Shown piece after piece: positions 1-64,000 of a stretch of 64,000 nucleotides of DNA. The stretch is from Bryobacterales bacterium (GTDB taxonomy: Bacteria; Acidobacteriota; Terriglobia; Bryobacterales; UBA6623), in NCBI GenBank assembly GCA_022824585.1, contig JAJDZN010000255.1, positions 1 to 64,000 of the forward strand, read 5' to 3'. A model generated the notes under the pieces. The model was not told where the DNA came from and did not search any database. It saw only the letters and a list, made by a program, of their open reading frames with translations. How positions within the stretch are numbered: the stretch's first letter is position 1; the number at the start of each line of letters is the position of its first letter. The position numbers were made by a program, and so were the translations under genes.

Positions 1-391
1 TGCCATCAACCACGTCTGCGGCCACCAAGATCTGGATCCCGTGGCAGATCGAGAACACCGGCTTGCCCTGCGCGACAAACTCCCGCACGATGTCCACGAC
101 GCGCTGGATATGCCGCAAGAACTCCGGCGCCCTGCCGCCCAGCAGCAGCACTGCGGCATACTTGTCCACGTCCACGTCGTCAAACGCGACGTTGGCGTCG
201 AGCCCGTAACCTTGCCGCTCGATGTAGGTGTCCCAGCCGGGCTCGAAGTCGTGCATGACCAGATGGAGCCGGCGAGCGGAGGGAGCGGCCACGACGGGTT
301 CGTAGCCCGCCTCCTGAAAGCGGTGGAGGGCAAACAGCGCCTCGTAGCTCTCGCCGGCGTCTCCGGTAACGAGCAAGATCCTCTTCGCCAT
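1..391 (-). CDS. DJ-1/PfpI-family protein, partial (C-terminus off the left edge)
   Basis: Reading from the ATG at 391 towards the left edge gives about 130 residues that begin MAKRILLVTGDAGESYEALF, a beta-strand/alpha-helix opening typical of class I glutamine amidotransferase-like folds. Near the edge the stretch PVFSICHGIQIL carries the nucleophile-elbow Cys followed by His-Gly, as in PfpI/DJ-1 proteins. Members are peptidases, deglycase/chaperone-like proteins or unknowns, so the exact reaction cannot be fixed. The stop codon lies outside the window. The next gene on this strand starts at 1070 and ends 46 bp upstream, so the two may be co-transcribed. Confidence 0.8.
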   Translation of the reverse strand, partial: MAKRILLVTGDAGESYEALFALHRFQEAGYEPVVAAPSARRLHLVMHDFEPGWDTYIERQGYGLDANVAFDDVDVDKYAAVLLLGGRAPEFLRHIQRVVDIVREFVAQGKPVFSICHGIQILVAADVVDG

Positions 392-437
392 ATGTCACGA
401 TTCTACCGACCGGCGGCGCGCCCGCCCGAGAGGCGTC

Positions 438-1070
438 CTAGAGATTCCTCAGGAAGTAGTTGTGCAACCGCTCGCGCCCGATCGTCGTGCCCTGTCCGTG
501 GCCGCAGACCACGCTGATTTCGTCGTCGAGCGGGAGCAGCTTGGTCTTGATCGAGCGGAGTATCTGGCCGTAGTCACCGCCGGGGAGGTCGGTCCGGCCG
601 ATCGAGTCCCGGAACAGCGTGTCCCCGGCGATCAGCTTGTTCTGGGCGGCCATCAGCAGGCAGACGCTTCCTTGCGTGTGCCCGGGGGTGTGGAACACTT
701 CGAAGCTCGCTCCGGCCATCTTGAGCAGATCCCCGTCATTGAGCGCGACGTCGATAGAAGTCCCGTCCGGCTCCGGCATGCCCAGCCAGCTGGCCTGGTC
801 CGGGAGGGCTTTGACGAGCCCATAGTCAGCCTCGTTCATGTAGATCGGCGCCCCAGTCAGAGCCCGGAGCCTGCCGGCAGCTCCGATGTGATCGATGTGC
901 GCGTGGGTGATGACGATCCACTTGACCTTTAGCCCGTGCCTCCGCAACACCGATTGAATGCGGCCGATTTCGTCGCCTGGGTCGATCACAACCGCCTCGC
1001 GGGTGCTCTCGTCGCCAATGATCGAACAGTTGCACTGCAGCATGCCGACAGGCATGGTTTCGTGGATCAT
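438..1070 (-). CDS. MBL-fold metallo-hydrolase (hydroxyacylglutathione hydrolase-like)
   Basis: The 210-aa product is a compact metallo-beta-lactamase-fold hydrolase. The zinc motif HAHIDH is at residues 56-61, followed by the downstream His in FHTPGHTQGS, the Asp in AGDTLF and a late His in VCGHGQGT. Length and motif order match the short bacterial glyoxalase II-like group; these hydrolyse thioesters such as S-lactoylglutathione, but substrates vary and cannot be read from sequence. It is probably cytosolic, as no signal peptide is visible. The start ATG at 1070 is 24 bp from the divergent ygfZ-like start. On the minus strand a TAGCAT box lies 7 nt before the ATG, with no clear Shine-Dalgarno. 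Confidence 0.9.
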   Translation of the reverse strand: MIHETMPVGMLQCNCSIIGDESTREAVVIDPGDEIGRIQSVLRRHGLKVKWIVITHAHIDHIGAAGRLRALTGAPIYMNEADYGLVKALPDQASWLGMPEPDGTSIDVALNDGDLLKMAGASFEVFHTPGHTQGSVCLLMAAQNKLIAGDTLFRDSIGRTDLPGGDYGQILRSIKTKLLPLDDEISVVCGHGQGTTIGRERLHNYFLRNL

Positions 1071-1094
1071 CGCTGGTATGCTATCAACTTTTTA
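1071..1094. promoter_or_regulatory. 24-bp divergent intergenic region with two overlapping -10-like boxes
   Basis: The plus strand carries TATGCT at 1077-1082, 12 nt before the GTG at 1095. The minus strand carries TAGCAT at 1083-1078, 7 nt before the ATG at 1070. The boxes overlap, so RNA polymerase could hardly occupy both at once. Neither has a convincing -35 element. Promoter activity is inferred. Confidence 0.4.
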
Positions 1095-2033
1095 GTGACG
1101 GCCAGCGAAGCGTTCCACCAGCGCGCGGCGTGGAGCGATCTGTCGGCGCGCGGCAGGCTCCGCGCAACCGGCGAAGATCGAATCCGGCTACTCCACGCGA
1201 TCTGCAGCAATGACATCGAGGGCTTGGCGCCGGGGCAAGGAGCCTATGCGTTCTTCTTGACCGCGCAAGGCAGAATCCAATCCGACAGCCACATCTTTGT
1301 CGACCGCGATCATGTCGTGATCGACTGCGAGCCGGAAGCCGCGGACGCGCTGAGGCAGCACATCGAGAGCTACATCATCATGGACGATGTCGGCCTCGAA
1401 GCGGTCTCGGCGGAGACCGCTCGATTGGGCGTCGCCGGACCGGACGCAGCCAGCGCCGTCACCGCCATGGGCCTGCCGGCGCCCGCAGGACGATTGACCT
1501 TCGCATGGAACGGGACGACCTGCGTCCGCCAGGGCTTGGTCGCGGGCAGAGATGGCTTCTGGATCGAAGTCCCGGCACCGCAGGGCCCAGCCTTGGCGGA
1601 CCAGCTCCTAGCCGCAGGGGCGCGTCATGCAACCGCCCAAGAGTGCGAGGCAAACCGAGTCTTGATGGGCGTCCCTCGCTTCGGCGCCGACTTCGGCCCC
1701 AAGAATATTCCCCATGAGACCCAGCAGCTCTGCGCCGTCTCGTTCACGAAGGGCTGCTACACCGGCCAAGAGATCGTCGAGCGGGTGCGGTCGCAAGGCC
1801 AAGTGCGCCGCCTGCTGGTCGGTATCGAGCTCGACTCCGCAGCCGTGCCAGACGAGACAGTGGTGCGGTATCAGGACAGTGCACTGGGAGAGATGACTTC
1901 GGCGACACCGGGATGCGGGCCTGGGGGCAAAGCCCGCGGATTCTCGATCGTCCGGCGCGAAGCGGCAGGCGCGGGCACGGCGATCCGCGTCGGCGATACC
2001 GCAGGGGTGGTGATCGACGTCTCCCGAAACTGA
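1095..2033 (+). CDS. ygfZ: YgfZ/GcvT-family folate-binding protein
   Basis: The 312-aa product, starting at GTG 1095, belongs to the YgfZ branch of the GcvT family. These proteins bind folate and help maintain certain Fe-S enzymes such as MiaB. The diagnostic motif KGCYTGQE, with its conserved Cys, is at about residues 219-226, followed by the RVRSQGQVRR stretch. The reading frame stays open upstream to 936, but that extension is antisense to the MBL gene and has no family similarity. The GTG start directly precedes the expected N-terminus (TASEAFHQRAAWSDLS). No Fe-S assembly genes are nearby, so the context adds little. Confidence 0.88.
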   Translation: MTASEAFHQRAAWSDLSARGRLRATGEDRIRLLHAICSNDIEGLAPGQGAYAFFLTAQGRIQSDSHIFVDRDHVVIDCEPEAADALRQHIESYIIMDDVGLEAVSAETARLGVAGPDAASAVTAMGLPAPAGRLTFAWNGTTCVRQGLVAGRDGFWIEVPAPQGPALADQLLAAGARHATAQECEANRVLMGVPRFGADFGPKNIPHETQQLCAVSFTKGCYTGQEIVERVRSQGQVRRLLVGIELDSAAVPDETVVRYQDSALGEMTSATPGCGPGGKARGFSIVRREAAGAGTAIRVGDTAGVVIDVSRN

Positions 2034-2168
2034 GCCGAGCGGGACTTCGAGACGCCGTCCGGGCAGACCGTGCCGACGGACCGGCAGCGATTCCGGCGCG
2101 GCGTCCAGTGCGCGGAACGAGCTCTGCGCCAGTCGCGGCGGAGGCATGATACGCTCTAGTCGCAGTTC

Positions 2169-2894
2169 ATGTTTGATTCCTGCGGAGCGACCCACGCCGG
2201 GAACGTCCGGGCCAACAATGAAGACCGCTTCGACTCCGTGCCTGAGCGCGGCTTCTTCGTCGTGGCCGACGGCCTCGGCGGCGCGGCAGGCGGCGAGCGC
2301 GCCTCGGCGCTCACGGTAAAGACGCTTGTCGAAGAGGTGCGCAGCGCGCAGGCAGCGCCGACCGCGGCCACCATCATGCAGGCGATCGAACTGGCCAATA
2401 AGCGAGTCCGCTGGGAAGCTGAGAACGATCCCTGCCTAGAGGGCATGGGCTGCACGGTCACGGCAGCGGTCGCGCAGCCCGACCGAGTCGAGATCGTCAA
2501 CGCTGGCGATAGCCGGGCCTATCGCTTCTCGCGCGGGAAGCTAGAGCAGCTGACAGCAGACCACACTTGGGTCAGCGCGATCGCCCAGGCCTCCGGGCTG
2601 AGCGAAGCCGAGCTGAAAAACCATCCGAAGCGCCACGTGCTCACCAAGGCCGTCGGGGCAGAGTACAAGGTGGCCGCTGACATCGTGGCGTCGGACTTCC
2701 ACGCGGGCGACATCCTGCTTCTATGCAGCGATGGCTTGCATGGCGTCACCTCGCCCGATGTGATCGCCAGCACGCTCGACCGCGAAGGATCGCTGCAAGA
2801 CAAAGCGCAGTGGCTGATCGACGCAACGCTCAGGCTGGGCGCTCCCGACAACGTGACCGTGGTACTGGCGCGCCACGCAGACGCCCCACAATAA
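2169..2894 (+). CDS. PP2C-family serine/threonine protein phosphatase
   Basis: The 241-aa protein has the metal-dependent PP2C motifs in order: RANNEDRF near the N-terminus, VVADGLGG (metal-binding Asp and Gly), NAGDSRAYRF, LLLCSDGLHGV, and a terminal PDNVTVVLAR. It would remove phosphate from Ser/Thr in a two-Mn/Mg active site, in the cytosol, since no membrane segment is visible. It is the size of the bacterial PrpC/Stp group, which usually counteracts Hanks-type kinases. No kinase gene is present in the window, so its partner is unknown. It sits between ygfZ and the convergent enolase-family gene. Confidence 0.93.
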   Translation: MFDSCGATHAGNVRANNEDRFDSVPERGFFVVADGLGGAAGGERASALTVKTLVEEVRSAQAAPTAATIMQAIELANKRVRWEAENDPCLEGMGCTVTAAVAQPDRVEIVNAGDSRAYRFSRGKLEQLTADHTWVSAIAQASGLSEAELKNHPKRHVLTKAVGAEYKVAADIVASDFHAGDILLLCSDGLHGVTSPDVIASTLDREGSLQDKAQWLIDATLRLGAPDNVTVVLARHADAPQ

Positions 2895-2909
2895 CCCGCC
2901 TGCGGCGGC

Positions 2910-4025
2910 CTAGCGCAGGTCTTGGCGACGTTCTGTGAGCGACTCGATGCGCTCTTCGTCCAAGCCATAGCCGAGCCCGGGAGCGTCGCTGACAGCGATC
3001 GTTCCCTGTCGGCTGACCTGCACGGGCGGATCGATCACGTCTTGGCTCCAGTAGCGCTTCGAAGCCGAGACGTCTCCCGGAAGCACGAACCCCGGCAGGG
3101 TTGACAGCGCAATGTTGTGCGCCCGGCCGATACCCGCCTCCAACATCCCCCCGCACCACACCGGCACGGCCGCTTGGCGGCAAACATCGTGGATGCGCAG
3201 CGCTTCGGCGAACCCGCCGACGCGACCGAGCTTGACGTTGATGATGCCGCACGCCCCGAGGCGGATCGCCTGGCGGGCGTGATGGGCCGTGCGGATGCAC
3301 TCGTCCAGGCATATAGGAGTCTTCAACTGCGCCTGTAGCTCGGCATGATCGATCAATTCGTCGTGAGCCAAGGGCTGTTCCAGCATCATCAGGCCGAATT
3401 CGTCCAGCCGCTGCAAGCTCTCGAGATCATCGAGCGAATAGGCAGAGTTGGCGTCTGCCATCAGCCGGATATCGGGAAACTGCCTCCGCACCGCCCGTAC
3501 GACATCGGCGTCCCACCCGGGCTTGATCTTGATCTTGACGCGCTGATAGCCAGCTTCGACCTCGGCTCCGATCAGCTCCAGCAGCTCGCTGACGGAGTTC
3601 TGAATGCCGATCGAGACGCCACACGCGACCTCGCGCCTCGCGCCGCCAATGTGCTGCCACAGAGGCCGCCCCAGCTTGCGCGCCTCCAATTCCCAGCAGG
3701 CCGCCTCCAAGCCGCCGCGGGCCATTCGATGCCCGCGGATCGCGTGGCTGAGCCGCCCGACATCGGCCGCCGACTCTAGCTCCTTGCCCAGGACTCGCGG
3801 GGCGACAAAGTCGCGCAGCACGAGCCAGGCCGCGTCGACCCACTCCTCGTTGTAGAACGGACGCTCGCCGCAGGTGACCTCGCCCCAGCCGATGGCGCCG
3901 TCGGAGTCTTCCACCTGCACCAGCAGGATCTGCCGTTCCGTGGTGCGACCGAAGCTGGTCTCGAACGGGCGCACCAAGGGCATGCGGATCTTGCGCAAGC
4001 CGATCCTGGTCAGGCGCATGGGCAT
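2910..4025 (-). CDS. enolase-superfamily enzyme, MenC / N-acylamino-acid racemase type
   Basis: The 371-aa product has the complete muconate-lactonizing-type active site. The catalytic lysine pair is K164/K166 in VKIKIKPGWD, the metal ligands are D191 (MADAN), E216 (LEQPL) and D241 (LDE), and the opposite-face lysine is K265 (NVKLGRVGG). The spacing and PGWD motif match o-succinylbenzoate synthases and N-succinylamino-acid racemases, which share one sequence family; no other men genes are in view to decide. The frame is open upstream into mutM, but ATG 4025, 5 bp after the mutM stop, gives the expected N-terminus. It is probably translated from a shared mRNA with mutM. Confidence 0.88.
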   Translation of the reverse strand: MPMRLTRIGLRKIRMPLVRPFETSFGRTTERQILLVQVEDSDGAIGWGEVTCGERPFYNEEWVDAAWLVLRDFVAPRVLGKELESAADVGRLSHAIRGHRMARGGLEAACWELEARKLGRPLWQHIGGARREVACGVSIGIQNSVSELLELIGAEVEAGYQRVKIKIKPGWDADVVRAVRRQFPDIRLMADANSAYSLDDLESLQRLDEFGLMMLEQPLAHDELIDHAELQAQLKTPICLDECIRTAHHARQAIRLGACGIINVKLGRVGGFAEALRIHDVCRQAAVPVWCGGMLEAGIGRAHNIALSTLPGFVLPGDVSASKRYWSQDVIDPPVQVSRQGTIAVSDAPGLGYGLDEERIESLTERRQDLR

Positions 4026-4030
4026 CGCGG

Positions 4031-4837
4031 CTAGCGCCTCTGGCAGCGCGGGCAATAGTGCGTGCTCCGCTGAGCTACGATGATGCGCCGCAACGTGGCG
4101 CGACAACTCGCGCACGGTTGGCCGGTCTTGCCGTAGACCTGCGTGCGCAGCTGGAAGTAGCCCGGGCTTCCCTGGCCGTCCACATAGTTGTTGATGCTGG
4201 TCCCGCCCGCCGAGATCGACTCTTCCAGCACGTCGCGGATCGCTTGGTGCAGCGCGCGCGCCTTGCGCGGGCTGACGCTGGCCGCGCTGCGCTCGGGGTG
4301 CAGCCTGGCACGATACAGGGCCTCGTCGGCGTAGATGTTGCCCAGGCCCCGCACGAACTCTTGGTTCAACAGCAACGCCTTCAGCCGCGTCGAACGCTCT
4401 GAGAGGCGTTTGGTGAAATCCCGCGAGTCGATCTCCAGGGGCTCCGGCCCCAGTCGGGCCAGCCGCTCCGGGAAGTCCTGCGACCACTGCCACTTGCCGA
4501 ACTTGCGGATGTCATGGAATACAACGTGGGTGCCGCCGAAGAGGAACATTTCCGCGCGGGTGTAGGGGCCCGGCTGGGCATTCAGCAGGAGATTTCCGGT
4601 CATGCGCAGGTGGATCCACAGAAACGAGCCCCGGCCGTGCTTGCTCAGCCGGAACAGCAGGTACTTGCCGTATCTGCCAACCTCGTCAATGCGCTGTCCC
4701 GCCAGTCGCGCGCTCGTCTCGTCGGGATTCCCGACACACGTGCGCGGCCAATGAAAAACAACGCGTTCGATCGTCCTGCCCTGCAGATGCGGGGCCAGCG
4801 AGCGCTTGACCGTCTCGACTTCTGGAAGTTCCGGCAT
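4031..4837 (-). CDS. mutM: formamidopyrimidine-DNA glycosylase
   Basis: The 268-aa protein is a bifunctional DNA glycosylase/AP lyase that excises oxidised purines such as 8-oxoguanine. It begins MPELPEVETV, with the catalytic Pro2 and Glu3 in place once Met is removed, and has a conserved Lys at about residue 58 (RYGKYLLF). The C-terminal zinc finger is complete, with two Cys pairs (CASC and CPRC) at the end. Length matches the family. It lies between the sirtuin gene (34 bp upstream) and the enolase-family gene (5 bp downstream), all on the minus strand, suggesting one transcript. Confidence 0.96.
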   Translation of the reverse strand: MPELPEVETVKRSLAPHLQGRTIERVVFHWPRTCVGNPDETSARLAGQRIDEVGRYGKYLLFRLSKHGRGSFLWIHLRMTGNLLLNAQPGPYTRAEMFLFGGTHVVFHDIRKFGKWQWSQDFPERLARLGPEPLEIDSRDFTKRLSERSTRLKALLLNQEFVRGLGNIYADEALYRARLHPERSAASVSPRKARALHQAIRDVLEESISAGGTSINNYVDGQGSPGYFQLRTQVYGKTGQPCASCRATLRRIIVAQRSTHYCPRCQRR

Positions 4838-4871
4838 CCCTCATTCCACGGCAGGCGCGAGCCGCCCGCCA

Positions 4872-5627
4872 TCAGTCGCCCGAGCCCACCATCGCCGGCA
4901 GCACGCTGCCGATCTCGCCATGCACCACCAAGTCGGCGATGTCGTCCAAGGCTGTCCTGTCTCGATTCACGATCACCAGCCGCGCGCCGGCGCGCTTGGC
5001 CAAGCGCGGGATGGACGCCGCAGGCTCCACGACCAGCGACGAGCCCACTGCCAGCAGCAGGTCGCAGCTCTCGGCCGCGGCTTGTGCCTCTTGCATCACG
5101 TCCAGCGGCATGGACTGGCCGAACGAGATCGTCGCGGGCTTGAGCAATCCGCCACAGAGCCGGCAGAGCGGCGCCTTCTCGCCGGCCTCGACCCGCTCGC
5201 AGGCCTCGTCGGATGTGATGCGGTCCCCGCATGACAGGCAGACCGCCTCGGTCGTGGTGCCGTGCAGTTCCAACACCTTCTCGGCCGGCAGGCCCGCCTT
5301 CTGGTGCAGCCGCTCGATATTCTGCGTGACCAGCGCGACCAGCTTGCCACTCCGGTGCAGGTCGACGAACGCTTGATGGCCGGCGTTGGGGCGCGCCAGC
5401 CGCATGGCGGGCCACGCTTCGACCTTCTGTCGCCAGTACTCGATCCTTCCCTCTTCGCTCGTCACGAATTCCTGGAAGTCGATGATGCGGTTGCGCGCCC
5501 AAACACCGTTCGGGCTGCGGAAGTCGGGTATGCCCGACTCGGTCGAAATCCCGGCTCCGGTGAAGCCCACGATGCGCGACGCGGCGGCGATCCAATCCCG
5601 GGGCTCGCGCAGGTCCACCTCGGGCAT
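4872..5627 (-). CDS. Sir2-family NAD-dependent protein deacylase
   Basis: The 251-aa sirtuin removes acyl groups from lysine using NAD+. It has the NAD-binding GAGISTESGIPDFRS at about residues 24-38, the TQNIERLH motif at 101-108, the catalytic H122 in ELHG, and a zinc site formed by C130/C133 and C155/C158. There is no N- or C-terminal extension. Residues that would separate deacetylase from desuccinylase activity (the class III Tyr/Arg pair) are not obvious, so substrate preference is open. The start ATG at 5627 begins the minus-strand sirtuin-mutM-enolase group, divergent from gcdH. Confidence 0.93.
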   Translation of the reverse strand: MPEVDLREPRDWIAAASRIVGFTGAGISTESGIPDFRSPNGVWARNRIIDFQEFVTSEEGRIEYWRQKVEAWPAMRLARPNAGHQAFVDLHRSGKLVALVTQNIERLHQKAGLPAEKVLELHGTTTEAVCLSCGDRITSDEACERVEAGEKAPLCRLCGGLLKPATISFGQSMPLDVMQEAQAAAESCDLLLAVGSSLVVEPAASIPRLAKRAGARLVIVNRDRTALDDIADLVVHGEIGSVLPAMVGSGD

Positions 5628-5691
5628 CCTAGCACGCAGCGCGAGCGGGCCAAGGGGCCCGCGCTACCATGGGGCCAATTCGGAGGCATTG

Positions 5692-6867
5692 ATGTTCGAG
5701 TTTCGAGGCGTCGACTTCATGGAGTTCGACTCGCTCCTGAGCGAGGAGGAGTTGCTGGTGCGGCAGACTGCGCGCCAATTCGTCGAGGATCAATTCATAC
5801 CGTTGATCACGCAGCACTTCCGCGACGGCACGTTCCCCAACGAACTGACGGCGCCGATCGCCGATCTCGGGTTCTTCGGCGCGAACCTTGACGGCTACGG
5901 CTGCGCCGGCCTGAGCAACGTCGAGTACGGGCTGGTCATGCAAGAGCTCGAGCGCGGCGACACTGCGCTGCGCAGCTTTGTCTCGGTGCAGAGCAGCCTG
6001 TCGATGTACGCGATCCACTCGTACGCGACCGACGAGCAGAAGCAGCGCTGGCTGCCGGCCATGCAGCAGGGCAAGGCGATGGGCTGTTTCGCGCTGACCG
6101 AGCCCAACTTCGGATCGAATCCCTCGGGCATGCTCACGCGCGCCGTGCGCGACGGCGACGAGTACGTGATCAATGGCGAGAAGACATGGATCACAAACGG
6201 CAGCCTGGCGGACATCGCGGTGGTCTGGGCCAAGCTCGACGATACCGACAGGATCCACGGCTTCCTGGTGGAAACGGACCGGCCCGGCTTCAGCGCCGTC
6301 GACTTGCACAACAAGCTCTCCATGCGGGCTTCGACAACCTCCAGCGTCGGGTTTTCCAACGTCCGCATCCCGGCAGCCAACATCCTGCCGGAGGCCAAGG
6401 GGCTCAAGGCTGCCCTCGGCTGCCTCACCAACGCCCGCCTGGGAATCGCCTGGGGCGCGATCGGGGCGGCCATGGCGTGCTACGACTGCGCCCGGCAGTA
6501 CACGATCCTGCGCAAGCAGTTCGACGACCGGCCGATCGCCTCGCACCAGCTCGTTCAGAGCGAGCTGGCGTGGATGATCAGCGAGATCACGAAGGCGCAG
6601 TTCATCACCCTGCACGCCACCCGGCTCAAGGACGCAGGGCGGCTGAGCCATGTCCACGTGTCAATGATCAAGCGCAGCAACGCCGAAATGGCCTTGGAAG
6701 TCGCGCGCCGGGCCCGCGACCTGCTCGGAGCCAACGGGATTACCGACGAGTACCCGATCTTCCGTCACATGTGCAACCTCGAGACCGTCAAGACATACGA
6801 GGGCACGCACAATATCCACACGCTGATCCTCGGCTCGCACGTGACCGGGATTCCGGCGTTCACGTAG
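5692..6867 (+). CDS. gcdH: acyl-CoA dehydrogenase, glutaryl-CoA dehydrogenase type
   Basis: The 391-aa flavoprotein aligns best with glutaryl-CoA dehydrogenases. It has the SVQSSLSMYAI stretch that lines the acyl pocket, the FAD motif CFALTEPNFGSNP, WITNGSLADI, and the C-terminal TYEGTHNIHTLILG carrying the catalytic Glu. These enzymes convert glutaryl-CoA to crotonyl-CoA in Lys/Trp and aromatic breakdown. Start ATG 5692 has a CGGAGG ribosome site at 5681-5686; the open frame upstream of it is antisense to the sirtuin. Its last 8 bp overlap the convergent gph gene. A related acyl-CoA dehydrogenase with a different substrate remains possible. Confidence 0.85.
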   Translation: MFEFRGVDFMEFDSLLSEEELLVRQTARQFVEDQFIPLITQHFRDGTFPNELTAPIADLGFFGANLDGYGCAGLSNVEYGLVMQELERGDTALRSFVSVQSSLSMYAIHSYATDEQKQRWLPAMQQGKAMGCFALTEPNFGSNPSGMLTRAVRDGDEYVINGEKTWITNGSLADIAVVWAKLDDTDRIHGFLVETDRPGFSAVDLHNKLSMRASTTSSVGFSNVRIPAANILPEAKGLKAALGCLTNARLGIAWGAIGAAMACYDCARQYTILRKQFDDRPIASHQLVQSELAWMISEITKAQFITLHATRLKDAGRLSHVHVSMIKRSNAEMALEVARRARDLLGANGITDEYPIFRHMCNLETVKTYEGTHNIHTLILGSHVTGIPAFT

Positions 6868-7543
6868 GCACGGGAGCGGACCGCTCTGCGGAGCCCACGA
6901 CAGCGGCGAGCTCGCGCATGTCGTCGACCAGGATGTCCGGCGGGTATCGGTCGAAATCCTCCGGACGCAAGCCGTAGCGGACGCCCGCGCAGTCCGTGCC
7001 CGCGTTGCGCGCGGTCAGCACGTCCACCGAACTGTCGCCGATCATCAGCGTCCTGGCAGGGCTGAAGCCGAGTTCGCGCATGATTCGACGGAGCCCATAC
7101 GGATCAGGCTTCTTGGTGCGAAAGCTGTTGCCGCCGTAAACCCTCGCGAAGACCTCGCCCAATCCCAGGCCGGCGACCAGATCGCGGCTGAAGCGCTCGG
7201 GCTTGTTCGTCAGCACGGCCATGGCTAGTCCCGCCGCGTCCCACGCAGCGAGAGCTTCCCGCACGCCTGTGTACAGGACGGTGTGGTCCAGCATGTGCTC
7301 GCGGTAGTACTGCAGGAAGTGGGCCAGGCCCCGGGCCACCTGGGCGTCCGAAGCACCGGGCCCGAGCGCCCGGCGGATCAGCATCTCGGCCCCGTCGCCC
7401 ACGAACGAGGCAACAGCGGAAGTCGGCAGGGCCGGCAGGCCGGCATCCGCCCTGGTGGCGTTGACAGACTGCGCCAGATCCTGCGTCGAGTCGATCAGCG
7501 TCCCGTCCAGGTCGAAGACGAGCAGTTCGTACGCTGGCTTCAC
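6860..7543 (-). CDS. gph: phosphoglycolate phosphatase-like HAD hydrolase
   Basis: The 227-aa product is a HAD-superfamily phosphatase with the nucleophile and acid Asp at D10/D12 (VFDLDGTLIDST), a Thr in VLTNKP, a Lys in RTKKPDPYGL and the MIGDSSVDVLTARNAG acidic motif. Size and the helical C1 cap fit Gph, which dephosphorylates 2-phosphoglycolate formed during DNA repair; other small phosphate esters cannot be excluded. GTG 7543 is preferred as start because it lies 14 bp after the upstream kinase-like gene, has a purine-rich GGCGG before it, and begins right at the HAD domain. Its 3' end overlaps gcdH by 8 bp, tail to tail. Confidence 0.85.
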   Translation of the reverse strand: MKPAYELLVFDLDGTLIDSTQDLAQSVNATRADAGLPALPTSAVASFVGDGAEMLIRRALGPGASDAQVARGLAHFLQYYREHMLDHTVLYTGVREALAAWDAAGLAMAVLTNKPERFSRDLVAGLGLGEVFARVYGGNSFRTKKPDPYGLRRIMRELGFSPARTLMIGDSSVDVLTARNAGTDCAGVRYGLRPEDFDRYPPDILVDDMRELAAVVGSAERSAPVPT

Positions 7544-7557
7544 AGAGAATCCGCCCG

Positions 7558-8262
7558 CTAGATTTCTAGCAGGGCCGCAATGCCCTTGCGCAGGTCGGCG
7601 AAGATCTGGTCCGGCGGCCGGTTGGCGTCGATTACGGTGAAACCGTAGCGCTCGGAGAGCGAATCGAGAACCTCGATCAGCCTGGCTTGATAGCCGCGGA
7701 AGCTCTCGTATCGATTGGAGCCGTAGGGCACGTCCATGCCGCTCTCCCAGTACTCGAAGTACCGCCGGCCGCGCGCGGTGCGCGCCACGATCTCGTCGAC
7801 CGAGGCGCGCAAGTAGAACGTGGCATGGGGGACAAGGGCGCACCCGGCCACCCGCTCGAGCCATTCAGAATCCTGGTGACGGGCCACGGAGCGGGCGACG
7901 ACCGAGTAGAAATAGCGGTCCGTCAGGACCACGAAACCGGCCCGCAGGGCTGGCACGATGACGCGCTCCAAGCGATCGGCGAAGTCGGCCATATAGAACA
8001 GGCCCATGGTGAGGGGTCCGAGCGTGTGGCCGTTCTTGGCCTCTTGCAGGCCCTCCTTGGTGAGCGTGGAGCGGGTCATGCCAGTGTCGACCACGGCGTG
8101 GCCGTTGGCCTCGAGCCAGTTGCGCAGGCGCTCCACTTGTGTGCTGCGGCCCACGGAGTCTGGCCCCTCGATGACAATGAGCTTTCCCTGCAGTTCCGTC
8201 AGGTCGACGTTGGGCAGCGGGTCAGCGTAGAAGGCAAGCGGCGCGGGGCTCTTGTTAGTCAT
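7558..8262 (-). CDS. thymidylate-kinase-like P-loop protein with Walker A Lys replaced by Arg
   Basis: The 234-aa protein has the thymidylate kinase fold: Walker A GPDSVGRST at residues 33-41, the DRYFYSVVAR base-binding/DR motif, and a LID-like segment followed by YWESGMDV. The Walker A lysine expected before Ser-Thr is Arg39, which usually weakens or abolishes phosphate transfer. The first 25 or so residues precede the P-loop strand and are unusually long. It is a diverged tandem paralog of the next gene upstream (8259-8966), with which it overlaps by 4 nt (ATGA), so the two are translationally coupled. It may be a regulatory or structural partner rather than an active kinase. Confidence 0.8.
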   Translation of the reverse strand: MTNKSPAPLAFYADPLPNVDLTELQGKLIVIEGPDSVGRSTQVERLRNWLEANGHAVVDTGMTRSTLTKEGLQEAKNGHTLGPLTMGLFYMADFADRLERVIVPALRAGFVVLTDRYFYSVVARSVARHQDSEWLERVAGCALVPHATFYLRASVDEIVARTARGRRYFEYWESGMDVPYGSNRYESFRGYQARLIEVLDSLSERYGFTVIDANRPPDQIFADLRKGIAALLEI

Positions 8263-8966
8263 GCTCGGCGCTCGCTCTTGGGCTGGCGCAGGATGTCCTT
8301 CTCTAGGGCATCACCGATGGTGTCCATCACGATCTCTCGCACTTGGCGCTGCTGCTCTTGGATCGTCCCGGTCGCGTCGATGACATGAAAGCCCATCTCC
8401 TCCGCCATCGAGTCGTACTCATGCAGGATGCGCTCCTGGAAGAGCGCGAAGCTCTCCTGGATGTCGGAGCTGAGATTGAGATCCATGCCGGCCTCGTAGT
8501 ACTTGAGGGCGGCGCGCCCGCCCAGGATGCGGTCGAGCGCGACATTGAGGGGCACGCGGAAATAGAACGCCAAGTCTGGCTTGATGGCCATGCGGTAAAG
8601 GTTGCGAACCCACTGGGGACGCACGCCCCGGGCGACGTCGCGGGCGAAGGCCGTGAAGGCATAGCGGTCGGCGCAGACCACGGCACCTGCCTCCAGCATC
8701 GGCAGAATGTGGCGCTCGAGCCGATCTGCAAAGTCGGTCGCGTGGATCAGGCTGAAGGTGGTGGGCGTGAACATCTGCTTGCGCTTGCCCTGGCGTGTGG
8801 TGCCGCGGACGATCGAAGACGAGTTCCACTCGCTGAACGAGACTACGAGGCGCTTCGACCTGAGCCACTGGCTCAGCAGCGAGAGCTGGGTGGACTTGCC
8901 GGAGCCATCAATGCCCTCGACAATGATCAGCTTGCCGGAGTACGAATTGGGACGAAAGCCATCCAT
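8259..8966 (-). CDS. thymidylate kinase-like protein with intact P-loop
   Basis: The 235-aa product has a canonical Walker A (GIDGSGKST, Lys24), the ADRYAFTAFAR motif equivalent to the DRY of thymidylate kinases, and a LID region followed by YYEAGMDL. Thymidylate kinases phosphorylate dTMP to dTDP; the divergence from canonical Tmk (long LID, YYEAGMD motif shared with its neighbour) leaves the true acceptor uncertain. It is the first gene of a minus-strand group: this kinase, its Arg-P-loop paralog (4-nt overlap), then gph 14 bp on. On the minus strand TAGACT lies 15 nt before the ATG at 8966. Confidence 0.82.
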   Translation of the reverse strand: MDGFRPNSYSGKLIIVEGIDGSGKSTQLSLLSQWLRSKRLVVSFSEWNSSSIVRGTTRQGKRKQMFTPTTFSLIHATDFADRLERHILPMLEAGAVVCADRYAFTAFARDVARGVRPQWVRNLYRMAIKPDLAFYFRVPLNVALDRILGGRAALKYYEAGMDLNLSSDIQESFALFQERILHEYDSMAEEMGFHVIDATGTIQEQQRQVREIVMDTIGDALEKDILRQPKSERRA

Positions 8967-9164
8967 CTTCCGTGAGCGTCAAGTCTATCACTGGCGCGCA
9001 AAGCCATGCCAACGTATTCGGGCGGGATCGTGAACAGTCAAGCCGGGTAGCATCAGCGAGGGTCGGCCAGCCAAGACGGGTTCCTGCCCCGTCCGCCCGC
9101 GCAAGATCAGCTCGAGCGCTCGCGCCGCCGAAATCTCCGCCGGACGGCGGCCTCCGCCCCCTGG

Positions 9165-10019
9165 CTACTCCTGCCGATGCCGCTTCAGGTAGCGCGCCAC
9201 GGCTTCGACGGTCTCGAACCAGATCCGATTGTTCGGATCTTGCAGGAAGGGGACAAGTCTCTCGAGCATTTCGATCCGGGTAGTCTGAGGCCCCGAGTGG
9301 CCGATCTCGTGTCCTGCCAGCACCAGCCACTGCCCTGCTTCGCGGGCATTCTCGACGAGGGTCTTGACCTCCGGGAAGTCCTTGCCGTCCATCGACATGC
9401 CGCTGACTTGGGCAGGATCGTGAAAGGTCGGGTCGTTCGGCGTCTCGTCAATCCAGCCGCGGCCGGCGAGGAAGAGTTCGGCGACGAGCGGGACATAGCT
9501 TTGGGCAGCGCGTCCGCGTCCTACGAAGGTCTGCCCGCATGGATAGGCGAACGTGACCGGAGTGACGCCCAGCATCTGTTCGAGGCGCCGATTGCCCTCA
9601 AGGAGCTCCTGGCGCATGCGCTCAAGCGTGTAGTCCTCCAACGCGGCTTCCCGCGACCACTCGAAGTTCCCAGTGCAAGGATGCCGCACCGAGTGGTTGC
9701 CGATCTCGTGGCCCGCCGCTACCAGCCTCTTCCAGCCGGCGAGCTTGGCCTCGACGTGCACCGGCACGACATAGAAGGTCGCCCGCGCGTCCAAGCGGGC
9801 CAGCACCGCCTGCCCAGTGTCGACCTGTGACGCGCGGGCGTCATCGAAGCTCAGGCTGACAGCCGCGCGCTTGCCATCGGGCCACCGGAACGCAGCTTCC
9901 GCTGACTGCGCCCAGCCGGCAACAGGTCCCAACAAGCAAGCCGGGAGCAACAGCAGGATGGCGAAGAGACGCACCGACAGAGTCGCACGCTGACCGCTTC
10001 TGGTTCGATTGCGGATCAC
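9165..10019 (-). CDS. secreted polysaccharide deacetylase (NodB/CE4 domain)
   Basis: The 284-aa product starts at GTG 10019 with a signal peptide: basic RNRTRSGQR, then the hydrophobic LFAILLLLPACLLGPVAGWA, with likely cleavage after AQSAEA. The mature protein has NodB motif 1 (SLSFDDARAS) with its two Asp residues and motif 2 (GNHSVRHP) with metal-binding His residues; later motifs such as LAGHEIGHSG fit the His of motif 5. CE4 enzymes remove N- or O-acetyl groups from peptidoglycan, chitin or exopolysaccharide; the substrate here is unknown. It would act in the periplasm or outside. It is divergent from dapD across a 336-bp region. Confidence 0.87.
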   Translation of the reverse strand: MIRNRTRSGQRATLSVRLFAILLLLPACLLGPVAGWAQSAEAAFRWPDGKRAAVSLSFDDARASQVDTGQAVLARLDARATFYVVPVHVEAKLAGWKRLVAAGHEIGNHSVRHPCTGNFEWSREAALEDYTLERMRQELLEGNRRLEQMLGVTPVTFAYPCGQTFVGRGRAAQSYVPLVAELFLAGRGWIDETPNDPTFHDPAQVSGMSMDGKDFPEVKTLVENAREAGQWLVLAGHEIGHSGPQTTRIEMLERLVPFLQDPNNRIWFETVEAVARYLKRHRQE

Positions 10020-10355
10020 GATGGAACTGGGCGTGTAGCCGAAGCATGCGCTTTGCCCGGCCGCGTCCTGCAGACACTTCGCTCCGAGTGCCGCTATCGT
10101 ACCCGAGTCCGGCCCGCTCGAGAATCATGGCGGCACGGAGACCTGCGGAGATATTCCGAAGCCCGGTCGTCGCGGGGAGAGTGGAGCTGGATCTCGGCTC
10201 GCGCGCGCCGTGGAAGATGCGAACTCTCCAAGTCGATCGTTCAGGCACGGCCTCGCGCCCGGGTCGGCCGGAGCCCGCGGGGAGGGATCTCCGTCCCCTA
10301 GGCTCCGGCGGGTCGGATCGAAGGCTCCGGCCGCAAGCCTTGTACGATTGGATTG
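10020..10355. other. divergent intergenic region with inverted and direct repeats
   Basis: No coding sequence is supported in these 336 bp. A perfect 10-bp inverted repeat, GGCCGGAGCC at 10266-10275 and its complement at 10323-10332, encloses a further GGGGA/TCCCC pair. The GGCTCCGG unit also occurs in direct orientation at 10301 and 10323. A TACGAT box at 10343-10348 lies 7 nt before the dapD ATG. Any regulatory role is inferred. Confidence 0.5.
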
Positions 10356-11198
10356 ATGCTGCAAGCCCGAATCGATGCCATGTACGATCAGAACCGCGAA
10401 TCGTACACGCATCAAGATCTGGAGATATTCTCCGAGTTCAAGGCCGCGCTCAACGACGGCTCGGTGCGAGCCGCCGAGCCGGACGCTTCGGCAACGCCGC
10501 ACGGCTGGCGCGTGAACGCTTGGGTCAAGCGCGGCATCCTCGTGGGATTCCGCATGGGAAAGAGCGTCGACATGTCCGAGCCGGGCAGCCGCTTCAAGTT
10601 CATCGACAAGTCCACCTACCCGCCGCGCGACCTCACTGTGGAAGACAGCGTGCGGCTCGTGCCGGGCGGCTCCAGCCTGCGCGACGGCTGCTATATCGGC
10701 CGGCGCGTGACGTGCATGCCGCCCATGTATGTCAATGTGGGGGCCTACGTCGACGACGGCTCGATGGTGGATTCGCACGCTCTCGTAGGCAGCTGCGCCC
10801 AGATCGGCAAGAACTGCCACCTCAGCGCCGCCGCCCAGATCGGCGGGGTCCTCGAGCCGGTCGGCGCCCTGCCCGTGATCATCGAAGACAACGTGCTGGT
10901 GGGAGGCAACACGGGAGTCTACGAAGGCACGATCGTCAAGCATTCCGCCGTCCTGGGCGCGGGCACGGTGCTGACCCGCTCCACGCCGGTGTACGACATC
11001 GTGCATGGCGTCGTGCACCGCGCCTCGGGCGACGAGCCGCTGGTGATTCCGCCGGGAGCGGTCGTCGTTCCGGGGTCGCGCCCGATCGCCTCGGGCAAGG
11101 GACGCGACATGGGGCTGTCGCTCTACGCCCCGGTTATCGTCAAATACCGCGACGAGCGCACGGATGCGCGGGTGGAATTGGAATCCCTATTGCGCTAG
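10356..11198 (+). CDS. dapD: 2,3,4,5-tetrahydropyridine-2,6-dicarboxylate N-succinyltransferase
   Basis: The 280-aa enzyme transfers succinyl from succinyl-CoA to tetrahydrodipicolinate in the diaminopimelate/lysine pathway, feeding peptidoglycan. The N-terminal helical domain is followed by a left-handed beta-helix of hexapeptide repeats ([45 protein letters not shown]), with the family-typical [14 protein letters not shown]. Length is normal. The ATG at 10356 is preferred over a TTG one codon upstream. No other lysine gene is adjacent. A TACGAT -10-like box at 10343-10348 sits 7 nt before the ATG and no Shine-Dalgarno is visible, which suggests a leaderless or very short-leader mRNA. Confidence 0.96.
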
Positions 11199-11237
11199 GG
11201 CACCCCTGTCTCCCGCCCTCGCGACGGCTCACGGTTC

Positions 11238-12755
11238 ATGTCTGCTTCCGATCCATCCCAAGCAAGCGTTGCCGGCCTCGCGCGGTCAAAGTCGGAACTC
11301 GCCGAGCTGATCCGCAAGCGGGTCGGCACCCGCCTCTTCGTAAACGTTTCGAACCGCGAGCCGTTCGTGCACAGCTTCGGCCCCGACGGCCAGGTTCGCG
11401 CTCAAGCGGCCGTGGGCGGCCTGACGCTCGCGCTGAACTCGGTGATGCAAGCGGTCGGGGGCGTCTGGGTGGCTCACGGCTCGGGGGATGCCGATCGCGC
11501 GAGCGCTGATCCCGAAGGCCGGCTGCGAGTCCCTCCCGACAACCCTGCCTACGACCTTCAGCGCGTCTGGCTGACCAGCGAAGAAAACGACGGCTATTAC
11601 AACGGCTGCGCCAACCAAGCGATCTGGCCCATCTGCCACCTGGCCTTCACCAAGCCCGTGTTTCGCACCGCCCACTGGGAGGCCTATCGCAAGGTCAACG
11701 CCAAGTTTGCAGCTGCGGTGTCCCGCGTGGTGGGCGATCAGGACGCGATCATCTTCATCCAGGACTATCACTTCGCACTGCTCCCGAGGCTCATCAAGCA
11801 GCGTTGTCCCAACGCAGTTTGCGTGCATTTCTGGCACATCCCCTGGCCTCTGCCCGAAGTGCTCGCGATGTGTCCATGGCACGAGCAGATCCTCGACGGC
11901 GTGCTGGGGAACGATGTCTTCGGCGTCCATGTGCCGGAGTACGCCGAGCGCTTCCTGCGGGCCGCGCGGACGCGCGCAGGCTGCGACATCGCCGACTCGC
12001 GAACCCTGCTCCGGGACGGACGCCCTGTGCGAGTGCAGGCCTTCCCGATCTCGATCGACTTCGACCGAGTCTCCCGGAGGGCTTCCGGCGCGGCGTGTGA
12101 CGAGGCAGTCAGCGAGCTTCGCGAGCGCTATCGCTTGGACGGCAAGTTTGTCGTGCTCGGCCTTGATCGCATCGATTACACCAAGGGCGTGATCGAGCGC
12201 CTGCAGGCGATCGAGCGAATGCTCGCGCTGCACCCGGAGATGCGCGCGAAGACGGCCTACATCCACGCCGGCGCTCCCAGCCGCACCGAGATACCGGCTT
12301 ACCGCGACCTGCACGAGGCGGTCGCCGCGATCGAGAAGCGCATCAACGCAGGCGGCAGCGGCAGGGAGCCCGGCCCGGTCATTTCGATCCAGCGGCAGCT
12401 GGGGGATGACGACGTGCTGGCGCTGTACCGCCTGGCTGACGTGTGCGTGGTGAGTTCGCTGGAAGACGGCATGAATCTGGTTGCCAAGGAGTTCCTGGCC
12501 GCCCGCAACGACGAGCGCGGGCACCTGCTGCTGAGCGAGTTCACGGGCGCGGCCTGGGAGCTGCCGGGAGCAGACTGCTTCAACCCCCTCGCAGTCGACG
12601 ATTTCGCCGAGCGCCTGTTCGCGCTCAGCAGCCGAGCAGACGCTGACGGCGGACAACGCATGAGGCGCCTGCGCGAGCATGTCCGCACCCATAACATCTA
12701 CGGCTGGATCGGCAGCATCCTCCAAGCCGTGCCTGGCCAGCCGGACGCGCAGTGA
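11238..12755 (+). CDS. otsA: alpha,alpha-trehalose-phosphate synthase (GT20)
   Basis: The 505-aa glycosyltransferase is of the GT20 family, which makes trehalose 6-phosphate from a nucleotide-sugar and glucose 6-phosphate. Recognisable elements are SNREPF near the N-terminus, the AVGGLTLAL loop, FIQDYHFALLP, FWHIPWPLPEV, the LDRIDYTKGV phosphate-binding Arg/Lys motif, and the C-terminal SSLEDGMNLVAKEF. Glucosylglycerol-phosphate synthases share this family, but the directly coupled otsB favours trehalose. Its stop overlaps the otsB start (GTGA). The product would be cytosolic and serve osmotic or desiccation stress. Confidence 0.93.
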   Translation: MSASDPSQASVAGLARSKSELAELIRKRVGTRLFVNVSNREPFVHSFGPDGQVRAQAAVGGLTLALNSVMQAVGGVWVAHGSGDADRASADPEGRLRVPPDNPAYDLQRVWLTSEENDGYYNGCANQAIWPICHLAFTKPVFRTAHWEAYRKVNAKFAAAVSRVVGDQDAIIFIQDYHFALLPRLIKQRCPNAVCVHFWHIPWPLPEVLAMCPWHEQILDGVLGNDVFGVHVPEYAERFLRAARTRAGCDIADSRTLLRDGRPVRVQAFPISIDFDRVSRRASGAACDEAVSELRERYRLDGKFVVLGLDRIDYTKGVIERLQAIERMLALHPEMRAKTAYIHAGAPSRTEIPAYRDLHEAVAAIEKRINAGGSGREPGPVISIQRQLGDDDVLALYRLADVCVVSSLEDGMNLVAKEFLAARNDERGHLLLSEFTGAAWELPGADCFNPLAVDDFAERLFALSSRADADGGQRMRRLREHVRTHNIYGWIGSILQAVPGQPDAQ

Positions 12756-13519
12756 TCCACTTGCTCGAGCACTGGACGGCGGTGGCCGGTCGCCTGACCC
12801 AGGCCGAGCGGCTGTTGCTGATGCTGGATTTCGACGGCACGCTCGCACCGATCGTGCCGCGGCCCTCCGATGCGCGCATTCCTGATGCCGCGCTGCCGAC
12901 GCTCCGCAAGCTGCAGGCAAGCCCGCGCGTCACCCTGGCGATCGTGAGCGGGCGCGGCGCGCGCGACGTGCGCGCATTGGCGGGCTTGGCCGACGTTCAC
13001 TACTTCGGCAGCCACGGCCGAGAGCGCATCCGTCCGGGCAGCGCCGAGGTCGAGTCCAGCCCGGCCGGCCTGTCGCAGATCCGCGCATGCTGCCAGCGCC
13101 TCGCGGACGAGTTGGGTCAAATCGAGGGATTCCAGGTCGAGGACAAGGGCACGGCGGCGGCGGCACACTTCCGCAACGTCGATGCACGGCACTGGCAGCG
13201 TGTGGAGCGCGCGGTCCGCCAAGCAGCGGCCATCGGATCCCTCAACGTCAGCCAAGGCAAGCGAGTGTTCGACATTACCCCGAACGATGGCGTCGACAAA
13301 GGGACAGCCGCTCTGGAGCTCTTGGGCGAGGTGGGCGGGCTGCCGATCTACTTCGGCGACGACACTACTGACGAGACCGCTTTCGCCGCCCTGCCGGCTG
13401 AGTCCATAACCGTCTACGTGGGACCGCAAGCGGGGAACTCCGGGGCGCGCTATCGGGTGAGCGGGCCCGAGGAGGTTCGCCGCGCGCTGGCCTTGCTGGC
13501 CGACGCCGTCAGCACGTAG
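12752..13519 (+). CDS. otsB: trehalose-6-phosphate phosphatase
   Basis: The 255-aa HAD-superfamily phosphatase releases trehalose from trehalose 6-phosphate. It shows MLDFDGTLAPIV with the nucleophile Asp, the SGRGARDV motif, GSHGRE, and the late FGDDTTDETAF acidic motif. The start GTG 12752 overlaps the otsA stop by 4 nt, so the two enzymes are translationally coupled and made together. The length is normal for a stand-alone OtsB. No signal peptide is present. Confidence 0.94.
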   Translation: MIHLLEHWTAVAGRLTQAERLLLMLDFDGTLAPIVPRPSDARIPDAALPTLRKLQASPRVTLAIVSGRGARDVRALAGLADVHYFGSHGRERIRPGSAEVESSPAGLSQIRACCQRLADELGQIEGFQVEDKGTAAAAHFRNVDARHWQRVERAVRQAAAIGSLNVSQGKRVFDITPNDGVDKGTAALELLGEVGGLPIYFGDDTTDETAFAALPAESITVYVGPQAGNSGARYRVSGPEEVRRALALLADAVST

Positions 13520-13636
13520 GGCGCTTCCAGCGAGAAATCGCATGCGAACCCGCCGCAGGAGGATTCTTGGTACGATGGGATCGGTCGCCTAGCGTGTACT
13601 GCCGCCACAGTCTATTCCCGCGCTTCGGAGAGGTCG

Positions 13637-14944
13637 GTGAAACGGTCGTCCGCTGAAGGAGCGTTGCGCTGCTCGTTCTGCCGCAAGAGCCACGAGATCG
13701 TCACAAAACTCATCGCCACGCCGGGCGATTACCCCAAATCGTATATCTGCGACGAGTGCGTCGCCATTTGCAGCGCGATCCTGGAGGAGGAGCGCTCAAC
13801 AAAGCCGCCTGAAGAAGGCTTCACGCTGCTCAAGCCGCACGAGATCAAGGACAAGCTCGACGAATACGTCATCGGGCAGCAAGCCGCGAAGAAGCGCCTG
13901 TCGGTCGCCGTCTACAACCACTACAAGCGCATCTTCATGCAACAGAAGCGACCGGCCACGACGGGGGCGGAGCCGGATGTCGAAGTCCAGAAATCGAACA
14001 TCTTGCTGATCGGCCCTACCGGAACCGGCAAGACGCTGCTAGCACAGACGCTCGCCAAGATCCTCGACGTTCCCTTCGCGATCACAGACGCCACGACCCT
14101 GACCGAGGCCGGCTACGTCGGCGAAGATGTAGAGAACATCATCCTCAAGCTGCTGCAAGCAGCCAACGGCGACGTCAGCCGAGCGGAGAAGGGTATCATC
14201 TACATCGACGAGATCGACAAGCTGAGCCGCCGCGACGAGAATCCTTCGATCACCCGCGACGTCTCGGGCGAGGGCGTCCAGCAGGCGCTGCTAAAGATTC
14301 TGGAAGGCAGCGTCGCTAACGTGCCGCCGCAAGGCGGCCGCAAGCACCCGCACCAGGAGTTCACGCCGATCGACACCACGAACATCCTGTTCATCTGCGG
14401 CGGCGCATTCGTCGGCCTCGACCGAATCGTGGCCCGCCGCGTCGACACGCGGGTCGTGGGCTTCCGCAAGGCTGACGCGATCAGCCAAGGCGTGCCCTCG
14501 GAGCCCGGCGATGCCGGCGGCGACGCCGACTTGGGCCTGCTCGGCCAAGTCCAGCCCCACGACCTGATCCGCTTCGGCTTTATCCCCGAATTCATCGGGC
14601 GCCTTCCCGTCAGCGCCACTTTGAGCGGACTGGACGAGCAGACGCTGGTGCAGATCCTGACCGCCCCGCGCAATTCGCTCGTCAAGCAGTACCAGAAGCT
14701 CTTCGAGTACGAAAACATCGAGCTGGTGCTGGACCCGGCCGCGATGCAGGCGATCGCCAAGCTGGCCGTGGAAAGGGACTTGGGAGCGCGCGGCCTGCGC
14801 ATGATCATGGAAGATCTGATGCTTGAGCTGATGTACTACCTGCCCTCGCAACCGAAGCGGGTGAAGCGGTTCGTGGTCACCGAGCAGATGGTGCTCGAAG
14901 ACCAGAAGAAGTTCCGCGCCCGCCTGCTGGACAAAGCAGGCTAG
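13637..14944 (+). CDS. clpX: ATP-dependent Clp protease ATP-binding subunit ClpX
   Basis: The 435-aa AAA+ unfoldase recognises tagged proteins and feeds them to ClpP. It begins with the zinc-binding domain (CSFCRKSH and CDECVAIC), then Walker A GPTGTGKT, the pore-loop region [12 protein letters not shown], Walker B IYIDEIDK, the RKH loop ([10 protein letters not shown]) and the [12 protein letters not shown] sensor region. The start is GTG 13637, preceded by the purine-rich GGAGAGG. clpP is normally next to clpX but is not in the window; otsAB takes its place upstream. lon, engB and rho follow on the same strand. Confidence 0.97.
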
Positions 14945-15052
14945 CAGCCCGGGCGGGCGTCCGACTGCGGCAGCTTCGCAGGGATCGCCGCCGCAACGCC
15001 ATTCTCCACCGGCGCCGGCGCCCGTGACTGGCCGCGTGTCGGAATCGCAGCA

Positions 15053-15058
15053 TAAAAT
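15053..15058 (+). promoter_or_regulatory. -10-like box immediately before lon
   Basis: TAAAAT lies in a GC-rich 120-bp spacer, exactly 6 nt before the lon ATG at 15065. A transcript initiated at the usual distance would begin at or next to the start codon. No -35 match is visible at 16-18 nt. Confidence 0.4.
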
Positions 15059-15064
15059 AGAGAC

Positions 15065-17479
15065 ATGCCTAGTGCGATCGCTGCCAAGACCAGCGCCCGG
15101 ATGCCGATGATGCCGATCCGGGACGTGGTGATTTTTCCGCACATGATGTCTCCGTTCGTCGTCGGGAGAGCTGCCAGCGTGAAGGCGCTGGAGGCTTCGC
15201 TGGCCCACGACAAGAAGATTTTCCTGGCAACGCAGCACGACGCGTCGGACAACGACCCCACCCCCGCCGACGTTTACGCGGTCGGCACGGTCGTTAGCAT
15301 CGTCCAAAGCCTGAAGCTGCCTGATGGCAACATCAAGGTGCTGGTCGAGGGCCTCGAGCGCGCCACGCTGCGCAGCGTGCGCATCGAGGACGGGTTCATG
15401 CAGGCGCTGGTCGAAACGGCGCGCTTCCCCGAAATCAGCGATCCAGACCTCGAAAGCCTCGTCTCACGCGTCACGGCGTCGTTCGAGCAGTACGTCAAGC
15501 AGAGCCAGAGCCTGAACTACGAAACGATGATCGCGGCGGTTCGCGTCGACGATCCGGGCAAGCTCTCTGACACGATCGGCGCCAACCTCCCGCTGTCCGT
15601 TTCCCAGAAGCAAGACCTGCTCGAGATCTTCGATCCGCTCGAGCGGCTGGGGCGCATCGGCGAACTGCTCGACATCGAACTCGAAAAACTAGCCGTGGAT
15701 CGCACGGTGCAAGGCCGCGTCAAGAGACAGATGGAGAAGGCGCAGAAAGAGTACTACCTCAACGAGAAGATCAAGGCCATCCAGAAAGAGCTCGGCCGTG
15801 GCGAACGAAGCGAGTTCGACGAGTACCGCCGCCGTATCGACGAGTCCGGCATGAGCGCGGACGCCCGCAAGAAGGCGCTCGCAGAGGTTCAGAAGCTCGA
15901 GAACATGCCGCCAATGTCTGCCGAGGGCACGGTCTCGCACAACTACATCGACTGGCTGCTATCGGTGCCTTGGAAGGCCAAGAGCCGCGAGATCCGCGAC
16001 CTTTCCAATGCCGAGAAGGTGCTCAACGCGGATCACTACAGCCTCGAGAAGGTCAAGGAGCGCATCCTTGAGTTTCTCGCCGTGCGCCGCCTGGTCAGCC
16101 GCCCGCAGGGATCCATCCTGTGCTTCGTGGGGCCTCCGGGAGTGGGCAAGACCTCGCTGGGCAAGTCGATCGCCAGGGCCACGGGCCGCAAGTTCGTCCG
16201 CCTGTCGCTGGGCGGCGTGCGCGACGAGGCGGAGATCCGGGGGCACCGGCGCACGTACATCGGCGCTCTTCCGGGGCAGATCATCCAGATGATGAAAAAG
16301 GCCGGCACGCGAAACCCGGTCGTGATGCTGGACGAGGTCGACAAGATGTCCGCCGACTTCCGGGGAGACCCGTCCGCGGCGCTGATGGAAGTGTTGGACC
16401 CGGAACAGAACTCCGCCTTCCAGGACCACTACCTCGACGTGGAGTTCGATCTCAGCCAGGTCTTCTTCATCGCCACGGCGAACGTGCTGCACACGCTCCC
16501 GGCACCGCTGCTGGACCGCATGGAAGTGATCCGCATCAGCGGCTACACCGAGGACGAGAAGACTGAGATCGCGAAGCGCCACCTGATCGGCAAGCAGATC
16601 AAGAACGTGGGCCTGAAGCAGGGCAAGGACATCGACTTCCGCGAGGACGGCATCCGCCTGATCATCGAGCAGTACACCCGCGAAGCGGGGGTGAGAAACC
16701 TGGAGCGCGAGATCGGCAATATCTGCCGCAAGGTTGCCCTCGAGGTCGTGCGCGGCAAGAAGCCCAGGCGCGCCAAGAAGGCGATCGTCAACGCCAAGTC
16801 GGTCAAGCAGTTCCTCAAGGTGCCCAAGTATCGCGAGCCCGGCACCGAGCTCAAGCACGAGATCGGCACCGCCATAGGCTTGGCTTGGACCGAACTGGGC
16901 GGCACGCTGCTGCACGTGGAGACGACGCTGATGGACGGGCAGGGCAAGCTGACCCTGACCGGCAAGCTGGGCGACGTCATGCAGGAGTCCGCCCGCGCCG
17001 CGATGAGCTACATCCGCTCGCGTTCCGGCGCCTTCGGCCTGCCCAAGGGCTTTTACCAGAACCTCGACATTCACGTCCACGTGCCCGAAGGCGCGATACC
17101 CAAGGACGGCCCGTCGGCCGGCATCACGCTGACCGCCGCGATCGCAAGCGCCCTCACCAAGGTCCAGGTGCGCGGTGATGTCGCCATGACTGGCGAGGTC
17201 ACGTTGCGCGGCAAGGTGCTCGCCATCGGCGGACTGAAGGAAAAGCTTCTGGCGGCCAGCCGTCACGGCATCAAGGAGGTCCTGCTGCCGAAGGAAAACG
17301 AGAAGGATCTGCCTGACGTGCCCGAGAACATCCGCGAGAACCTCACTTTGCGCTTCGTGGAGACGATGGATGACGTGCTGGATCTGGCTTTCGTCGAGCC
17401 GATCGCGGGATTGTCCAAGCATCCGTTCACCGCAGGCGGCGTGCAGGTGATCCAACACGGCGACCGTCCGGCGGTCTAA
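15065..17479 (+). CDS. lon: ATP-dependent Lon protease
   Basis: The 804-aa protein is a full-length LonA. It has an N-terminal substrate-binding domain ([16 protein letters not shown] onwards), a coiled segment around residues 220-290, an AAA+ module with Walker [14 protein letters not shown] and Walker [10 protein letters not shown], and the C-terminal protease domain with Ser684 in PKDGPSAG and Lys727 in IGGLKEKLL as the catalytic dyad. It degrades misfolded and regulatory proteins in the cytosol. No Shine-Dalgarno is evident before ATG 15065, and a TAAAAT box lies 6 nt upstream. engB begins 21 bp after the stop. Confidence 0.98.
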
Positions 17480-17500
17480 CCGGCCGCCCGGCGGCGCACC

Positions 17501-18094
17501 ATGGCGGTCGAGTTTGTCCTCAGCGCGAACAGCGCCGAGCAATTCCCGCGCGACCGGCTTCCCGAGATCGCCTTCGTCGGACGCAGCAACGTGGGCAAGT
17601 CGAGCCTGCTGAACGCCCTGCTGCAGCGCAGCCGCAAGCGCAAGGGCGGCACCGAACGCAAGCAGCTGGCGAAGACGAGCCAGACGCCGGGAAAGACGCG
17701 AGCGATCAACTTCTTTCGCATCGACCGCAGGCTCTACTTCGTCGACCTGCCGGGCTACGGCTTCGCGAAGGCGTCGCATGCCGAGCGAGAACACTGGAAG
17801 CGGCTGGCCGAGTCGTACCTGGCCCGGCGGGAACAGCTCAAGCTCGTCGTTGCGTTAGTCGACATCCGCCACGGCCCGACCGCACTTGACCGGCAGCTGG
17901 CAGACTGGCTGGATGCCAACGAACAACCGTTCTGCGTGGCGGCCACCAAATCGGATAAGCTAAAACGAGCAGCGCGACTGCGCTCGATCCGCTCCATCGA
18001 GGAGAGCTTCGCCCCCCCGGTACCGTTCTCGGCTATTTCGGGGGAAGGCGTGCAGCAACTTTGGCGAGCCATCGATTCGGCTCTTGCCACATAG
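17501..18094 (+). CDS. engB: ribosome-biogenesis GTP-binding protein EngB/YsxC
   Basis: The 197-aa GTPase acts in assembly of the large ribosomal subunit. G1 is GRSNVGKSS, the switch I/G2 region is [16 protein letters not shown]3 is DLPGYGFAK and G4 is ATKSDK. The size and the KTSxTPGKT motif are diagnostic. The order lon-engB is found in several phyla. The product is cytosolic. The stop at 18094 is followed within 50 bp by rho. Confidence 0.95.
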
Positions 18095-18143
18095 TCCCGG
18101 CTGGCGTCCTCTACTGGGCTGCGCGGAATACACGAGATCAACC

Positions 18144-19907
18144 ATGCCTTCTACTTCCACCGACGGCCCGGACGACACTCCGGTAGCTAGTCCGACGGCC
18201 GAAGCGGCAGAGCCGGTGCCAGCCGAGCGGAAGAAGCCGGCGCGCGCAGCGAGGCGCAAGAGCCGCCCGAAGGAAGAGCCTGCCGACAGTCCGCAGGCAA
18301 CCTCCGAGAGCGACGAAGCAGCCGGAGCCGAGGCACCCCCTTCCGCCGAGCAGGAGCCTTCTGGCGGCCACGAGAGCTCCGACGGCTCGGATGCCGAGCC
18401 GGGGCACAGCGGACGGCGCAGGCGCAGTCGGTTCCGGGAGGCGGCAGGATCAGACGAAAGCCCCGAAGACAAGGCCGAAGAGGGTGGCGCCAAGCCACCC
18501 CAAGGGGAGCGCTACGGCCGCAAGCCCGCGCGCAAGGCCCGCTTCCGGCGCGAGTCTGGGGGCCGCGGCAAGCGCCACGGCCAAAAGGCCGAGCAGGTCG
18601 ACGAGGAGGCCGAATACCAAGCCATCGTCGAGAGCATGCTCGAAGAGGGCAAGCGCCCGCTGGAACTCGCCCCGCTCAAGGCGCTCAGCATCACGGAGCT
18701 GTACCGCAAGGCCCGGGAACTGGGCATTGAGACTCGCGCCGGCTTGCGCAAGCAGGAACTGATCTTCAGCATCTTGCAAACCCAAACCGACGGCGTGGGC
18801 CTGATCCTGGCCGAAGGGGTGCTGCAGATCACGCAGGAGGGTTACGGGTTCCTGCGCTCGCCGGCGTACCACTACCAGCCCGGCCCGGACGACGTGTACG
18901 TCTCGCCGAGCCAGATCCGGCGCTGCAACTTGCGCAGCGGCGACACCGTCGCCGGGCACGTGCGCCCGCCCCACGCCGGAGAGCGCTACTTCGCCCTGCT
19001 GAAAGTCTTGGCGGTCAACTTCGAACCGCCGGCGGTAGCGAAGACCAAGATTCTGTTCGACAACCTGACCGCTCTCTACCCGGAGAGCAAGTTCAAGCTC
19101 GAGACCAACAAGAACAACCTGAGCGGGCGGGTGCTGGACCTGCTGGTTCCCATCGGCAAGGGCCAGCGCGGGCTGATCGTGGCTCCGCCGCGCACCGGCA
19201 AGACGATGTTGCTGCAGGCCATCGCCAACTCCATCACGGAGAACCAACCGGACGTCTACCTGATCGTGCTGCTGATCGACGAGCGCCCGGAAGAGGTCAC
19301 CGACATGCAACGCTCGGTGCGCGGCGAGGTGGTCAGCTCCACATTTGACGAGCCGGCCTCCAGGCACGTCAATATTGCCGAGACGGTGATCGAGAAGGCA
19401 AAGCGCTTGGTCGAGCACAAGCGCGACGTGGTGATCTTGCTGGATTCGATCACGCGCCTTGCGCGGGCCTACAATACGATCGCTCCGCCCTCGGGCAAGG
19501 TGCTCTCCGGCGGCGTAGACTCCAACGCGCTCCAGCGCCCCAAGCGATTCTTCGGCGCGGCGCGCAACATCGAGGAGGGCGGTTCGCTGACCATCGTCGC
19601 CACCGCGCTGGTCGAGACCGGCAGCCGCATGGACGAGGTGATCTTCGAGGAGTTCAAGGGCACGGGCAACATGGAAGCCCACCTTGATCGCAAGCTCGTG
19701 GACAAGCGAATCTTCCCGTCGATCGATACCAACCGCAGCGGGACGCGCAAGGAAGAGCTGCTGCTGGGACAGGAAACCCTGAACAAGGTCTGGGTGCTGC
19801 GGCGCGTGCTAAGCGGGCTGCAAACGGTCGAAGCAGCCGAGCTGCTGCTGGATCGCATGGTCAAGACCAAGAACAACGAAGAGTTCCTAGCGTCGATGAC
19901 CAGCTGA
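18144..19907 (+). CDS. rho: transcription termination factor Rho with long disordered N-terminus
   Basis: The 587-aa protein is the hexameric RNA helicase that ends transcription. The core is standard: N-terminal helix bundle ([16 protein letters not shown]), cold-shock RNA-binding fold ([16 protein letters not shown]), Walker [10 protein letters not shown], Walker [17 protein letters not shown] and the C-terminal R/Q loops. Before it lie about 165 residues rich in Ala, Pro, Glu, Ser, Arg and Lys with no predicted fold. ATG 18144 is chosen because the frame upstream to 18084 overlaps engB. Such N-terminal insertions occur in Rho from GC-rich lineages and can add RNA binding or condensate behaviour; that is inference here. 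Confidence 0.95.
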
Positions 19908-20099
19908 GGCTGGAGCTGGACGCAGCATTGAGCGGTGCCCGGTCGCGGACTCAGTCCACGGCTGATCGTCCCAAGTGGTGTTGGGTAGAACTGCACCTAG
20001 CCTGTCTGGGGACCTAGCGAGGAATCCCCTAAAGAATGAGTCTCGTCAGCGGTCATGCAGTCGGCCGGGGGCTGCAGGGCGCGATGGCATCAAACAGAC

Positions 20100-20129
20100 T
20101 TGACATTGCGCTGAACACAACGTTATAGT
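20100..20129 (+). promoter_or_regulatory. near-consensus sigma-70 promoter of the nucleotidyltransferase-Xre pair
   Basis: A perfect TTGACA at 20100-20105 is followed after 18 bp by TATAGT at 20124-20129, which differs from TATAAT at one position. It is the best promoter match I see in the window. The expected transcription start, 7 nt beyond the -10, coincides with the GTG start codon at 20136. Confidence 0.8.
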
Positions 20130-20135
20130 TGTGTT
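20114..20135. promoter_or_regulatory. operator-like perfect inverted repeat overlapping the -10 element
   Basis: The left arm AACACAAC (20114-20121) and right arm GTTGTGTT (20128-20135) are exact complements separated by 6 bp. The -10 hexamer lies across the centre and right arm. A dimeric HTH protein bound here would block RNA polymerase. The Xre protein encoded second in the operon is the obvious candidate (inference). Confidence 0.75.
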
Positions 20136-20579
20136 GTGGTGCCGTGCTTCGATAGCCGTGGCAATCTTCCAGTCGGAATTCACTGGGCCGACTGGACGGA
20201 CCTGCCGAGTCGCTTTGGTCGTACGCCCCATCGGCAGAGATTGCTCTACGGATTGAAGGAGGCCCTTGAGGTGCTTCGTGCAGCGGGGTGCCAATCGGTC
20301 TATCTCGATGGGAGTTTTGTCACGGCGAAGGACAGGCCGGGAGACTTCGACGCTTGCTGGGATGTGATGGAGGTGGACGTAGAGCGATTGGATCCGGTTC
20401 TTCTCGACTTTTCAAACGGACGGGCGGCGCAAAAGGCTCGCTTCGGAGGCGAACTGTTTCCAGCACAACTACCGAACGGTCCGAGCGGCAGAACGTTCCT
20501 CGAATTCTTCCAGATCGACAAACAGACGGGGGATCCCAAGGGCATCATCGCTCTAGATCTCCGGAGGTGGCAGCCGTGA
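20136..20579 (+). CDS. DUF6932-like putative nucleotidyltransferase
   Basis: The 147-aa protein has the signature of a pol-beta-type nucleotidyltransferase: GSF at residues 59-61, then ten residues to D70-F-D72, as in GS-x(n)-DxD metal-binding sites of MNT and AbiE-type proteins. The following stretches NGRAAQKARFGGELFP and EFFQIDKQTGDPKGI resemble the DUF6932 group as I remember it. The start is GTG 20136 (or the GTG one codon later); family-like sequence begins within the first ten residues, so a later start is unlikely. It would be cytosolic; its substrate is unknown. It is coupled to the Xre gene by a 4-nt overlap. A role as toxin or nucleotide transferase is inferred. Confidence 0.75.
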   Translation: MVPCFDSRGNLPVGIHWADWTDLPSRFGRTPHRQRLLYGLKEALEVLRAAGCQSVYLDGSFVTAKDRPGDFDACWDVMEVDVERLDPVLLDFSNGRAAQKARFGGELFPAQLPNGPSGRTFLEFFQIDKQTGDPKGIIALDLRRWQP

Positions 20580-21040
20580 TCAAGAACGAGCGACAGTATC
20601 GGATTACTCGAGCCCAAGTCGAGAAGTTTGAGCACGCGGTTGCCGAACTCGTGTCAGCCCCGGACACTCCTAGCGTGCACCCAGCGCTAAAGAAGGCACA
20701 GATCGATGCCCTGAGGAGCCAGCTGGGAGATTTGAAGGCCGAGCTAGGAGAATATCAGGCCTTGAGGTCGGGAAAACGGCAAACCCTGACGCTGGAGTCG
20801 TTTGATGACCTACCGCGTGCTTTAGTGCAAGGGCGAATTGCCGCGGGCCTAAGCCAGCAGGAGTTGGCTGCGAGGCTGGGCATCAAGGAGCAGCAGGTTC
20901 AGCGCTATGAAGCGAGCGATTATCAGTCCGCGAGTTTGGCACGAGTTGCTGAGGTATTCAGGGCGCTTGGGCTGCGCATCCAAAAGGATGTCTTCTTGCC
21001 GAGTGGGACCGCCGGACAAGACTGCGGTCCATTGAAATGA
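20576..21040 (+). CDS. Xre-family helix-turn-helix protein (antitoxin/autorepressor-like)
   Basis: The 154-aa product has an N-terminal helical region (residues 1-75, charged and probably dimerising) and a C-terminal Xre HTH at about 85-135 (LVQGRIAAGLSQQELAARLG, then EQQVQRYEASDY). The start GTG 20576 overlaps the upstream stop (GTGA) and follows CCGGAGG at 20561-20567, so the two genes are translationally coupled. Similar HTH proteins act as antitoxin and autorepressor in type II modules. The palindrome over the shared promoter is a fitting target. Binding is not shown by sequence alone. Confidence 0.82.
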   Translation: MIKNERQYRITRAQVEKFEHAVAELVSAPDTPSVHPALKKAQIDALRSQLGDLKAELGEYQALRSGKRQTLTLESFDDLPRALVQGRIAAGLSQQELAARLGIKEQQVQRYEASDYQSASLARVAEVFRALGLRIQKDVFLPSGTAGQDCGPLK

Positions 21041-21211
21041 ACGAGCTCCCCGTCCCGCCGTTTAGACTCATCTCGCCATCCTTGTAGAGCCGTCCCTGTA
21101 GCTTGTTCTTGAAGGCACGAAGCCTATCGATGCACACGACCACGCGATTGCTTGGCTAGCGGCCTCGCGTGGGAATTCCGAGCAGTTCGCAACGGACCCT
21201 CCGTTGCTGGC

Positions 21212-23917
21212 TCATGCCACGGCGCGAGCGCCGTGCATCCCGGAAACCAAGGCTGAACCTTCACCGAGTCCGGCAGCGGTCTCGATCGCTCGGATCAGGC
21301 TGTGAACCCCGTTCCAAGAGACGATCACCTCTTTCCCCACATTGCGCCGGGTCCGAGAGATCATTTCGGTAACGGCATGTGTCGCGGCACTCTTGACCAT
21401 GACGCAAAGGTCGGCGTTGCGAATCGGATCTTGAAGGCTGTCGGACCACACCGTGTTATGCAGCAACCTAATTTCAGCACTCGCTTCAATGGCTCGAATC
21501 CTGTCCCGCGCTATCTGTGCGGCTGACAGCTGCAACGTGTAGATCACGACACTCTTCCCCTTGAGGAATCTTGAGAGCCGCTGGAAGTCTTGGACGGATC
21601 GAGCTGCCACAGGTGCCGGGGTCGCATCGCCGTTGGCCGACCGGAGGAATTTCTGGATCTCGGCCTGCATTGCTTGATGCTTCGACGAGAGATGATACCC
21701 GGACGCTGACACATACTTGCAGATGTTCTCCAAGTACACGGCAAGGTAACCCTGATCCGGACAACGGTTCAGCAGGAACGGATTGGATAGCTCCAACGCC
21801 CATTTCACGTCTTCGAAATCTGACGTCTGCGCAGTCAAGCGATCCGCCGAATCGACCAGCTGCCTGTACTCGTTGAGTTCAGGACCCGCCTTTAAGATCA
21901 GAGAAATCAGCGCGAACGCGATCGCTTGGGAATCCTTGACGTCCAAGTTGTCTCGCACGCAATGGTTCAGGATTTCCCGATATATCTCCTTCCACTCCTT
22001 GCGCCCCTTCTGCGGGTCGGATCCCAAGAATTCCGCGAGAGCCAACAACGTGTGCCGGGGAGACTCGAGAACGCCAGACTTAAGCTTCGAACCTAGGGAT
22101 TCGGCGAAGCTGACGGGATCAGCGAATGGGCTTGTCACGGGGCAGGCCGGCACGTTGGTGGGATTCCAAGGCTTCACGCTGTCGGCATGGCTCGGGTCGC
22201 CAATGCGCTCGAGCCACTCTTCCCAAGGCCTGTCCCAGAACCGTTCACTCTTGACTGCTTCGCTGCGACTTCGGGTGGACGCCCTGTCAGCACGCGAACC
22301 GCCCCTCTTCGCGGTGCGACGCTTCGCGGCCGCGCCCTTCGCCCGACCCTTGCGACTGACGTCGCTCGCGGTCGTCGCCGCTCTGTCCTTCCTTGACGAG
22401 CCCTCTCCACCGACCTGCATTTCGCCGCCTGAACTGGAAGGCGCGGCCGGGTCCGCACCGCTCGAGAATTGATCATCAGAGGAGGCACCATCGGTGCTGT
22501 CAGAGTTGACGGCCACCTCAACTACCTCCGGATTCGCGAGGGCCTCTTCCAGTTCTGCCTGATAGTCCTTCGATGTATCGAACTCGTGGCCCGCTGGAGC
22601 GATGGCCGCCACGATGCGCCGCTTGCAGCTGGTCGCTTGCCGGGCAGCTTTCAGGATGAGTTCCTGCAAGTCCTGCTCGCGTGATTCGGCCTCCAACTGA
22701 GACTCTAGATCTGAATCGGCCGAGATTCGCAGGTCGACGAGTTCCGCACGGTGATCCTCCTTGGCGGTCTCAAATTCGCACCACTGTCCGAGTTCTCCGG
22801 TCAGGTGGTCTCGCAGCCGGTCGAGATCTCTCTCCAACTCATCTTCACGAACGGCTGGCGGAAGGCACCACGCGATCTGCCACAGCGCACACACTTGGCT
22901 TCGGATACCGTCGAGCCATGGCGCATCGTACTCTTTCGCGCAAGCGGTCAGGGTCTCGGCAACACGGCGGACCAAGGCCTGACGCTTTCGGAGATCGATG
23001 GCGGCGGTCATCTCTGATCGCAAAGCTTCAAGCTGCTTCACGGGTTCAACCAGATCGTCTAGACGCTGGAGCTTCGGAGAGTTGGACTTGAGATCTGACG
23101 CGATTTCAGTGATGAGATCGCACGAGCGATTCCATTCCTCCAGCAAGCGGGCCGGGCCAGCCATTGGCTCCGAGGCATCGAGCGCCCCGGAGTCAGCCGG
23201 TTCTGCAGCCTCTTTCGCAGAGTCCCGAACTGCGAACGCAAACTCCGCGGCTAGTCGTGCGGATCGTGCTGCAGCCCATTCAAGAATCCTTACGTCATCA
23301 ATAATGCTGGCAACCGCGAAGGTCGCAAGCACGGCTGCCTCTTGGCGATCGGCAGGAATCTCGTCCCAGCGAAGGAGGTCATCCCGAAGATCTGGCCAAA
23401 CCGCAAGTGCTGGCTCGTCAATGGAGGAGATGCGTCGTGAGTGCCGGAAGCCAACTACATCTCCGAGCGCCCGCTCAGCACGATCGAAGTCGAAATCCCG
23501 TTCGTAGAATTCCGGGTCATAACGCTCTAGGGCCGCGTGCTCAAGCGACGGTATGCGGTCCGGATCATGATTGGTCACCAGATCCAAGACGTACACCTCC
23601 CAGCCCTCCGAACGGGCGTCGGGACTACCGTAGAAGGCAAGGATCCTACGCTCGACCTTCTGGGACGTAGTGAGCCCGCGAAGCTTCAGTTTCTGCCCCT
23701 CAAGGTGGTGCCTCACTGGCTCGGCGTGCAGGATCGCTTGCCACGCCTTTCGGTTGGCTAGGCCGAACAGATCCTGCAATACCTTCAGGCCGGTCTTGCC
23801 ATCTGCAACGCAAGCCGGGAGTCCCGCTGGCAGTCTGTACTTCGGATTGACTCTCGTTTGGTTCGGAGCCTCATTTAGCTCTGGATCCGAATGCCTCGCT
23901 GGCAGTTTCGTCTTCAT
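21212..23917 (-). CDS. 901-aa protein of unknown function with DUF2325-like C-terminal domain
   Basis: I do not recognise this protein as a whole. Residues 1-200 look globular and helical (GLKVLQDLFGLANRKAW); about 230-440 are charged helices likely to form coiled coils; about 470-550 are a Ser/Asp-rich then Lys/Arg-rich linker with repeated SR, AK and RA; about 555-780 form a second helical region. Residues 788-882 alternate strand and helix and contain IRNADLCVMVKSAATHA and WNGVHSLIRAIE, resembling DUF2325. No membrane segment or signal peptide is visible. Start ATG 23917 has AGGGG upstream. Codons end in A/T more often than in rho or lon, consistent with transfer. It lies in an accessory insert between rho and phr. 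Confidence 0.85.
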   Translation of the reverse strand: MKTKLPARHSDPELNEAPNQTRVNPKYRLPAGLPACVADGKTGLKVLQDLFGLANRKAWQAILHAEPVRHHLEGQKLKLRGLTTSQKVERRILAFYGSPDARSEGWEVYVLDLVTNHDPDRIPSLEHAALERYDPEFYERDFDFDRAERALGDVVGFRHSRRISSIDEPALAVWPDLRDDLLRWDEIPADRQEAAVLATFAVASIIDDVRILEWAAARSARLAAEFAFAVRDSAKEAAEPADSGALDASEPMAGPARLLEEWNRSCDLITEIASDLKSNSPKLQRLDDLVEPVKQLEALRSEMTAAIDLRKRQALVRRVAETLTACAKEYDAPWLDGIRSQVCALWQIAWCLPPAVREDELERDLDRLRDHLTGELGQWCEFETAKEDHRAELVDLRISADSDLESQLEAESREQDLQELILKAARQATSCKRRIVAAIAPAGHEFDTSKDYQAELEEALANPEVVEVAVNSDSTDGASSDDQFSSGADPAAPSSSGGEMQVGGEGSSRKDRAATTASDVSRKGRAKGAAAKRRTAKRGGSRADRASTRSRSEAVKSERFWDRPWEEWLERIGDPSHADSVKPWNPTNVPACPVTSPFADPVSFAESLGSKLKSGVLESPRHTLLALAEFLGSDPQKGRKEWKEIYREILNHCVRDNLDVKDSQAIAFALISLILKAGPELNEYRQLVDSADRLTAQTSDFEDVKWALELSNPFLLNRCPDQGYLAVYLENICKYVSASGYHLSSKHQAMQAEIQKFLRSANGDATPAPVAARSVQDFQRLSRFLKGKSVVIYTLQLSAAQIARDRIRAIEASAEIRLLHNTVWSDSLQDPIRNADLCVMVKSAATHAVTEMISRTRRNVGKEVIVSWNGVHSLIRAIETAAGLGEGSALVSGMHGARAVA

Positions 23918-24450
23918 GCTGACCCCTGGGTACGTGCGCGGTCGGTCTAGCGCTCAGGCGCTCCCAGCTAGCCGGGCCGCTAGAATCAACTCCCCAGGAA
24001 TCTCCGCAGACACCGGCGACTTGGCGAAACCGAATCGTGAAGCTCTGAAGAGTCGCCCCCGCGCAGAATAGAACATTGTAGTCATCTCGTATCATGCCTC
24101 GCTGACAGTACGACGGGTACGCAGAACTGGAATACCACCCGAACGTACCGCTCTCCCAGACGATGTCTGAAGTTCGCCAGCTGGCGAGGTTCTCGTGAGC
24201 TGTCCTGCCATCACGATTCAGACTGACCTGTGTGCTCGGCCATAGAACCATGCGATCACACGGCCTAGCACGTTGCCGTTCGACGGAGAGGCACAGGGAT
24301 ACCCCGCGGCCACGCGAGCCATGCCCGGCAGGGCACGAGGAGCTGAATGTCTGCAAGAAGACGCCTCGAGCCCAATGAGCTTCCGCCGCTGCGCAGTTCA
24401 CGAGTCTTGGCTGCGAGAATGATCTCCGTGGCTCACCGATTCGAGGGGAG
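23918..24450. other. non-coding stretch between the 901-aa gene and photolyase
   Basis: No supported gene. A 14-bp perfect palindrome, TCGCCAGCTGGCGA, is at 24174-24187. The divergent promoters of the flanking genes must lie here, but I cannot assign -35/-10 pairs. A minus-strand open frame over the region overlaps both neighbours and looks spurious. Confidence 0.5.
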
Positions 24451-25824
24451 ATGAAGAAGGATTCGATAGTCGTCTTCCGGCGGGATCTACGCATCGCCGA
24501 CAACGCCGCTTTGAGCGCGGCTATGGCGGCTGGGCCGACCCTTGCTGTCTATGTGCTTGATGATGCGGCCGACGGGCGCCCGTTGGGCGGCGCAGGGCGC
24601 TGGTGGCTGCATTACGCTATCGTCCGCCTGCAGAGACAGCTAGCGGACCTTGGAGTACCGCTGATCCTCAGAAAGGGAGACCTCAATACCGCTGTTATCG
24701 ATGTCGCTATCGCTACGGGCGCTTGCAGGGTTCACTGGAATCGGCGCTACACGCCATGGGGCGCTCGGGCCGACAAGGCTCTCGGAATCGAACTACAGAG
24801 AATTGGAATCCTCTCCGACAGTTTCGAGGGCGCGTACTTGCGCGAGCCGGGGACGCTGCTGGCAAAGTCGGGAGCCTGCTACAGGGTCTTCGCGCACTTC
24901 TACAAGGCTTCGCTTGCAATGGCCGAACCATCGGCACCGCTCGCGGCCCCCGGCCGCCAAACGATGCCCGACATCTCAGTGGAGTCGGAGACGCTCGAAG
25001 ACTGGCGGCTTCTTCCCCGCAACCCGGACTGGGCAAGCGGTCTGCGCAGGGCCTGGGCTCCTGAAGCAAGCAGCGGCGAGTCGCGACTGTTCGAGTTCCT
25101 AAACAAGGATGTGGCCTCGTACGCGCAGGACCGCGACCGGCCGGACATTGACGCAACCTCGGCGCTTTCGCCGTATTTGGCGCACGGCGAGCTGTCGCCC
25201 CGCCAGTTGTGGCATGCGGCCCGACGCATACAGCGTGCCAGCCCTGGCGAAGGCCCGGGTATCGACTCGTTTCTTCGACAGCTCGTGTGGCGAGACTTCT
25301 CTGCAAACCTGCTCTATCACTTCCCCGACCTCGCGAATCGGCCGTTCCAAGAGAAATTCGAGCGGTTCCCATGGGCAGACGATCCAGCGTCTCTTGAGGC
25401 CTGGCGGAGAGGCAGGACAGGCTACCCATGGATCGACGCGGGAATGCGTCAGCTCTGGGTCACGGGCTGGATGCACAACCGGGTCCGGATGGGTGTCGGA
25501 TCCTTCCTGACCAAGCACTTGCTCCTACCGTGGCAGTGCGGCGAGGCTTGGTTCTGGGACACGCTCGTCGATGCGGACCCAGCCCAGAACATCGCGAACT
25601 GGCAGTGGGTCGCGGGCTGCGGGGCAGACGCCGTGCCGTACTTTCGCATCTTCAACCCGATCACCCAGGGCGAGAAATTCGACCCGACAGGTCGCTACCT
25701 GCGCAGATGGCAGCCGGCAGCGTCGAGCTACGTACCCGGCTCGGCCGGCGTCCCGCCTATCATTGGGCACAGGCAGGGTCGCGAGAGAGCGCTGGCGGCG
25801 TTTCGCTCCCTGTCCGACCGGTAG
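24451..25824 (+). CDS. phr: deoxyribodipyrimidine photolyase
   Basis: The 457-aa flavoprotein uses light to split cyclobutane pyrimidine dimers. The N-terminal alpha/beta domain starts IVVFRRDLRIADNAAL. The FAD domain has SALSPYLAHGELSPRQLW, RQLVWRDFSANLLYHFP, RTGYPWIDAGMRQLW, GWMHNRVRM and WDTLVDADPAQNIANWQW with Trp residues of the electron-transfer chain, ending PITQGEKFDPTGRYLRRW. Order and length match class I CPD photolyases; a cryptochrome-like function is less likely. Start ATG 24451 follows GAGGGGAG. It marks the right border of the accessory insert. Confidence 0.95.
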   Translation: MKKDSIVVFRRDLRIADNAALSAAMAAGPTLAVYVLDDAADGRPLGGAGRWWLHYAIVRLQRQLADLGVPLILRKGDLNTAVIDVAIATGACRVHWNRRYTPWGARADKALGIELQRIGILSDSFEGAYLREPGTLLAKSGACYRVFAHFYKASLAMAEPSAPLAAPGRQTMPDISVESETLEDWRLLPRNPDWASGLRRAWAPEASSGESRLFEFLNKDVASYAQDRDRPDIDATSALSPYLAHGELSPRQLWHAARRIQRASPGEGPGIDSFLRQLVWRDFSANLLYHFPDLANRPFQEKFERFPWADDPASLEAWRRGRTGYPWIDAGMRQLWVTGWMHNRVRMGVGSFLTKHLLLPWQCGEAWFWDTLVDADPAQNIANWQWVAGCGADAVPYFRIFNPITQGEKFDPTGRYLRRWQPAASSYVPGSAGVPPIIGHRQGRERALAAFRSLSDR

Positions 25825-26058
25825 GAAGCAGCCTGCGTTTGCCCGGCACACGACAAGCACGCATGGGTAGTCCGCGAGCTCGTCCATGCGGCGATTTGCA
25901 CGCTTGAGTCTCCAGCCCGGACCGATGAATCACTACTGTGAACTGGCCCAAGAGGTGGGATTGAGAGTTGGATTTGCCGTGCAGCCAGAGATTGTCCGGG
26001 TGACGACCGAGCACCTGCCGGCGCGCTTCCGCCGAATCCGGCAGACAGCAACAGCCCC

Positions 26059-26064
26059 TATAAT
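26059..26064 (+). promoter_or_regulatory. consensus -10 hexamer upstream of the sugar dehydrogenase gene
   Basis: TATAAT lies 29 bp before the TTG start at 26094, in otherwise GC-rich sequence. No good -35 is present at 16-18 bp. Predicted transcription start is near 26071, giving a short leader. Confidence 0.45.
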
Positions 26065-26093
26065 TCGGACTGGTCGCAACAGGTTCGGGGAAA

Positions 26094-28010
26094 TTGCTTT
26101 ATTCAATTAAGAGACTCGTCGCCTCCGCGGCCTTGGCGCTTGTCCTAGCTCCTCCAGCGGCCGCTCAGGTTGACCTGGCAGAGCTGACCTTCGCAGAGGT
26201 CTTCCGCGGTATTTCAGGCGCAACCTCGATCACGCATGCCGGTGACGGCAGCGGCAGACTCTTCGTCAGCGAGCAGGTCGGTCGGGTGCTGGTCCACGAT
26301 GGCGAGAGCTTGCTGAGCGCCCCGTTCTTGGATATTCGGGACCGTGTCCGCGCCGGCGGCGAGCGCGGGCTTCTCAGCCTGGCGTTCCATCCAACGTACG
26401 CCGCCAATGGCTACTTCTTCGTCAATTACACCGATCTAGGCGGGGGCACGGTTGTCTCGCGCTTCCAGGTCAGTTCCGATTCGAATCTGGCCGATCCCGA
26501 ATCGGAAACGATTCTCCTTCAAGCTGCGCAGCCCCGACGGAACCACAACGGCGGCCAAATCCAGTTCGGACCTGATGGCTACCTATACATCGGCATGGGC
26601 GATGGCGGAGGGGCAGGAGACCCGCCCAACCTAGCTCAGGACCTCAGCAGTGTGATGGGAAAGATGCTGCGGGTTGACATCGACCAAGGACCCACTGCGC
26701 AGGCACCTGAGTCGAACCCGTTCGTGAACACGCCAAACGCTCGTCCGGAGATATGGGCGTATGGATTGCGCAATCCGTGGCGGTTCAGCTTTGACCGTCT
26801 CACCGGCGACATGTTCATCGGAGACGTGGGCCAGAACGCTGTCGAAGAGATCTCGTTCCAGCCGGCTGGCAGCCCCGGTGGCGAAAACTACGGCTGGCGG
26901 CTGATGGAGGGCTCGCGTTGCTACAACCCGCCCACCAACTGCAATGCCGCCGGATCGCTTGTCCTGCCGATTCTGGAATACGCTAACTCTGGCGGCAATT
27001 GCGGGGGCTCGGTCACCGGTGGCTATCGCTACCGCGGAACAAGACACCCCCAACTGTCGGGCACGTATTTTTTCGCTGACTATTGCACGGGGGAGTTATT
27101 CGCGGCGTATCAGGAAGACGGCGCCTGGGAGCAGCTTGGACCTCGAGAGACTGGAATCACGATCAGGACATTTGGCGAGGACGAGGCCGGCGAGGTCTAC
27201 TTTGCCGACTCAGGCGTCATCTATCGCATTGACGCGCCACGGCCGTTGCCGCACGTTTCCGAAGGCGGAGTCGTGAACTCAGCGACGCTTGAAGTCGGTT
27301 CGGGACTGGCCCCCGGCAGCCTGGCGACGGCATTCGGAGTGGGTCTTGCGACCGCCACGGAGGCGGCTGAGGGCCGACCTCTGCCTCACGAACTCGGCGG
27401 CGGGTCGATGACATTCAACGATGTGACAGCGGCACCGCAGCTCTTCGCCGCGCCCGGACAACGGAATTTCCAAATACCTTGGGAGCTGGCCGGGCTCGCT
27501 GAAGCGACGCTCACGGTCACGGTCGAAGACATGACCAGCCCCGCCGTTACGGTGCCGCTCGCTCGCGTCAGCCCGGGCGTTTTCACGCTGAACAGCCTTG
27601 GCCAGGCTGCGGCGCTGATCGCTTCGAGCGGAGGGCTGGTAGCTGGACCCGCGGGAGTGATCCCGTGGGCTCGGCCAGCCCGCTCCGGCGAGACTCTACT
27701 GATCTTCGCAACGGGTCTGGGGCCGGTGACGAATCCGCCCGGCACCGGGGCGGCAGCCTCGGCGGACCCCATCTCCGCCACAGTCGAGCCAGTCAGTGTC
27801 CTGGTCGGCGGCGAGCCGATGACAGTGGCGTTCTCCGGCCTCGTGCCATCGTTCTCTGGCCTATATCAGGTCAACGTGGAGTTGTCGGAGCAAGCCCCGT
27901 CCGGGAGTGCTGTCCCCCTAGTCATCCAAGTCGCCGGAGTCGATTCGAACACAACGCTTATCGCCGTCGAAGAGCCGCCGGCCAGCCCGACCGCAGAAGC
28001 CGAGCCCTGA
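26094..28010 (+). CDS. secreted PQQ-type glucose/sorbosone dehydrogenase with TIGR03437 C-terminal domain
   Basis: The 638-aa protein starts at TTG 26094 with a signal peptide (KRLVASAALALVLAPPAAA, cleaved near AQ). Residues about 30-385 are a six-bladed soluble-glucose-dehydrogenase propeller: GERGLLSLAFHPTYAANGYF, RRNHNGGQIQFGPDGYLYIG with the catalytic-type His, and AYGLRNPWRFSFD. Residues about 395-630 form the TIGR03437 region (VVNSATLEVGSGLAPGSLA ... FAAPGQRNFQIPWEL ... IFATGLGP), a C-terminal module of Acidobacteriota secreted proteins. It probably oxidises aldose sugars in the periplasm or outside; the cofactor is inferred from the family. It stands alone and converges on the methyltransferase gene. 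Confidence 0.92.
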   Translation: MLYSIKRLVASAALALVLAPPAAAQVDLAELTFAEVFRGISGATSITHAGDGSGRLFVSEQVGRVLVHDGESLLSAPFLDIRDRVRAGGERGLLSLAFHPTYAANGYFFVNYTDLGGGTVVSRFQVSSDSNLADPESETILLQAAQPRRNHNGGQIQFGPDGYLYIGMGDGGGAGDPPNLAQDLSSVMGKMLRVDIDQGPTAQAPESNPFVNTPNARPEIWAYGLRNPWRFSFDRLTGDMFIGDVGQNAVEEISFQPAGSPGGENYGWRLMEGSRCYNPPTNCNAAGSLVLPILEYANSGGNCGGSVTGGYRYRGTRHPQLSGTYFFADYCTGELFAAYQEDGAWEQLGPRETGITIRTFGEDEAGEVYFADSGVIYRIDAPRPLPHVSEGGVVNSATLEVGSGLAPGSLATAFGVGLATATEAAEGRPLPHELGGGSMTFNDVTAAPQLFAAPGQRNFQIPWELAGLAEATLTVTVEDMTSPAVTVPLARVSPGVFTLNSLGQAAALIASSGGLVAGPAGVIPWARPARSGETLLIFATGLGPVTNPPGTGAAASADPISATVEPVSVLVGGEPMTVAFSGLVPSFSGLYQVNVELSEQAPSGSAVPLVIQVAGVDSNTTLIAVEEPPASPTAEAEP

Positions 28011-28012
28011 AC

Positions 28013-28027
28013 GAACGCACTTCGTTC
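28013..28027 (+). terminator. short hairpin after the sugar dehydrogenase gene
   Basis: GAACG and CGTTC pair around a 5-nt loop 2 bp after the stop codon. There is no T-run after it and the stem is only 5 bp, so this is at best a weak or Rho-assisted terminator. Confidence 0.25.
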
Positions 28028-28219
28028 TCGCCGCATCGATGGCTCTGCAGTTCGCGACTGAAGCGGCCAACAGGCCTTGCGCGATGCGCTTGCGACGCAC
28101 TTGTCTCGGTTGATCCAGCACCCGAGAAGGAACGCACAGCCTGAGTCGTAACTGCGGATGGCCGCAACTGCCGCTACCACTGCGACAGCCTACGGAAATC
28201 GATCTAGCTTGTCGGCCAT

Positions 28220-28897
28220 TCACGCGCGCTTTCGACCGACGACCACGGCCATCGGCCCCTGCTTCCAGACGCATTCGGCGACGAAACCCGCCGCCTCGAC
28301 AGCTTCCAGTTCATCCTCCAATGGGAAGTAGGTGTCCTCGTCCGCCCACTGCTCAAGATGTTCGTAGCCCTCGCTCTCTCCGATTCCGCAGCTCGCCATG
28401 TGCCCTACCCACTGCCGCAGCACCTCCTCTCGTGCTGAAGGTTCCGCTGGCACGGCCGCATCGGCGTTGACGAACGTGCCACCCGGTCTAAGCGCTTCAT
28501 GAATCCTGCGATACAGGCTTCGCTTGGCGTCCAGCGTTCGTATGTGATGGAGGGACAGTGAAGCTGACGCCCCATCGCACGAAGGCAGCGGCCCGAGGAA
28601 AGAAGTCCCGGAGAAACGCGCTCGCGCCGAGAAGCTGGCCAGTCGTGCACGCGCTTGAGCCAGCATCTCGGGGTCGATGTCGATGAGTTCTACGGAGACG
28701 CCATCATCAGCCGAAAGGACGGCCTCGGCCAAGGCTCCCGTTCCGGCCCCGAGGTCAAGCACTAGCGCGGGTGCATTTGCGACCAGTTCGCGCGAGGCTG
28801 CCTCGAGCATCGCTTCGTATCCCGGGATGAAGCGACGAATCGTCTCGTCGTATGACCGGATCTCGATCCCGAGGTGACTGCGAACGGAATGACCCAC
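28220..28897 (-). CDS. class I SAM-dependent methyltransferase
   Basis: The 225-aa protein has the Rossmann methyltransferase motifs: motif I LDLGAGTGALAEAV, motif II VELIDIDPEML, motif IV-like SASLSLHHIRTL and post-motif RIHEALRPGGTFVNAD. It is cytosolic and of the small-molecule type, with no hint of substrate. The start at GTG 28897 is the longest option; a later start is possible because nothing before EIRSYDETIRRF is conserved that I recognise. It is isolated, convergent with the sugar dehydrogenase. Confidence 0.87.
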   Translation of the reverse strand: MGHSVRSHLGIEIRSYDETIRRFIPGYEAMLEAASRELVANAPALVLDLGAGTGALAEAVLSADDGVSVELIDIDPEMLAQARARLASFSARARFSGTSFLGPLPSCDGASASLSLHHIRTLDAKRSLYRRIHEALRPGGTFVNADAAVPAEPSAREEVLRQWVGHMASCGIGESEGYEHLEQWADEDTYFPLEDELEAVEAAGFVAECVWKQGPMAVVVGRKRA

Positions 28898-29271
28898 TGA
28901 ACCTAACCCATTGGCCCGGTGATGACGAGGACAGCTGCGCCTAGCTCGAGTTTCCCGAGGTTGGATGGCCGGGCTGTTCTCTTCTGCCTGGCCGCGCCAT
29001 CACCAGCGTAAGCTCAGACGCCCACTAGACCAGCTTACGCTGGAGGGATACTACGTGGCGATCGGCGGTCGCCGCCGTTCTCCACATTGGACACCGCTTG
29101 GGCAGTGTAAATCGAATCGCCTGTCGCCGAGCGTACAGGACTCCCTTTGACAAGTCGACGCCCCCGAACTTGGCCGTTCGGCCGTGGTGGCCGGAAATTA
29201 AGGCTCCCCGTCGCGCCCGTTCGTGCAACAGGCGCTTGGTCCGGCCTGACCGGCCCCTTGGATGGGATGCT
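28898..29271. other. 374-bp stretch without a gene
   Basis: Short open frames on both strands lack ribosome sites and family features. I see no RNA gene, repeat or terminator here; it should hold the methyltransferase promoter. Confidence 0.5.
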
Positions 29272-29781
29272 CTAGCGGCCTTCGCTGGAAGGCGGCACCA
29301 GCCCGTTGAACCGCATGTGCACCGCCATCTGCGCGTACTCGTGCTCGATGTGGATGGTGTTTCGATACAGCAACCCAATGCGGGGACTCTGACCACGTCT
29401 GCCGGCAATCATGTCCGTCGCATTGCTGTCAGTCAGCCCACCGTAGGCCGACTCACATTCCGCCATTGCGGCATCGATCGCGGCGACAAGATCGGCCTTG
29501 GACGAACTTCCGTTCACGCCCGCCCGCTTCCGCTCTCCGCCGATTCCGGAGCACGACCCCATCGCGGCATTGGCCGTGTGCGCCACCAAGTCGCCAAAAC
29601 TCTGGCTCTCAGGAGCCGGCTTGAAGCTGTAGTGCTCCTCGGGCATCTTGTTCGCTGCGGCGACAATCAGGTTCTTCGTCCGGTTCCAGGCCCGCTTGGC
29701 CTCTTGACTCAGCGGGTTCTCCTGAGCCATCAACGGGCTTGTGATTGCAACTGCCACCACCATCGTCCCTAGAATCTTCAT
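29272..29781 (-). CDS. secreted DinB-like putative metalloenzyme
   Basis: The 169-aa protein begins MKILGTMVVAVAITSPLMAQ, a signal peptide with cleavage near A-Q. The rest is a four-helix DinB/YfiT-type bundle: NRTKNLIVAAANKMPEEHYSF, then FGDLVAHTANA with one metal-binding His, and IHIEHEYAQMAVHMR with the spaced His pair. DinB-fold proteins bind a divalent metal and often act as thiol transferases, but exported forms are uncharacterised. ATG 29781 is preceded by a strong GGAGG (29794-29790), which decides the start over an upstream in-frame codon. It is a single-gene unit. Confidence 0.83.
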   Translation of the reverse strand: MKILGTMVVAVAITSPLMAQENPLSQEAKRAWNRTKNLIVAAANKMPEEHYSFKPAPESQSFGDLVAHTANAAMGSCSGIGGERKRAGVNGSSSKADLVAAIDAAMAECESAYGGLTDSNATDMIAGRRGQSPRIGLLYRNTIHIEHEYAQMAVHMRFNGLVPPSSEGR

Positions 29782-30160
29782 CGTTTGTTCCTCCAAGCTC
29801 CCGATCGGGGAGCACTGGCCTGGGCGACCGGGTCGATCCAAGCCTCAACCGGTCCCTAGTCTAGTATGGTCGGGACCCGCTTTCCAAGCTGCCATTGAGA
29901 TCGGGGCGCAATGCCCGCAAGCGGAAGCGACCGGCTGGCCTTGGGCGCGACCGGGTGGTGGCGCGCCCTTCGGATAGCAGCGCCGAACCCAGCATCGGGA
30001 CGGCGAGCGGGAGGTCGAGCAGCCCCAAACAGCCCGGTCATGTCACGCGGGCGATCAGCGACGAAGTCGATCGTCCGAATGCACTCGTGGTTTCGCTCGA
30101 CAGCAAGCACCTATGCGTTGCCGACAATGCCAACCACGCCGTCGGGTCGCCGCCGGCCGG
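29782..30160. other. 379-bp stretch without a gene
   Basis: Apart from the dinB ribosome site at its left end I see nothing supported. Open frames here are short and have no family features. Confidence 0.5.
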
Positions 30161-31663
30161 TCAACGAAGGCTCGCCAGCAAGGCCGAAGCCGCCTCGATC
30201 ACTTGGTCTGCCGCGCCCGGGTTGTACGGTGACCTCTCGACTTCGTAGCCCCCGTGCTGGTACTCGTCGGCGGTTGGCACGTAATCGCCTCCCACGCCGT
30301 CCGAATAGCCGCAAAACATCGTGTACTCGAACGGCGATGCCCGCTTGACCGCCACTCCGATCTCGGCGAACGGCTCTCCGGGCATCGCGACGAGCGCGAG
30401 TTCTCCGACCCGAAGGGCCTGCACCTCGATCTGCAGCGGGGAAGGATCGACAGGCCGTGTCCACTGTGCCAGCAGGTCGGCAAAGCGGCGGATCCGAGCG
30501 CCGGCCTGGTGTCTCTCCAGAGCGGTTGCACTTTCGGGCAGTTGCCCGAGCTGTTGCTTCGCCCGTTCTAGCCTCGACCGCATACTGGCGACTTCGTCCT
30601 CGGAGTAGGCCCGCCGCGGCACGTCGACGATTCGCGAGGAGAAACGCAAGGTGGTGTCCCGCGGGCCTCGGACCCGCCAGTGCTGCTTGGCCTGGAAGGC
30701 GGTGGACTCGACGAATCCCTCGAACGTCGGAACCCTGTGCACCGTTTCGATTTGCGTCGCGACCGCCGCAACCTGATGGCCCAGGGTGCGACCGAGGCGG
30801 TGAGCAACCACGAGATCCCCGGAGAATCCCTCGATCGGCCCCTGGTTGCCGGCCGCTCCCTGGAAGAAGAGGGCGAAGGCCCCCGGGAACGCCTGCTCGA
30901 CCGTGGCGCGTGTCATCCCGATCCAGTCCGGAGAGATGAATCGGTTTTCGTATGCGAGCACCGTGCCGTGGCACTGGAAGTTGGCCAGGACAGCCATCGC
31001 TTGTCCGCGAGCATCATCGATCCGGAACACTACCAGTTCACGGTCCACGAAGCCGGCTGGGTTGCGGCCCACTGCGGGCGGGCTATCACCGTCAGCGCGA
31101 ACGCGTCGGTTGATGTTGATCGTTCCTTCCCCACGCCCGCCATGCATGTGTGCAGGCTCGAGACGGCCATTCGCCTCGGCGATCAATCCCGCTACCTTGT
31201 CAATCACAGACAAACGGTACCTTTCGGCCATGTCAACCAGCGGAGTCAGATCAAGGCCCGGCGGGCCCTTGGCGGGACTCACCGCCACGCCCGCGTGCGT
31301 GTGGGTTGCACCGATGCGGATGTGAGCCTCGGGAATTCCGGTCCGTTTCGCGGCTGCCGCGATCGCGGGTTCCAGGCCAGCACTCGAGATGCGGTCGACG
31401 TCGACCATCGCGAATTTCTGGTTGCCATCTGACAGGACCAGCGCAGTGGCCTTCATGCCGGCCGGGTCAATGCCAGCGGCCCGCACATGCGTTTGGGAGC
31501 CCCAGTTCATTTGCGCAATGCCGACCGGCGGGGTAATGTCCCCCCGGGCCACTCCCGCCAGCAAGCCCGACGGCGCCGAATCTCGCGGGCCCTGTTCGAC
31601 GACGTCCCCGAGCAGCGTCGCGGCTAGCGCCACCCCAACCATGACCCGAAGCGTTGCTGCCAT
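30161..31663 (-). CDS. neutral/alkaline ceramidase N-terminal domain protein, exported
   Basis: The 500-aa product resembles the N-terminal domain of neutral/alkaline ceramidases: GVARGDITPPVG at the start, VDVDRISSAGLEP, IRIGATHTHAG with metal-binding His residues, and the FFQGAAGNQGP motif. It lacks the C-terminal immunoglobulin-like domain of true ceramidases, as many environmental-bacterial relatives do, so its real substrate is uncertain. A hydrophobic N-terminus (LRVMVGVALAATLLG) suggests export. ATG 31663 is chosen because GGAGG lies 5 nt before it, although the frame is open for 13 more codons. It ends a five-gene minus-strand cluster. Confidence 0.85.
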   Translation of the reverse strand: MAATLRVMVGVALAATLLGDVVEQGPRDSAPSGLLAGVARGDITPPVGIAQMNWGSQTHVRAAGIDPAGMKATALVLSDGNQKFAMVDVDRISSAGLEPAIAAAAKRTGIPEAHIRIGATHTHAGVAVSPAKGPPGLDLTPLVDMAERYRLSVIDKVAGLIAEANGRLEPAHMHGGRGEGTININRRVRADGDSPPAVGRNPAGFVDRELVVFRIDDARGQAMAVLANFQCHGTVLAYENRFISPDWIGMTRATVEQAFPGAFALFFQGAAGNQGPIEGFSGDLVVAHRLGRTLGHQVAAVATQIETVHRVPTFEGFVESTAFQAKQHWRVRGPRDTTLRFSSRIVDVPRRAYSEDEVASMRSRLERAKQQLGQLPESATALERHQAGARIRRFADLLAQWTRPVDPSPLQIEVQALRVGELALVAMPGEPFAEIGVAVKRASPFEYTMFCGYSDGVGGDYVPTADEYQHGGYEVERSPYNPGAADQVIEAASALLASLR

Positions 31664-31750
31664 CAAATCCTCCATGCGCCCTGACTTGTCGACGCGTGAC
31701 ATTGCGCGATCAGCGAGTCTCCGGGTGGGGCATCCGGAAGGGGACCGCGA

Positions 31751-32848
31751 CTATGACTCGGCAGCATGTTGGAGAGCTCTGAGATAGCCGATGGCGAAGG
31801 CCCAGCCCATCTGGGATCCCACAGTATCATCGCTAAATTCCGGGGTGTGGTCCGGAATCACCAGATACCGGTACCCGACTTCCTTAAACGCCTTCATGCA
31901 GGCGAGCATATCGCAATCGCCGGCATCGTGAGGCACTTCGAGGTACTTGTAATATGGCACCTCTACGCGGACATTGCGGAAGTGGACGTGATTGATACGG
32001 TCGCGCGATCCGAAGTAACGAATCGCCTCGGCTGCGTCCTCGCCCATTTCGGTAGTGACACCAGTGTCCAAGGTGATCCCGTTCGAGGGGCTGTCGACTA
32101 GCTGGATGAGCTCCCTCTGGTCCGCCAGCGAGCGCATCGGCTGCGCCACGCCTCGAAACACCGGAATCGGCGGATCGTTTGGGTGCATAGCGAGCCGGAC
32201 GCCGGCGTCTTCGGCAACCGGGATGACCGCTCTCAAGAACCCGTCCAAGCGTTCCCAAAGCTGCTCTCTGGAGTGGGTCCCGACGTTGTCCAAGGGGGGC
32301 AGGTCGCGGGTCCGAGCCTCGTCATAGTCGCGGAGCCCGATCCCTCCCGGCCCGGTCGTCCGCCCGTAGCCCTCCGAGCCCCTCAGGGCGATGAAGTTGT
32401 ACTCAATTACGGGGATCCCAAGCTCTCCCGCGATCCGGATGTTTGTCTTGACAGCTTCAATCTCAGCCGAAGCGTCGGGCCGTCCTTGCACCACGCGATG
32501 CACTCTGCCCAGATGGAGCATCATCGGCACGAGGCCCTTGTTCTCGATGCGGGACTTGATCCGCTTGAGCTCCTCTGGGTCCCACGGCCTCATCGGTGCA
32601 TCGGTGCGAGGGCCGGTGTCGGTTGCGGGCACGAGGCCTCGCCGGCGCTGCGCCAGCGAGTAGGAAGTAGGCATCACGACATGGCGTATGCCCAGCATTT
32701 GGAAGAATTCGAGCGTCTCGTCCGACAGGTCTCGCAAGCCCTTGCCGATCTTGATCGGGGGGCCTTGGGCGGACGCGGATCGAGCAAGCGCCGCCGCCAT
32801 GGCCACAGCAGCGCCATCGCGAAGTAGTTCTCGGCGCCTGGCCGTCAT
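31751..32848 (-). CDS. mannonate-dehydratase-like TIM-barrel protein with Tat signal (paralog 1)
   Basis: The 365-aa protein starts with a twin-arginine-type signal (ARRRELLRDGAAVAMAAALARSASAQ). The body resembles UxuA-like TIM barrels: AMHPNDPPIP with the first His ligand, NGITLDTGVTTEMG, INHVHFRNVR with the second His, and VIPDHTPEF. UxuA converts D-mannonate to 2-keto-3-deoxygluconate. Where UxuA and the upstream paralog have Cys (FCQG), this protein has Asp (LDTG). It overlaps paralog 2 by 4 nt (ATGA). Activity in the periplasm, or on another acid sugar, is inferred. Confidence 0.82.
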   Translation of the reverse strand: MTARRRELLRDGAAVAMAAALARSASAQGPPIKIGKGLRDLSDETLEFFQMLGIRHVVMPTSYSLAQRRRGLVPATDTGPRTDAPMRPWDPEELKRIKSRIENKGLVPMMLHLGRVHRVVQGRPDASAEIEAVKTNIRIAGELGIPVIEYNFIALRGSEGYGRTTGPGGIGLRDYDEARTRDLPPLDNVGTHSREQLWERLDGFLRAVIPVAEDAGVRLAMHPNDPPIPVFRGVAQPMRSLADQRELIQLVDSPSNGITLDTGVTTEMGEDAAEAIRYFGSRDRINHVHFRNVRVEVPYYKYLEVPHDAGDCDMLACMKAFKEVGYRYLVIPDHTPEFSDDTVGSQMGWAFAIGYLRALQHAAES

Positions 32849-33930
32849 GCGTTCACCGCCTGCACCAGCCCCCGGATGTACCCATGGGAGAACGAGCGGC
32901 CAATCTTGCGGCCCGGCAGGTCCCCGGGAATACCCGGACTGTGGTCCGAGACGATCGCCAGATCGTAGCCCACGTCCTTGTATGCCCGCATGGCGTCGAG
33001 CATGTCGACGTCGCCCTCGTCAATGAAGGTTTCCTCGTACCGGGGCACGCTACCGCGCACAGCCCGGAAGTGGACATGGTGAATTCGCCCCCGTCCGCCG
33101 ATTCGACGAATGGCGTCGATGACGTCCACGCCCATCTCGGTCACCGTCCCCTGACAGAACGTGAAACCGTTGGCGGGGCTCGGCACCGCATCCAAGAACG
33201 CCTCGATCTCCTCGGTCGACGTCAGGAGGCGGCTCACGCCTCGCATCGCCTTGACAGGGGGATCCTTCGGATGCAGCGACATCTTGACGCCGGCCGCTTC
33301 GGCAGCATCCATTACGCCATTGGTGAAGTAGATCATGCGATCCCAGAGATCTTCCCTGGAAATGCTGCCGAGTTCTTCAAAGGGCGGGGCTTCGCGGACG
33401 CGGTTGAAGTCGAACCCCTTGTAGGTGGCACCGCCACGGCCGGGTTTGTCGTAGTAGCCGACTTCATCTCCCCAGCGGAAGTCTGGGGACCAGCGCCATT
33501 CGAGGACGGTGACGCCGACGGCGCCGGCGGCTGCGATGCTCGTTCGAATGCGCTCGATGTCCCGGTCGCGCTCCGGCCTTCCCAACATCGAATTCATCAG
33601 CCAACCGATAGGCAGCATGAGGGAGTGCAGGTTCAGGCCAAAGCTAGCGCACCGTTCCTGGACGGCCGCTACATCCTGCTCGGACCAATGGCCCTTGCCG
33701 TCGCGATCGACCGAGTCCGTGCCTTGGAAGACGACCCACTTCAAGCCCAGCTGAGCCATCCAGCGCAGCGTTGCATCGTCCAGCGAGCCGATGTTCTCCG
33801 ACAGTCGTGGGGACCACTCGCCTCCCCCCTCCGCGTTACTCGGTGCTTGCTGGCAGGCTCCTGCCAGCAAGCTCGCGACGGGCGGGCCCAGCAGAACGCT
33901 GCGACGTGGCAAGCGACGATCCGGGGTCAT
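32845..33930 (-). CDS. mannonate-dehydratase-like TIM-barrel lipoprotein (paralog 2)
   Basis: The 361-aa protein begins with PRRSVLLGPPVASLLAGAC, a twin-arginine motif merging into a lipobox, so it is probably a Tat-exported lipoprotein. The barrel keeps the UxuA-type metal site: SLHPKDPPV (His), FCQGTVTEMG (Cys), HHVHFRAVRG (His) and VSDHSPGIPG (Asp). The ATG at 33930 with GGAGAG upstream is preferred; the frame is open further but without homologous sequence. It is the partner of the 31751-32848 gene, which overlaps its stop by 4 nt. UxuA is normally cytosolic, so two exported copies are unusual. Confidence 0.83.
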   Translation of the reverse strand: MTPDRRLPRRSVLLGPPVASLLAGACQQAPSNAEGGGEWSPRLSENIGSLDDATLRWMAQLGLKWVVFQGTDSVDRDGKGHWSEQDVAAVQERCASFGLNLHSLMLPIGWLMNSMLGRPERDRDIERIRTSIAAAGAVGVTVLEWRWSPDFRWGDEVGYYDKPGRGGATYKGFDFNRVREAPPFEELGSISREDLWDRMIYFTNGVMDAAEAAGVKMSLHPKDPPVKAMRGVSRLLTSTEEIEAFLDAVPSPANGFTFCQGTVTEMGVDVIDAIRRIGGRGRIHHVHFRAVRGSVPRYEETFIDEGDVDMLDAMRAYKDVGYDLAIVSDHSPGIPGDLPGRKIGRSFSHGYIRGLVQAVNA

Positions 33931-34083
33931 AGCCTGCTCTCCAACGGCGGTCGGATCGATTCCGGCGTTGCCGGGACGTTGATCACTGCCTGCAACGATA
34001 TCCATCGAGTCACTTCCGCCGCACAGGGGGACATTGCTTCGGCCGATGCCATCCCAGTCTCCGAGCCCCAACTATCATTGCAG

Positions 34084-35685
34084 CTATGGCGAATCGGCCT
34101 CGCGCACCGCTTGCCGCGCCTGCAAGAGTCTCGGTCGTCTCTCGAGGAGCTTCCGCCACGTCGCCGTCGCTTTTGAATCCTTGCCCAGATCGTGATACAC
34201 CCTCGCCAGCATCCGGTAGCTGGACTCCAGCGTCGGCTCCCGGCGGATAGCCTCTTGGAGCGCAGCTTCAGCTCGGTCCGCATCGCCCAGTGCCCACCAC
34301 GCCGCTGCTAGCGAATTGAATTGAAGCGCTCCGACGGGTCCTGCGGAGACAGCCTCTCGCAGCTTCTGCAGTGCTGAGCGCGGAGACCCGGTGAGCACCA
34401 TGGCCGTTCCCAAGGCGTCCAACGCGGCTGGGTCGTTCCCGATCGATCCAGCGACAGATCTCAACTGCCCAAGGCCTCGCCGTAGCATTTCTTGGGAACC
34501 GCGCTGCTGGCCGTAAAGAACGTTCGCAATTCCCAAGTTTCGGACCCGAACAGTACGAGGAGCCGGCCTCCAAGGGCGGAGCTCGTCGGGCGGATCGGGA
34601 TTGACCTCTGGCAACGGGTAGCGAGTGATCCGATGATCTGTGAATGCGCTGTGGCCGCTGTCGTGCGATTGGCGTCTCGGCATGTGGCAGGAAATGCAGT
34701 CTCCGCTACGCGTCGCATGATCCGGGGGCGACCCGTCTTCGTGGCACTGCAGGCACCGCGCGCTGAAGTAGGCCTTCGGCTCAGTGGGAACTTCGTGGGG
34801 ATTGTGGCACGTGCCGCACCAAAGCGCATCGCCGGACTCCACGGCGCAGCGACTCAGGTTCAACTGCTCGACATGGCTGACAACCTGGAACCGATCCTGC
34901 CATCCTTCGGTCCGTGGCACTCCCACGAACACCGTCCAGAAATCCTCCAGCAGCCCTCCCGGCTGGAACGAACCGAACGTACGGCCGGGATGCAGGATGC
35001 GGATGGTCCCTCCCAAGTGGCACTGCTCGCAGACGCTATCCCGCTCGCGCGGCGAGGCGGCGGCCGGATTGAATATCGTGGCCGCGCTGGGTTCGGCCAG
35101 ATGCGCTTCGGGGGAGCCGTGGCAGCGATCGCAGGAAATGGCCTCCGCTTTGAGCGCCGGGTCCCCGTAACGGTTCACCGTGTCGGGCGTGTGCGCGGGC
35201 CTGCCCGCATGGCACCACAAGCACTCGGACGTCGCCGGGCGGTTGAAGTCAGGGTTCGCCTCCCGCTCCATGCCCGGTGCCATGCCCCATTGATCGCGCT
35301 CCGTGTAGTACGCGATCGGGGACTGAAACAACGCATCGCCGACACGGACCAAGTATCCGAACGCCGCGTTTCCTGATCCGATCACATAGTCAATCGTGTA
35401 CTCCGCACTAAGCCCACCCCTTTCGATCTCCTGAACAAGGCTCCCAGCCGACGCGCTCGTGCGAAACGCTGTGCCGGAGAAGCCGTGTCCGTACGGGCCG
35501 ATCGGATGGCCGTCGGCCAGCTTGGAGATCGAGCGGCCCATGCCGCTGAGGCGGTACTGCTCAACCACCTCAGCGTGGCATCTTGCGCATTCTTGCCAGC
35601 TGGGTGCGGCGGACGCAGTCATCGCCGCAAGCGCCGCCGTGACCGCGGTCGCGGCTCTCGCTCCGGCCATGGCGCACTTTCGCAT
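34084..35685 (-). CDS. exported heptaheme cytochrome c with TPR region
   Basis: The 533-aa protein has an N-terminal signal (AGARAATAVTAALAAMTASA) and seven CxxCH heme sites: CARCH, CLWCH, CDRCH, CEQCH, CGTCH, CLQCH and CISCH, all in the first two thirds. The last third (from about residue 385) is a chain of tetratricopeptide repeats, for instance ALDALGTAMVLTGSPRSAL and [20 protein letters not shown]. The layout matches the cytochrome c554/NrfA-like multiheme-plus-TPR proteins of environmental bacteria. It likely moves electrons in the periplasm, with a partner docking to the TPRs. It lies 55 bp after the ADP-ribosylglycohydrolase gene. Confidence 0.9.
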   Translation of the reverse strand: MRKCAMAGARAATAVTAALAAMTASAAPSWQECARCHAEVVEQYRLSGMGRSISKLADGHPIGPYGHGFSGTAFRTSASAGSLVQEIERGGLSAEYTIDYVIGSGNAAFGYLVRVGDALFQSPIAYYTERDQWGMAPGMEREANPDFNRPATSECLWCHAGRPAHTPDTVNRYGDPALKAEAISCDRCHGSPEAHLAEPSAATIFNPAAASPRERDSVCEQCHLGGTIRILHPGRTFGSFQPGGLLEDFWTVFVGVPRTEGWQDRFQVVSHVEQLNLSRCAVESGDALWCGTCHNPHEVPTEPKAYFSARCLQCHEDGSPPDHATRSGDCISCHMPRRQSHDSGHSAFTDHRITRYPLPEVNPDPPDELRPWRPAPRTVRVRNLGIANVLYGQQRGSQEMLRRGLGQLRSVAGSIGNDPAALDALGTAMVLTGSPRSALQKLREAVSAGPVGALQFNSLAAAWWALGDADRAEAALQEAIRREPTLESSYRMLARVYHDLGKDSKATATWRKLLERRPRLLQARQAVREADSP

Positions 35686-35741
35686 GCTTTCCAGCGAGCC
35701 ACCAGACCTCCTCCACTCGCGGTGGGCCGGCGCGCGATCCC

Positions 35742-36953
35742 TTACTGAGTGACGATCTGGACCAAGCCAGCAGACTTCGCCGCTGTCATCCGCGTACCGG
35801 CGGCGGCCGTGCGACGCGCTAGCTCGTCAATCTCCAACTCCTCAGCGCCTTTCACGTCACTGCGAAAGATGTTAGCAATGGGCTCGGTCCATTTCTCGGC
35901 AATCGCTCCCGCCCCGAGGATGACTCCCAGTACGGGCGCGACGTCGCCCGCATTCGTGTCCGTGTCCCAGCCAGCCATGACAGCAATTCCGACCGTCTTG
36001 TCGAAGTCGCCCGCGCCATATAGCAGAGCCAATGCGATCACCGCGTTGTTCGGAAACACGCGGCGGTTCTTGTCACCTTCGGGTGCCCAGTTGACATCGA
36101 TCTGCTCATGAGCCTTTTCCCAGTCGTCTGGCCACTGCTCGTGCCACTGCATCACGTCTCGGATGCAACGGGCGTAGTCGCTGTCCCCGGGGACTACCGC
36201 GAGCCCTGCCTCCAAGAGCTTGGTCGGATCGGACTCAAAGAAAGCCTCGGCTGTCAGGGCCGCCATGAACATCTCGCCGTAAACGCCCGCAGTATGAAAG
36301 GCAACCTCGGCGTCCATCCGCCCGTACTCGGCGGCCGCTTCCGGATTCCCGGGCAGCAAGAAGCCCCAGAACTCCCCTTTCATCTGGCCCCCCATGAACT
36401 CGCCCGCTTCATGCTGGCCCGACTCTGGAGGCATCACTCCCTCCTTCAAGAGTCGCTCCGCCACCCTCACGGCACGACCGCAGTTCTGGGCCTCGAACAC
36501 CGAAAAGGACGCGAGCCACTGGTCGGCAATGTCCTGGCTGGTAATCTCGGGCCCCTTTTCCTCGATCAACAGCAGATTCGCGACTTGGAAGAGCGAGTCA
36601 TCGTCGGGACCGAACCCAGGCGGACCCCAATGATCCGCCGTGTACCATTTCTCGCGGTGTGGATCCAAGCTAGGCCGCAGTGTCTTGATGTAGTCGGTAA
36701 GCGGCCACTGCCCCAAATCGGTGAGGAATGACTTGAGTTCCTGCTTGTGCATCCTCTGCACGCTCATCCCCAGAGCGCTCCCGACTGCCTCGCCGAGCCA
36801 ACCGCCGTGAATCTTCTCTAGGTAGTCGGCAGCGCTCAGCGAGCGGACCGACAGGCTATCCTCGTCGGTCTGAGGAGCCTGTGCCCCGCCTCCGCATGCG
36901 GCGAGCATCGCGGCGGCCAAGCACGTGGCTGCAATTGCATTCACTAAGTTCAT
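35742..36953 (-). CDS. ADP-ribosylglycohydrolase-family lipoprotein
   Basis: The 403-aa product starts MNLVNAIAATCLAAAMLAAC, a lipoprotein signal with lipobox LAAC. The mature part has the DraG/ARH-type fold: KIHGGWLGEAVGSALG at the start, an acidic metal motif GPDDDSLF, and the C-terminal AGWDTDTNAGDVAPVLG with the second metal cluster. Cytosolic relatives remove ADP-ribose from proteins; exported relatives in glycan-degrading bacteria have unknown substrates, perhaps nucleosides or glycosides. It has AGGAGC before the ATG and is the first gene of the minus-strand cluster 30161-36953. Confidence 0.87.
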   Translation of the reverse strand: MNLVNAIAATCLAAAMLAACGGGAQAPQTDEDSLSVRSLSAADYLEKIHGGWLGEAVGSALGMSVQRMHKQELKSFLTDLGQWPLTDYIKTLRPSLDPHREKWYTADHWGPPGFGPDDDSLFQVANLLLIEEKGPEITSQDIADQWLASFSVFEAQNCGRAVRVAERLLKEGVMPPESGQHEAGEFMGGQMKGEFWGFLLPGNPEAAAEYGRMDAEVAFHTAGVYGEMFMAALTAEAFFESDPTKLLEAGLAVVPGDSDYARCIRDVMQWHEQWPDDWEKAHEQIDVNWAPEGDKNRRVFPNNAVIALALLYGAGDFDKTVGIAVMAGWDTDTNAGDVAPVLGVILGAGAIAEKWTEPIANIFRSDVKGAEELEIDELARRTAAAGTRMTAAKSAGLVQIVTQ

Positions 36954-37474
36954 GGCTTGCTCCTGCTGGTGGCTGCGGCCGCTCGAAGTCTGGGCATCGC
37001 ACTACGGTAAGAGACGGCGATCGAAGAACCCCGCACTAGGCGGAAGGCAGACTCGGACGCGTCCTTCTCTGGACTGCGGAACCGGAAACCAGTGCCTGCT
37101 GCCTCGCAGGGCCGTGATCCCAAACAAGCATCTTGCCAGTCCTCGCAGAGCAGCCCTCACTGTTTGTACCGCATCGGCAAGTCTTTGTGCCCGTCGATCG
37201 CAGAATTGGCGGACCGAATAGGCGCGCCGCAGGGAATCGCGCTGTTGTTTCCCACAACGATTCGTTAAACCGTCGCGATCTTGAACCGAATTATTCCGAG
37301 TCGGATTAGTTGGGGAATCGTTAGCAAGGGGCCAGGTTCCCGCGGAGCGGGGCCGTCGTCTGCCGGGGTTTCCTCCCAGACTCTACTCGCCGGGAGTCAA
37401 ACTGAATGATCCGCGCCCGACACGGGCGGTACCAGCCGAGCGTGCTTGGAAGGCCGCACCTGCAGGTGCGGAAA
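36954..37474. other. 521-bp intergenic region, AT-richer in its middle
   Basis: No gene is supported. Positions 37200-37330 are clearly less GC-rich than the surroundings and probably hold the promoter of the ADP-ribosylglycohydrolase cluster, though I cannot fit a -35/-10 pair. The right end holds the ppdK hairpin. No tRNA-type T-loop is present. Confidence 0.5.
37454..37471 (-). terminator. perfect 18-bp palindrome just after ppdK
   Basis: CCGCACCTG and CAGGTGCGG are exact complements with no spacer, 3 bp after the ppdK stop on the minus strand. In RNA it would fold with a small loop. No T-run follows, so termination may need Rho. It could also be a protein-binding palindrome. Confidence 0.45.
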
Positions 37475-40132
37475 CTAGTTCGCCGAGATCGCAGCCTGTG
37501 CCGCGGCCAGACGCGCGATGGGCACGCGATACGGCGAGCAGCTGACATAGTTCAGCCCGGCGCGCACGCAGAAGGTCACAGATTTGGGATCGCCGCCGTG
37601 CTCGCCGCAGATTCCCACCTCGAGCCCGGGACGGGTCTTGCGCCCCTTTTCCAGGGCGATTTCAACCAGCTGCCCGACACCACTCGAGTCGAGCACCTGG
37701 AACGGGTCGTCCTCAAGAATGCCCGCTTCCAAATACGGGTTGATAAACGTCCCGGAATCGTCGCGGCTGAAGCCGAACGTGGTCTGGGTCAGGTCGTTCG
37801 TGCCAAAGCTGAAGAACTCGGCATGCTGCGCGATCTCGTCGGCAGTCAGCGCTCCCCGCGGCACCTCGATCATTGTCCCGACCTTGTAGTGGACCTTCCG
37901 CCCAGCAGCAGCAAACACCTCGTTGGCAGTGTCTACGACCACCTTCTTCTGATTCTCGAGTTCCTTGTGGTTGCCGACCAGCGGAATCATCACTTCCGGG
38001 ATCGCGTCGACACCCTTCTCGGCGCATTCCACGGCCGCCTCGAAGATCGCCCGGGCTTGCATCGCAGTGATCTCTGGGAATGTGATCCCCAGCCTGCAGC
38101 CCCGATGTCCCAGCATCGGGTTGAACTCGTGTAGCTCTTCCACGCGCTCCAACAGCGCCGCGACTTCCTTCTGCTTGGCCTCGTCCCCGCCGCCGGCTTG
38201 CAATTGCGCCAGCTCCACCATCAGCTCTTCCCGCTTGGGCAAGAACTCGTGCAGGGGCGGATCGAGCGTGCGCACGATGACTGGGAAGCCGTCCATGACC
38301 TCGAAGAGTTCGACAAAGTCCTGCCTTTGCATCGGCAGTAGCTCGGTGAGCGCAGCGGCGCGCGTTTCGGCATCCTCCGCCAAGATCATCTGGCGAACGT
38401 GCTCGATTCGGTGGGGCTCGAAAAACATGTGCTCCGTGCGGCAAAGCCCGATGCCCTCAGCGCCGAAGTTCCGGGCCGTGCGAGCGTCGCGCGGCGTCTC
38501 GGCGTTGGCCCGCACCCTGGCGGTGCGGTACTTGTCGACATGCTCCATGAACTGAGCGAAGTCGCCTGAAGTGGGGTCAGGATCGATGGTCTTGGCCTGG
38601 CCGGCGAATACCTCGCCGGTCGAGCCATCGATGGAAATCCAGTCGCCCTTTCGCAGCGTGTGGCCCTTGCAGGCAATCTGGCCGGCCTTGGCGTCGACAC
38701 TCACGTCGCCCGCGCCGGCGACGCAGGGCGAGCCCATGCCCCGAGCCACCACGGCAGCGTGCGAGGTCATGCCGCCCCGAGAAGTCAGGATACCCTTGGC
38801 AGCTTCCATGCCGTGAATGTCCTCCGGCGTGGTCTCCGCCCGCACTAGCACCACGGCGTTGCCGCTGGCGGCCTCTTCCACGGCAGCATCGGCCGTGAAA
38901 ACGATTCGGCCGACGGCAGCGCCGGGAGAGGCCGGCAGACCGACGGTCAGGGTGGTGAGCTGTCCCTTTGACGAGGGCTCGATCACGGGATGCAGCAACT
39001 GGTCCAAGTGCTGCGGCTCGACCCGCATGACAGCTTCCCGCTCGTTGATCAGCCCTTCGTCGACCATGTCCACGGCAAACTTCACCGCGGCGGCCCCTGT
39101 GCGCTTGCCGTTGCGCGTCTGCAGCATGAAGAGCTTGCCCTCCTCGATCGTGAACTCGAAGTCCTGCACATCGCGGTAGTGCTGCTCTAGCTGGGCCGTG
39201 ATTGTGCGGAGCTCACCGTAGGCCTCGGGCAGCACTGCCTCGAGTTCATTGATCGGCCGGGGGGTGCGGATCCCTGCCACGACATCCTCGCCTTGCGCAT
39301 TGACCAAGAACTCTCCGTAGAACTCGTTGGCACCCGTGGCAGGATCGCGCGTGAAGCCTACGCCCGTCGCAGAAGTCTCGCCGAGGTTGCCAAACACCAT
39401 CGCCTGCACGTTGACGGCCGTGCCGAGGTCGTGCGGGATGTCATTCATGCGCCGGTAGTGGTTGGCGCGGGGATTGTCCCAAGACCGGAAGACCGCGTCA
39501 CGGGCCATCTTGAGCTGTTGCTGCGCGTCCTGCGGAAAGTCCTCTCCGAGTGAATTCTTGTAATGAGCCTTGAACGCCTCGACCACCCCTGCCAGCTGCT
39601 CGGCATCGAGGTCCATGTCATTCTCGGCACCCGCGGCTTCCTTGATGTCCTCGAGAATCTCCTCGAACTCTCCCTTGGACACGCCCATGACGACGTCGCC
39701 GAACATCATGATGAAGCGCCGGTAGCAGTCCAGGGCGAAGGTCCGCTTGCCGCTCAGAACAGCGAGACCCTCGGTGGCACTGTCATTGAGGCCGAGGTTG
39801 AGGATCGTGTCCATCATGCCCGGCATGGAGAACTTTGAGCCGGAACGCACCGACAGCAGCAGCGGGTTGGCGGCATCGCCGAGCTGCTTGCCCATGTCGC
39901 TCTCAAGGTGTTGCAGAGCCGCCGCCATTTCGTCCTCGACCTCATCGGGCACGCGGTTGCCACCTGCGAGATACATGTTGCAGACCTGCGTGGAAACAGT
40001 GAAGCCGGGCGGGACGGGCACTCCGGCCAAGGCCATCTCGGCCAGATTGGCGCCCTTGCCGCCGAGCGTGTCGCGCATAGACCGGTTGCCATCGGTCTTG
40101 GAGCCGCCGAATGAGAACACATGCTTTGCCAT
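37475..40132 (-). CDS. ppdK: pyruvate, phosphate dikinase
   Basis: The 885-aa enzyme interconverts pyruvate, ATP and phosphate with phosphoenolpyruvate, AMP and pyrophosphate. The N-terminal ATP-grasp domain starts FGGSKTDGNRSMRDTLGGKG. The phospho-carrier His458 lies in RGGMTSHAAVVARG, and the C-terminal PEP/pyruvate barrel has GIGLCRTEHMFFE, GTMIEVPRGAL and FFSFGTNDLTQTTFG with CGEHGGDP at the end. ATG 40132 has AGAGGGGA upstream; the frame continues 72 codons further without family sequence. It is a single-gene unit, suited to gluconeogenesis or PPi-based glycolysis. Confidence 0.97.
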   Translation of the reverse strand: MAKHVFSFGGSKTDGNRSMRDTLGGKGANLAEMALAGVPVPPGFTVSTQVCNMYLAGGNRVPDEVEDEMAAALQHLESDMGKQLGDAANPLLLSVRSGSKFSMPGMMDTILNLGLNDSATEGLAVLSGKRTFALDCYRRFIMMFGDVVMGVSKGEFEEILEDIKEAAGAENDMDLDAEQLAGVVEAFKAHYKNSLGEDFPQDAQQQLKMARDAVFRSWDNPRANHYRRMNDIPHDLGTAVNVQAMVFGNLGETSATGVGFTRDPATGANEFYGEFLVNAQGEDVVAGIRTPRPINELEAVLPEAYGELRTITAQLEQHYRDVQDFEFTIEEGKLFMLQTRNGKRTGAAAVKFAVDMVDEGLINEREAVMRVEPQHLDQLLHPVIEPSSKGQLTTLTVGLPASPGAAVGRIVFTADAAVEEAASGNAVVLVRAETTPEDIHGMEAAKGILTSRGGMTSHAAVVARGMGSPCVAGAGDVSVDAKAGQIACKGHTLRKGDWISIDGSTGEVFAGQAKTIDPDPTSGDFAQFMEHVDKYRTARVRANAETPRDARTARNFGAEGIGLCRTEHMFFEPHRIEHVRQMILAEDAETRAAALTELLPMQRQDFVELFEVMDGFPVIVRTLDPPLHEFLPKREELMVELAQLQAGGGDEAKQKEVAALLERVEELHEFNPMLGHRGCRLGITFPEITAMQARAIFEAAVECAEKGVDAIPEVMIPLVGNHKELENQKKVVVDTANEVFAAAGRKVHYKVGTMIEVPRGALTADEIAQHAEFFSFGTNDLTQTTFGFSRDDSGTFINPYLEAGILEDDPFQVLDSSGVGQLVEIALEKGRKTRPGLEVGICGEHGGDPKSVTFCVRAGLNYVSCSPYRVPIARLAAAQAAISAN

Positions 40133-40527
40133 GTTGGTGATTCCCCTCTGTCTTGGATCGCTTTGCCGGACGCTCAGCGTGGACTCAACAGCCCCGCGCC
40201 CACGGTGCGCAGAGCCGGTGCTATCTGATTGATCGGAGGTTGGGCTCGGAGCGTCGCGACCGGACACCCTCGGGTCCGCAAGCGTAGGTAACGAAGCCTT
40301 GATCTTAGCAAATCTGGCAGCAAACCTGGCCGCTGTCGGGTTGACCAATGCCTAACAGGGTTGCGGATCCAGAAGAGAGCGTTTTCAGGCCGTGCCGACG
40401 GTTCGCCGCGACATGCCCGGCCCACCAAGGACGTGGCCGAACAGAACGTTCGCGAGCAGTGACCAAGGCTGCCCCGCAGCCATTGGCCAAATCGCTGGCT
40501 ACCCCTTCGGCGCCTTGCCGCTGGACA
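40133..40527. other. 395-bp stretch without a gene
   Basis: Contains the ppdK ribosome site at its left end and a small CGGAC/GTCCG hairpin inside. I see no convincing promoter pair, RNA gene or coding sequence. Confidence 0.45.
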
Positions 40528-41997
40528 TCAATAGCTGTCCACACGCTGGCGCATCGCTGCAATGAAAGCAGGATCAAGCAACGGATCGTTCGTCGTGCGG
40601 CGCCAGTCGTCCAAGGCCGCCTGCAATCGTTCCAGTGTCGCTGCGTGTTCCGGGTCGCCGGCGAGATTGCGGAACTCCCAGGGATCCTCATCCAAGTCGT
40701 ACAGTTCCAACTCCGGAGGATGAGCAAGGCTGTCGAACGCACGCCGGACCGGCGTCCCCTCGTAGCGCTGCTCTCGAGAAGTCACGTAGCCCAAGTCCCC
40801 ATCGATGCCGATTCTGGCAGGCCCGGATCCGGCCAGCAGATTGTGAATCAGCTTGTACCGGTCGTCCCGGATGGCGCGCCGGGGAAACCATGGCGGCCCA
40901 TGCATGTGAAACTCGCCGACAAGGTATTCGCGCCAAGGCGCCTCGGGATCCTCCAGGACCGGCCGCAGCGACATCCCTTGCATCTCGACAGCAGGGAGCG
41001 CTCCTGTTGCGTCCAGGATTGTAGGAAGGATATCGACGGTCGAGACCATCGCCCCGCTCCGCGCGCGCTGTGACACGCCGGGCCAGCGCACAAGGAAAGG
41101 GACCCGCAAGCCGCCCTCGTAGACCGTTGTCTTGCCACGGTCGAACGGGGGCCCGTGGTCGCCCGTGAAGATTACCAGCGTGTCGCCGGAATGTCCCTTT
41201 CGCTGGACGGCGTCCACAAGCAGACCGACTCCGATGTCGAGCCGCACGACTTCGTTGTAGTAGCCGGCCACTCGCGCGCGCTGCTCCGGGGTGTCGATCC
41301 TCTGGAATGGAAACACTGTCTGTTCGCTTGGCTCGACCAAGGTTGGAGGAATGCCCTCGAACTGGTCCATGAAGGTCCAGTCCCCGACGATCTCCCGCGT
41401 CTCCGGATCCCGCCTGCGGAAGGCGTGCGGATCGGTGTAGTTCACCATCAAGAAGAACGGGCTCTCGTCCGCGTTACCGATGAACTCTTCGGCGGCCGCC
41501 GCGATCCCCTTCACGTCGCGGCCGTCCACCCTCGAACGGACGTCCCACCGGAACTTGTCTTCCGGGGCGACGTGCAGCTTCCCGATGATGCCGGTTCGAT
41601 AACCAGCTCGCTTGAGGACGTTTGGAATCGTGGCGTCGTGCAGGTGTGGGTGCAGGCTGAAGTCCGAGGCATTGGTCAGCCCGAACTGCCCGTTGCTGTG
41701 CACATAGAGGCCCGTGAACATAGCACTGCGGGAGGGGCTGCACGACGCTTGCGCCACGTAGGCGACGTCGAACTGGACGCCGCTGGCCGCGAGGGCGTCG
41801 ATGTTCGGAGTTTCAATGACACTGTCCCCGTACGCGCTCAGTTGAAGACCGAGATCATCGGCCGTGATAAGCAGGACGTTGAGCCGCGACGGTGGTTCGG
41901 CTGGCTCGCGCGTGCAGCCGATCGCTCCGAGCAGCAGGATTGCCAGCGCGATTCGCCCCGTCGCTACCAAGGTTCGCGAAGACCGTGGATCGTGCAC
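40528..41997 (-). CDS. sulfatase lipoprotein (N-sulfoglucosamine sulfohydrolase-like)
   Basis: The 489-aa protein has a lipoprotein signal (ALAILLLGAIGC, Cys28). Metal residues D47/D48 lie in ITADDLG; the formylglycine site is Cys86 in SCSPSRSAMFTG; further ligands are in FTGDHGPPFDRGK with VYEGG after it. The subfamily features (ADDLG start, GLYVHSNGQFG) resemble heparan N-sulfatase/S1 sulfatases that desulfate glycans. Cys86 needs conversion to formylglycine; no anaerobic or FGE-type maturase is in the window. The start GTG 41997 follows GGAGG by 7 nt. It stands alone. Confidence 0.92.
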   Translation of the reverse strand: MHDPRSSRTLVATGRIALAILLLGAIGCTREPAEPPSRLNVLLITADDLGLQLSAYGDSVIETPNIDALAASGVQFDVAYVAQASCSPSRSAMFTGLYVHSNGQFGLTNASDFSLHPHLHDATIPNVLKRAGYRTGIIGKLHVAPEDKFRWDVRSRVDGRDVKGIAAAAEEFIGNADESPFFLMVNYTDPHAFRRRDPETREIVGDWTFMDQFEGIPPTLVEPSEQTVFPFQRIDTPEQRARVAGYYNEVVRLDIGVGLLVDAVQRKGHSGDTLVIFTGDHGPPFDRGKTTVYEGGLRVPFLVRWPGVSQRARSGAMVSTVDILPTILDATGALPAVEMQGMSLRPVLEDPEAPWREYLVGEFHMHGPPWFPRRAIRDDRYKLIHNLLAGSGPARIGIDGDLGYVTSREQRYEGTPVRRAFDSLAHPPELELYDLDEDPWEFRNLAGDPEHAATLERLQAALDDWRRTTNDPLLDPAFIAAMRQRVDSY

Positions 41998-42464
41998 TTG
42001 AAAACCTCCGTGAAGCGATGGTGGCGCGAGTCACCCCGCGGGACCGCTGGCCCGTGTGCCCCACATCCTACATCGATGCGATGTTGCTGCGCTGGTAGAA
42101 AGAGCCCGACTTTCGAGTCCGCCAAGAAACGGCACCGGAAAAGAACGAGGCACTGAAGTTCTCCACCTCGTCCCGGGTCATCCAGTGCCCCCGCACGGCC
42201 GTGGGAACGGACCGGATTCTAGGGTCTGGTTGAGCGCCCATGGATCACTCCCTCGATCGAGAGCTCCAGTTGCATGGCGACTGCAATCCTAACGAGGCGA
42301 GGCCCTTCCGGACGCCTCTTGTGTCTGCACCAATCGGCGGGCATGTGCACGTCTCGCAGTGCCAAAACAGTGGCAAGCGCGTCCAGCCGGAGAGGCTTTG
42401 GGTCCGCTCGGGCAGCACGAGAGGAATCCCGCGGACGCTTCCGCTGGACTAGACTGATTCCGTC
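41998..42464. other. 467-bp divergent stretch without a gene
   Basis: Holds the sulfatase ribosome site at the left and TAGACT at 42450-42455, 9 nt before the DUF3179 ATG. Nothing else is supported. Confidence 0.45.
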
Positions 42465-43904
42465 ATGCTCCTCGCGAATCGCTTCGCGTTGCTGTTCGCC
42501 GGACTACTGCTCTTCGGCATCGTCTCCGACCTCGGTGCCCAATTCCCTGCCCAGGGACCCAGGCTGCCCGGCGACACCTCGGGCAATGCCCCGCTTCGCC
42601 GCAGTGTTCCCCAACCGGGGTCCAACATCGCTGCGACCGTGCGCACCGCGTTGTTCTCGCGGAACTGGGCAGACCGGGATCGAGCGCTGCGCTTCTTGGT
42701 CAAACGCAACAAGAAGGACGTCGTGCCGGCTCTCATCACGGCGCTACGCGTTCTGCCCGACTCTGACGGCCGGCTTCTCGACGCGCTCCAACGACTCGCC
42801 GGAGCCAAGATCCCGCGCGACTGGAATGCGTGGATGGAGTGGCTGGAGGAGCACGCCGAGATCCGTCCCTACCGGGAGTTCGTTTCCTTCAAGGCAGACC
42901 TCCTCGCAGGGATTGACAGCAGTTTCCATAGCTTCCTCTACCCGGGGGTGAGGCACGAGATCCGTGTCGAGGAGATCGTCTGGGGAGGCGTCAAGAAGGA
43001 TGGGATCCCCGCGCTGGTGAACGCCAAACAGATCCCCGCCGGTGAAGCGACCTACCTCACCGACCGGGAACTGGTCTTCGGGGTCAGCATCAATGGCGAC
43101 TCGCGCGCCTATCCGCTCCGCATCCTCGACTGGCACGAGATGTTTAACGACGTCGTAGGCGGCGTCCCGGTGTCCCTCGCCTACTGCACGCTCTGCCGGT
43201 CGGGCATCCTCTTCGACGCCCTGGTACCCGGCCGCCGGACGCCTTTCGTCTTCGGCTCTTCCGGCCTTCTCTATCGGTCGAACAAGCTCATGTACGACAC
43301 CCAGACGAAGTCGCTCTGGAATCAGTTCACCGGGCGGCCCGTGGTCGGGAAACTGGCCAAGTCCGGCATCGAACTCAAGGTCCTGCCGGTGGTGATCACG
43401 AGCTGGCAGGACTGGCTCGCCGCCCATCCGAATACCACGGCACTCTCCCTCGACACCGGCTTCGATCGAGACTATCGGCCCGGACGAGCGTACAGCGAGT
43501 ATTTTGCGAGCCCCGATCTCATGTTTCCCGTGGTAGTCCGAGATCGCCGGCTCGCGCCGAAGGACCGTATCTTCGTGCTGCGGGACGGAGCCAACGAAAT
43601 GGCTTGGGCTCTCTCGCTCTTCCGAGGCGGTGCCGTCATCCACGACAAAGCGGGACCGCGCGATGTGGTCCTCATCGGGAACGCCCAAACGGAGACGGTC
43701 CGCGCCTACGAATCGGGAGGACGGACGTTTGTCGCGACTGAGAATGATCCGTTCCAGATGACGAGCGACGGGACGCAATGGACCGTCACCGAGGCCTCCC
43801 TTACCGGACCGGGCGGCCAGAGCCTCGCCCGGCTCCCCGGGCATGTCGCTTACTGGTTCGCTTGGCAGAGCTACAAGGCCGGAAAGCCGGCCAGGCTGGA
43901 ATAG
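42465..43904 (+). CDS. exported DUF3179-domain protein
   Basis: The 479-aa protein begins with a hydrophobic signal (RFALLFAGLLLFGIVSDLGA). Residues about 45-130 are helical and HEAT-like. From about 195 onward it matches DUF3179: VFGVSINGDSRAYPLRILDWHEMFND, then SLAYCTLCRSGILF with a conserved Cys pair, GLLYRSNKLMYDTQTKSLW and a late RFV-type core. No function is established for this domain; the Cys pair and secreted location suggest redox or metal chemistry (inference). It is a single-gene unit on the plus strand. Confidence 0.88.
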   Translation: MLLANRFALLFAGLLLFGIVSDLGAQFPAQGPRLPGDTSGNAPLRRSVPQPGSNIAATVRTALFSRNWADRDRALRFLVKRNKKDVVPALITALRVLPDSDGRLLDALQRLAGAKIPRDWNAWMEWLEEHAEIRPYREFVSFKADLLAGIDSSFHSFLYPGVRHEIRVEEIVWGGVKKDGIPALVNAKQIPAGEATYLTDRELVFGVSINGDSRAYPLRILDWHEMFNDVVGGVPVSLAYCTLCRSGILFDALVPGRRTPFVFGSSGLLYRSNKLMYDTQTKSLWNQFTGRPVVGKLAKSGIELKVLPVVITSWQDWLAAHPNTTALSLDTGFDRDYRPGRAYSEYFASPDLMFPVVVRDRRLAPKDRIFVLRDGANEMAWALSLFRGGAVIHDKAGPRDVVLIGNAQTETVRAYESGGRTFVATENDPFQMTSDGTQWTVTEASLTGPGGQSLARLPGHVAYWFAWQSYKAGKPARLE

Positions 43905-44101
43905 CAGCTCACCACGGCCGAGCGGGACGGGTCGCCCTCCCGATTCGCAGCACTCGTGTTGTCCCTAGCCCACGTTGACGCGGCTGCCCGCAAATCGCTG
44001 TGCTTACAGGGCCGCGAACTGGTGTTGTTACCTCGACCCTTCGCTCCCGCGGGCCAGGGCTCCGCGACTTGGGCGATGCTGGCGCTACCCTGTGAACAGG
44101 C

Positions 44102-45031
44102 ATGCAACTTGGATTCGTAAGCGCCATCCTGCCGGAAGTCTCCCTAGACGAGGTCTGTCGGATCGGTGCAGCAGAGGGCTATGACTGCATCGAGGTGATG
44201 TGCTGGCCGCCCGGCAAGGCCGAGCGCCGGTACGCCGGCGTTACTCACATCGACACTGCCACCCTAGACGATGCTGGCATAGACAGCGTCCATGCTTCGC
44301 TTGATCGTCATCAAGTCCAGATCAGCGGCCTCGGATACTATCCCAATCCCCTCTCGCTGGACAGCGAGGAGGCCCGTGTCGCCCAACACCAAATCCGCTC
44401 TGTGATCCGCGCCGCTCGCGCGCTTGGTCTGTCCACCGTGAACACGTTCGTGGGCCGCGACTGGACTCTGTCCGTAGAAGAGAACTGGCCGCGCTTCTTG
44501 GAGGTCTGGCGGCAATTGGTTGCCTACGCCGAGGATCACGACGTCCGGATCGGAATCGAGAACTGTCCGATGATCTTCACTCGCGACGAATGGCCGGGGG
44601 GCAAGAATCTTGCCTGCTCGCCCGCCATCTGGCGCCGTATGTTCGAGGACATCCCCAGCCCTTCGTTCGGACTCAACTACGATCCTTCGCATCCGACCTG
44701 GATGCAGATGGACGCAATCGCCCCGTTGCGCGACTTCAGCGACCGTATCTTCCACGTTCACGCCAAGGACGTGCGGGTGGACCGGAAGCTGCTCGACGAC
44801 GTCGGCATCTTGGCGTATCCCCTCCAATTCCACACGCCCAAGCTCCCCGGGCTAGGCGACGTCGACTGGGGGCAGTTCTTCTCCGTCCTGACGTCGACCG
44901 GCTACGACGGCCCGGTTTGCGTGGAGGTGGAGGATCGGGCTTACGAGGGTTCGCTGGAAGATCGCAAGCTCTCGCTCCGACAAAGCGCCCGCTTCTTGCG
45001 GCAGTACATTCCGGACCGCGGGGGACTATAG
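44102..45031 (+). CDS. sugar phosphate isomerase/epimerase-family TIM barrel
   Basis: The 309-aa protein belongs to the xylose-isomerase-like TIM-barrel family. Metal-binding residues fit Glu in [12 protein letters not shown], Asp in [10 protein letters not shown], His in IFHVHAKDV, and Glu in [13 protein letters not shown]. No signal peptide is present, so it acts in the cytosol. Family members isomerise or epimerise keto-sugars, hydroxypyruvate or inosose; the [11 protein letters not shown] segment is often seen in inosose- or tagatose-epimerase-like members, but the substrate is open. Its 3' end lies 6 bp from the convergent glyS stop. Confidence 0.87.
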
Positions 45032-45037
45032 GCGCAG

Positions 45038-47116
45038 CTAGCTGCGCTGGCCGCCGGCCGCTTCCGCATCGATCAGCGAGAAGTCAGCAATGGTGGACAG
45101 AGCCTTCAGCATGCCCGCCAAGAACACCAAGCGATTGCGACGCACAGACTCGTCCTCCGCCATCACGAGGACATCGTCAAAATAGCGGTCCAAGGCCGGC
45201 CGAAGCGTAGCGATCGCTCGCAGCGAGGTCGCGTAGTCACGCTTGGCATTGCACTCGGCAATCTTTGTCCCAACGGGTTGCAGCGAGGCGTGCAGGTCCG
45301 CCTCCGCCCCGCCCTCCAGCAGAGTGAGATCCAAGTTCGCTCCGTCCAGCGATTGTGCCGTTCCAGACTGTTCCAGAATATTGCGGATCCGCTTGAAGCT
45401 GACCGCCAGAGCCTCGAAGTCAGGGGTGTGGCGCACTTCGGCCAAGGCTCGCGCCCGTGCTAGTGCGTCGACGGGCACGGCGTCGGAAGCAGCCAAGACT
45501 GCATCTGCGGAATCCGCACCAAAGCCGCCCGATTCCTGCAGCCAGAAGCGCAGACGATCCAAGAAGAAATCTCGCAGCTTTGGCGCATTGGCGCCGGCGG
45601 ACGCGGTCTCAACCAACCGGTCTAGCGAGATTGCCAGAGAGCCTTCCAGGACGATGCGAATCGCGCCGAAGGCCGCCCGGCGCAGCGCCAGCGGATCCTT
45701 CGATCCGGTAGGCATCAGGCCGATCCGAAACATCCCGCCCAGAGTCGTCAGCCGGTCGCCTAGCGACACCAGCTGCCCGACCAACGATCGCGGGATTGGA
45801 CCCGCGCCGCCCGCAGGCAGGTAGTGGTCGTAAATCGCGTCAGCCACCTCTCGAGGCTCTCCCTGCGCGGCTGCGTACAGACCCCCGATCTTCCCTTGAA
45901 GTTCCGGGAACTCGCCCACCATCTCGGTCGTTAGGTCGGTCTTTGCCAGGCGCACAGCACGCAGAGCGCGGTTCGCGTCGCTTGCGTTGACGGAAAGAGC
46001 TTCGCCCAGGCGCGCTACTGCTTCGACGTTGCTCTCGGTCTTGGACCAGTAACTGCCCAGCGAGGCTTGGAACGTGACCGACTTCAGTTCTTCCAGGCGA
46101 TCTGGCAGCGAACTCCTCTGGTCAAACTCCCAGAAGAAGCGGGCGTCATTGAATCTGGCCCGCAGGACGCGCTCGTGACCCCTGCGAATCACGCCATCGA
46201 TGTCTCTGCCAGAGTTCGCGATAGCCACGAAGCGATTCGCCATCGCACGTGAGCTGTCCTCAACGGCGAAGTACTTCTGATGGACGAGCATGACCGTCTC
46301 GAGCACCTCCTCGGGAAGGTCCAGATAGCTCTCGTCAAAGCTCCCCAAGACCGCCGTCGGATGCTCCGTCTCGAATACCAACGTCTGCAGCAACCGTTCG
46401 TTGCGCCGCAGTTCGTAGCCGGCTGGCAACAGCGCCTCGGCGTCAGCGACGATCTTCGACGCCCGGGCTTCGGCGGAAAGCAGCACGGCATTTGCGCGCA
46501 AGCCAGACCGATACTCTTCGGCCGAGTTAACGGTGATCGGCCCGGAACCGAGCCGCCGGTGCCCCCAAGTGACATTGCCGGACTTGACCCCGGCGAACTC
46601 AACGGGCACGACATCGCCATCGAGCAGCGCCACTAGCCAGCGAATCGGCCGGATAAATCGAGGACTGCCCTTGCCCTTCCAGTACATGCTGCGCGGAAAG
46701 CGCACGCCGAGCACGACGTCCGGCAGGGCGCTGGCCAGCAGGTCGTGCGTTCGCTGGCCGGCGATGGTGCGCCGCACGGTGAGCTTGCCGTCATCTCCTA
46801 GCTCAAGCTCCTCGACCGCAACGCCCGCCTTGCGTGCGAATCCCAGCGCCGCGCGGGTGGGGTTCCCGTCGGGATCGAACGCGATCTGCTTCGACGGTCC
46901 CGCCAAAGTCTCGGTCCGGTCGCGCTGCCGATCGGGCAGACCCTCCGCAACCAGCGCCAAGCGGCGCGGCGTGGCATCGACCGAGATTCGCCCGCCGCAC
47001 TCGAGGTCGAGCTCGCGCAGGGCCGCCCGGAAGCCTTTTTCCAAGTCCCGCATCGCCCCCGGCACCAAGCGAGCCGGGATCTCCTCGGTGCCGACTTCGA
47101 GAAGCAGGTCGCTCAC
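45038..47116 (-). CDS. glyS: glycyl-tRNA synthetase beta subunit
   Basis: The 692-aa beta subunit partners GlyQ in the alpha2beta2 enzyme. It begins [19 protein letters not shown], has the catalytic-core-contacting [20 protein letters not shown] and the HD-like region, and ends with a tRNA-binding helical/anticodon region ([21 protein letters not shown]). The start GTG 47116 overlaps the glyQ stop by 4 nt, giving translational coupling and equal dosage. Upstream open frame lies inside glyQ. Length is typical. Confidence 0.97.
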
Positions 47117-48015
47117 GCTGCCTCCCCAGCCAAGTGCTGCCGTTGGTCGACCCACGCCTTGGCAACCGCAACCGCCAAGTTGCGCACTCGCTGGATCACT
47201 TGGGCGCGCTCGGTGACGCTGATCGCGCCCCGGGCCTGCAGCGTGTTGAACAAGTGCGAGCACTTCAAGGTCTGGTCGAACGCGGCCAGCAGCGGAAAAC
47301 GCCGCCGTTCCAACGGCGCTAGTTCGCTCGCATAGCGCTCCAGGAGCCGCTTGCACTCGGCTTCATGCAAGTTGAACTCGTCCCAGACGAAGCTGACATC
47401 AGCCTCCTCGAAGTTGTACGCGGAGTACTGCTCCTCGTCGGCCAGCCTCACGTCGGCGTAGGTCCAGCGGTCGTTCCAGCGGATGTCGTAAACGCTCTCG
47501 ACGTCCTGGATGAACGCAGCCAATCGCTCCAGGCCATAGGTGAGCTCGGCGGGAACGACGTCCAAGTCCAATCCGCCGCACTGTTGGAAGTAGGTGAACT
47601 GCGTGATCTCGAGGCCGTCCAGCATGACCTGCCAGCCCACGCCCCAGGCCCCCAGCGTCGGCGACTCCCAATTGTCCTCTTCCAATTTGCAATCGTGCTG
47701 CGAGAGGTCAATCCCGATCTCCTCCAAGCTCTTCAGATAGAGATCCACTACGTCTTCCGGCGCGGGCTTCAAGATCACCTGCAGTTGCATGTGCTTGTAC
47801 AAGCGGTTGGGGTTTTCGCCGTACCGCCCATCGGCAGGACGACGGCTGGGCTGCACGTAGGCAACGTTGTAGGGCTCGCTGCCCAGCACGCGCAAGAAAG
47901 TCTCCGGGCACATCGTCCCCGCGCCGACCTCGCAGTCGAACGGCTCTTGGATGATGCAACCCTGCCTGGCCCAGTACGCCTTCAGGCGCATCACGATCTC
48001 TTGGAACGTCAGCAT
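47113..48015 (-). CDS. glyQ: glycyl-tRNA synthetase alpha subunit
   Basis: The 300-aa catalytic subunit has the motif-rich class II core: [20 protein letters not shown], then [41 protein letters not shown] and [10 protein letters not shown]. The start ATG 48015 is followed by the canonical N-terminus; the 52 codons open upstream are not conserved. It is 249 bp from the next upstream gene and has a plausible promoter there, so it may be transcribed separately from the reductase. Confidence 0.97.
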
Positions 48016-48082
48016 GGGAGCTCCACTCGCCTCAGGCAGAGGCTGCACTAACTCCGGGTCGGAGTGGCGGGCCCGAAATTTG

Positions 48083-48091
48083 AGAATAGCA
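48083..48091 (-). promoter_or_regulatory. extended -10 promoter candidate for glyQS
   Basis: On the minus strand TGC precedes TATTCT, the extended -10 pattern, about 68 bp upstream of the glyQ ATG. The -35 position is poor, which extended -10 promoters tolerate. Confidence 0.4.
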
Positions 48092-48264
48092 CTCGATAGG
48101 ATTCCGAGGGCTCGGCCTAGATCGCCCCGGTTACAGCGCCCGGAGCGAGCGCGGATCGCGTTGACCCGCAATGCGTGCCTGGGATCGAGGGCCCGCAGCG
48201 AAAGTAACGGTCTTGCCGACCTTGCCCGGTCAGATCGTGCGGGGCCTATTTGCTGGCTGACCGC

Positions 48265-48789
48265 CTACCTAGCCGAGTATCCGAGGCGATTTCGCGAATC
48301 AGGGTCGCGCGTCAACGACCCAGGAGCTACGCCAAGCGCAGCAGCCAAGGCTGGACGCACCATCCCATCCGTCTGATCCGTGTTGGGGAACCCCAGCCGG
48401 TCATTGACGTAGATTTCCCATGCACCCTCGCGAACAGAGAATTCAGCGGGGAATTCCGGCTCCGCCATGACCGCAGCGTTGAACTCGCGGGCGCGCCGCA
48501 GCGCCTCGTGAAAGCGATCTTCCAGCGAGCCTTCCAAGCCGCTGCGAACACTGGTCAACAGGCCCGGGCCGGGAGGGTTGAGGTTGACGGAAAAGGTGTC
48601 CCGCTTGCCGGCGATCAGGATTCCCGGCCCGCCGGGCATGTGGGCGTAGTCTGCCAGGTCCACCCAATCGGCCGGATGGTCGTCGGCCTTGCGCCAGCGG
48701 TCGAAGATCACCAAGAACTGGTCAAGGTCGGGAACGGGTGGGCAGTCAAGCAACAGCTTGACATCAATCCTCTGCAAGTTTGATTGCAT
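48265..48789 (-). CDS. conserved-looking protein of unknown function downstream of the reductase
   Basis: The 174-aa product has no signal peptide or membrane segment and I do not recognise its family. It reads as a compact alpha/beta protein: DVKLLLDCPPVPDLDQFLVI, PGILIAGKRDTFSVNL, then a helical AREFNAAVMAEPEFPAEF and a strand-rich EIYVNDRLGFPN. Its ATG at 48789 lies 14 bp after the nitrite/sulfite reductase stop, so the two are surely one transcript. A role linked to the reductase (assembly or electron supply) is only an inference from position. Confidence 0.75.
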   Translation of the reverse strand: MQSNLQRIDVKLLLDCPPVPDLDQFLVIFDRWRKADDHPADWVDLADYAHMPGGPGILIAGKRDTFSVNLNPPGPGLLTSVRSGLEGSLEDRFHEALRRAREFNAAVMAEPEFPAEFSVREGAWEIYVNDRLGFPNTDQTDGMVRPALAAALGVAPGSLTRDPDSRNRLGYSAR

Positions 48790-48803
48790 GCGGTCGGCCA
48801 GGC

Positions 48804-50939
48804 CTAGAAATCCGTCGCCTGCGAATACACGCCCTGTGCCGCCTCGATGAACAGGGTCGCTTCTTCAACGCGCAGCCGGGCCCGTTCCGAATCCTCGCTC
48901 GGGCCTTCTTGCGCCGTGCGCATGAAGTTGTCGGCAAACGGCCTATAAAAGCTGTCGGTGTCGTAGAAGTGCTTGCGAAATTCCTCAACCGTGTCGTAGC
49001 GGTCCGAGAGCCACAGCCCCTTCGTGAACAGAAGCGCGTCGGCGGCCTTCTTGCACGCCTCGAACGCCTTGGCCGACGCGTCGCCGAATCGATCCCGCTC
49101 CAGATCCAAGGTGGACTCGAAGTGAATCCGGTCGGCGTCCTCGAGCAAGAACTCCGCTTGATCGACAACCTCGCCCGCGCACTCGCCGACACCGATCGAG
49201 CGCTTGTACTGCCATGGCTGGCGGATATCGCGATAGAAGTCGGGCGACTCCTCGAACGTGGGCAGCTCCATGAACTCGGCCAGCTCTTGCTTGACGCGCG
49301 TCTTGCCGAGGCGGGCCACCACGTCGCTCAACGTCTCGTCGCCGCGCTTCTCGCGGTTGTAGAACTCCGTCACCCTGACGATGGCCTTGTCCACGTTTTG
49401 CGACGGGATCTTGCCGACGGCGAGGCCGTACGACTCGGCATTGTTGCGCGTCGAGCCGCCCAGAGTGACTTGGAACACCGGCGCGGTGTCGTTCTTCTTG
49501 CGCTGGACAGAGCCGAAGAACCCGATGTCGGCAATGTGGTGCTGGCCGCAAGAATTGAAGCAGCCGCTGATCTTGATCTTGAGATCGGAGCGGTGCGCGA
49601 TCGCGCTCATTCCATTGCCGAATTCCTTCCTCAGGTGCGCCGCCAAGCCCCGCGAAGCCGTGATGCCGAGCTTGCAAGAATCGGTTCCCGGGCAGGCAAC
49701 GACGTCCTTGAGCCGGCCCGCCCCGGTCTCGGCAAGGCCGATCTCGGCCAGGTTGGCGAACAAGCCCGGCAGGTCCGCGTTAGAAACCCACTGCAGCAGC
49801 AGGTTCTGGTCGACCGTGGTGCGCAAAGTGTCCTTGACATACTTCCGCGAGACATCCGCCAGCTGCCGCGCCTGTAGCGAGGTGATGTCGCCGAGGGGCA
49901 AGTAGATGTCCACCATCGAATAGCCATCCTGGCTCTGCGGATGCACGTTGAGCTCGAGCCACTCGGCGAACTGCGGGCTCTGGCCGCCGCCCGCATCGAG
50001 CCGCGAAGGCGGCTTCAACGGTTCGTCGCGGAGCTGCTCCAGCGCCAGCTGGAGCTCGCCCTCCCACCGCGGGTCGGCCGACAGCCGCTCGCGCTCCTCT
50101 TCGACCAGCCGCCTGAATTCGTCGATCCCCTGCTTGGCGATCAAGAACTTCATGCGCGCCTTGGCGCGATTCTTCTTCTCTCCCAGCCTTGCGAACACGC
50201 GCGAGATCGCCTGCGCCAAGGGCAGCATCTGGTCGGCCGGCATGAACTCGCTGTAGAGCTTTGCCTGGTGCGGCAGAGAGCCGAGTCCGCCGCCGACGTA
50301 GACCTCGAAACCCTGAACTCCATCTCGGACTCTCGCGACGGCGCCGATGTCGTGCATCCGGCCCAGGCCGCAACCGTGCTCGGAGCACCCCGAGTAGGAG
50401 ATCTTGAACTTGCGGCCGAAATTCTGCGCATCCGGATGGCGCAGCATGAAGTACGCCATCGCGTGGGCATGCGGAGCGACATCGAACGCCTCGTCGGTGC
50501 AAACTCCCGCGCACGGGCAGCAGGTCACGTTGCGGATGACGTTGCCACACGCCTCGCGCGTGGTGATGCCCACGGCCGCCAGCCGTCGCATCAGGTTCGG
50601 GGTGTCATTGATGTCGACGAAATGGCACTGGAAGTCCTGACGTGTCGTCACGTGCAGCACGCCAACGGCGTATTCCTCGGCGATGTCCGCCAACGCTACC
50701 AATTGGTCGGCGCTCATCCGCCCCATCGGGATCTTGATGCGCTGCATCTGGACCCGATCCTGGCGCTGCCCGTACACGCCGTGGCGCAGGCGGAATTCGG
50801 TAAAGATCTTCTCGTCGACCAAGCCGGCCTGGACCCGCCGCAGCTCGGTCTCGAAGATGTCGATCTCTTCCCGAACCGGATTGGGCAGGTGCCCCCATTC
50901 GGCGCTACTGTCCACGGGCTGTAGGTTGACTTCGGACAT
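48804..50939 (-). CDS. siroheme-dependent nitrite/sulfite reductase
   Basis: The 711-aa enzyme has the two-fold repeated ferredoxin-like half domains of this family. The C-terminal half carries the cluster motif C-x5-C in ACPGTDSCKLG and C-x3-C in GCFNSCGQHH that bind [4Fe-4S] coupled to siroheme. The N-terminal half has GRMSADQLVALADIAEEY, RNVTCCPCAGVC and YSGCSEHGCG. It reduces sulfite or nitrite by six electrons in the cytosol. Sulfite and nitrite types cannot be separated safely here; no nitrate reductase or other cys genes are in view. It heads the operon with the 174-aa gene. Confidence 0.92.
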   Translation of the reverse strand: MSEVNLQPVDSSAEWGHLPNPVREEIDIFETELRRVQAGLVDEKIFTEFRLRHGVYGQRQDRVQMQRIKIPMGRMSADQLVALADIAEEYAVGVLHVTTRQDFQCHFVDINDTPNLMRRLAAVGITTREACGNVIRNVTCCPCAGVCTDEAFDVAPHAHAMAYFMLRHPDAQNFGRKFKISYSGCSEHGCGLGRMHDIGAVARVRDGVQGFEVYVGGGLGSLPHQAKLYSEFMPADQMLPLAQAISRVFARLGEKKNRAKARMKFLIAKQGIDEFRRLVEEERERLSADPRWEGELQLALEQLRDEPLKPPSRLDAGGGQSPQFAEWLELNVHPQSQDGYSMVDIYLPLGDITSLQARQLADVSRKYVKDTLRTTVDQNLLLQWVSNADLPGLFANLAEIGLAETGAGRLKDVVACPGTDSCKLGITASRGLAAHLRKEFGNGMSAIAHRSDLKIKISGCFNSCGQHHIADIGFFGSVQRKKNDTAPVFQVTLGGSTRNNAESYGLAVGKIPSQNVDKAIVRVTEFYNREKRGDETLSDVVARLGKTRVKQELAEFMELPTFEESPDFYRDIRQPWQYKRSIGVGECAGEVVDQAEFLLEDADRIHFESTLDLERDRFGDASAKAFEACKKAADALLFTKGLWLSDRYDTVEEFRKHFYDTDSFYRPFADNFMRTAQEGPSEDSERARLRVEEATLFIEAAQGVYSQATDF

Positions 50940-51281
50940 GCTGCGAACCTGCCCAATGGGCGTTAGGCACCAGCGGCTGCGGACGCTGCCTCGAACGGCG
51001 CAGGGCAGCCAACTGCCTAGTGTGATGTTACCACCACCGCCCGATTCGACTGGGTCAGCAGCACCCGCGACAAGATCCTGCGGCTGGCGGGCGCGAGCGC
51101 CAGCTGCAGGCCTGGGAGAAATCGAACGAGCCGAACTCGGAGATTGCGACTAACACCCGCCGGACAACTTGGCCGAAGTGCCGCAGATCAGGGCGAGCTT
51201 GCCTCAGTCCGGTCCAAATCGCACGCGCACCGCACGTTCAGACAGCACAGTCGTGTACAGTATTGCCAAAGGCAGGCACTC
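50940..51281. other. 342-bp divergent stretch without a gene
   Basis: The reductase and the secreted propeller protein diverge here. TACAGT at 51256-51261 is a possible -10 for the propeller gene, 20 nt before its ATG. I find nothing else. Confidence 0.45.
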
Positions 51282-52349
51282 ATGTTACGCACGTTTCTCA
51301 CGGCGCTATTCGCCACTCTGTTGCTGGTCACTTGGCACGCCAGTTTCGCGCCCGCACCGACTGCGGCAGACAACCACCTCACCAGCGGACAGGGCGACTA
51401 CAAGTTCAAGGTCGTCTACAAGGGCAGCCACCTTCCGCAAGAGGCCCAGGCCGTGCTCGAGAAGGCCCACGGGGGATTCGCCATCGACCGCCGCGACGGC
51501 AAGGGCGAGGTCTACTTCGCGCTGCCGGGCGCCGGCATCATCCAGATCAGCAGCGACCTGGGCGCAACCAAGATGCTGCCCACCGCAGCCGAGATGAAGC
51601 CGCACAACATGCACAACGCCACGATCTGGTACGACTCCAGCGGCGCCGCTCACCTGACGTTTCCCGGCAACGGAAACAGCACGGTCTACACGACCGATTT
51701 GGGCGGAAAGCTCGAGCACAAGCTAACCACCCCCAGTGGCGGCGAGGACCTTGGAACGCCGACCGCCACCGATTACTTCATGGGCCGCGGGAACTTCGTG
51801 CCGACCGACGTCGAGGAGCTTGACGGCCTGTTGTACGTCGCCACCGGCTATTCGTCGCTGGACTACGTGATCACCGCCAAGGTGGAAAGCACCAGTCCAT
51901 TCAAGATCTCCTGGTACGACCTCGCCTTCGGAGGCAAGGGCAGCGGGGCCGGACAGTTCGGCACCGGTCACGGCATCACCGTTCCGATGGGAACGCGCCG
52001 CGTCGATGTCGCCGACCGTCCGAACGCCGAGATCGATCGCTTCACGCGCCACGGCCAGTACATCTCCACCCTCAAGCTCCCGTTGGGATCGTTTCCTTGC
52101 GATGTCGACTATCTGGACAACCTCGGCGTGGTCGGCGCCCTGCACGGCGCGGACCGGCCGCAGGGCGCACCGATCTATATCCTCGAAGACGACAGGTTGG
52201 TATCGACCATCCTGCCCAAAGCCGAACTGGGCCTCGAAAAATTCCAGCATGTCCACAACGCGGTGCTGCACAAGGCCAATGGCAAGCTGTACGTGATCGC
52301 GCAAGCTTGGAATCCGGGAGACTTCGCCATCTTCGAGCGCGTAATGTAG
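51282..52349 (+). CDS. secreted beta-propeller protein of unknown function
   Basis: The 355-aa product begins MLRTFLTALFATLLLVTWHA with cleavage likely near APTAADN. The rest is strand-rich with propeller-like repeats such as GEVYFALPGAGIIQISSDLG, AHLTFPGNGNSTVYTTDLGG and GRRDVADRP-like NHL turns (VDVADRPNAEIDRFTRHG). The pattern suits a six-bladed NHL-type propeller that would act in the periplasm or outside. No catalytic residue stands out. ATG 51282 is chosen because the signal begins there; the upstream open frame has no family features. Confidence 0.78.
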   Translation: MLRTFLTALFATLLLVTWHASFAPAPTAADNHLTSGQGDYKFKVVYKGSHLPQEAQAVLEKAHGGFAIDRRDGKGEVYFALPGAGIIQISSDLGATKMLPTAAEMKPHNMHNATIWYDSSGAAHLTFPGNGNSTVYTTDLGGKLEHKLTTPSGGEDLGTPTATDYFMGRGNFVPTDVEELDGLLYVATGYSSLDYVITAKVESTSPFKISWYDLAFGGKGSGAGQFGTGHGITVPMGTRRVDVADRPNAEIDRFTRHGQYISTLKLPLGSFPCDVDYLDNLGVVGALHGADRPQGAPIYILEDDRLVSTILPKAELGLEKFQHVHNAVLHKANGKLYVIAQAWNPGDFAIFERVM

Positions 52350-52447
52350 CCATTTCGGCGGCACGCTTGCTTGCAGTCGAGACTGTCGGAGCCCGCCCGA
52401 TGGCGGAGCGTCACATTGCGCGCCTCCCGAGTCCTGCCTAACGCCTC

Positions 52448-53617
52448 ATGCCCGAATCGCTCGCACCATCGACAATCGAGGAGTTGCGCGCCGCCCTGCT
52501 CCGCGGCGCTGAGGAGCAGGCGAGCATCGAGACGCGGGGCGCCTTCTCAAAGGCAAGTTTCGGCGGTCCGCTCCGGCAGGCCACCTGCCGGTTGCAGACC
52601 TGCGGCCTCAACCGCCTGCTGGCGTACGAGCCCGCCGACCTCACGGTCAGTGTCGAAGCGGGCATGCGCTACGCCGACCTGAGCCGGACGCTCGCGGAGA
52701 ACAACCAGTTTCTTCCGCTCGACCCTCCGTTCGCCGAGGATGCGACCGTAGGCGGGATCCTGGCAGCGAACTCCAGCGGCAGCCGGCGTCGACGGTTCGG
52801 CACCGCGCGCGACATGACCATCGGCATGCGCTTCGCAACGCTGGACGGCAAGATCGTCAGTTCGGGCGGCATGGTCGTCAAGAACGTGACCGGACTGGAC
52901 ATGGCCAAATTGATGATCGGATCATTTGGCACGCTCGCCGTCATCGCTTCAGCGAACTTCAAGTTGTTCCCCATGCCCGAGAGTTTCGCTTCATTCGTGT
53001 TCCGCGGGGCATCGGCGTCCCTGCTGGAGGTGCGCAAGCAAATCCTGGGGGGCGTCCTGCAACCGATCGCGATCGACTGGCTCGACGCCGGCGCTGCCCA
53101 AGCTCTCGGCCTGGGTGGCTCGCCGGCGCTGCTCGCCGAGGCCGCGGGAAGCCCTTCCGTAACGCGCCGGTTCAACGAGGCTTTTGACACGCTCGCAGCG
53201 ACACATGGCGTGAGCCTTGACGGCGCGCCGGAGGGACTCTGGCAGCGCGTGCGCGAATGCGGCCCGAGCTGGCTGAACACCCACCCGGACGGCGCGCTGG
53301 TGCGCTGTTCCACGGTCCAGACCAGGCTGGCAGAACTGTTGGAGCTGGCAGCCCGCTGCGGCTGCGCAGCCGCGCTTCGCGCCGGCAACGCGACCGGGCT
53401 CCTGCTGGCGCCGGACAGCGAGACGGCCGGGCGCGCCATCGCCGAACTTCGGCAAGGGGATTTCCGCGCTACTCTCGAGGCGGGCCCTGACTCGCTCAAG
53501 CACAGCATCGAGCAATGGAACGCTGGCGGCAGCGAGCTGCAGCTGATGCAGCGCATCAAGGCCGACTTCGATCCCCTGTCGCTGCTCAACCGGAGCCGAT
53601 TGTATGGTGTGGTCTAG
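52448..53617 (+). CDS. GlcE-like FAD-binding oxidoreductase subunit
   Basis: The 389-aa protein has a PCMH-type FAD domain: LTVSVEAGMRYADLSRTL, then DATVGGILAANSSGSRRRRFGTARD, GMVVKNVTGLDMAKLMIGSFGTL and the RIKADFDP segment near the C-terminus. This order matches GlcE, a subunit of the glycolate oxidase complex with GlcD and GlcF. Neither partner is in the window, so it is an orphan copy or part of a scattered complex. It is cytosolic or membrane-associated. The start ATG 52448 is well placed relative to the domain. Confidence 0.87.
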   Translation: MPESLAPSTIEELRAALLRGAEEQASIETRGAFSKASFGGPLRQATCRLQTCGLNRLLAYEPADLTVSVEAGMRYADLSRTLAENNQFLPLDPPFAEDATVGGILAANSSGSRRRRFGTARDMTIGMRFATLDGKIVSSGGMVVKNVTGLDMAKLMIGSFGTLAVIASANFKLFPMPESFASFVFRGASASLLEVRKQILGGVLQPIAIDWLDAGAAQALGLGGSPALLAEAAGSPSVTRRFNEAFDTLAATHGVSLDGAPEGLWQRVRECGPSWLNTHPDGALVRCSTVQTRLAELLELAARCGCAAALRAGNATGLLLAPDSETAGRAIAELRQGDFRATLEAGPDSLKHSIEQWNAGGSELQLMQRIKADFDPLSLLNRSRLYGVV

Positions 53618-53635
53618 ACCCTTGTCGTTGCAATT

Positions 53636-53666
53636 TTGACACACTTGAGTGTATCCAAGTCATTAT
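53636..53666 (+). promoter_or_regulatory. AT-rich promoter region of lpxC with small palindrome
   Basis: TTGACA at 53636-53641 is a perfect -35. CATTAT at 53661-53666 is the nearest -10-like hexamer, at a long 19-bp spacing. Between them ACACT/AGTGT pair around 2 nt at 53641-53652, a possible operator. The stretch stands out from the GC-rich surroundings. Confidence 0.45.
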
Positions 53667-53724
53667 TTAACAGATACTTGCAAAACTTCTCCGAACCTGC
53701 TATCACGACAGAGAGCTTCGGTTC

Positions 53725-54639
53725 GTGCTTTTCTCCGCCAACGGCAGCGCTGCTCGTTACGAGCACACGATCGAACGCCCGGTAGCCGCCAGCGGCGTAG
53801 GGCTGCATTACGGTGTCGCCGTCAACTTGCGCCTCGCACCGGCCGCGGCGGGCCAGGGAGTGGTGTTCGTACGCACCGATCTGGACGATTTCTCGATCCC
53901 CGCAAGCTGGCGCCATGTCGCGAGGGTCAGCTTCGCGACCAGCCTCATGCGCCAGAGCGTGCTGCTGTCGACGACCGAGCATCTGCTGAGCAGCCTGCGG
54001 GCCCTGGGCGTGGACAACGTGCGCATCGAAATCGACCAACTGGAAGTCCCGATCCTGGACGGCAGCGCGCTGCCGTGGGCGGACTTGCTGCGCAAGGCGG
54101 GGATGCGCAAGCAGCGCCGGCACAGGCGCTACCTGCGCGTGATCCGGCCTGTCGAAGTGAGCGACGGGGAAAAGCGCATCTCCATCGAACCCGCCCGAGA
54201 GTTCCGCGTGGTCTGCGAGACTCGGTATCCACACCCGCTGGTCGGCCCGCAAAGACAGGAGTTGACAGTCACTCCGCAGGCCTACGTAGAAGGCATTGCC
54301 CCAGCTCGGACCTTCGGGTTTGAACAAGACCTGGACCTACTGCGAGACCAAGGCTTGATTCGCGGCGCGTCACTGGAGAACGCCGTCTGCTTCGGAACCG
54401 ATTCCGTGCTCAACGAGGGCGGCCTGCGCTTTGCGGACGAACCGTGCCGCCACAAGCTGCTAGATCTGATCGGCGACCTTGCCCTGCTCGGCTACCCGTT
54501 GCTGGGAAGGGTGGTCGCCTCCCGCGCAGGGCACGCGATGCACGTGGCGCTAGTGGACCGCATCATGCATGATCCAAGCTGCTACGAAATCGTGACGCTG
54601 GATCAATTGGAAGCCGCAGCTGGCGCGCCGGCAGCTTGA
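53725..54639 (+). CDS. lpxC: UDP-3-O-acyl-N-acetylglucosamine deacetylase
   Basis: The 304-aa zinc enzyme commits precursors to lipid A. It has SGVGLHYGVAVNLRL at the N-terminus, the first zinc His in STTEHLLSSLRALG, the second zinc pair in CRHKLLDLIGDL, and the catalytic His in SRAGHAMHVAL. Length and motifs are typical. The GTG 53725 start gives the usual short N-terminus. Its last 37 nt overlap the convergent HEAT-domain gene. No other lpx gene is adjacent. Confidence 0.96.
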   Translation: MLFSANGSAARYEHTIERPVAASGVGLHYGVAVNLRLAPAAAGQGVVFVRTDLDDFSIPASWRHVARVSFATSLMRQSVLLSTTEHLLSSLRALGVDNVRIEIDQLEVPILDGSALPWADLLRKAGMRKQRRHRRYLRVIRPVEVSDGEKRISIEPAREFRVVCETRYPHPLVGPQRQELTVTPQAYVEGIAPARTFGFEQDLDLLRDQGLIRGASLENAVCFGTDSVLNEGGLRFADEPCRHKLLDLIGDLALLGYPLLGRVVASRAGHAMHVALVDRIMHDPSCYEIVTLDQLEAAAGAPAA

Positions 54640-55484
54640 CCGCCCTCCACTTGGCGAATTCGCTCCAGCGTCTGCCGAGCCTGCTGGGCGACTTGCGGCC
54701 CCAGTTCGTCGCGGGGCCGCTGGTAGGGCTGGATCAAGGCGATGTCTTCGCTGGTCCCCACCATGTAGAGTCCCAGCAAGGCCTGCATGACATGCGTCAT
54801 TTCCGGCCGAACCAGAGTGACTTCGTCCCCGCTGCTAACCGTGTCCCCGTCCGCGCGCAGCTGGCGGTCAACAATGCCGGGCACGGCGGCGCGGACATCG
54901 AAGGGATCGCCGCCGCCCTCCGGCTCGACCCGCACTAGCAACGCCCCGGCATCGAAGGCATCACCGGGTTGGAGGCGATTCCGCACGATACCGTCGTGGT
55001 CGCTGACGACCCGCTGGCTCTGGAGCATGCCGCGCATCTCAGCGCGACCGGCGGGGTCGCCGAACTTTGCCAGCGCGAGGGCGGCGTTACGGCGCACCAG
55101 CGGATGCGGGTCGGAGACGAGGTCCAGCAGCGCCGCGTGGAATTCGTCGCTGGAAGGGTCGTCGCCCATGAGCCAAGCGACGGTCAGTCTCAACTCGGGC
55201 AACTCATGGCGGGCCAAATCCAGCAGCACGGGATACCACTGCTTCACCGAACCGTCGCCGGCACTCATGCGCCCAGAGATCTGGGCCATTGCGTGCTGGG
55301 CCCGGCGAGGTCGCTCCGTGTCGGTGAGGTACTCCTGAATCTGTTCGTCGGAAAGTTCCTTGCCGAACCACGTGTCCATCCAAAACCAGAACGGAATCAC
55401 GACGCTGGCGATCGCCAGCGCCGTCGCGAACAACGTTGCCTTGCGCGATGCGAAGCCGGAGCCGGCCTGTTGGTCGCCACCCAT
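54603..55484 (-). CDS. membrane-anchored HEAT-repeat protein with inserted barrel-sandwich domain
   Basis: The 293-aa protein has a single membrane segment at about residues 17-37 (LFATALAIASVVIPFWFWM), then HEAT-like helices (RLTVAWLMGDDPSSDEFHAALLDL, RRNAALALAKFGDPAGRAEM). Residues about 168-222 look like a biotinyl-lipoyl/HlyD barrel-sandwich: LQPGDAFDAGALLVRVEP, then VRAAVPGIVDRQLRADGDTVSSGDEV. The chain returns to a HEAT-like helix pair before the C-terminus. No lipoyl Lys is at the expected hairpin (the turn reads PGIVDR), so it is more like an adaptor fold. Function unknown; it should face the periplasm. Confidence 0.8.
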   Translation of the reverse strand: MGGDQQAGSGFASRKATLFATALAIASVVIPFWFWMDTWFGKELSDEQIQEYLTDTERPRRAQHAMAQISGRMSAGDGSVKQWYPVLLDLARHELPELRLTVAWLMGDDPSSDEFHAALLDLVSDPHPLVRRNAALALAKFGDPAGRAEMRGMLQSQRVVSDHDGIVRNRLQPGDAFDAGALLVRVEPEGGGDPFDVRAAVPGIVDRQLRADGDTVSSGDEVTLVRPEMTHVMQALLGLYMVGTSEDIALIQPYQRPRDELGPQVAQQARQTLERIRQVEGGQAAGAPAAASN

Positions 55485-55586
55485 GCCTTCATTGTCGTAC
55501 GGGCGGCACGGGATTCTGCGGGCAGCAGGCAGGCGCTGCCCCGTACGCGCTGTAGATGCCGCCGGTATGCGAGAATCTTCGCACCC

Positions 55587-56756
55587 ATGAACCGGCGCAT
55601 CTTCTTTCTCTCTACAGCTAGTGCCGCCATAGCCCAGACTCCCAGCGAGTCAGTCCGCCTCGCGTTGATTGGCTCCGGCGGGCGCGGCCGCAGAGTCATG
55701 TCCGAGTTCAAGCGCGATCCGAATCTCTCCGTCCATGGCGTCTGCGACGTGTACGAGCCCAACCTCGAGTCGGGTCTCTCGGCAGCCGGCCCGGGCAGCA
55801 AGGCCTACCGCGACTACAAGCGAGTGCTCGACGACAAGGATGTGGACGCGGTCCTGATCGCGACGCCCGAGCACTGGCACCACCGCATGACTCTTGACGC
55901 GATGGCGGCCGGGAAAGACGTGTATGTCGAGAAGCCGCTGTGCCATACGCCCGCCGAGGGCAAGGAACTGGTCGAGGCGGAACGCGAGTCAGATCGCATC
56001 GTGCAGGTCGGAATGCAGCGACGCAGCTATAACCTGTACCTGGAGGCTCGCGAAATCCGGCGCGGTGGCGAGCTAGGCACTGTGCGCATGGTACGCACGT
56101 ATTGGCTCAATTCGCGCACCGAACCGCGCCGCGATAGCTTCAAGGGACCGATCAACTGGGAGGCGTGGCTCGGGCCTTCGCCCGAGGTTCCCAAGGACCC
56201 CCTGGTCTTCTTCAACTGGCGCAGCCTAGCGGCATACTCGGGCGGCATCGCGCAGGACCAAGGCTGCCACATCTTCGATTCGATCCACTTGATCATGGAT
56301 GCGGGCTACCCCGTCGCAGTCAATGCCTCCGCGTTGCGGCCGCACGTGGCGGGCATGGACCAGCCCGAATCGGTCGTCGTGGCAGCCGAGTACCCGCAAG
56401 GCTTCATGGCAATCTTCACCATCAACTACAACGCTATGCGCTACGCCAGCCGCGCCGACCAGCTCAATGCCTACGACGGCACGCTGGCCCGCATGGACAT
56501 CGGAAGGGAGTTCTTGCGCGTGTTTCCCCGTGATTCCCCCGAAACTCCTTCACTCGACAAGGAACAGCCCGGCGGCTTCGCCCAAGCCACCATCGACCAC
56601 GTCATGAACTTCCTGCATTGCGTGCGCACGCGCGAGAAGCCGCGAGCAACGATGGACAAGGGCTTCCAAGCCGCGCTCATCGTGCAGCTCGCCAACATCT
56701 CCCTGAACGAGTCGCGAACCATCGGCTGGGATGCCGAGACGCTGTCCGTGGTTTGA
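55587..56756 (+). CDS. Tat-exported Gfo/Idh/MocA-family oxidoreductase
   Basis: The 389-aa product starts with a short twin-arginine signal (NRRIFFLSTASAAIAQ). The Rossmann N-domain has ALIGSGGRGRRVM and IATPEHWHHRMTLDAM, and the catalytic EKP is in VYVEKPLCHTP. The C-domain has the GGIAQDQGCHIFDSIHL stretch. Members oxidise or reduce sugars with tightly bound NAD(P), which is how Tat-exported forms carry their cofactor. The substrate is unknown. ATG 55587 is chosen as the start of the signal; the upstream frame overlaps the HEAT gene. It precedes two transporters by 57 bp. Confidence 0.88.
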   Translation: MNRRIFFLSTASAAIAQTPSESVRLALIGSGGRGRRVMSEFKRDPNLSVHGVCDVYEPNLESGLSAAGPGSKAYRDYKRVLDDKDVDAVLIATPEHWHHRMTLDAMAAGKDVYVEKPLCHTPAEGKELVEAERESDRIVQVGMQRRSYNLYLEAREIRRGGELGTVRMVRTYWLNSRTEPRRDSFKGPINWEAWLGPSPEVPKDPLVFFNWRSLAAYSGGIAQDQGCHIFDSIHLIMDAGYPVAVNASALRPHVAGMDQPESVVVAAEYPQGFMAIFTINYNAMRYASRADQLNAYDGTLARMDIGREFLRVFPRDSPETPSLDKEQPGGFAQATIDHVMNFLHCVRTREKPRATMDKGFQAALIVQLANISLNESRTIGWDAETLSVV

Positions 56757-56813
56757 TGGGAGATCGCTGACCCGAAGTCGCTTCCCTCCCGAGCCGGCTC
56801 TCGATACCCGCTA

Positions 56814-58244
56814 ATGCCGTCCGATCCCCCTGCAAGCGCCGCTCCCGACATGAGGCGCCTAGCTATCGTTGTCGCGATAGGGCTTGCCGTCTACTGGGTC
56901 CTGCCCCGCCCAGAGAGCGTTTCAGACGAGGGCTGGCGCCTGACCGGGGTGTTTGCTTCCGCCATTACGGGGCTGATGCTGCGGCCCCTTCCCGGCGGCG
57001 CGGTGATCCTGCTGGCCTTGATTGCCGCCGTCTGGAGCGGCAGCATGAGCCTGGACCAAGCCTTGGCGGGCTTCGCCACTCCGGCGGTGTGGCTGGTGGT
57101 CGGCGCCCTTCTGATCGCACACGTGCTGATCGCGACAAACCTCGCCAAGCGCGTCGCGCTGCTCTTCGTGCGCTACTTCGGCAAGAATTCCAAGGGAGTG
57201 GCTTACGCGCTGATCCTGAGCGATCTCTCGCTGGCCACCATGATCCCGTCCAACACCTCCAGGGCGGGTGGCGTGATCATGCCCATCACGCGCAGCATGG
57301 CCGAACTCTACGGCTCGCGCCCCGGCCCAACGGCGAAGTTGCTGGGCACGTTCCTGATGGCCGCCGTCTATCAGGGCGAGATCGTCGCAACGGCAACGTT
57401 CCTGACAGGTCAGGCAGGAAACTTCGTGGCCGTGGAGCTGGCCCGGACACTGGCTGACTACGAACTCACTTGGGCGCACTGGGCGGCGGCCGGAATCGTG
57501 CCGAGCCTGGCCAGCATTGCCGGCTTGGTCTGGATCGTGGCCAAGCTCGTGCCGCCTGACATCCAGCACACGCCACACGCCATGCAGTTCGCCAAAGACG
57601 AGCTGCAAAAGCTTGGCACGATGGGGCCGCGGGAATGGTTCACGACCGCGCTTGTGTGCGCCGTATGCGGCCTGTGGATCACCTCTAACCTGCACTCCGT
57701 GCCGGTGGCGCTGGCCTCGGTCTCGGGGGCTTGCGTGTTGATCGTAAGCGGCGTCCTTCCCTGGCGGGAGGCGATCCGCCAGCACGCCGTGTGGGACATC
57801 ATGATCTGGTACGGCGGGGTGATCACGTTGGGCCGGGCGCTCAGCGATGCCGGCGTGCCCCGGGCTCTCACCGACGCCATCGGTGCTGGTCTGGGAGACA
57901 TGCCGTGGCTGCCGATGCTGGCGATTGTGCTCCCGATCTACTTCTTCGCCCACTATGGCCTGGCCAGCATCACGATGCACTTCCTGACCTTGTTTCCGGT
58001 CTTCTTGCTACTCTTGCTCGGCCAGGGTGCCCCGGTAGGCTTGGTGGTCTACCTGCTCGCATGCCTCGCCAACCTGTCGGCGGGCCTGACGCACTACGGC
58101 ACCGTACCTTCACCGATCTTCTATTCGCAGGACTACACCAGCTTCAAGCAGTGGTGGTCGGTCGGCTTCGCGGTCGCCCTCTGGAACGTGTTCGTGTGGT
58201 GTACCATCGGCACCTTGTGGTGGAAGTTGATCGGAATCTGGTAG
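56814..58244 (+). CDS. DASS/SLC13-family anion:sodium symporter
   Basis: The 476-aa membrane protein has about 11-12 hydrophobic segments. The SNT-type motif SNTSRAGG and the mirrored LSAGLTHYGT region form the substrate-binding half-helices of the DASS fold (as in CitT and VcINDY). These carry di- or tricarboxylates or sulfate with Na+. The motif variants do not fix which. No signal peptide is needed. The gene lies between the Tat-exported oxidoreductase and a sodium:solute symporter, all plus strand with short gaps. Confidence 0.9.
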   Translation: MPSDPPASAAPDMRRLAIVVAIGLAVYWVLPRPESVSDEGWRLTGVFASAITGLMLRPLPGGAVILLALIAAVWSGSMSLDQALAGFATPAVWLVVGALLIAHVLIATNLAKRVALLFVRYFGKNSKGVAYALILSDLSLATMIPSNTSRAGGVIMPITRSMAELYGSRPGPTAKLLGTFLMAAVYQGEIVATATFLTGQAGNFVAVELARTLADYELTWAHWAAAGIVPSLASIAGLVWIVAKLVPPDIQHTPHAMQFAKDELQKLGTMGPREWFTTALVCAVCGLWITSNLHSVPVALASVSGACVLIVSGVLPWREAIRQHAVWDIMIWYGGVITLGRALSDAGVPRALTDAIGAGLGDMPWLPMLAIVLPIYFFAHYGLASITMHFLTLFPVFLLLLLGQGAPVGLVVYLLACLANLSAGLTHYGTVPSPIFYSQDYTSFKQWWSVGFAVALWNVFVWCTIGTLWWKLIGIW

Positions 58245-58279
58245 TGATCGCCATACATCCGTCCGTAACCTTTTGAGCC

Positions 58280-59953
58280 GTGCCGGTCCCACTTTCGACG
58301 CTTGACATCTTCATCTTCGTCGCCAGCATTGCGGCCGTGCTGGGGATCGGCCTGTGGGCCGGGCGCAAGGAAGAGACCGCCGCCGACTATTACCTAGCAG
58401 GCCGGACCGTGCCGTGGTGGGGCGTTGCCGGCTCGATCTTCGGCACCAACGTCAGTGCCGACCATCTAGTGGGCATGCTGGGAATCGGCTATTCGATCGG
58501 CTTCGCGCAGGCTCATTTCGAGTTCCTGGCGATTGCCGGGCTGTTGATGCTGGCATTCGTGTTCCTGCCGCTGTATCGCAACATGGGCCTGTACACGCTC
58601 TCCGAATACCTGGCCAAGCGCTATGACGGCCGCAGCAGCGTGCTGTATTCGGCGTTCAACATCCTCACCATCGTGATCGTGCGCATGGCGCTCGGGTTCT
58701 ACATCGGGGCGAGGGCGCTGAGCTACCTGCTCGACGGCACTCCGCTGGCGATCAGCTACACCGGCGGCATAGCGATCTTCGCCCTGGTCACGGCCACTTA
58801 CACGATTGTCGGCGGGCTGAAGGCGGTCATCTGGACCGACGTGATGCAATCCGTGCTGTTGCTGCTGGCCGGCGTCTTTGTCGCGGTGCTGGTGTTCGGC
58901 CAGCCCGAAGTCGGCGGACTGGGCGGATTGCTCGCCAAGGACGCGGCGCTTCCCGCCGCCGAGCAGAAGTTCCACCTATACTTGCCGACCGATCACCCGC
59001 AGCTGCCCTGGACTGGCGTGTTCAGCGGCCTGCTGATCATTCACATCTTCTATTGGTCCACCAACCAGTTCATCGCGCAGCGGGCGCTGGCGGCCAAGAC
59101 CGAGTTCGACGCTCGCATGGGGATTCTGGTAGCGGGCTTTCTCAAGCTGCTGATTCCCTTTGTGTCCATCGCCACTGGAGTGGCCGCAGGCCTGCTCTTC
59201 GACGCGAGCCTGGCACGCGGGGAGATTTCGGCCCTGCCCCTGCCCGACGACGCGTTCCCGCTGCTGGTTCAGATGGTAGTGCCGGCAGGGTACGGCTTGG
59301 TCGGCATAATCACGGCCGGGCTGATCGGGGCGATCCTCTCCAGCATCGACTCGATGATGAACTCGGGCGCGACCTTGCTGACGTTTGACTTCTACCGCAA
59401 GTACATTGACCCGGACGCTTCGGAGCGCAAGCTGATCCGGGTAGGCCGGCTGTGCATCGTCGCATTCGTGCTCATCGCCGCCTGCATCGCCGCGGTGATC
59501 TACACCGAGGAAGCCGCAGACAACTTCTTCCTGAAGGTGCCGGCCCAGATGGGACACGTGGTCCCAGGCATCGCCGTAGCGTTTCTCGGCGGGGTGCTCT
59601 GGCGGCGGGCGTCGGCAGAAGGAGCGTTCTGGGCGCTGCTGGCCTCTCCGTTCTTCTCCTTCGGCATCCAGTGGCTCTACGGCCTGTGGGCCCCGGGCTC
59701 GGCTGTCGAACCGCTGTTCGGGGCGGAACTCAACTTCCTGCACCGCACGGCTCTGACCTCGGCGTTCGCTCTGGCCATCTTGGTCTGGGTGAGCTCGCGC
59801 GACCGATCTCATCGGGCCGACACCGACCAGCTCACATGGTGGGGCCGGCCCGTCGCGCGAGACGGCAAAGCACGGAGCTTTTGGGCCAGCGAACGCCCGT
59901 GGGGCTGGCTGCTTGGGGCAGCCACGGTCTTCATGCTGGTCTACTTCGCCTAG
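58280..59953 (+). CDS. sodium:solute symporter (SSS/SGLT type)
   Basis: The 557-aa protein has 13-14 membrane segments with the SSS signatures: AADYYLAGRTVPWWGVAGSIFGTNVSADH near the start (Na+ site), the GLKAVIWTDVMQ stretch and AGLIGAILSSIDSMMNSGATL. The C-terminal region adds a further segment, typical of SGLT-like sugar transporters. Galactose, glucose or another small solute may be carried. The GTG 58280 start has TAACCT 8 nt upstream (58266-58271) and no ribosome site. Confidence 0.9.
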   Translation: MPVPLSTLDIFIFVASIAAVLGIGLWAGRKEETAADYYLAGRTVPWWGVAGSIFGTNVSADHLVGMLGIGYSIGFAQAHFEFLAIAGLLMLAFVFLPLYRNMGLYTLSEYLAKRYDGRSSVLYSAFNILTIVIVRMALGFYIGARALSYLLDGTPLAISYTGGIAIFALVTATYTIVGGLKAVIWTDVMQSVLLLLAGVFVAVLVFGQPEVGGLGGLLAKDAALPAAEQKFHLYLPTDHPQLPWTGVFSGLLIIHIFYWSTNQFIAQRALAAKTEFDARMGILVAGFLKLLIPFVSIATGVAAGLLFDASLARGEISALPLPDDAFPLLVQMVVPAGYGLVGIITAGLIGAILSSIDSMMNSGATLLTFDFYRKYIDPDASERKLIRVGRLCIVAFVLIAACIAAVIYTEEAADNFFLKVPAQMGHVVPGIAVAFLGGVLWRRASAEGAFWALLASPFFSFGIQWLYGLWAPGSAVEPLFGAELNFLHRTALTSAFALAILVWVSSRDRSHRADTDQLTWWGRPVARDGKARSFWASERPWGWLLGAATVFMLVYFA

Positions 59954-60523
59954 CCCAAGTTTGAACGAATCCGCTGCCGCATAGCGGGTCAGTTCAATGC
60001 ATCTATGTGCAGTATCTCCAAGGACGGCCACCTCCCGTCCTCACGCTCGCCCGACAAACACGCGTCAGAGTCCGGCTCGGCTTCGTGACGTCGAAAGGCC
60101 AGCGGGAAGACAGAGATTCGGTAATCGTTACGGCCATGATCACACCTCCGGCTACGCGTGGCACTTGGGCACTGCAGATACACACAACGCCTATGTGGCA
60201 ATTGATTCGGGGCAGTCTCTGCAGTCCGCGTGACCCCCCAGCCACACGCCGCCGTAGGCGACGAGATCGCTGCCGAGGGCCCTCGGCCTCGACATGGTCC
60301 CGAGAATCGTGATGTGTTACGTTCCTGCCATGTCCACTCCCTCCGGAGCACTCCCCCTTGCCGGGCTGGGCGGCGCGCGAGACGGCACGAAGTCCGGTAA
60401 CATCGTTCGAAAGATGGTGCCTCAGGGAACCGATCCGAGGCCCCGCCCCGCCTGGGAATCCCATCTGGCTGGCTTGAGATATTCCGGCGAGGGCTGCCTG
60501 TTGAGGCTCGAGAGCAGGTCAAG
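59954..60523. other. 570-bp stretch without a recognised gene
   Basis: Holds a terminator-like structure at its left end (59961-59997). A 77-codon open frame (60294-60527) has no signal peptide or family feature. The DNA upstream of the NHL gene shows no promoter I trust. Confidence 0.45.
59961..59997 (+). terminator. two-tier stem after the symporter gene
   Basis: An outer pair TTGAAC/GTTCAA and an inner pair CCGCT/AGCGG are separated by a symmetric 4x4 internal loop, with a 7-nt apical loop. It begins 7 bp after the symporter stop. No T-run follows, so a Rho-assisted terminator or 3' mRNA stabiliser is more likely than a classic intrinsic terminator. Confidence 0.45.
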
Positions 60524-63500
60524 GTGATTGAGACGCTGGCTGGAATCCTCAAGCCGAGCTCTAACGCGGACGGCGTTCCGGCCATATGGGCGGGGCTCAA
60601 CTCTCCTTCCGGCCTAGCGGCCGACAACAAGGGCAATCTGTACGTCGCGGATGAGGCCGACTACCGCGTGCGCCGGATTGACCCGGACGGCATCATCTCG
60701 ACGATTGCGGGCACCGGCGAGCGCGGGTTCTCCGGGGACGGAGGCCCGGCGACGCATGCGGAGCTTGAAGGCCCCAGTTCCTTGGCTCTGGATGGCGTCG
60801 GCAACCTGTATGTGGCCGAGTCCCACTATCACCGGGTACGAAAGATCGACCCGGACGGCATCATCACGACCGTTGTCGGCGCCGGAATGCCAGGCTTCAG
60901 CGGTGACGGGGGGTTGGGGACCGAGGCCCTCCTCGACAGTCCTGCGGGCTTGGCGGCGGACGGGAGCGGCAATCTCTTCGTTTCCGACCGCGGCAATCAC
61001 CGCATACGAAGGGTCGGTCCGGACGGGGTGATCACGACAGTTGCGGGCAGGGGCAGGTGCGGCAAGGTTGGGGACGGAGGGCCGGCCACAGAGGCCTATC
61101 TGTGGCATCCCGCGGGCTTGGCGGCGGATAGAATCGGCAATCTCTTCGTTTCCGACAGTAGCAATCACCGCGTGTTGAGGATCGATCGTGACGGCATGAT
61201 CGAGACGATCGCGGGGAGGGGTTATGGCAGCCTATTGGGCGACGGCCGTCCCGCGACCGAGGCGAGCCTGCTTCTGCCGGACGCATTGGCGCTGGACTCG
61301 TCAGGGAATCTGTACGTGGGAGACGGCGATGACCACCGCGTCCGCAAGATCGATCCCACAGGCCGGATCTGGACCGTCGCCGGCAACGGGACGATCGGTT
61401 CAGGGGGCGATGGCGGTCCCGCTTCGGAAGCGTGCATCTACCGGCCCGCGGGCCTAGCAGTGGATGCGGAGGGGAACCTGTTCATCGCCGACGACGGCAA
61501 CCAGAACGTGCGGGTCGTGAGGCTGAAGCGGCTGGTCACCGTCGACCTGGGAAGAACCGGCAAACGAATCGACTTCGCCCGGACGCCGAGCGGCACCCTC
61601 GCACGCGGCGGCAGGTTCTACACCGAAGGCAGCGAGTTCCGGGACGGCGTCGAGTCCTACGTCTTGCGGACCCGGCCGGACGGAGTCGTGGACGCGATCC
61701 AACCTGGGCGTGCCCAGGACGTGCGGCTGCCCGGCGGCAGGGTTCTGAGACTCGCTGCCCGGGAGGACGACGAGTGGAAGGTCGGCCCCCGCACGGTGCG
61801 AAACGGGGACAGGCACGTCGAAGGCGGTACCGAGTACTTTCTGGAACTCGTCGGCGGCCGGTGGAGGCTTGCCGAGTACAGAATTTGGACGGTGTCGGGA
61901 CCCCCCGAGCCCGTCCGCTGCGCTCCGACCCCTGCGACTGACATCGAAGAACCGACCGACGTGGCCGTCGATGCGTCAGGCAACCTGTACATTGCCGAGT
62001 TCGGCGGAGACCGGGTGCTGCGGGTTGCACCCGACGGTTCCGTCGCGACCGCCGTCGAGACGGGAGCGGACCGTGCAACGCAGACCAGTGATGCATCGGG
62101 AAGCCTGGAATTGCGTTGCCCGGAACACTTGGAAATCGACACAGACGGCAACCTCTATGTGGTCGAGTGGAGTCGCCGCGGGATCTGGAGGATCGCAACC
62201 GACGGTTCGGTCTCGAAGGTCACGGTCAAGGGACCGCGGCGGCTCGGCAGCGGGCGCGACGGGGATGCCGCCAAATCGGCCATGTTCCCGATAGTCGGAG
62301 GAATAGCGGATGACGGGGCCGGCAACATCTACGTGTCTGACAAGTACGGCCATCGCGTGCAGAGAATCGATCCGGACGGGTGGATCAGCACCATAGCCGG
62401 CATCGGAGCGCCGGGCTTCGATGGCGATGGCGGCCCCGCATCACAAGCGGTGATGGACTCGCCGACTGCGCTGGCTTCAGACCGAGCAGGAGCACTGTAC
62501 GTGGCCGACAGCGGGAACGCCAGGATCCGCAGGATCGACCGGGACGGCATCATCGACACGGTTGCAGGGTCAGACGAGAAGATCATTGCGGCCGAGGGAG
62601 TCCCCGCCATCGAGGCCCACCTACAGCGCCCAAGGGGCTTGGCGACGGACCGAGCGGGGAACGTCTACGTAGTGGAACACGCAGGCCAGCGCATCCGGAA
62701 GATCGATCCGTCGGGGACGATCACTAACCTAGCGGGCACCGGTAAGCGTGGCGGCGCGGGCGACGGCGGTCCGGCCTCTGCGGCTGAGCTCTATTGGCCG
62801 GACGGAATCGCGGCCGACCGGAACGGCACCCTGTACGTAGCCGAATTGGTCGGCCACCGCGTGCGCCAAATCGACCCCAACGGTCGGATCAGCACGGTTG
62901 CCGGTAGGGGGAAACGAGGTTTCGAAGGTGACGGGGGCCCGGCCGTGGCGGCAAAGCTCTTCCGACCCCAAGGCGTTGCAGTGGACAAGTCCGGGGCCGT
63001 GTTCGTAGCGGACAGCGGCAACCACCGCGTCCGGAGGATCGACCCTGAGGGACGGATCTCGACGCTGGCCGGAACGGGGGAAGCGGGCTACGGGGGTGAC
63101 GGGTGCCCGGCTGCCGAGGCGGAGCTGAACGAGCCCTGCGGCATAGCGGCCGACGGGGCTGGCAATGTCTATGTGTGCGACAGCAAGAACCACCGGATCC
63201 GCCGGATCGACGCGAAGGGGATGATCGCGACGGTCGCGGGCACTGGAACTCCGGGCCATGGCGGGGACGGTGGGCCTGCCATAGAAGCCACGCTGCACTG
63301 GCCCGCTCTGGTCGCGACGGACGAACGAGGCAACGTTTACGTCGGGGACCGGAACAACGAGCGTGTGCGAAAGATCGACGCGGATGGAATCATCACCACC
63401 GTGGTCGGGACGGGCCAGCCGGGCTACGCCGGGGATCGCGGCCCGGCCGACCGCGCTCAGCTGTCCCAGCCCTCGGGAGTTGCAGTGGACGGGGCCGGGA

Positions 63501-64000
63501 ATCTTTATGTCGCGGACACCGAGAACGGCCGCGTACGCCGCATTGACAGCGAAGGGACCATTACAACTTTTGCCGGCGGAGGGGACCCCCTGCACAACGG
63601 GGACCGCGGCCCTGCCGACAAGGCCCGAATCGGCACCGTGCACGGCCTCGCGGTTGATGCCTCGGGCAATGTCTACTTGGCGAACTCTTCCCAACATCGC
63701 GTGCGCAGGTTTTCGCCGGGCGGGCGGATCACGACGTTCGCAGGGACCGGAGAGGCTGGCTATGGAGGCGATGGCGGTCCGGCCGACAAGGCCCGGGTTT
63801 CCCGCCCTACAGGCCTGGCGGCGGACGCGAACGGAAACGTGTACGTAGCGGACACCGGCAATCAACGGGTGCGCCGGATTAGTGCGTCGGGACTGATCAC
63901 GACAACTATCGGCACCGGGCGGGAGCGAGTGCTTTTCAAGGGGGGACCGCCTGCCAAAGGCGGGCTCCGCAGCTTCACCGCCATCGCCGCTGACGGACCC
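60524..64000 (+). CDS. giant NHL-repeat protein, partial (C-terminus off the right edge)
   Basis: The frame from GTG 60524 is open to the window end (1159 codons). It consists of about 18 repeats of close to 56 residues, each with GNLYVADxxxHRVRRID, ITTVAG and FSGDGGPA-type turns, i.e. NHL propeller blades. After the sixth repeat comes an insertion at about residues 333-473 (RFYTEGSEFRDGVESYV, RNGDRHVEGGTEYFLELV) that is not NHL-like; repeats 7-8 are degenerate, then regular ones resume. Six blades before and about twelve after suggest three six-bladed propellers. No signal peptide precedes the first repeat, and the frame closes at 60398, so the true start may be elsewhere. Function unknown. 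Confidence 0.82.
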   Translation, partial: MIETLAGILKPSSNADGVPAIWAGLNSPSGLAADNKGNLYVADEADYRVRRIDPDGIISTIAGTGERGFSGDGGPATHAELEGPSSLALDGVGNLYVAESHYHRVRKIDPDGIITTVVGAGMPGFSGDGGLGTEALLDSPAGLAADGSGNLFVSDRGNHRIRRVGPDGVITTVAGRGRCGKVGDGGPATEAYLWHPAGLAADRIGNLFVSDSSNHRVLRIDRDGMIETIAGRGYGSLLGDGRPATEASLLLPDALALDSSGNLYVGDGDDHRVRKIDPTGRIWTVAGNGTIGSGGDGGPASEACIYRPAGLAVDAEGNLFIADDGNQNVRVVRLKRLVTVDLGRTGKRIDFARTPSGTLARGGRFYTEGSEFRDGVESYVLRTRPDGVVDAIQPGRAQDVRLPGGRVLRLAAREDDEWKVGPRTVRNGDRHVEGGTEYFLELVGGRWRLAEYRIWTVSGPPEPVRCAPTPATDIEEPTDVAVDASGNLYIAEFGGDRVLRVAPDGSVATAVETGADRATQTSDASGSLELRCPEHLEIDTDGNLYVVEWSRRGIWRIATDGSVSKVTVKGPRRLGSGRDGDAAKSAMFPIVGGIADDGAGNIYVSDKYGHRVQRIDPDGWISTIAGIGAPGFDGDGGPASQAVMDSPTALASDRAGALYVADSGNARIRRIDRDGIIDTVAGSDEKIIAAEGVPAIEAHLQRPRGLATDRAGNVYVVEHAGQRIRKIDPSGTITNLAGTGKRGGAGDGGPASAAELYWPDGIAADRNGTLYVAELVGHRVRQIDPNGRISTVAGRGKRGFEGDGGPAVAAKLFRPQGVAVDKSGAVFVADSGNHRVRRIDPEGRISTLAGTGEAGYGGDGCPAAEAELNEPCGIAADGAGNVYVCDSKNHRIRRIDAKGMIATVAGTGTPGHGGDGGPAIEATLHWPALVATDERGNVYVGDRNNERVRKIDADGIITTVVGTGQPGYAGDRGPADRAQLSQPSGVAVDGAGNLYVADTENGRVRRIDSEGTITTFAGGGDPLHNGDRGPADKARIGTVHGLAVDASGNVYLANSSQHRVRRFSPGGRITTFAGTGEAGYGGDGGPADKARVSRPTGLAADANGNVYVADTGNQRVRRISASGLITTTIGTGRERVLFKGGPPAKGGLRSFTAIAADGP
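60617..64000 (+). repeat. tandem ~168-nt coding repeats (NHL blades)
   Basis: At the DNA level the gene repeats a unit of about 168 nt, with recurring GGCGATGGCGGTCCGGCC-like blocks. The period is disturbed at about 61522-61942 (insertion) and between 61945 and 62325 (degenerate units). Such arrays can expand or contract by recombination. Confidence 0.8.

Follow-up and report, generated by a model that had tools for sequence, protein, structure and literature searches.

A stand-alone protein with a DpdD-related C-terminal half, probably a mobile one-gene anti-phage system, in Acidobacteriota

The Bryobacterales DNA analyzed here (a stretch of 64,000 nucleotides, hereafter the window) encodes, between its rho and photolyase genes, a 901-residue protein (P0001) that had initially been described from the sequence as having no recognisable family and as a possible defense effector carried in an insert. 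The locus thus raises the question of what such a protein is related to, whether it belongs to the site in which it is found and what it might do there.

Gene structure and the DpdD-like C-terminal half

The P0001 gene runs from position 23917 to 21212 of the window on the minus strand, from an ATG to a stop codon. The remaining five frames across the same DNA contain between 17 and 34 stop codons apiece, so the open frame is not a product of chance, and full-length relatives exist (G003, 53% identity; G006, 38% identity; both with the same type of C-terminus), which upholds the gene as originally called. Interpretation as a pseudogene was dropped given the intact frame and the full-length homologs. 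The first 25 residues or so show no conservation among relatives, and the true start may therefore lie further in.

AlphaFold2 models built from three sequences, P0001 and two homologs, together with sequence comparisons, divide the protein into five parts, all encoded on the minus strand. A helical N-terminal part (residues 25-230; 23228-23845) is delimited by alignment with other proteins, ending in HEC-07 or AAA regions, that share it, and is followed by a coiled-coil part (residues 255-460; 22538-23155), defined by the models and homolog comparison, in which the helical core is modelled with pLDDT mostly between 55 and 91. Next comes a linker (residues 461-560; 22238-22537), assigned from the models and from composition, which is disordered at 462-562 (pLDDT < 50), then a helical repeat (residues 561-785; 21563-22237; modelled from 565) and finally a Rossmann-like end (residues 786-883; 21269-21562; modelled at 788-881). 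The coiled-coil core, second helical region and Rossmann-like C-terminus of the preliminary description are hence all recovered; its helical N-terminus is reproduced as to fold type, the first 255 residues being modelled as helical, albeit with low confidence. Residue counts likewise agree with an acidic-then-basic linker (8 D/E and no K/R at 461-500; 18 K/R and 6 D/E at 500-560), and codons are indeed less GC-biased than in clpX, lon and rho (GC3 of 0.67 versus 0.85-0.87), with values of 0.63-0.65 in an adjoining DUF6932/Xre gene pair.

DpdD is a member of the Dpd 7-deazaguanine DNA modification-restriction system, which comprises up to eleven genes. Within dpd islands, dpdD-K constitute the restriction operon (PMC11888242). 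The NCBIfam DpdD model (NF041061) matches P0001 with an E-value of 6.2e-29 over profile positions 271-687 of 704, and several PADLOC DpdD models match it as well (best E 5.7e-14). When P0001 and two near homologs were compared, profile to profile (hhalign), with a set of four DpdDs (from an order-level relative, Shinella, Agrobacterium and Nostoc), P0001 residues 565-883 align with DpdD 438-756 with a probability of 99.1% and an E-value of 1.1e-18. Judged by these profile matches, P0001 and DpdD share a homologous C-terminal half (residues 565-883 of P0001) and, since about 320 residues are DpdD-like, the protein cannot be said to lack a recognisable family. Positions of the Rossmann-like end that are invariant in all seven aligned proteins include IYTL (792-795), L828, D836, H847 and G870. 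Residue 869, however, is N in P0001 only and K in the other six DpdD-type ends of the alignment, so the P0001 copy may be weakened. The DUF2325 likeness noted previously is weak (PF10087, 15.9 bits against a Pfam gathering cut-off of 33.6), and is what a DpdD-type Rossmann end gives, below threshold, against Pfam. Beyond DpdD, PDB sequence searches returned no credible relative, Foldseek gave no match at E <= 0.001 for either of the two models, and the best VIA-align rows, consisting of designed helical repeats (Z <= 13.4) and generic Rossmann or receiver folds (Z <= 8.8), were rejected as relatives on the grounds that these are common folds. Fold searches yield only generic folds, and no catalytic mechanism is therefore indicated.

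On sequence criteria, P0001 is nonetheless not DpdD proper. Its score of 101.4 bits does not reach the NF041061 equivalog cut-off of 300, in contrast to the 548 bits of a true DpdD from the same order (G066), and the N-terminal halves of both proteins do not align (hhalign, 0.6%). What P0001 has in common with DpdD is the helical repeat and the Rossmann-like end with IYTL, D836, H847 and G870; what sets it apart is a different N-terminal half with a coiled coil, its stand-alone condition and a genus in which no DpdA was found. This combination bears on the notion that P0001 could be a relic or satellite of Dpd-type restriction, that is, a DpdD paralogue requiring other Dpd proteins in trans. 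The C-terminal homology and the existence of a true dpdH-K/D cluster in the same order are congruent with that notion, which we nevertheless consider quite unlikely: the DpdD N-terminal half has been replaced, none of the loci examined has dpd genes beside a P0001 homolog, DpdA was found in none of 11 genomes of the genus with controls positive in three (the source genome being 91.8% complete), and DpdH was not found in any of the 11 either, although here the control genomes gave no match either. The G066 cluster (L014) is a genuine one, in the order DpdH-I-J-K-D, and DpdA was not found in this 99% complete genome, which either holds restriction genes apparently without their modification enzyme or has an assembly that missed DpdA.

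Accessory status of the gene and its neighbors

The window was compared by blastn with the equivalent site in relatives. In G003 the whole interval 19916-24464 is missing and rho meets the photolyase gene with 32 bases between them, the flanks being 98.7% and 94.1% identical to those of the window. G001 is collinear up to 21358 and resumes at 23876, having lost nearly all of the P0001 gene (21359-23875) and kept short remnants of both its ends. Isomerase- or oxidoreductase-type genes, named from sequence and not scanned, occupy the site in G005, G009 and G010, with G005 retaining a 148-base remnant of the HTH gene that neighbors P0001 in the window. The homolog of G003 is located on a separate contig, and its protein shares just 53% identity with P0001, despite the 98.7% DNA identity of the shared rho flank. 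The P0001 gene is accessory and undergoes rapid turnover. Contamination of the metagenome-assembled genome was considered and dropped, as the contig flanks match a genome of the same genus at 94-99% identity. As regards the site itself, the rho-photolyase interval (19916-24464) varies across the genus, with defense-like genes here and, as a remnant, in G001.

A 2OG-Fe(II) oxygenase gene lies downstream of the G003 homolog and an AAA ATPase gene with a weak PD-(D/E)XK match downstream of that of G006; few clear defense genes adjoin P0001 homologs. Because the neighbors of homologs differ, P0001 was taken as a single-gene unit. No conserved housekeeping neighborhood emerges from these loci and no known housekeeping family from the profile searches, either of which would, according to the preliminary description, have refuted its reading.

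The toxin-antitoxin-like pair previously reported beside P0001, in the opposite direction, is indeed present on the plus strand, and consists of a DUF6932 gene (20136-20579; PF22014, E 8e-39) and an Xre-type HTH gene (20576-21040) that overlap by 4 bases. Adjacency, a similarly low GC3 and the match of the DUF6932 protein to PADLOC PDC-M63A (E 2e-12) might be taken to indicate that P0001 is the toxin or partner of this pair. Such a link lacks support, and we deem it highly improbable, having considered and dropped the HTH pair as a partner: P0001 is encoded on the opposite strand, its homologs in G003 and G006 occur without the pair, and in G001 the pair region outlasts the deleted P0001 gene at 94.7% identity. 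The pair is better regarded as a candidate defense or toxin-antitoxin-like unit, separate from the P0001 gene.

The shared N-terminal module and its various ends

The region spanning about residues 25-460, which comprises the N-terminal part and the coiled coil, matches no Pfam family, but recurs as a module in 15 copies across 14 Acidobacteriota genomes with differing C-termini: DpdD-like, HEC-07, or an AAA ATPase region of approximately 1,500 residues accompanied by a partner gene of approximately 370 codons. Among the 11 genomes of the genus, and besides the two full-length relatives, the module carries a HEC-07 end in G002 (HEC-07 E 2.2e-9), is interrupted by a contig end in G005, is fragmented in G007 and is represented in G004 by the coiled-coil part alone, joined to an AAA ATPase; it has been lost from G001, which keeps a remnant of the C-terminal end, and is absent from G008, G009 and G010. 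Profiles built from the three full-length proteins and from the module itself carried the census into other classes. The module of G354 (E 1.2e-69 with a profile built without G354) continues into a HEC-07 end (E 1.6e-53), as does that of G457 (E 2e-15), while in G794, G778, G284 and G489 it leads into the AAA region and the partner gene follows. In G670, the AAA-form protein adjoins a YhaN-like ATPase.

The module is uncommon among the genomes surveyed, with 7 carriers among the 257 genomes of the order (all within the genus of P0001), 5 among 193 of the class of G354 and 5 among a phylum-wide sample of 396; the sampling of other phyla was confined to plasmids, phages, viral contigs and a single GTDB-contig scan. 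Single-sequence P0001 scans of GTDB contigs, IMG/VR, plasmids and phages returned nothing, a profile scan of GTDB contigs recovered two same-genus homologs only, and PHROGs gave no match to P0001. Profile scans of viral contigs were also empty, and there is thus no sign of phage carriage. One local profile search was silent on a control set with known pairwise matches, and blastp was relied upon instead.

P0001 has no match to the HEC-07 domain, and each C-terminal type is found elsewhere behind a different N-terminus: the HEC-07 type in Variovorax, the AAA type on plasmids of Salinibacter and Brasilonema, and the DpdD type in the DpdD of dpd clusters. A maximum-likelihood tree of the 15 module copies, whose reading must allow for long branches (G002), the partial row of G004 and groups that were named once the architectures were known, implies at least four switches of C-terminal type. 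For the HEC-07-ended copies a single clade is rejected (AU p 2.7e-7), as it is for the AAA-ended copies (AU p 3e-61); neither form having a single origin, ends have been exchanged repeatedly. The three DpdD-ended proteins group together in one clade, and by its architecture P0001 is a stand-alone, DpdD-ended member of an as yet unnamed module family. Within this family, an 859-residue protein of G664 (L042:7775-10354) consists of two tandem module copies with no recognised effector end.

This pattern bears on the view that P0001 is a cellular protein unrelated to defense, such as a scaffold or regulator, that varies by chance. The paucity of clear defense genes beside its homologs and the generic nature of its helical and Rossmann folds would be compatible with that view. 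The empty site, the deletion and the absence in close relatives, within flanks 94-99% identical, argue against it, as does the recurrent swapping of C-terminal ends, among which two types are known or candidate parts of defense systems, and we regard it as unlikely. Conflict systems that combine a constant module with variable effectors have been described in the form of effector-associated domains (EADs; PMC7159879), in which, as in the P0001 family, a constant part is joined to effectors exchanged among close relatives. Could the N-terminal module then be an EAD that recruits P0001, like-to-like, to an AAA or STAND core encoded elsewhere in the genome? The module is fused to an AAA ATPase in certain genomes and to effectors in different ones, which is what EADs display (PMC7159879). 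EADs, however, are small domains with cognate copies at other places in the genome, whereas the P0001 module is large (about 430 residues), has no adjoining partner with the same domain and, among intact members, occurs in one gene per genome, even if draft genomes could hide a second copy. It thus seems very unlikely that the module is an EAD.

A possible mechanism and its relation to other systems

Given that the back half of P0001 is related to DpdD and that its module is joined elsewhere to other suspected effectors, P0001 probably represents a hitherto undescribed kind of mobile, one-gene anti-phage system. That it is a conflict or defense protein appears moderately probable from these comparisons, and we favor on balance a single-protein conflict system, most likely anti-phage, made up of two interchangeable halves. 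The earlier guess of a defense effector in an insert gains support from the DpdD-like half, the accessory insert and the fusion of the module to HEC-07 elsewhere.

In the single-protein system favored here, the N-terminal module would sense an invader-derived cue, its coiled coil would assemble or multimerise P0001, and the linker would provide reach and perhaps contact with nucleic acid. Sensing would then free the DpdD-like helical and Rossmann-like end, which would attack, or recruit an attack on, the nucleic acid of the invader or the host. With the 7-deazaguanine mark missing, activation would have to lie in the sensor module, and self would be told from non-self by this module and not by DNA modification. 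If so, P0001 would represent a Dpd restriction protein freed from its multi-gene system, offering a one-gene handle on the role of DpdD.

More tentatively, and with somewhat greater doubt than confidence, the module may mark out a family of polymorphic immune proteins in Acidobacteriota that has not been described before, in which one invader sensor drives interchangeable effectors (DpdD-like, HEC-07 or AAA ATPase). This reading would further imply that the C-terminal half of DpdD is an effector in its own right, independent of DNA modification and of the remaining Dpd proteins. DpdD, HEC-07 and a plasmid-borne AAA system would in that case be connected by one N-terminal module, and this connection among three C-terminal modules, until now catalogued separately or not at all, would make the division of labor between sensor and effector testable in laboratory strains. 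HEC-07, which PADLOC lists as a candidate defense, is one of the Hma-embedded candidates, several of which, including HEC-06, display antiviral activity (PMC12988326). The HEC-07-ended proteins of G354, G002 and G457 carry the N-terminal and coiled-coil module of P0001, but P0001 itself has a DpdD-like end in place of HEC-07. Similarly, acidobacterial versions of the plasmid-borne AAA system bear the module, but P0001 has neither the ATPase nor the partner gene. The AAA system is a two-gene unit, present in Acidobacteriota as well as on plasmids from other phyla, that pairs an ATPase of approximately 2,000 residues with a partner of approximately 370 residues starting with LPGP. N-termini vary and, the AAA domain aside, the unit has no name in either PADLOC or Pfam; it is found at L039:7263-14425, L040:4110-11272, L080:3905-11194, L081:5153-12551 and L075:4747-11666.

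Follow-up and report, generated by a model that had tools for sequence, protein, structure and literature searches.

A conserved pair of apparently exported UxuA-family barrels with Cys- and Asp-type candidate metal sites in Bryobacterales

Mannonate dehydratase (UxuA) is taught as a single cytosolic step of uronate breakdown. What might be the role of two adjacent UxuA-like genes, both of which appear to encode exported proteins and which differ at a metal-ligand position? The question is raised by a Bryobacterales metagenome-assembled genome (MAG) of 6.18 Mb in 341 contigs (91.8% complete), whose close relatives are Bryobacterales/Terriglobia MAGs, many of them presumably from sponges to judge by the isolate names. 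In the window, i.e. the whole stretch of 64,000 nucleotides that was analysed, the pair and its surroundings comprise the following features:

30161..31702, minus strand: protein with a ceramidase N-terminal domain (PF04734), 48 nt downstream of gene B; beside the pair in close relatives
31751..32848, minus strand: gene B, predicted exported UxuA-family barrel of the Asp type, 365 aa; ligand positions H222, D261, H289, D333; Tat-type leader
32066..32068, minus strand: codon of Asp261 of B, the place equivalent by alignment to Cys259 of A
32845..32848, minus strand: 4-nt ATGA overlap, stop of A and start of B
32845..33930, minus strand: gene A, predicted exported UxuA-family barrel, 361 aa; ligand positions H220, C259, H287, D329; Tat-type leader and lipobox (Cys26)
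33154..33156, minus strand: codon of Cys259 in A, a metal ligand by alignment
34084..35685, minus strand: multihaem cytochrome with fused TPR repeats, immediately upstream of A; beside the pair in close relatives

The initial annotation described A and B as tandem paralogs with a 4-nt overlap and differing motifs at one position; the coordinates are exact, and the motifs NGFTFCQGTVTEMG in A and NGITLDTGVTTEMG in B are both present, placing C259 of A opposite D261 of B. Its "paralog 1", said to have the altered site, is the downstream gene B. The observation was thus confirmed, and the pair is real, conserved and unusual. Frames of 777-799 amino acids, considered as candidates for two barrels fused in one protein, proved to be neighboring ORFs when read. 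Our best but tentative reading, to which we give slightly less than an even chance, is that A and B constitute an exported metal-dependent pair acting on sugars or sugar acids, with a chemistry unlike that of UxuA.

The UxuA-like designation holds at the level of fold and Pfam family. Both proteins match the Pfam UxuA family PF03786 (A 2.3e-45, 155.3 bits; B 3.8e-49, 167.8 bits) and pass its gathering score of 23.7 bits, and their closest solved structures by sequence are the mannonate dehydratases 3ban, 1tz9 and 4eac. Predicted models (pLDDT 88.2 for A and 81.5 for B, the latter covering residues 2-365) matched 3ban with Z scores of 37.9 and 36.8 respectively, with the next non-UxuA entries at 25.8 and 25.0. 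A and B share with these UxuA/ManD enzymes the four ligand positions and the HP.DPP and HxR motifs, but differ from them in having leaders, in lacking the RWYGP start and the tyrosine of the C-terminal PGY motif, in falling below the NCBI cut-offs and, in the case of B, in the Asp for Cys. Identity to E. coli UxuA is 24% for A and 29% for B.

The designation probably does not extend to function as mannonate dehydratase. Against the NCBI models PRK03906 and TIGR00695, A scored 118.4 and 75.7 bits and B 133.7 and 100.7 bits, missing the cut-offs of 191 and 199.55 bits in both cases, whereas the control, E. coli UxuA, passes with 634 and 794.6 bits; none of the four UxuA-family genes in the source genome reaches these cut-offs. 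The PGY tyrosine, which we take to be catalytic in UxuA, is absent from all six rows of the A clade and all seven H-D-H-D rows, and is found in 4/4 canonical rows and 24 of the 31 exported rows with a QANF or QGNF motif; 4/23 H-D-H-E rows match the pattern. The QANF/QGNF proteins (e.g. at L017 and L024) resemble the pair in their Tat-type leader and, like A, in the H-C-H-D site, but most keep the tyrosine and the two that were tested pass PRK03906, neither of which is true of A or B. Both Pfam match and fold, together with the presence of UxaC and a KDPG-type aldolase in the source genome, would suit the proposal that A and B are mannonate dehydratases relocated outside the cytoplasm to serve the UxaC-UxuB-UxuA route. 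We consider this very unlikely, given that both proteins score below NCBIfam cut-offs that are cleared by E. coli UxuA and by two exported relatives, that the tyrosine is missing and that a PF08125 (UxuB-type) reductase was not found in the 91.8% complete source MAG.

Alignment with UxuA structures bore out the earlier claim that the differing residue occupies the place of the UxuA metal Cys. The ligand numbers of UxuA, which we take from Streptococcus suis ManD, agree with the ligand spacing counted in the alignment with the structures. At these four places the His-Cys-His-Asp quartet of UxuA is complete in A (H-C-H-D) and broken in B (H-D-H-D), where Asp261 takes the place of the Cys. A family comparison of 199 segments from 219 loci, reduced to 105 non-redundant members at 90%, recovered 72 H-C-H-D, 23 H-D-H-E and 7 H-D-H-D members and three without intact ligands. 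In a tree built with the Cys/Asp column and the last-ligand column masked, all 30 Asp-type rows of the 105 fell on one side of a single branch (SH-aLRT 99), with the H-D-H-E rows nested within this clade (support 100) and the six-row A clade as its sister (support 96). This sequence comparison makes A and B two sister subfamilies within the UxuA family, which has the xylose-isomerase-like TIM-barrel fold, and the difference between their predicted metal sites is genuine and clade-wide. The Asp clade spans Acidobacteriota and Bacteroidota, its members mainly carry apparent export leaders, and in most of them Glu replaces the last Asp. At strict thresholds 12/396 Acidobacteriota genomes were matched, counting the source genome; two of these (G739 and G716) hold Cys-type relatives of A, so the Asp type occurs in 10/396. 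Similarly, 3/296 Bacteroidota genomes were matched, counting the centre G150, of which G438 is Cys-type, leaving the Asp type in 2/296; both Asp-type counts are lower bounds. In the tree rooted with nine outgroup rows (see below), which samples few phyla, canonical cytosolic UxuA, including that of E. coli, was placed among exported relatives; an AU test disfavored keeping canonical UxuA apart (p 0.018), for a group named after the tree was seen.

The earlier proposal of an altered metal site in one paralog is hence to be qualified: the difference stands, but Asp is fixed throughout an old clade represented in two phyla, and the wider barrel superfamily normally uses this same residue as ligand. 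In an alignment of the Asp-type profile with the tagatose-epimerase-like MJ1311 (a weak match, E 0.095), the Asp falls on the superfamily Asp and the first His on a Glu, and 10 of the 11 AP_endonuc_2 rows from the source genome have Asp and Glu at those columns, the eleventh probably being a wrong-frame ORF. Taken together these alignments make the B site intermediate between UxuA and the epimerases. Related sugar-isomerase barrels typically have Asp at this ligand place, so the phrase "Cys replaced by Asp" may have the direction reversed. Rooting the tree with 11 outgroup rows placed the root among the Cys types, and rooting with nine, after removal of two long branches (OUT_L249 and OUT_L251, the latter probably in the wrong frame), placed it beside the Asp clade with a support of only 35. 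Asp may thus have been either retained or regained, as rooting gave both placements.

The same alignments raise a doubtful though possible alternative, in which B, and perhaps also A, would not be an acid-sugar dehydratase but would isomerize or epimerize sugars or act as a keto-sugar lyase/hydratase, with the Asp bringing the site near the E-D-H-E quartet of tagatose/psicose epimerases and related keto-sugar enzymes. The Asp shared with MJ1311 and the AP_endonuc_2 rows, the loss of the UxuA tyrosine from both proteins and the prevalence of Glu as last ligand in the Asp clade are consistent with it, as is the fact that the many barrels listed by Foldseek take in two keto-sugar enzymes, AtHYD (8ro4) and YcjR (6wn6), though these two lie far below the UxuA entries and a shared fold shows no function. 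However, the first ligand is His and not Glu in 30/30 Asp-type rows, the fit to UxuA structures exceeds that to any epimerase by about 11 Z units, and the RraA-like neighbors of other Asp-type genes, described below, suit acid sugars better. The tagatose/psicose 3-epimerases and other xylose-isomerase-like barrels (PF01261) accordingly resemble B in the barrel fold and in Asp and His at two ligand places, but have Glu as first ligand, and the complete Glu-Asp-His-Glu quartet of epimerases is absent from the His-Asp-His-Asp of B. Another barrel dehydratase, the myo-inosose dehydratase IolE (TIGR04379), which belongs to the inositol route, is matched by B weakly and partially (22.2 bits, 8.9e-05), far under its 290-bit cut-off.

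With regard to location, the twin-arginine-type N-termini noted earlier, one with a lipobox, were recovered by a simple rule (RR plus a hydrophobic stretch), and the leaders are kept in relatives. In A, PRR occupies residues 8-10 and is followed by the lipobox LAGAC with Cys26, which suggests that A is probably lipoprotein-anchored after export; B has ARRRELL and a likely cleavage site at ASA|Q. By the same rule leaders are present in 109 of 136 family members in the sampled genomes: 12/14 H-D-H-D, 25/27 H-D-H-E, 4/4 ligand-less and 68/91 H-C-H-D proteins, the last set including some misplaced starts as well as groups without leaders, canonical UxuA among them. None of the five canonical UxuA rows has one. 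The two leaderless H-D-H-D proteins are the B genes of genus g4, and of the two leaderless H-D-H-E proteins one is truncated by the contig end, while for the other a leader lies farther upstream.

Conservation of the pairing in other genomes was likewise borne out. Among the 18 genomes of this bacterial family, 12 have orthologues of both A and B (B threshold E < 1e-170), A being degenerate in one (L014/L277), and the remaining six lack both, two of these six having another Asp type; this co-occurrence gives a Fisher value of 5.4e-5 with kinship ignored. The genes are adjacent in 10 of the 12 genomes and unlinked in two (G021 and G025), where B also lacks a leader, so that an obligate exported complex cannot apply there. 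An A-clade gene with no detected B was seen in G739 and G716, which are MAGs 65% and 72% complete. Beyond this lineage, Asp-type genes adjoin a second family gene in Adhaeribacter, Mucilaginibacter, G264 and G126 and are solitary at other loci. In codon comparisons of the window's genes with those of four close relatives (L008, L009, L010 and L012) the dN/dS was 0.09-0.14 for A and 0.08-0.11 for B, and in seven more distant comparisons 0.07-0.21 (excluding the degenerate A, at 0.30); by these ratios both genes are under purifying selection. The conservation of the pair and these values together lead us to reject chance or an annotation artefact. As a separate observation, an Adhaeribacter region (L017:6502-15508) has four exported UxuA-family genes in a row, with a PQQ sugar/alcohol dehydrogenase bearing a cytochrome domain some distance after.

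Certain relatives have lost the ligands. At L014:7048-8004 (genome G005) the A orthologue has R, S, E and D at the four places and a shortened barrel, beside an intact B, and in three Mucilaginibacter genomes (L268, L269 and L270) a copy with L, S, R and D lies directly before an intact one. All four ligand-less copies keep an open frame and a leader, and the losses map to two points on the tree, which hints that a family copy may be able to serve without catalysis. Such copies would favor a heteromer in which one of A and B is a non-catalytic partner for binding, stability or anchoring. For the pair in the window we regard this as unlikely: both quartets are complete there, B is leaderless in two genomes, and the A copy of L014, with its dN/dS of 0.30 and end branch of 1.21, is evolving rapidly and perhaps decaying.

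The cytochrome and ceramidase-domain neighbors were not found at L014 or L015, and no RraA-like or MR_MLE gene was found in the nine regions of the A-B lineage. Further upstream in the window (35742-36953) lies a lipoprotein-like and apparently exported ADP-ribosylglycohydrolase family protein (PF03747). Sulfatases recur near UxuA-family genes (40528-41997 in the source stretch, L011:2348-3862 and L113:7289-8944). The source genome has 35 MR_MLE, 37 AP_endonuc_2 and five RraA-like matches; one of this large number of MR_MLE (enolase superfamily) genes is at 2910-4493, and on contig C147 a third, exported UxuA-family member stands beside two MR_MLE genes.

Outside the A-B lineage, an RraA-like aldolase gene is present in 7/26 Asp-type regions versus 1/38 control regions (p 0.006), or 5/24 when the three Mucilaginibacter are counted once (p 0.028); for this count the Asp-holding controls L199 and L201, both without matches, were moved to the Asp set, and L271/L272 were excluded as members of the B lineage. 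MR_MLE genes were not enriched (5/26 versus 4/38 controls, p 0.47). Individual loci combine these functions: L110 has a SusC/D-like pair (ORF starts only), an Asp and a Cys type, an RraA-like gene, two MR_MLE genes and an SBF transporter; L175 a Cys type, an Asp type, MR_MLE and RraA-like genes; L018-L020 two Asp types, two RraA-like genes and one Cys type; and L105 an Asp type, a galactonate-transporter-like MFS protein (below its cut-off), an RraA-like gene and a Cys type. Relatives of enolase-superfamily acid-sugar dehydratases accompany the Asp type at L099, L110 and L175. A general tie of UxuA-family genes to either family across the order was unconvincing in 40 regions versus 40 C2 controls (MR_MLE 8/40 versus 4/40, p 0.35; RraA 5/40 versus 1/40, p 0.20), the control regions being shorter in sum (550,593 versus 664,696 bases). 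The acid-sugar substrate suggested in the initial annotation is therefore plausible from RraA-like and some enolase-superfamily neighbors in other bacteria, and not from the source genome or the 0/9 A-B lineage regions. Overall that interpretation is partly supported, with its acid-sugar and altered-site components plausible once corrected as described.

Returning to an exported metal-dependent pair, we infer Tat export, metal binding, functional pairing, substrate class and reaction from the above. On this reading A and B would be products of a single unit of overlapping genes, and both proteins would fold and acquire their metal in the cytoplasm before leaving by Tat; metal loading generally precedes Tat export. 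Outside the cytoplasm the pair would act on a sugar or sugar acid, with a metal, coordinated at the mouth of the barrel by four side chains, chelating a hydroxy-carboxylate or hydroxy-ketone and driving water loss or a related proton-transfer step. B would perform its reaction with a carboxylate ligand (H-D-H-D) where UxuA uses a thiolate; this ligand and the absence of the UxuA tyrosine suggest that B departs from mannonate dehydration in its reaction or its substrate. More speculatively, and on balance rather unlikely in this full form, Asp-type barrels might belong to an extracytoplasmic acid-sugar route, in which exported UxuA-like and enolase-superfamily dehydratases yield keto-deoxy acids that are split by an exported RraA-like aldolase. 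Such a route would draw on uptake across the outer membrane or on sugar oxidation in the periplasm, with tandem barrels as heteromers in which one copy may lose its metal site.

We found no paper on exported UxuA proteins or the Asp-type site in the literature covered, including PMC7953866 and PMC6353982, an absence that is weak because most subscription journals lie outside this coverage. The UxuA Pfam family looks far wider than the cytosolic enzyme, with several subfamilies and export leaders in most sampled members, and an automatically assigned name such as "mannonate dehydratase" should not be trusted for genes of the A and B type. The natural metal-site series H-C-H-D, H-D-H-D and H-D-H-E would offer a way to test the role of the thiolate ligand.
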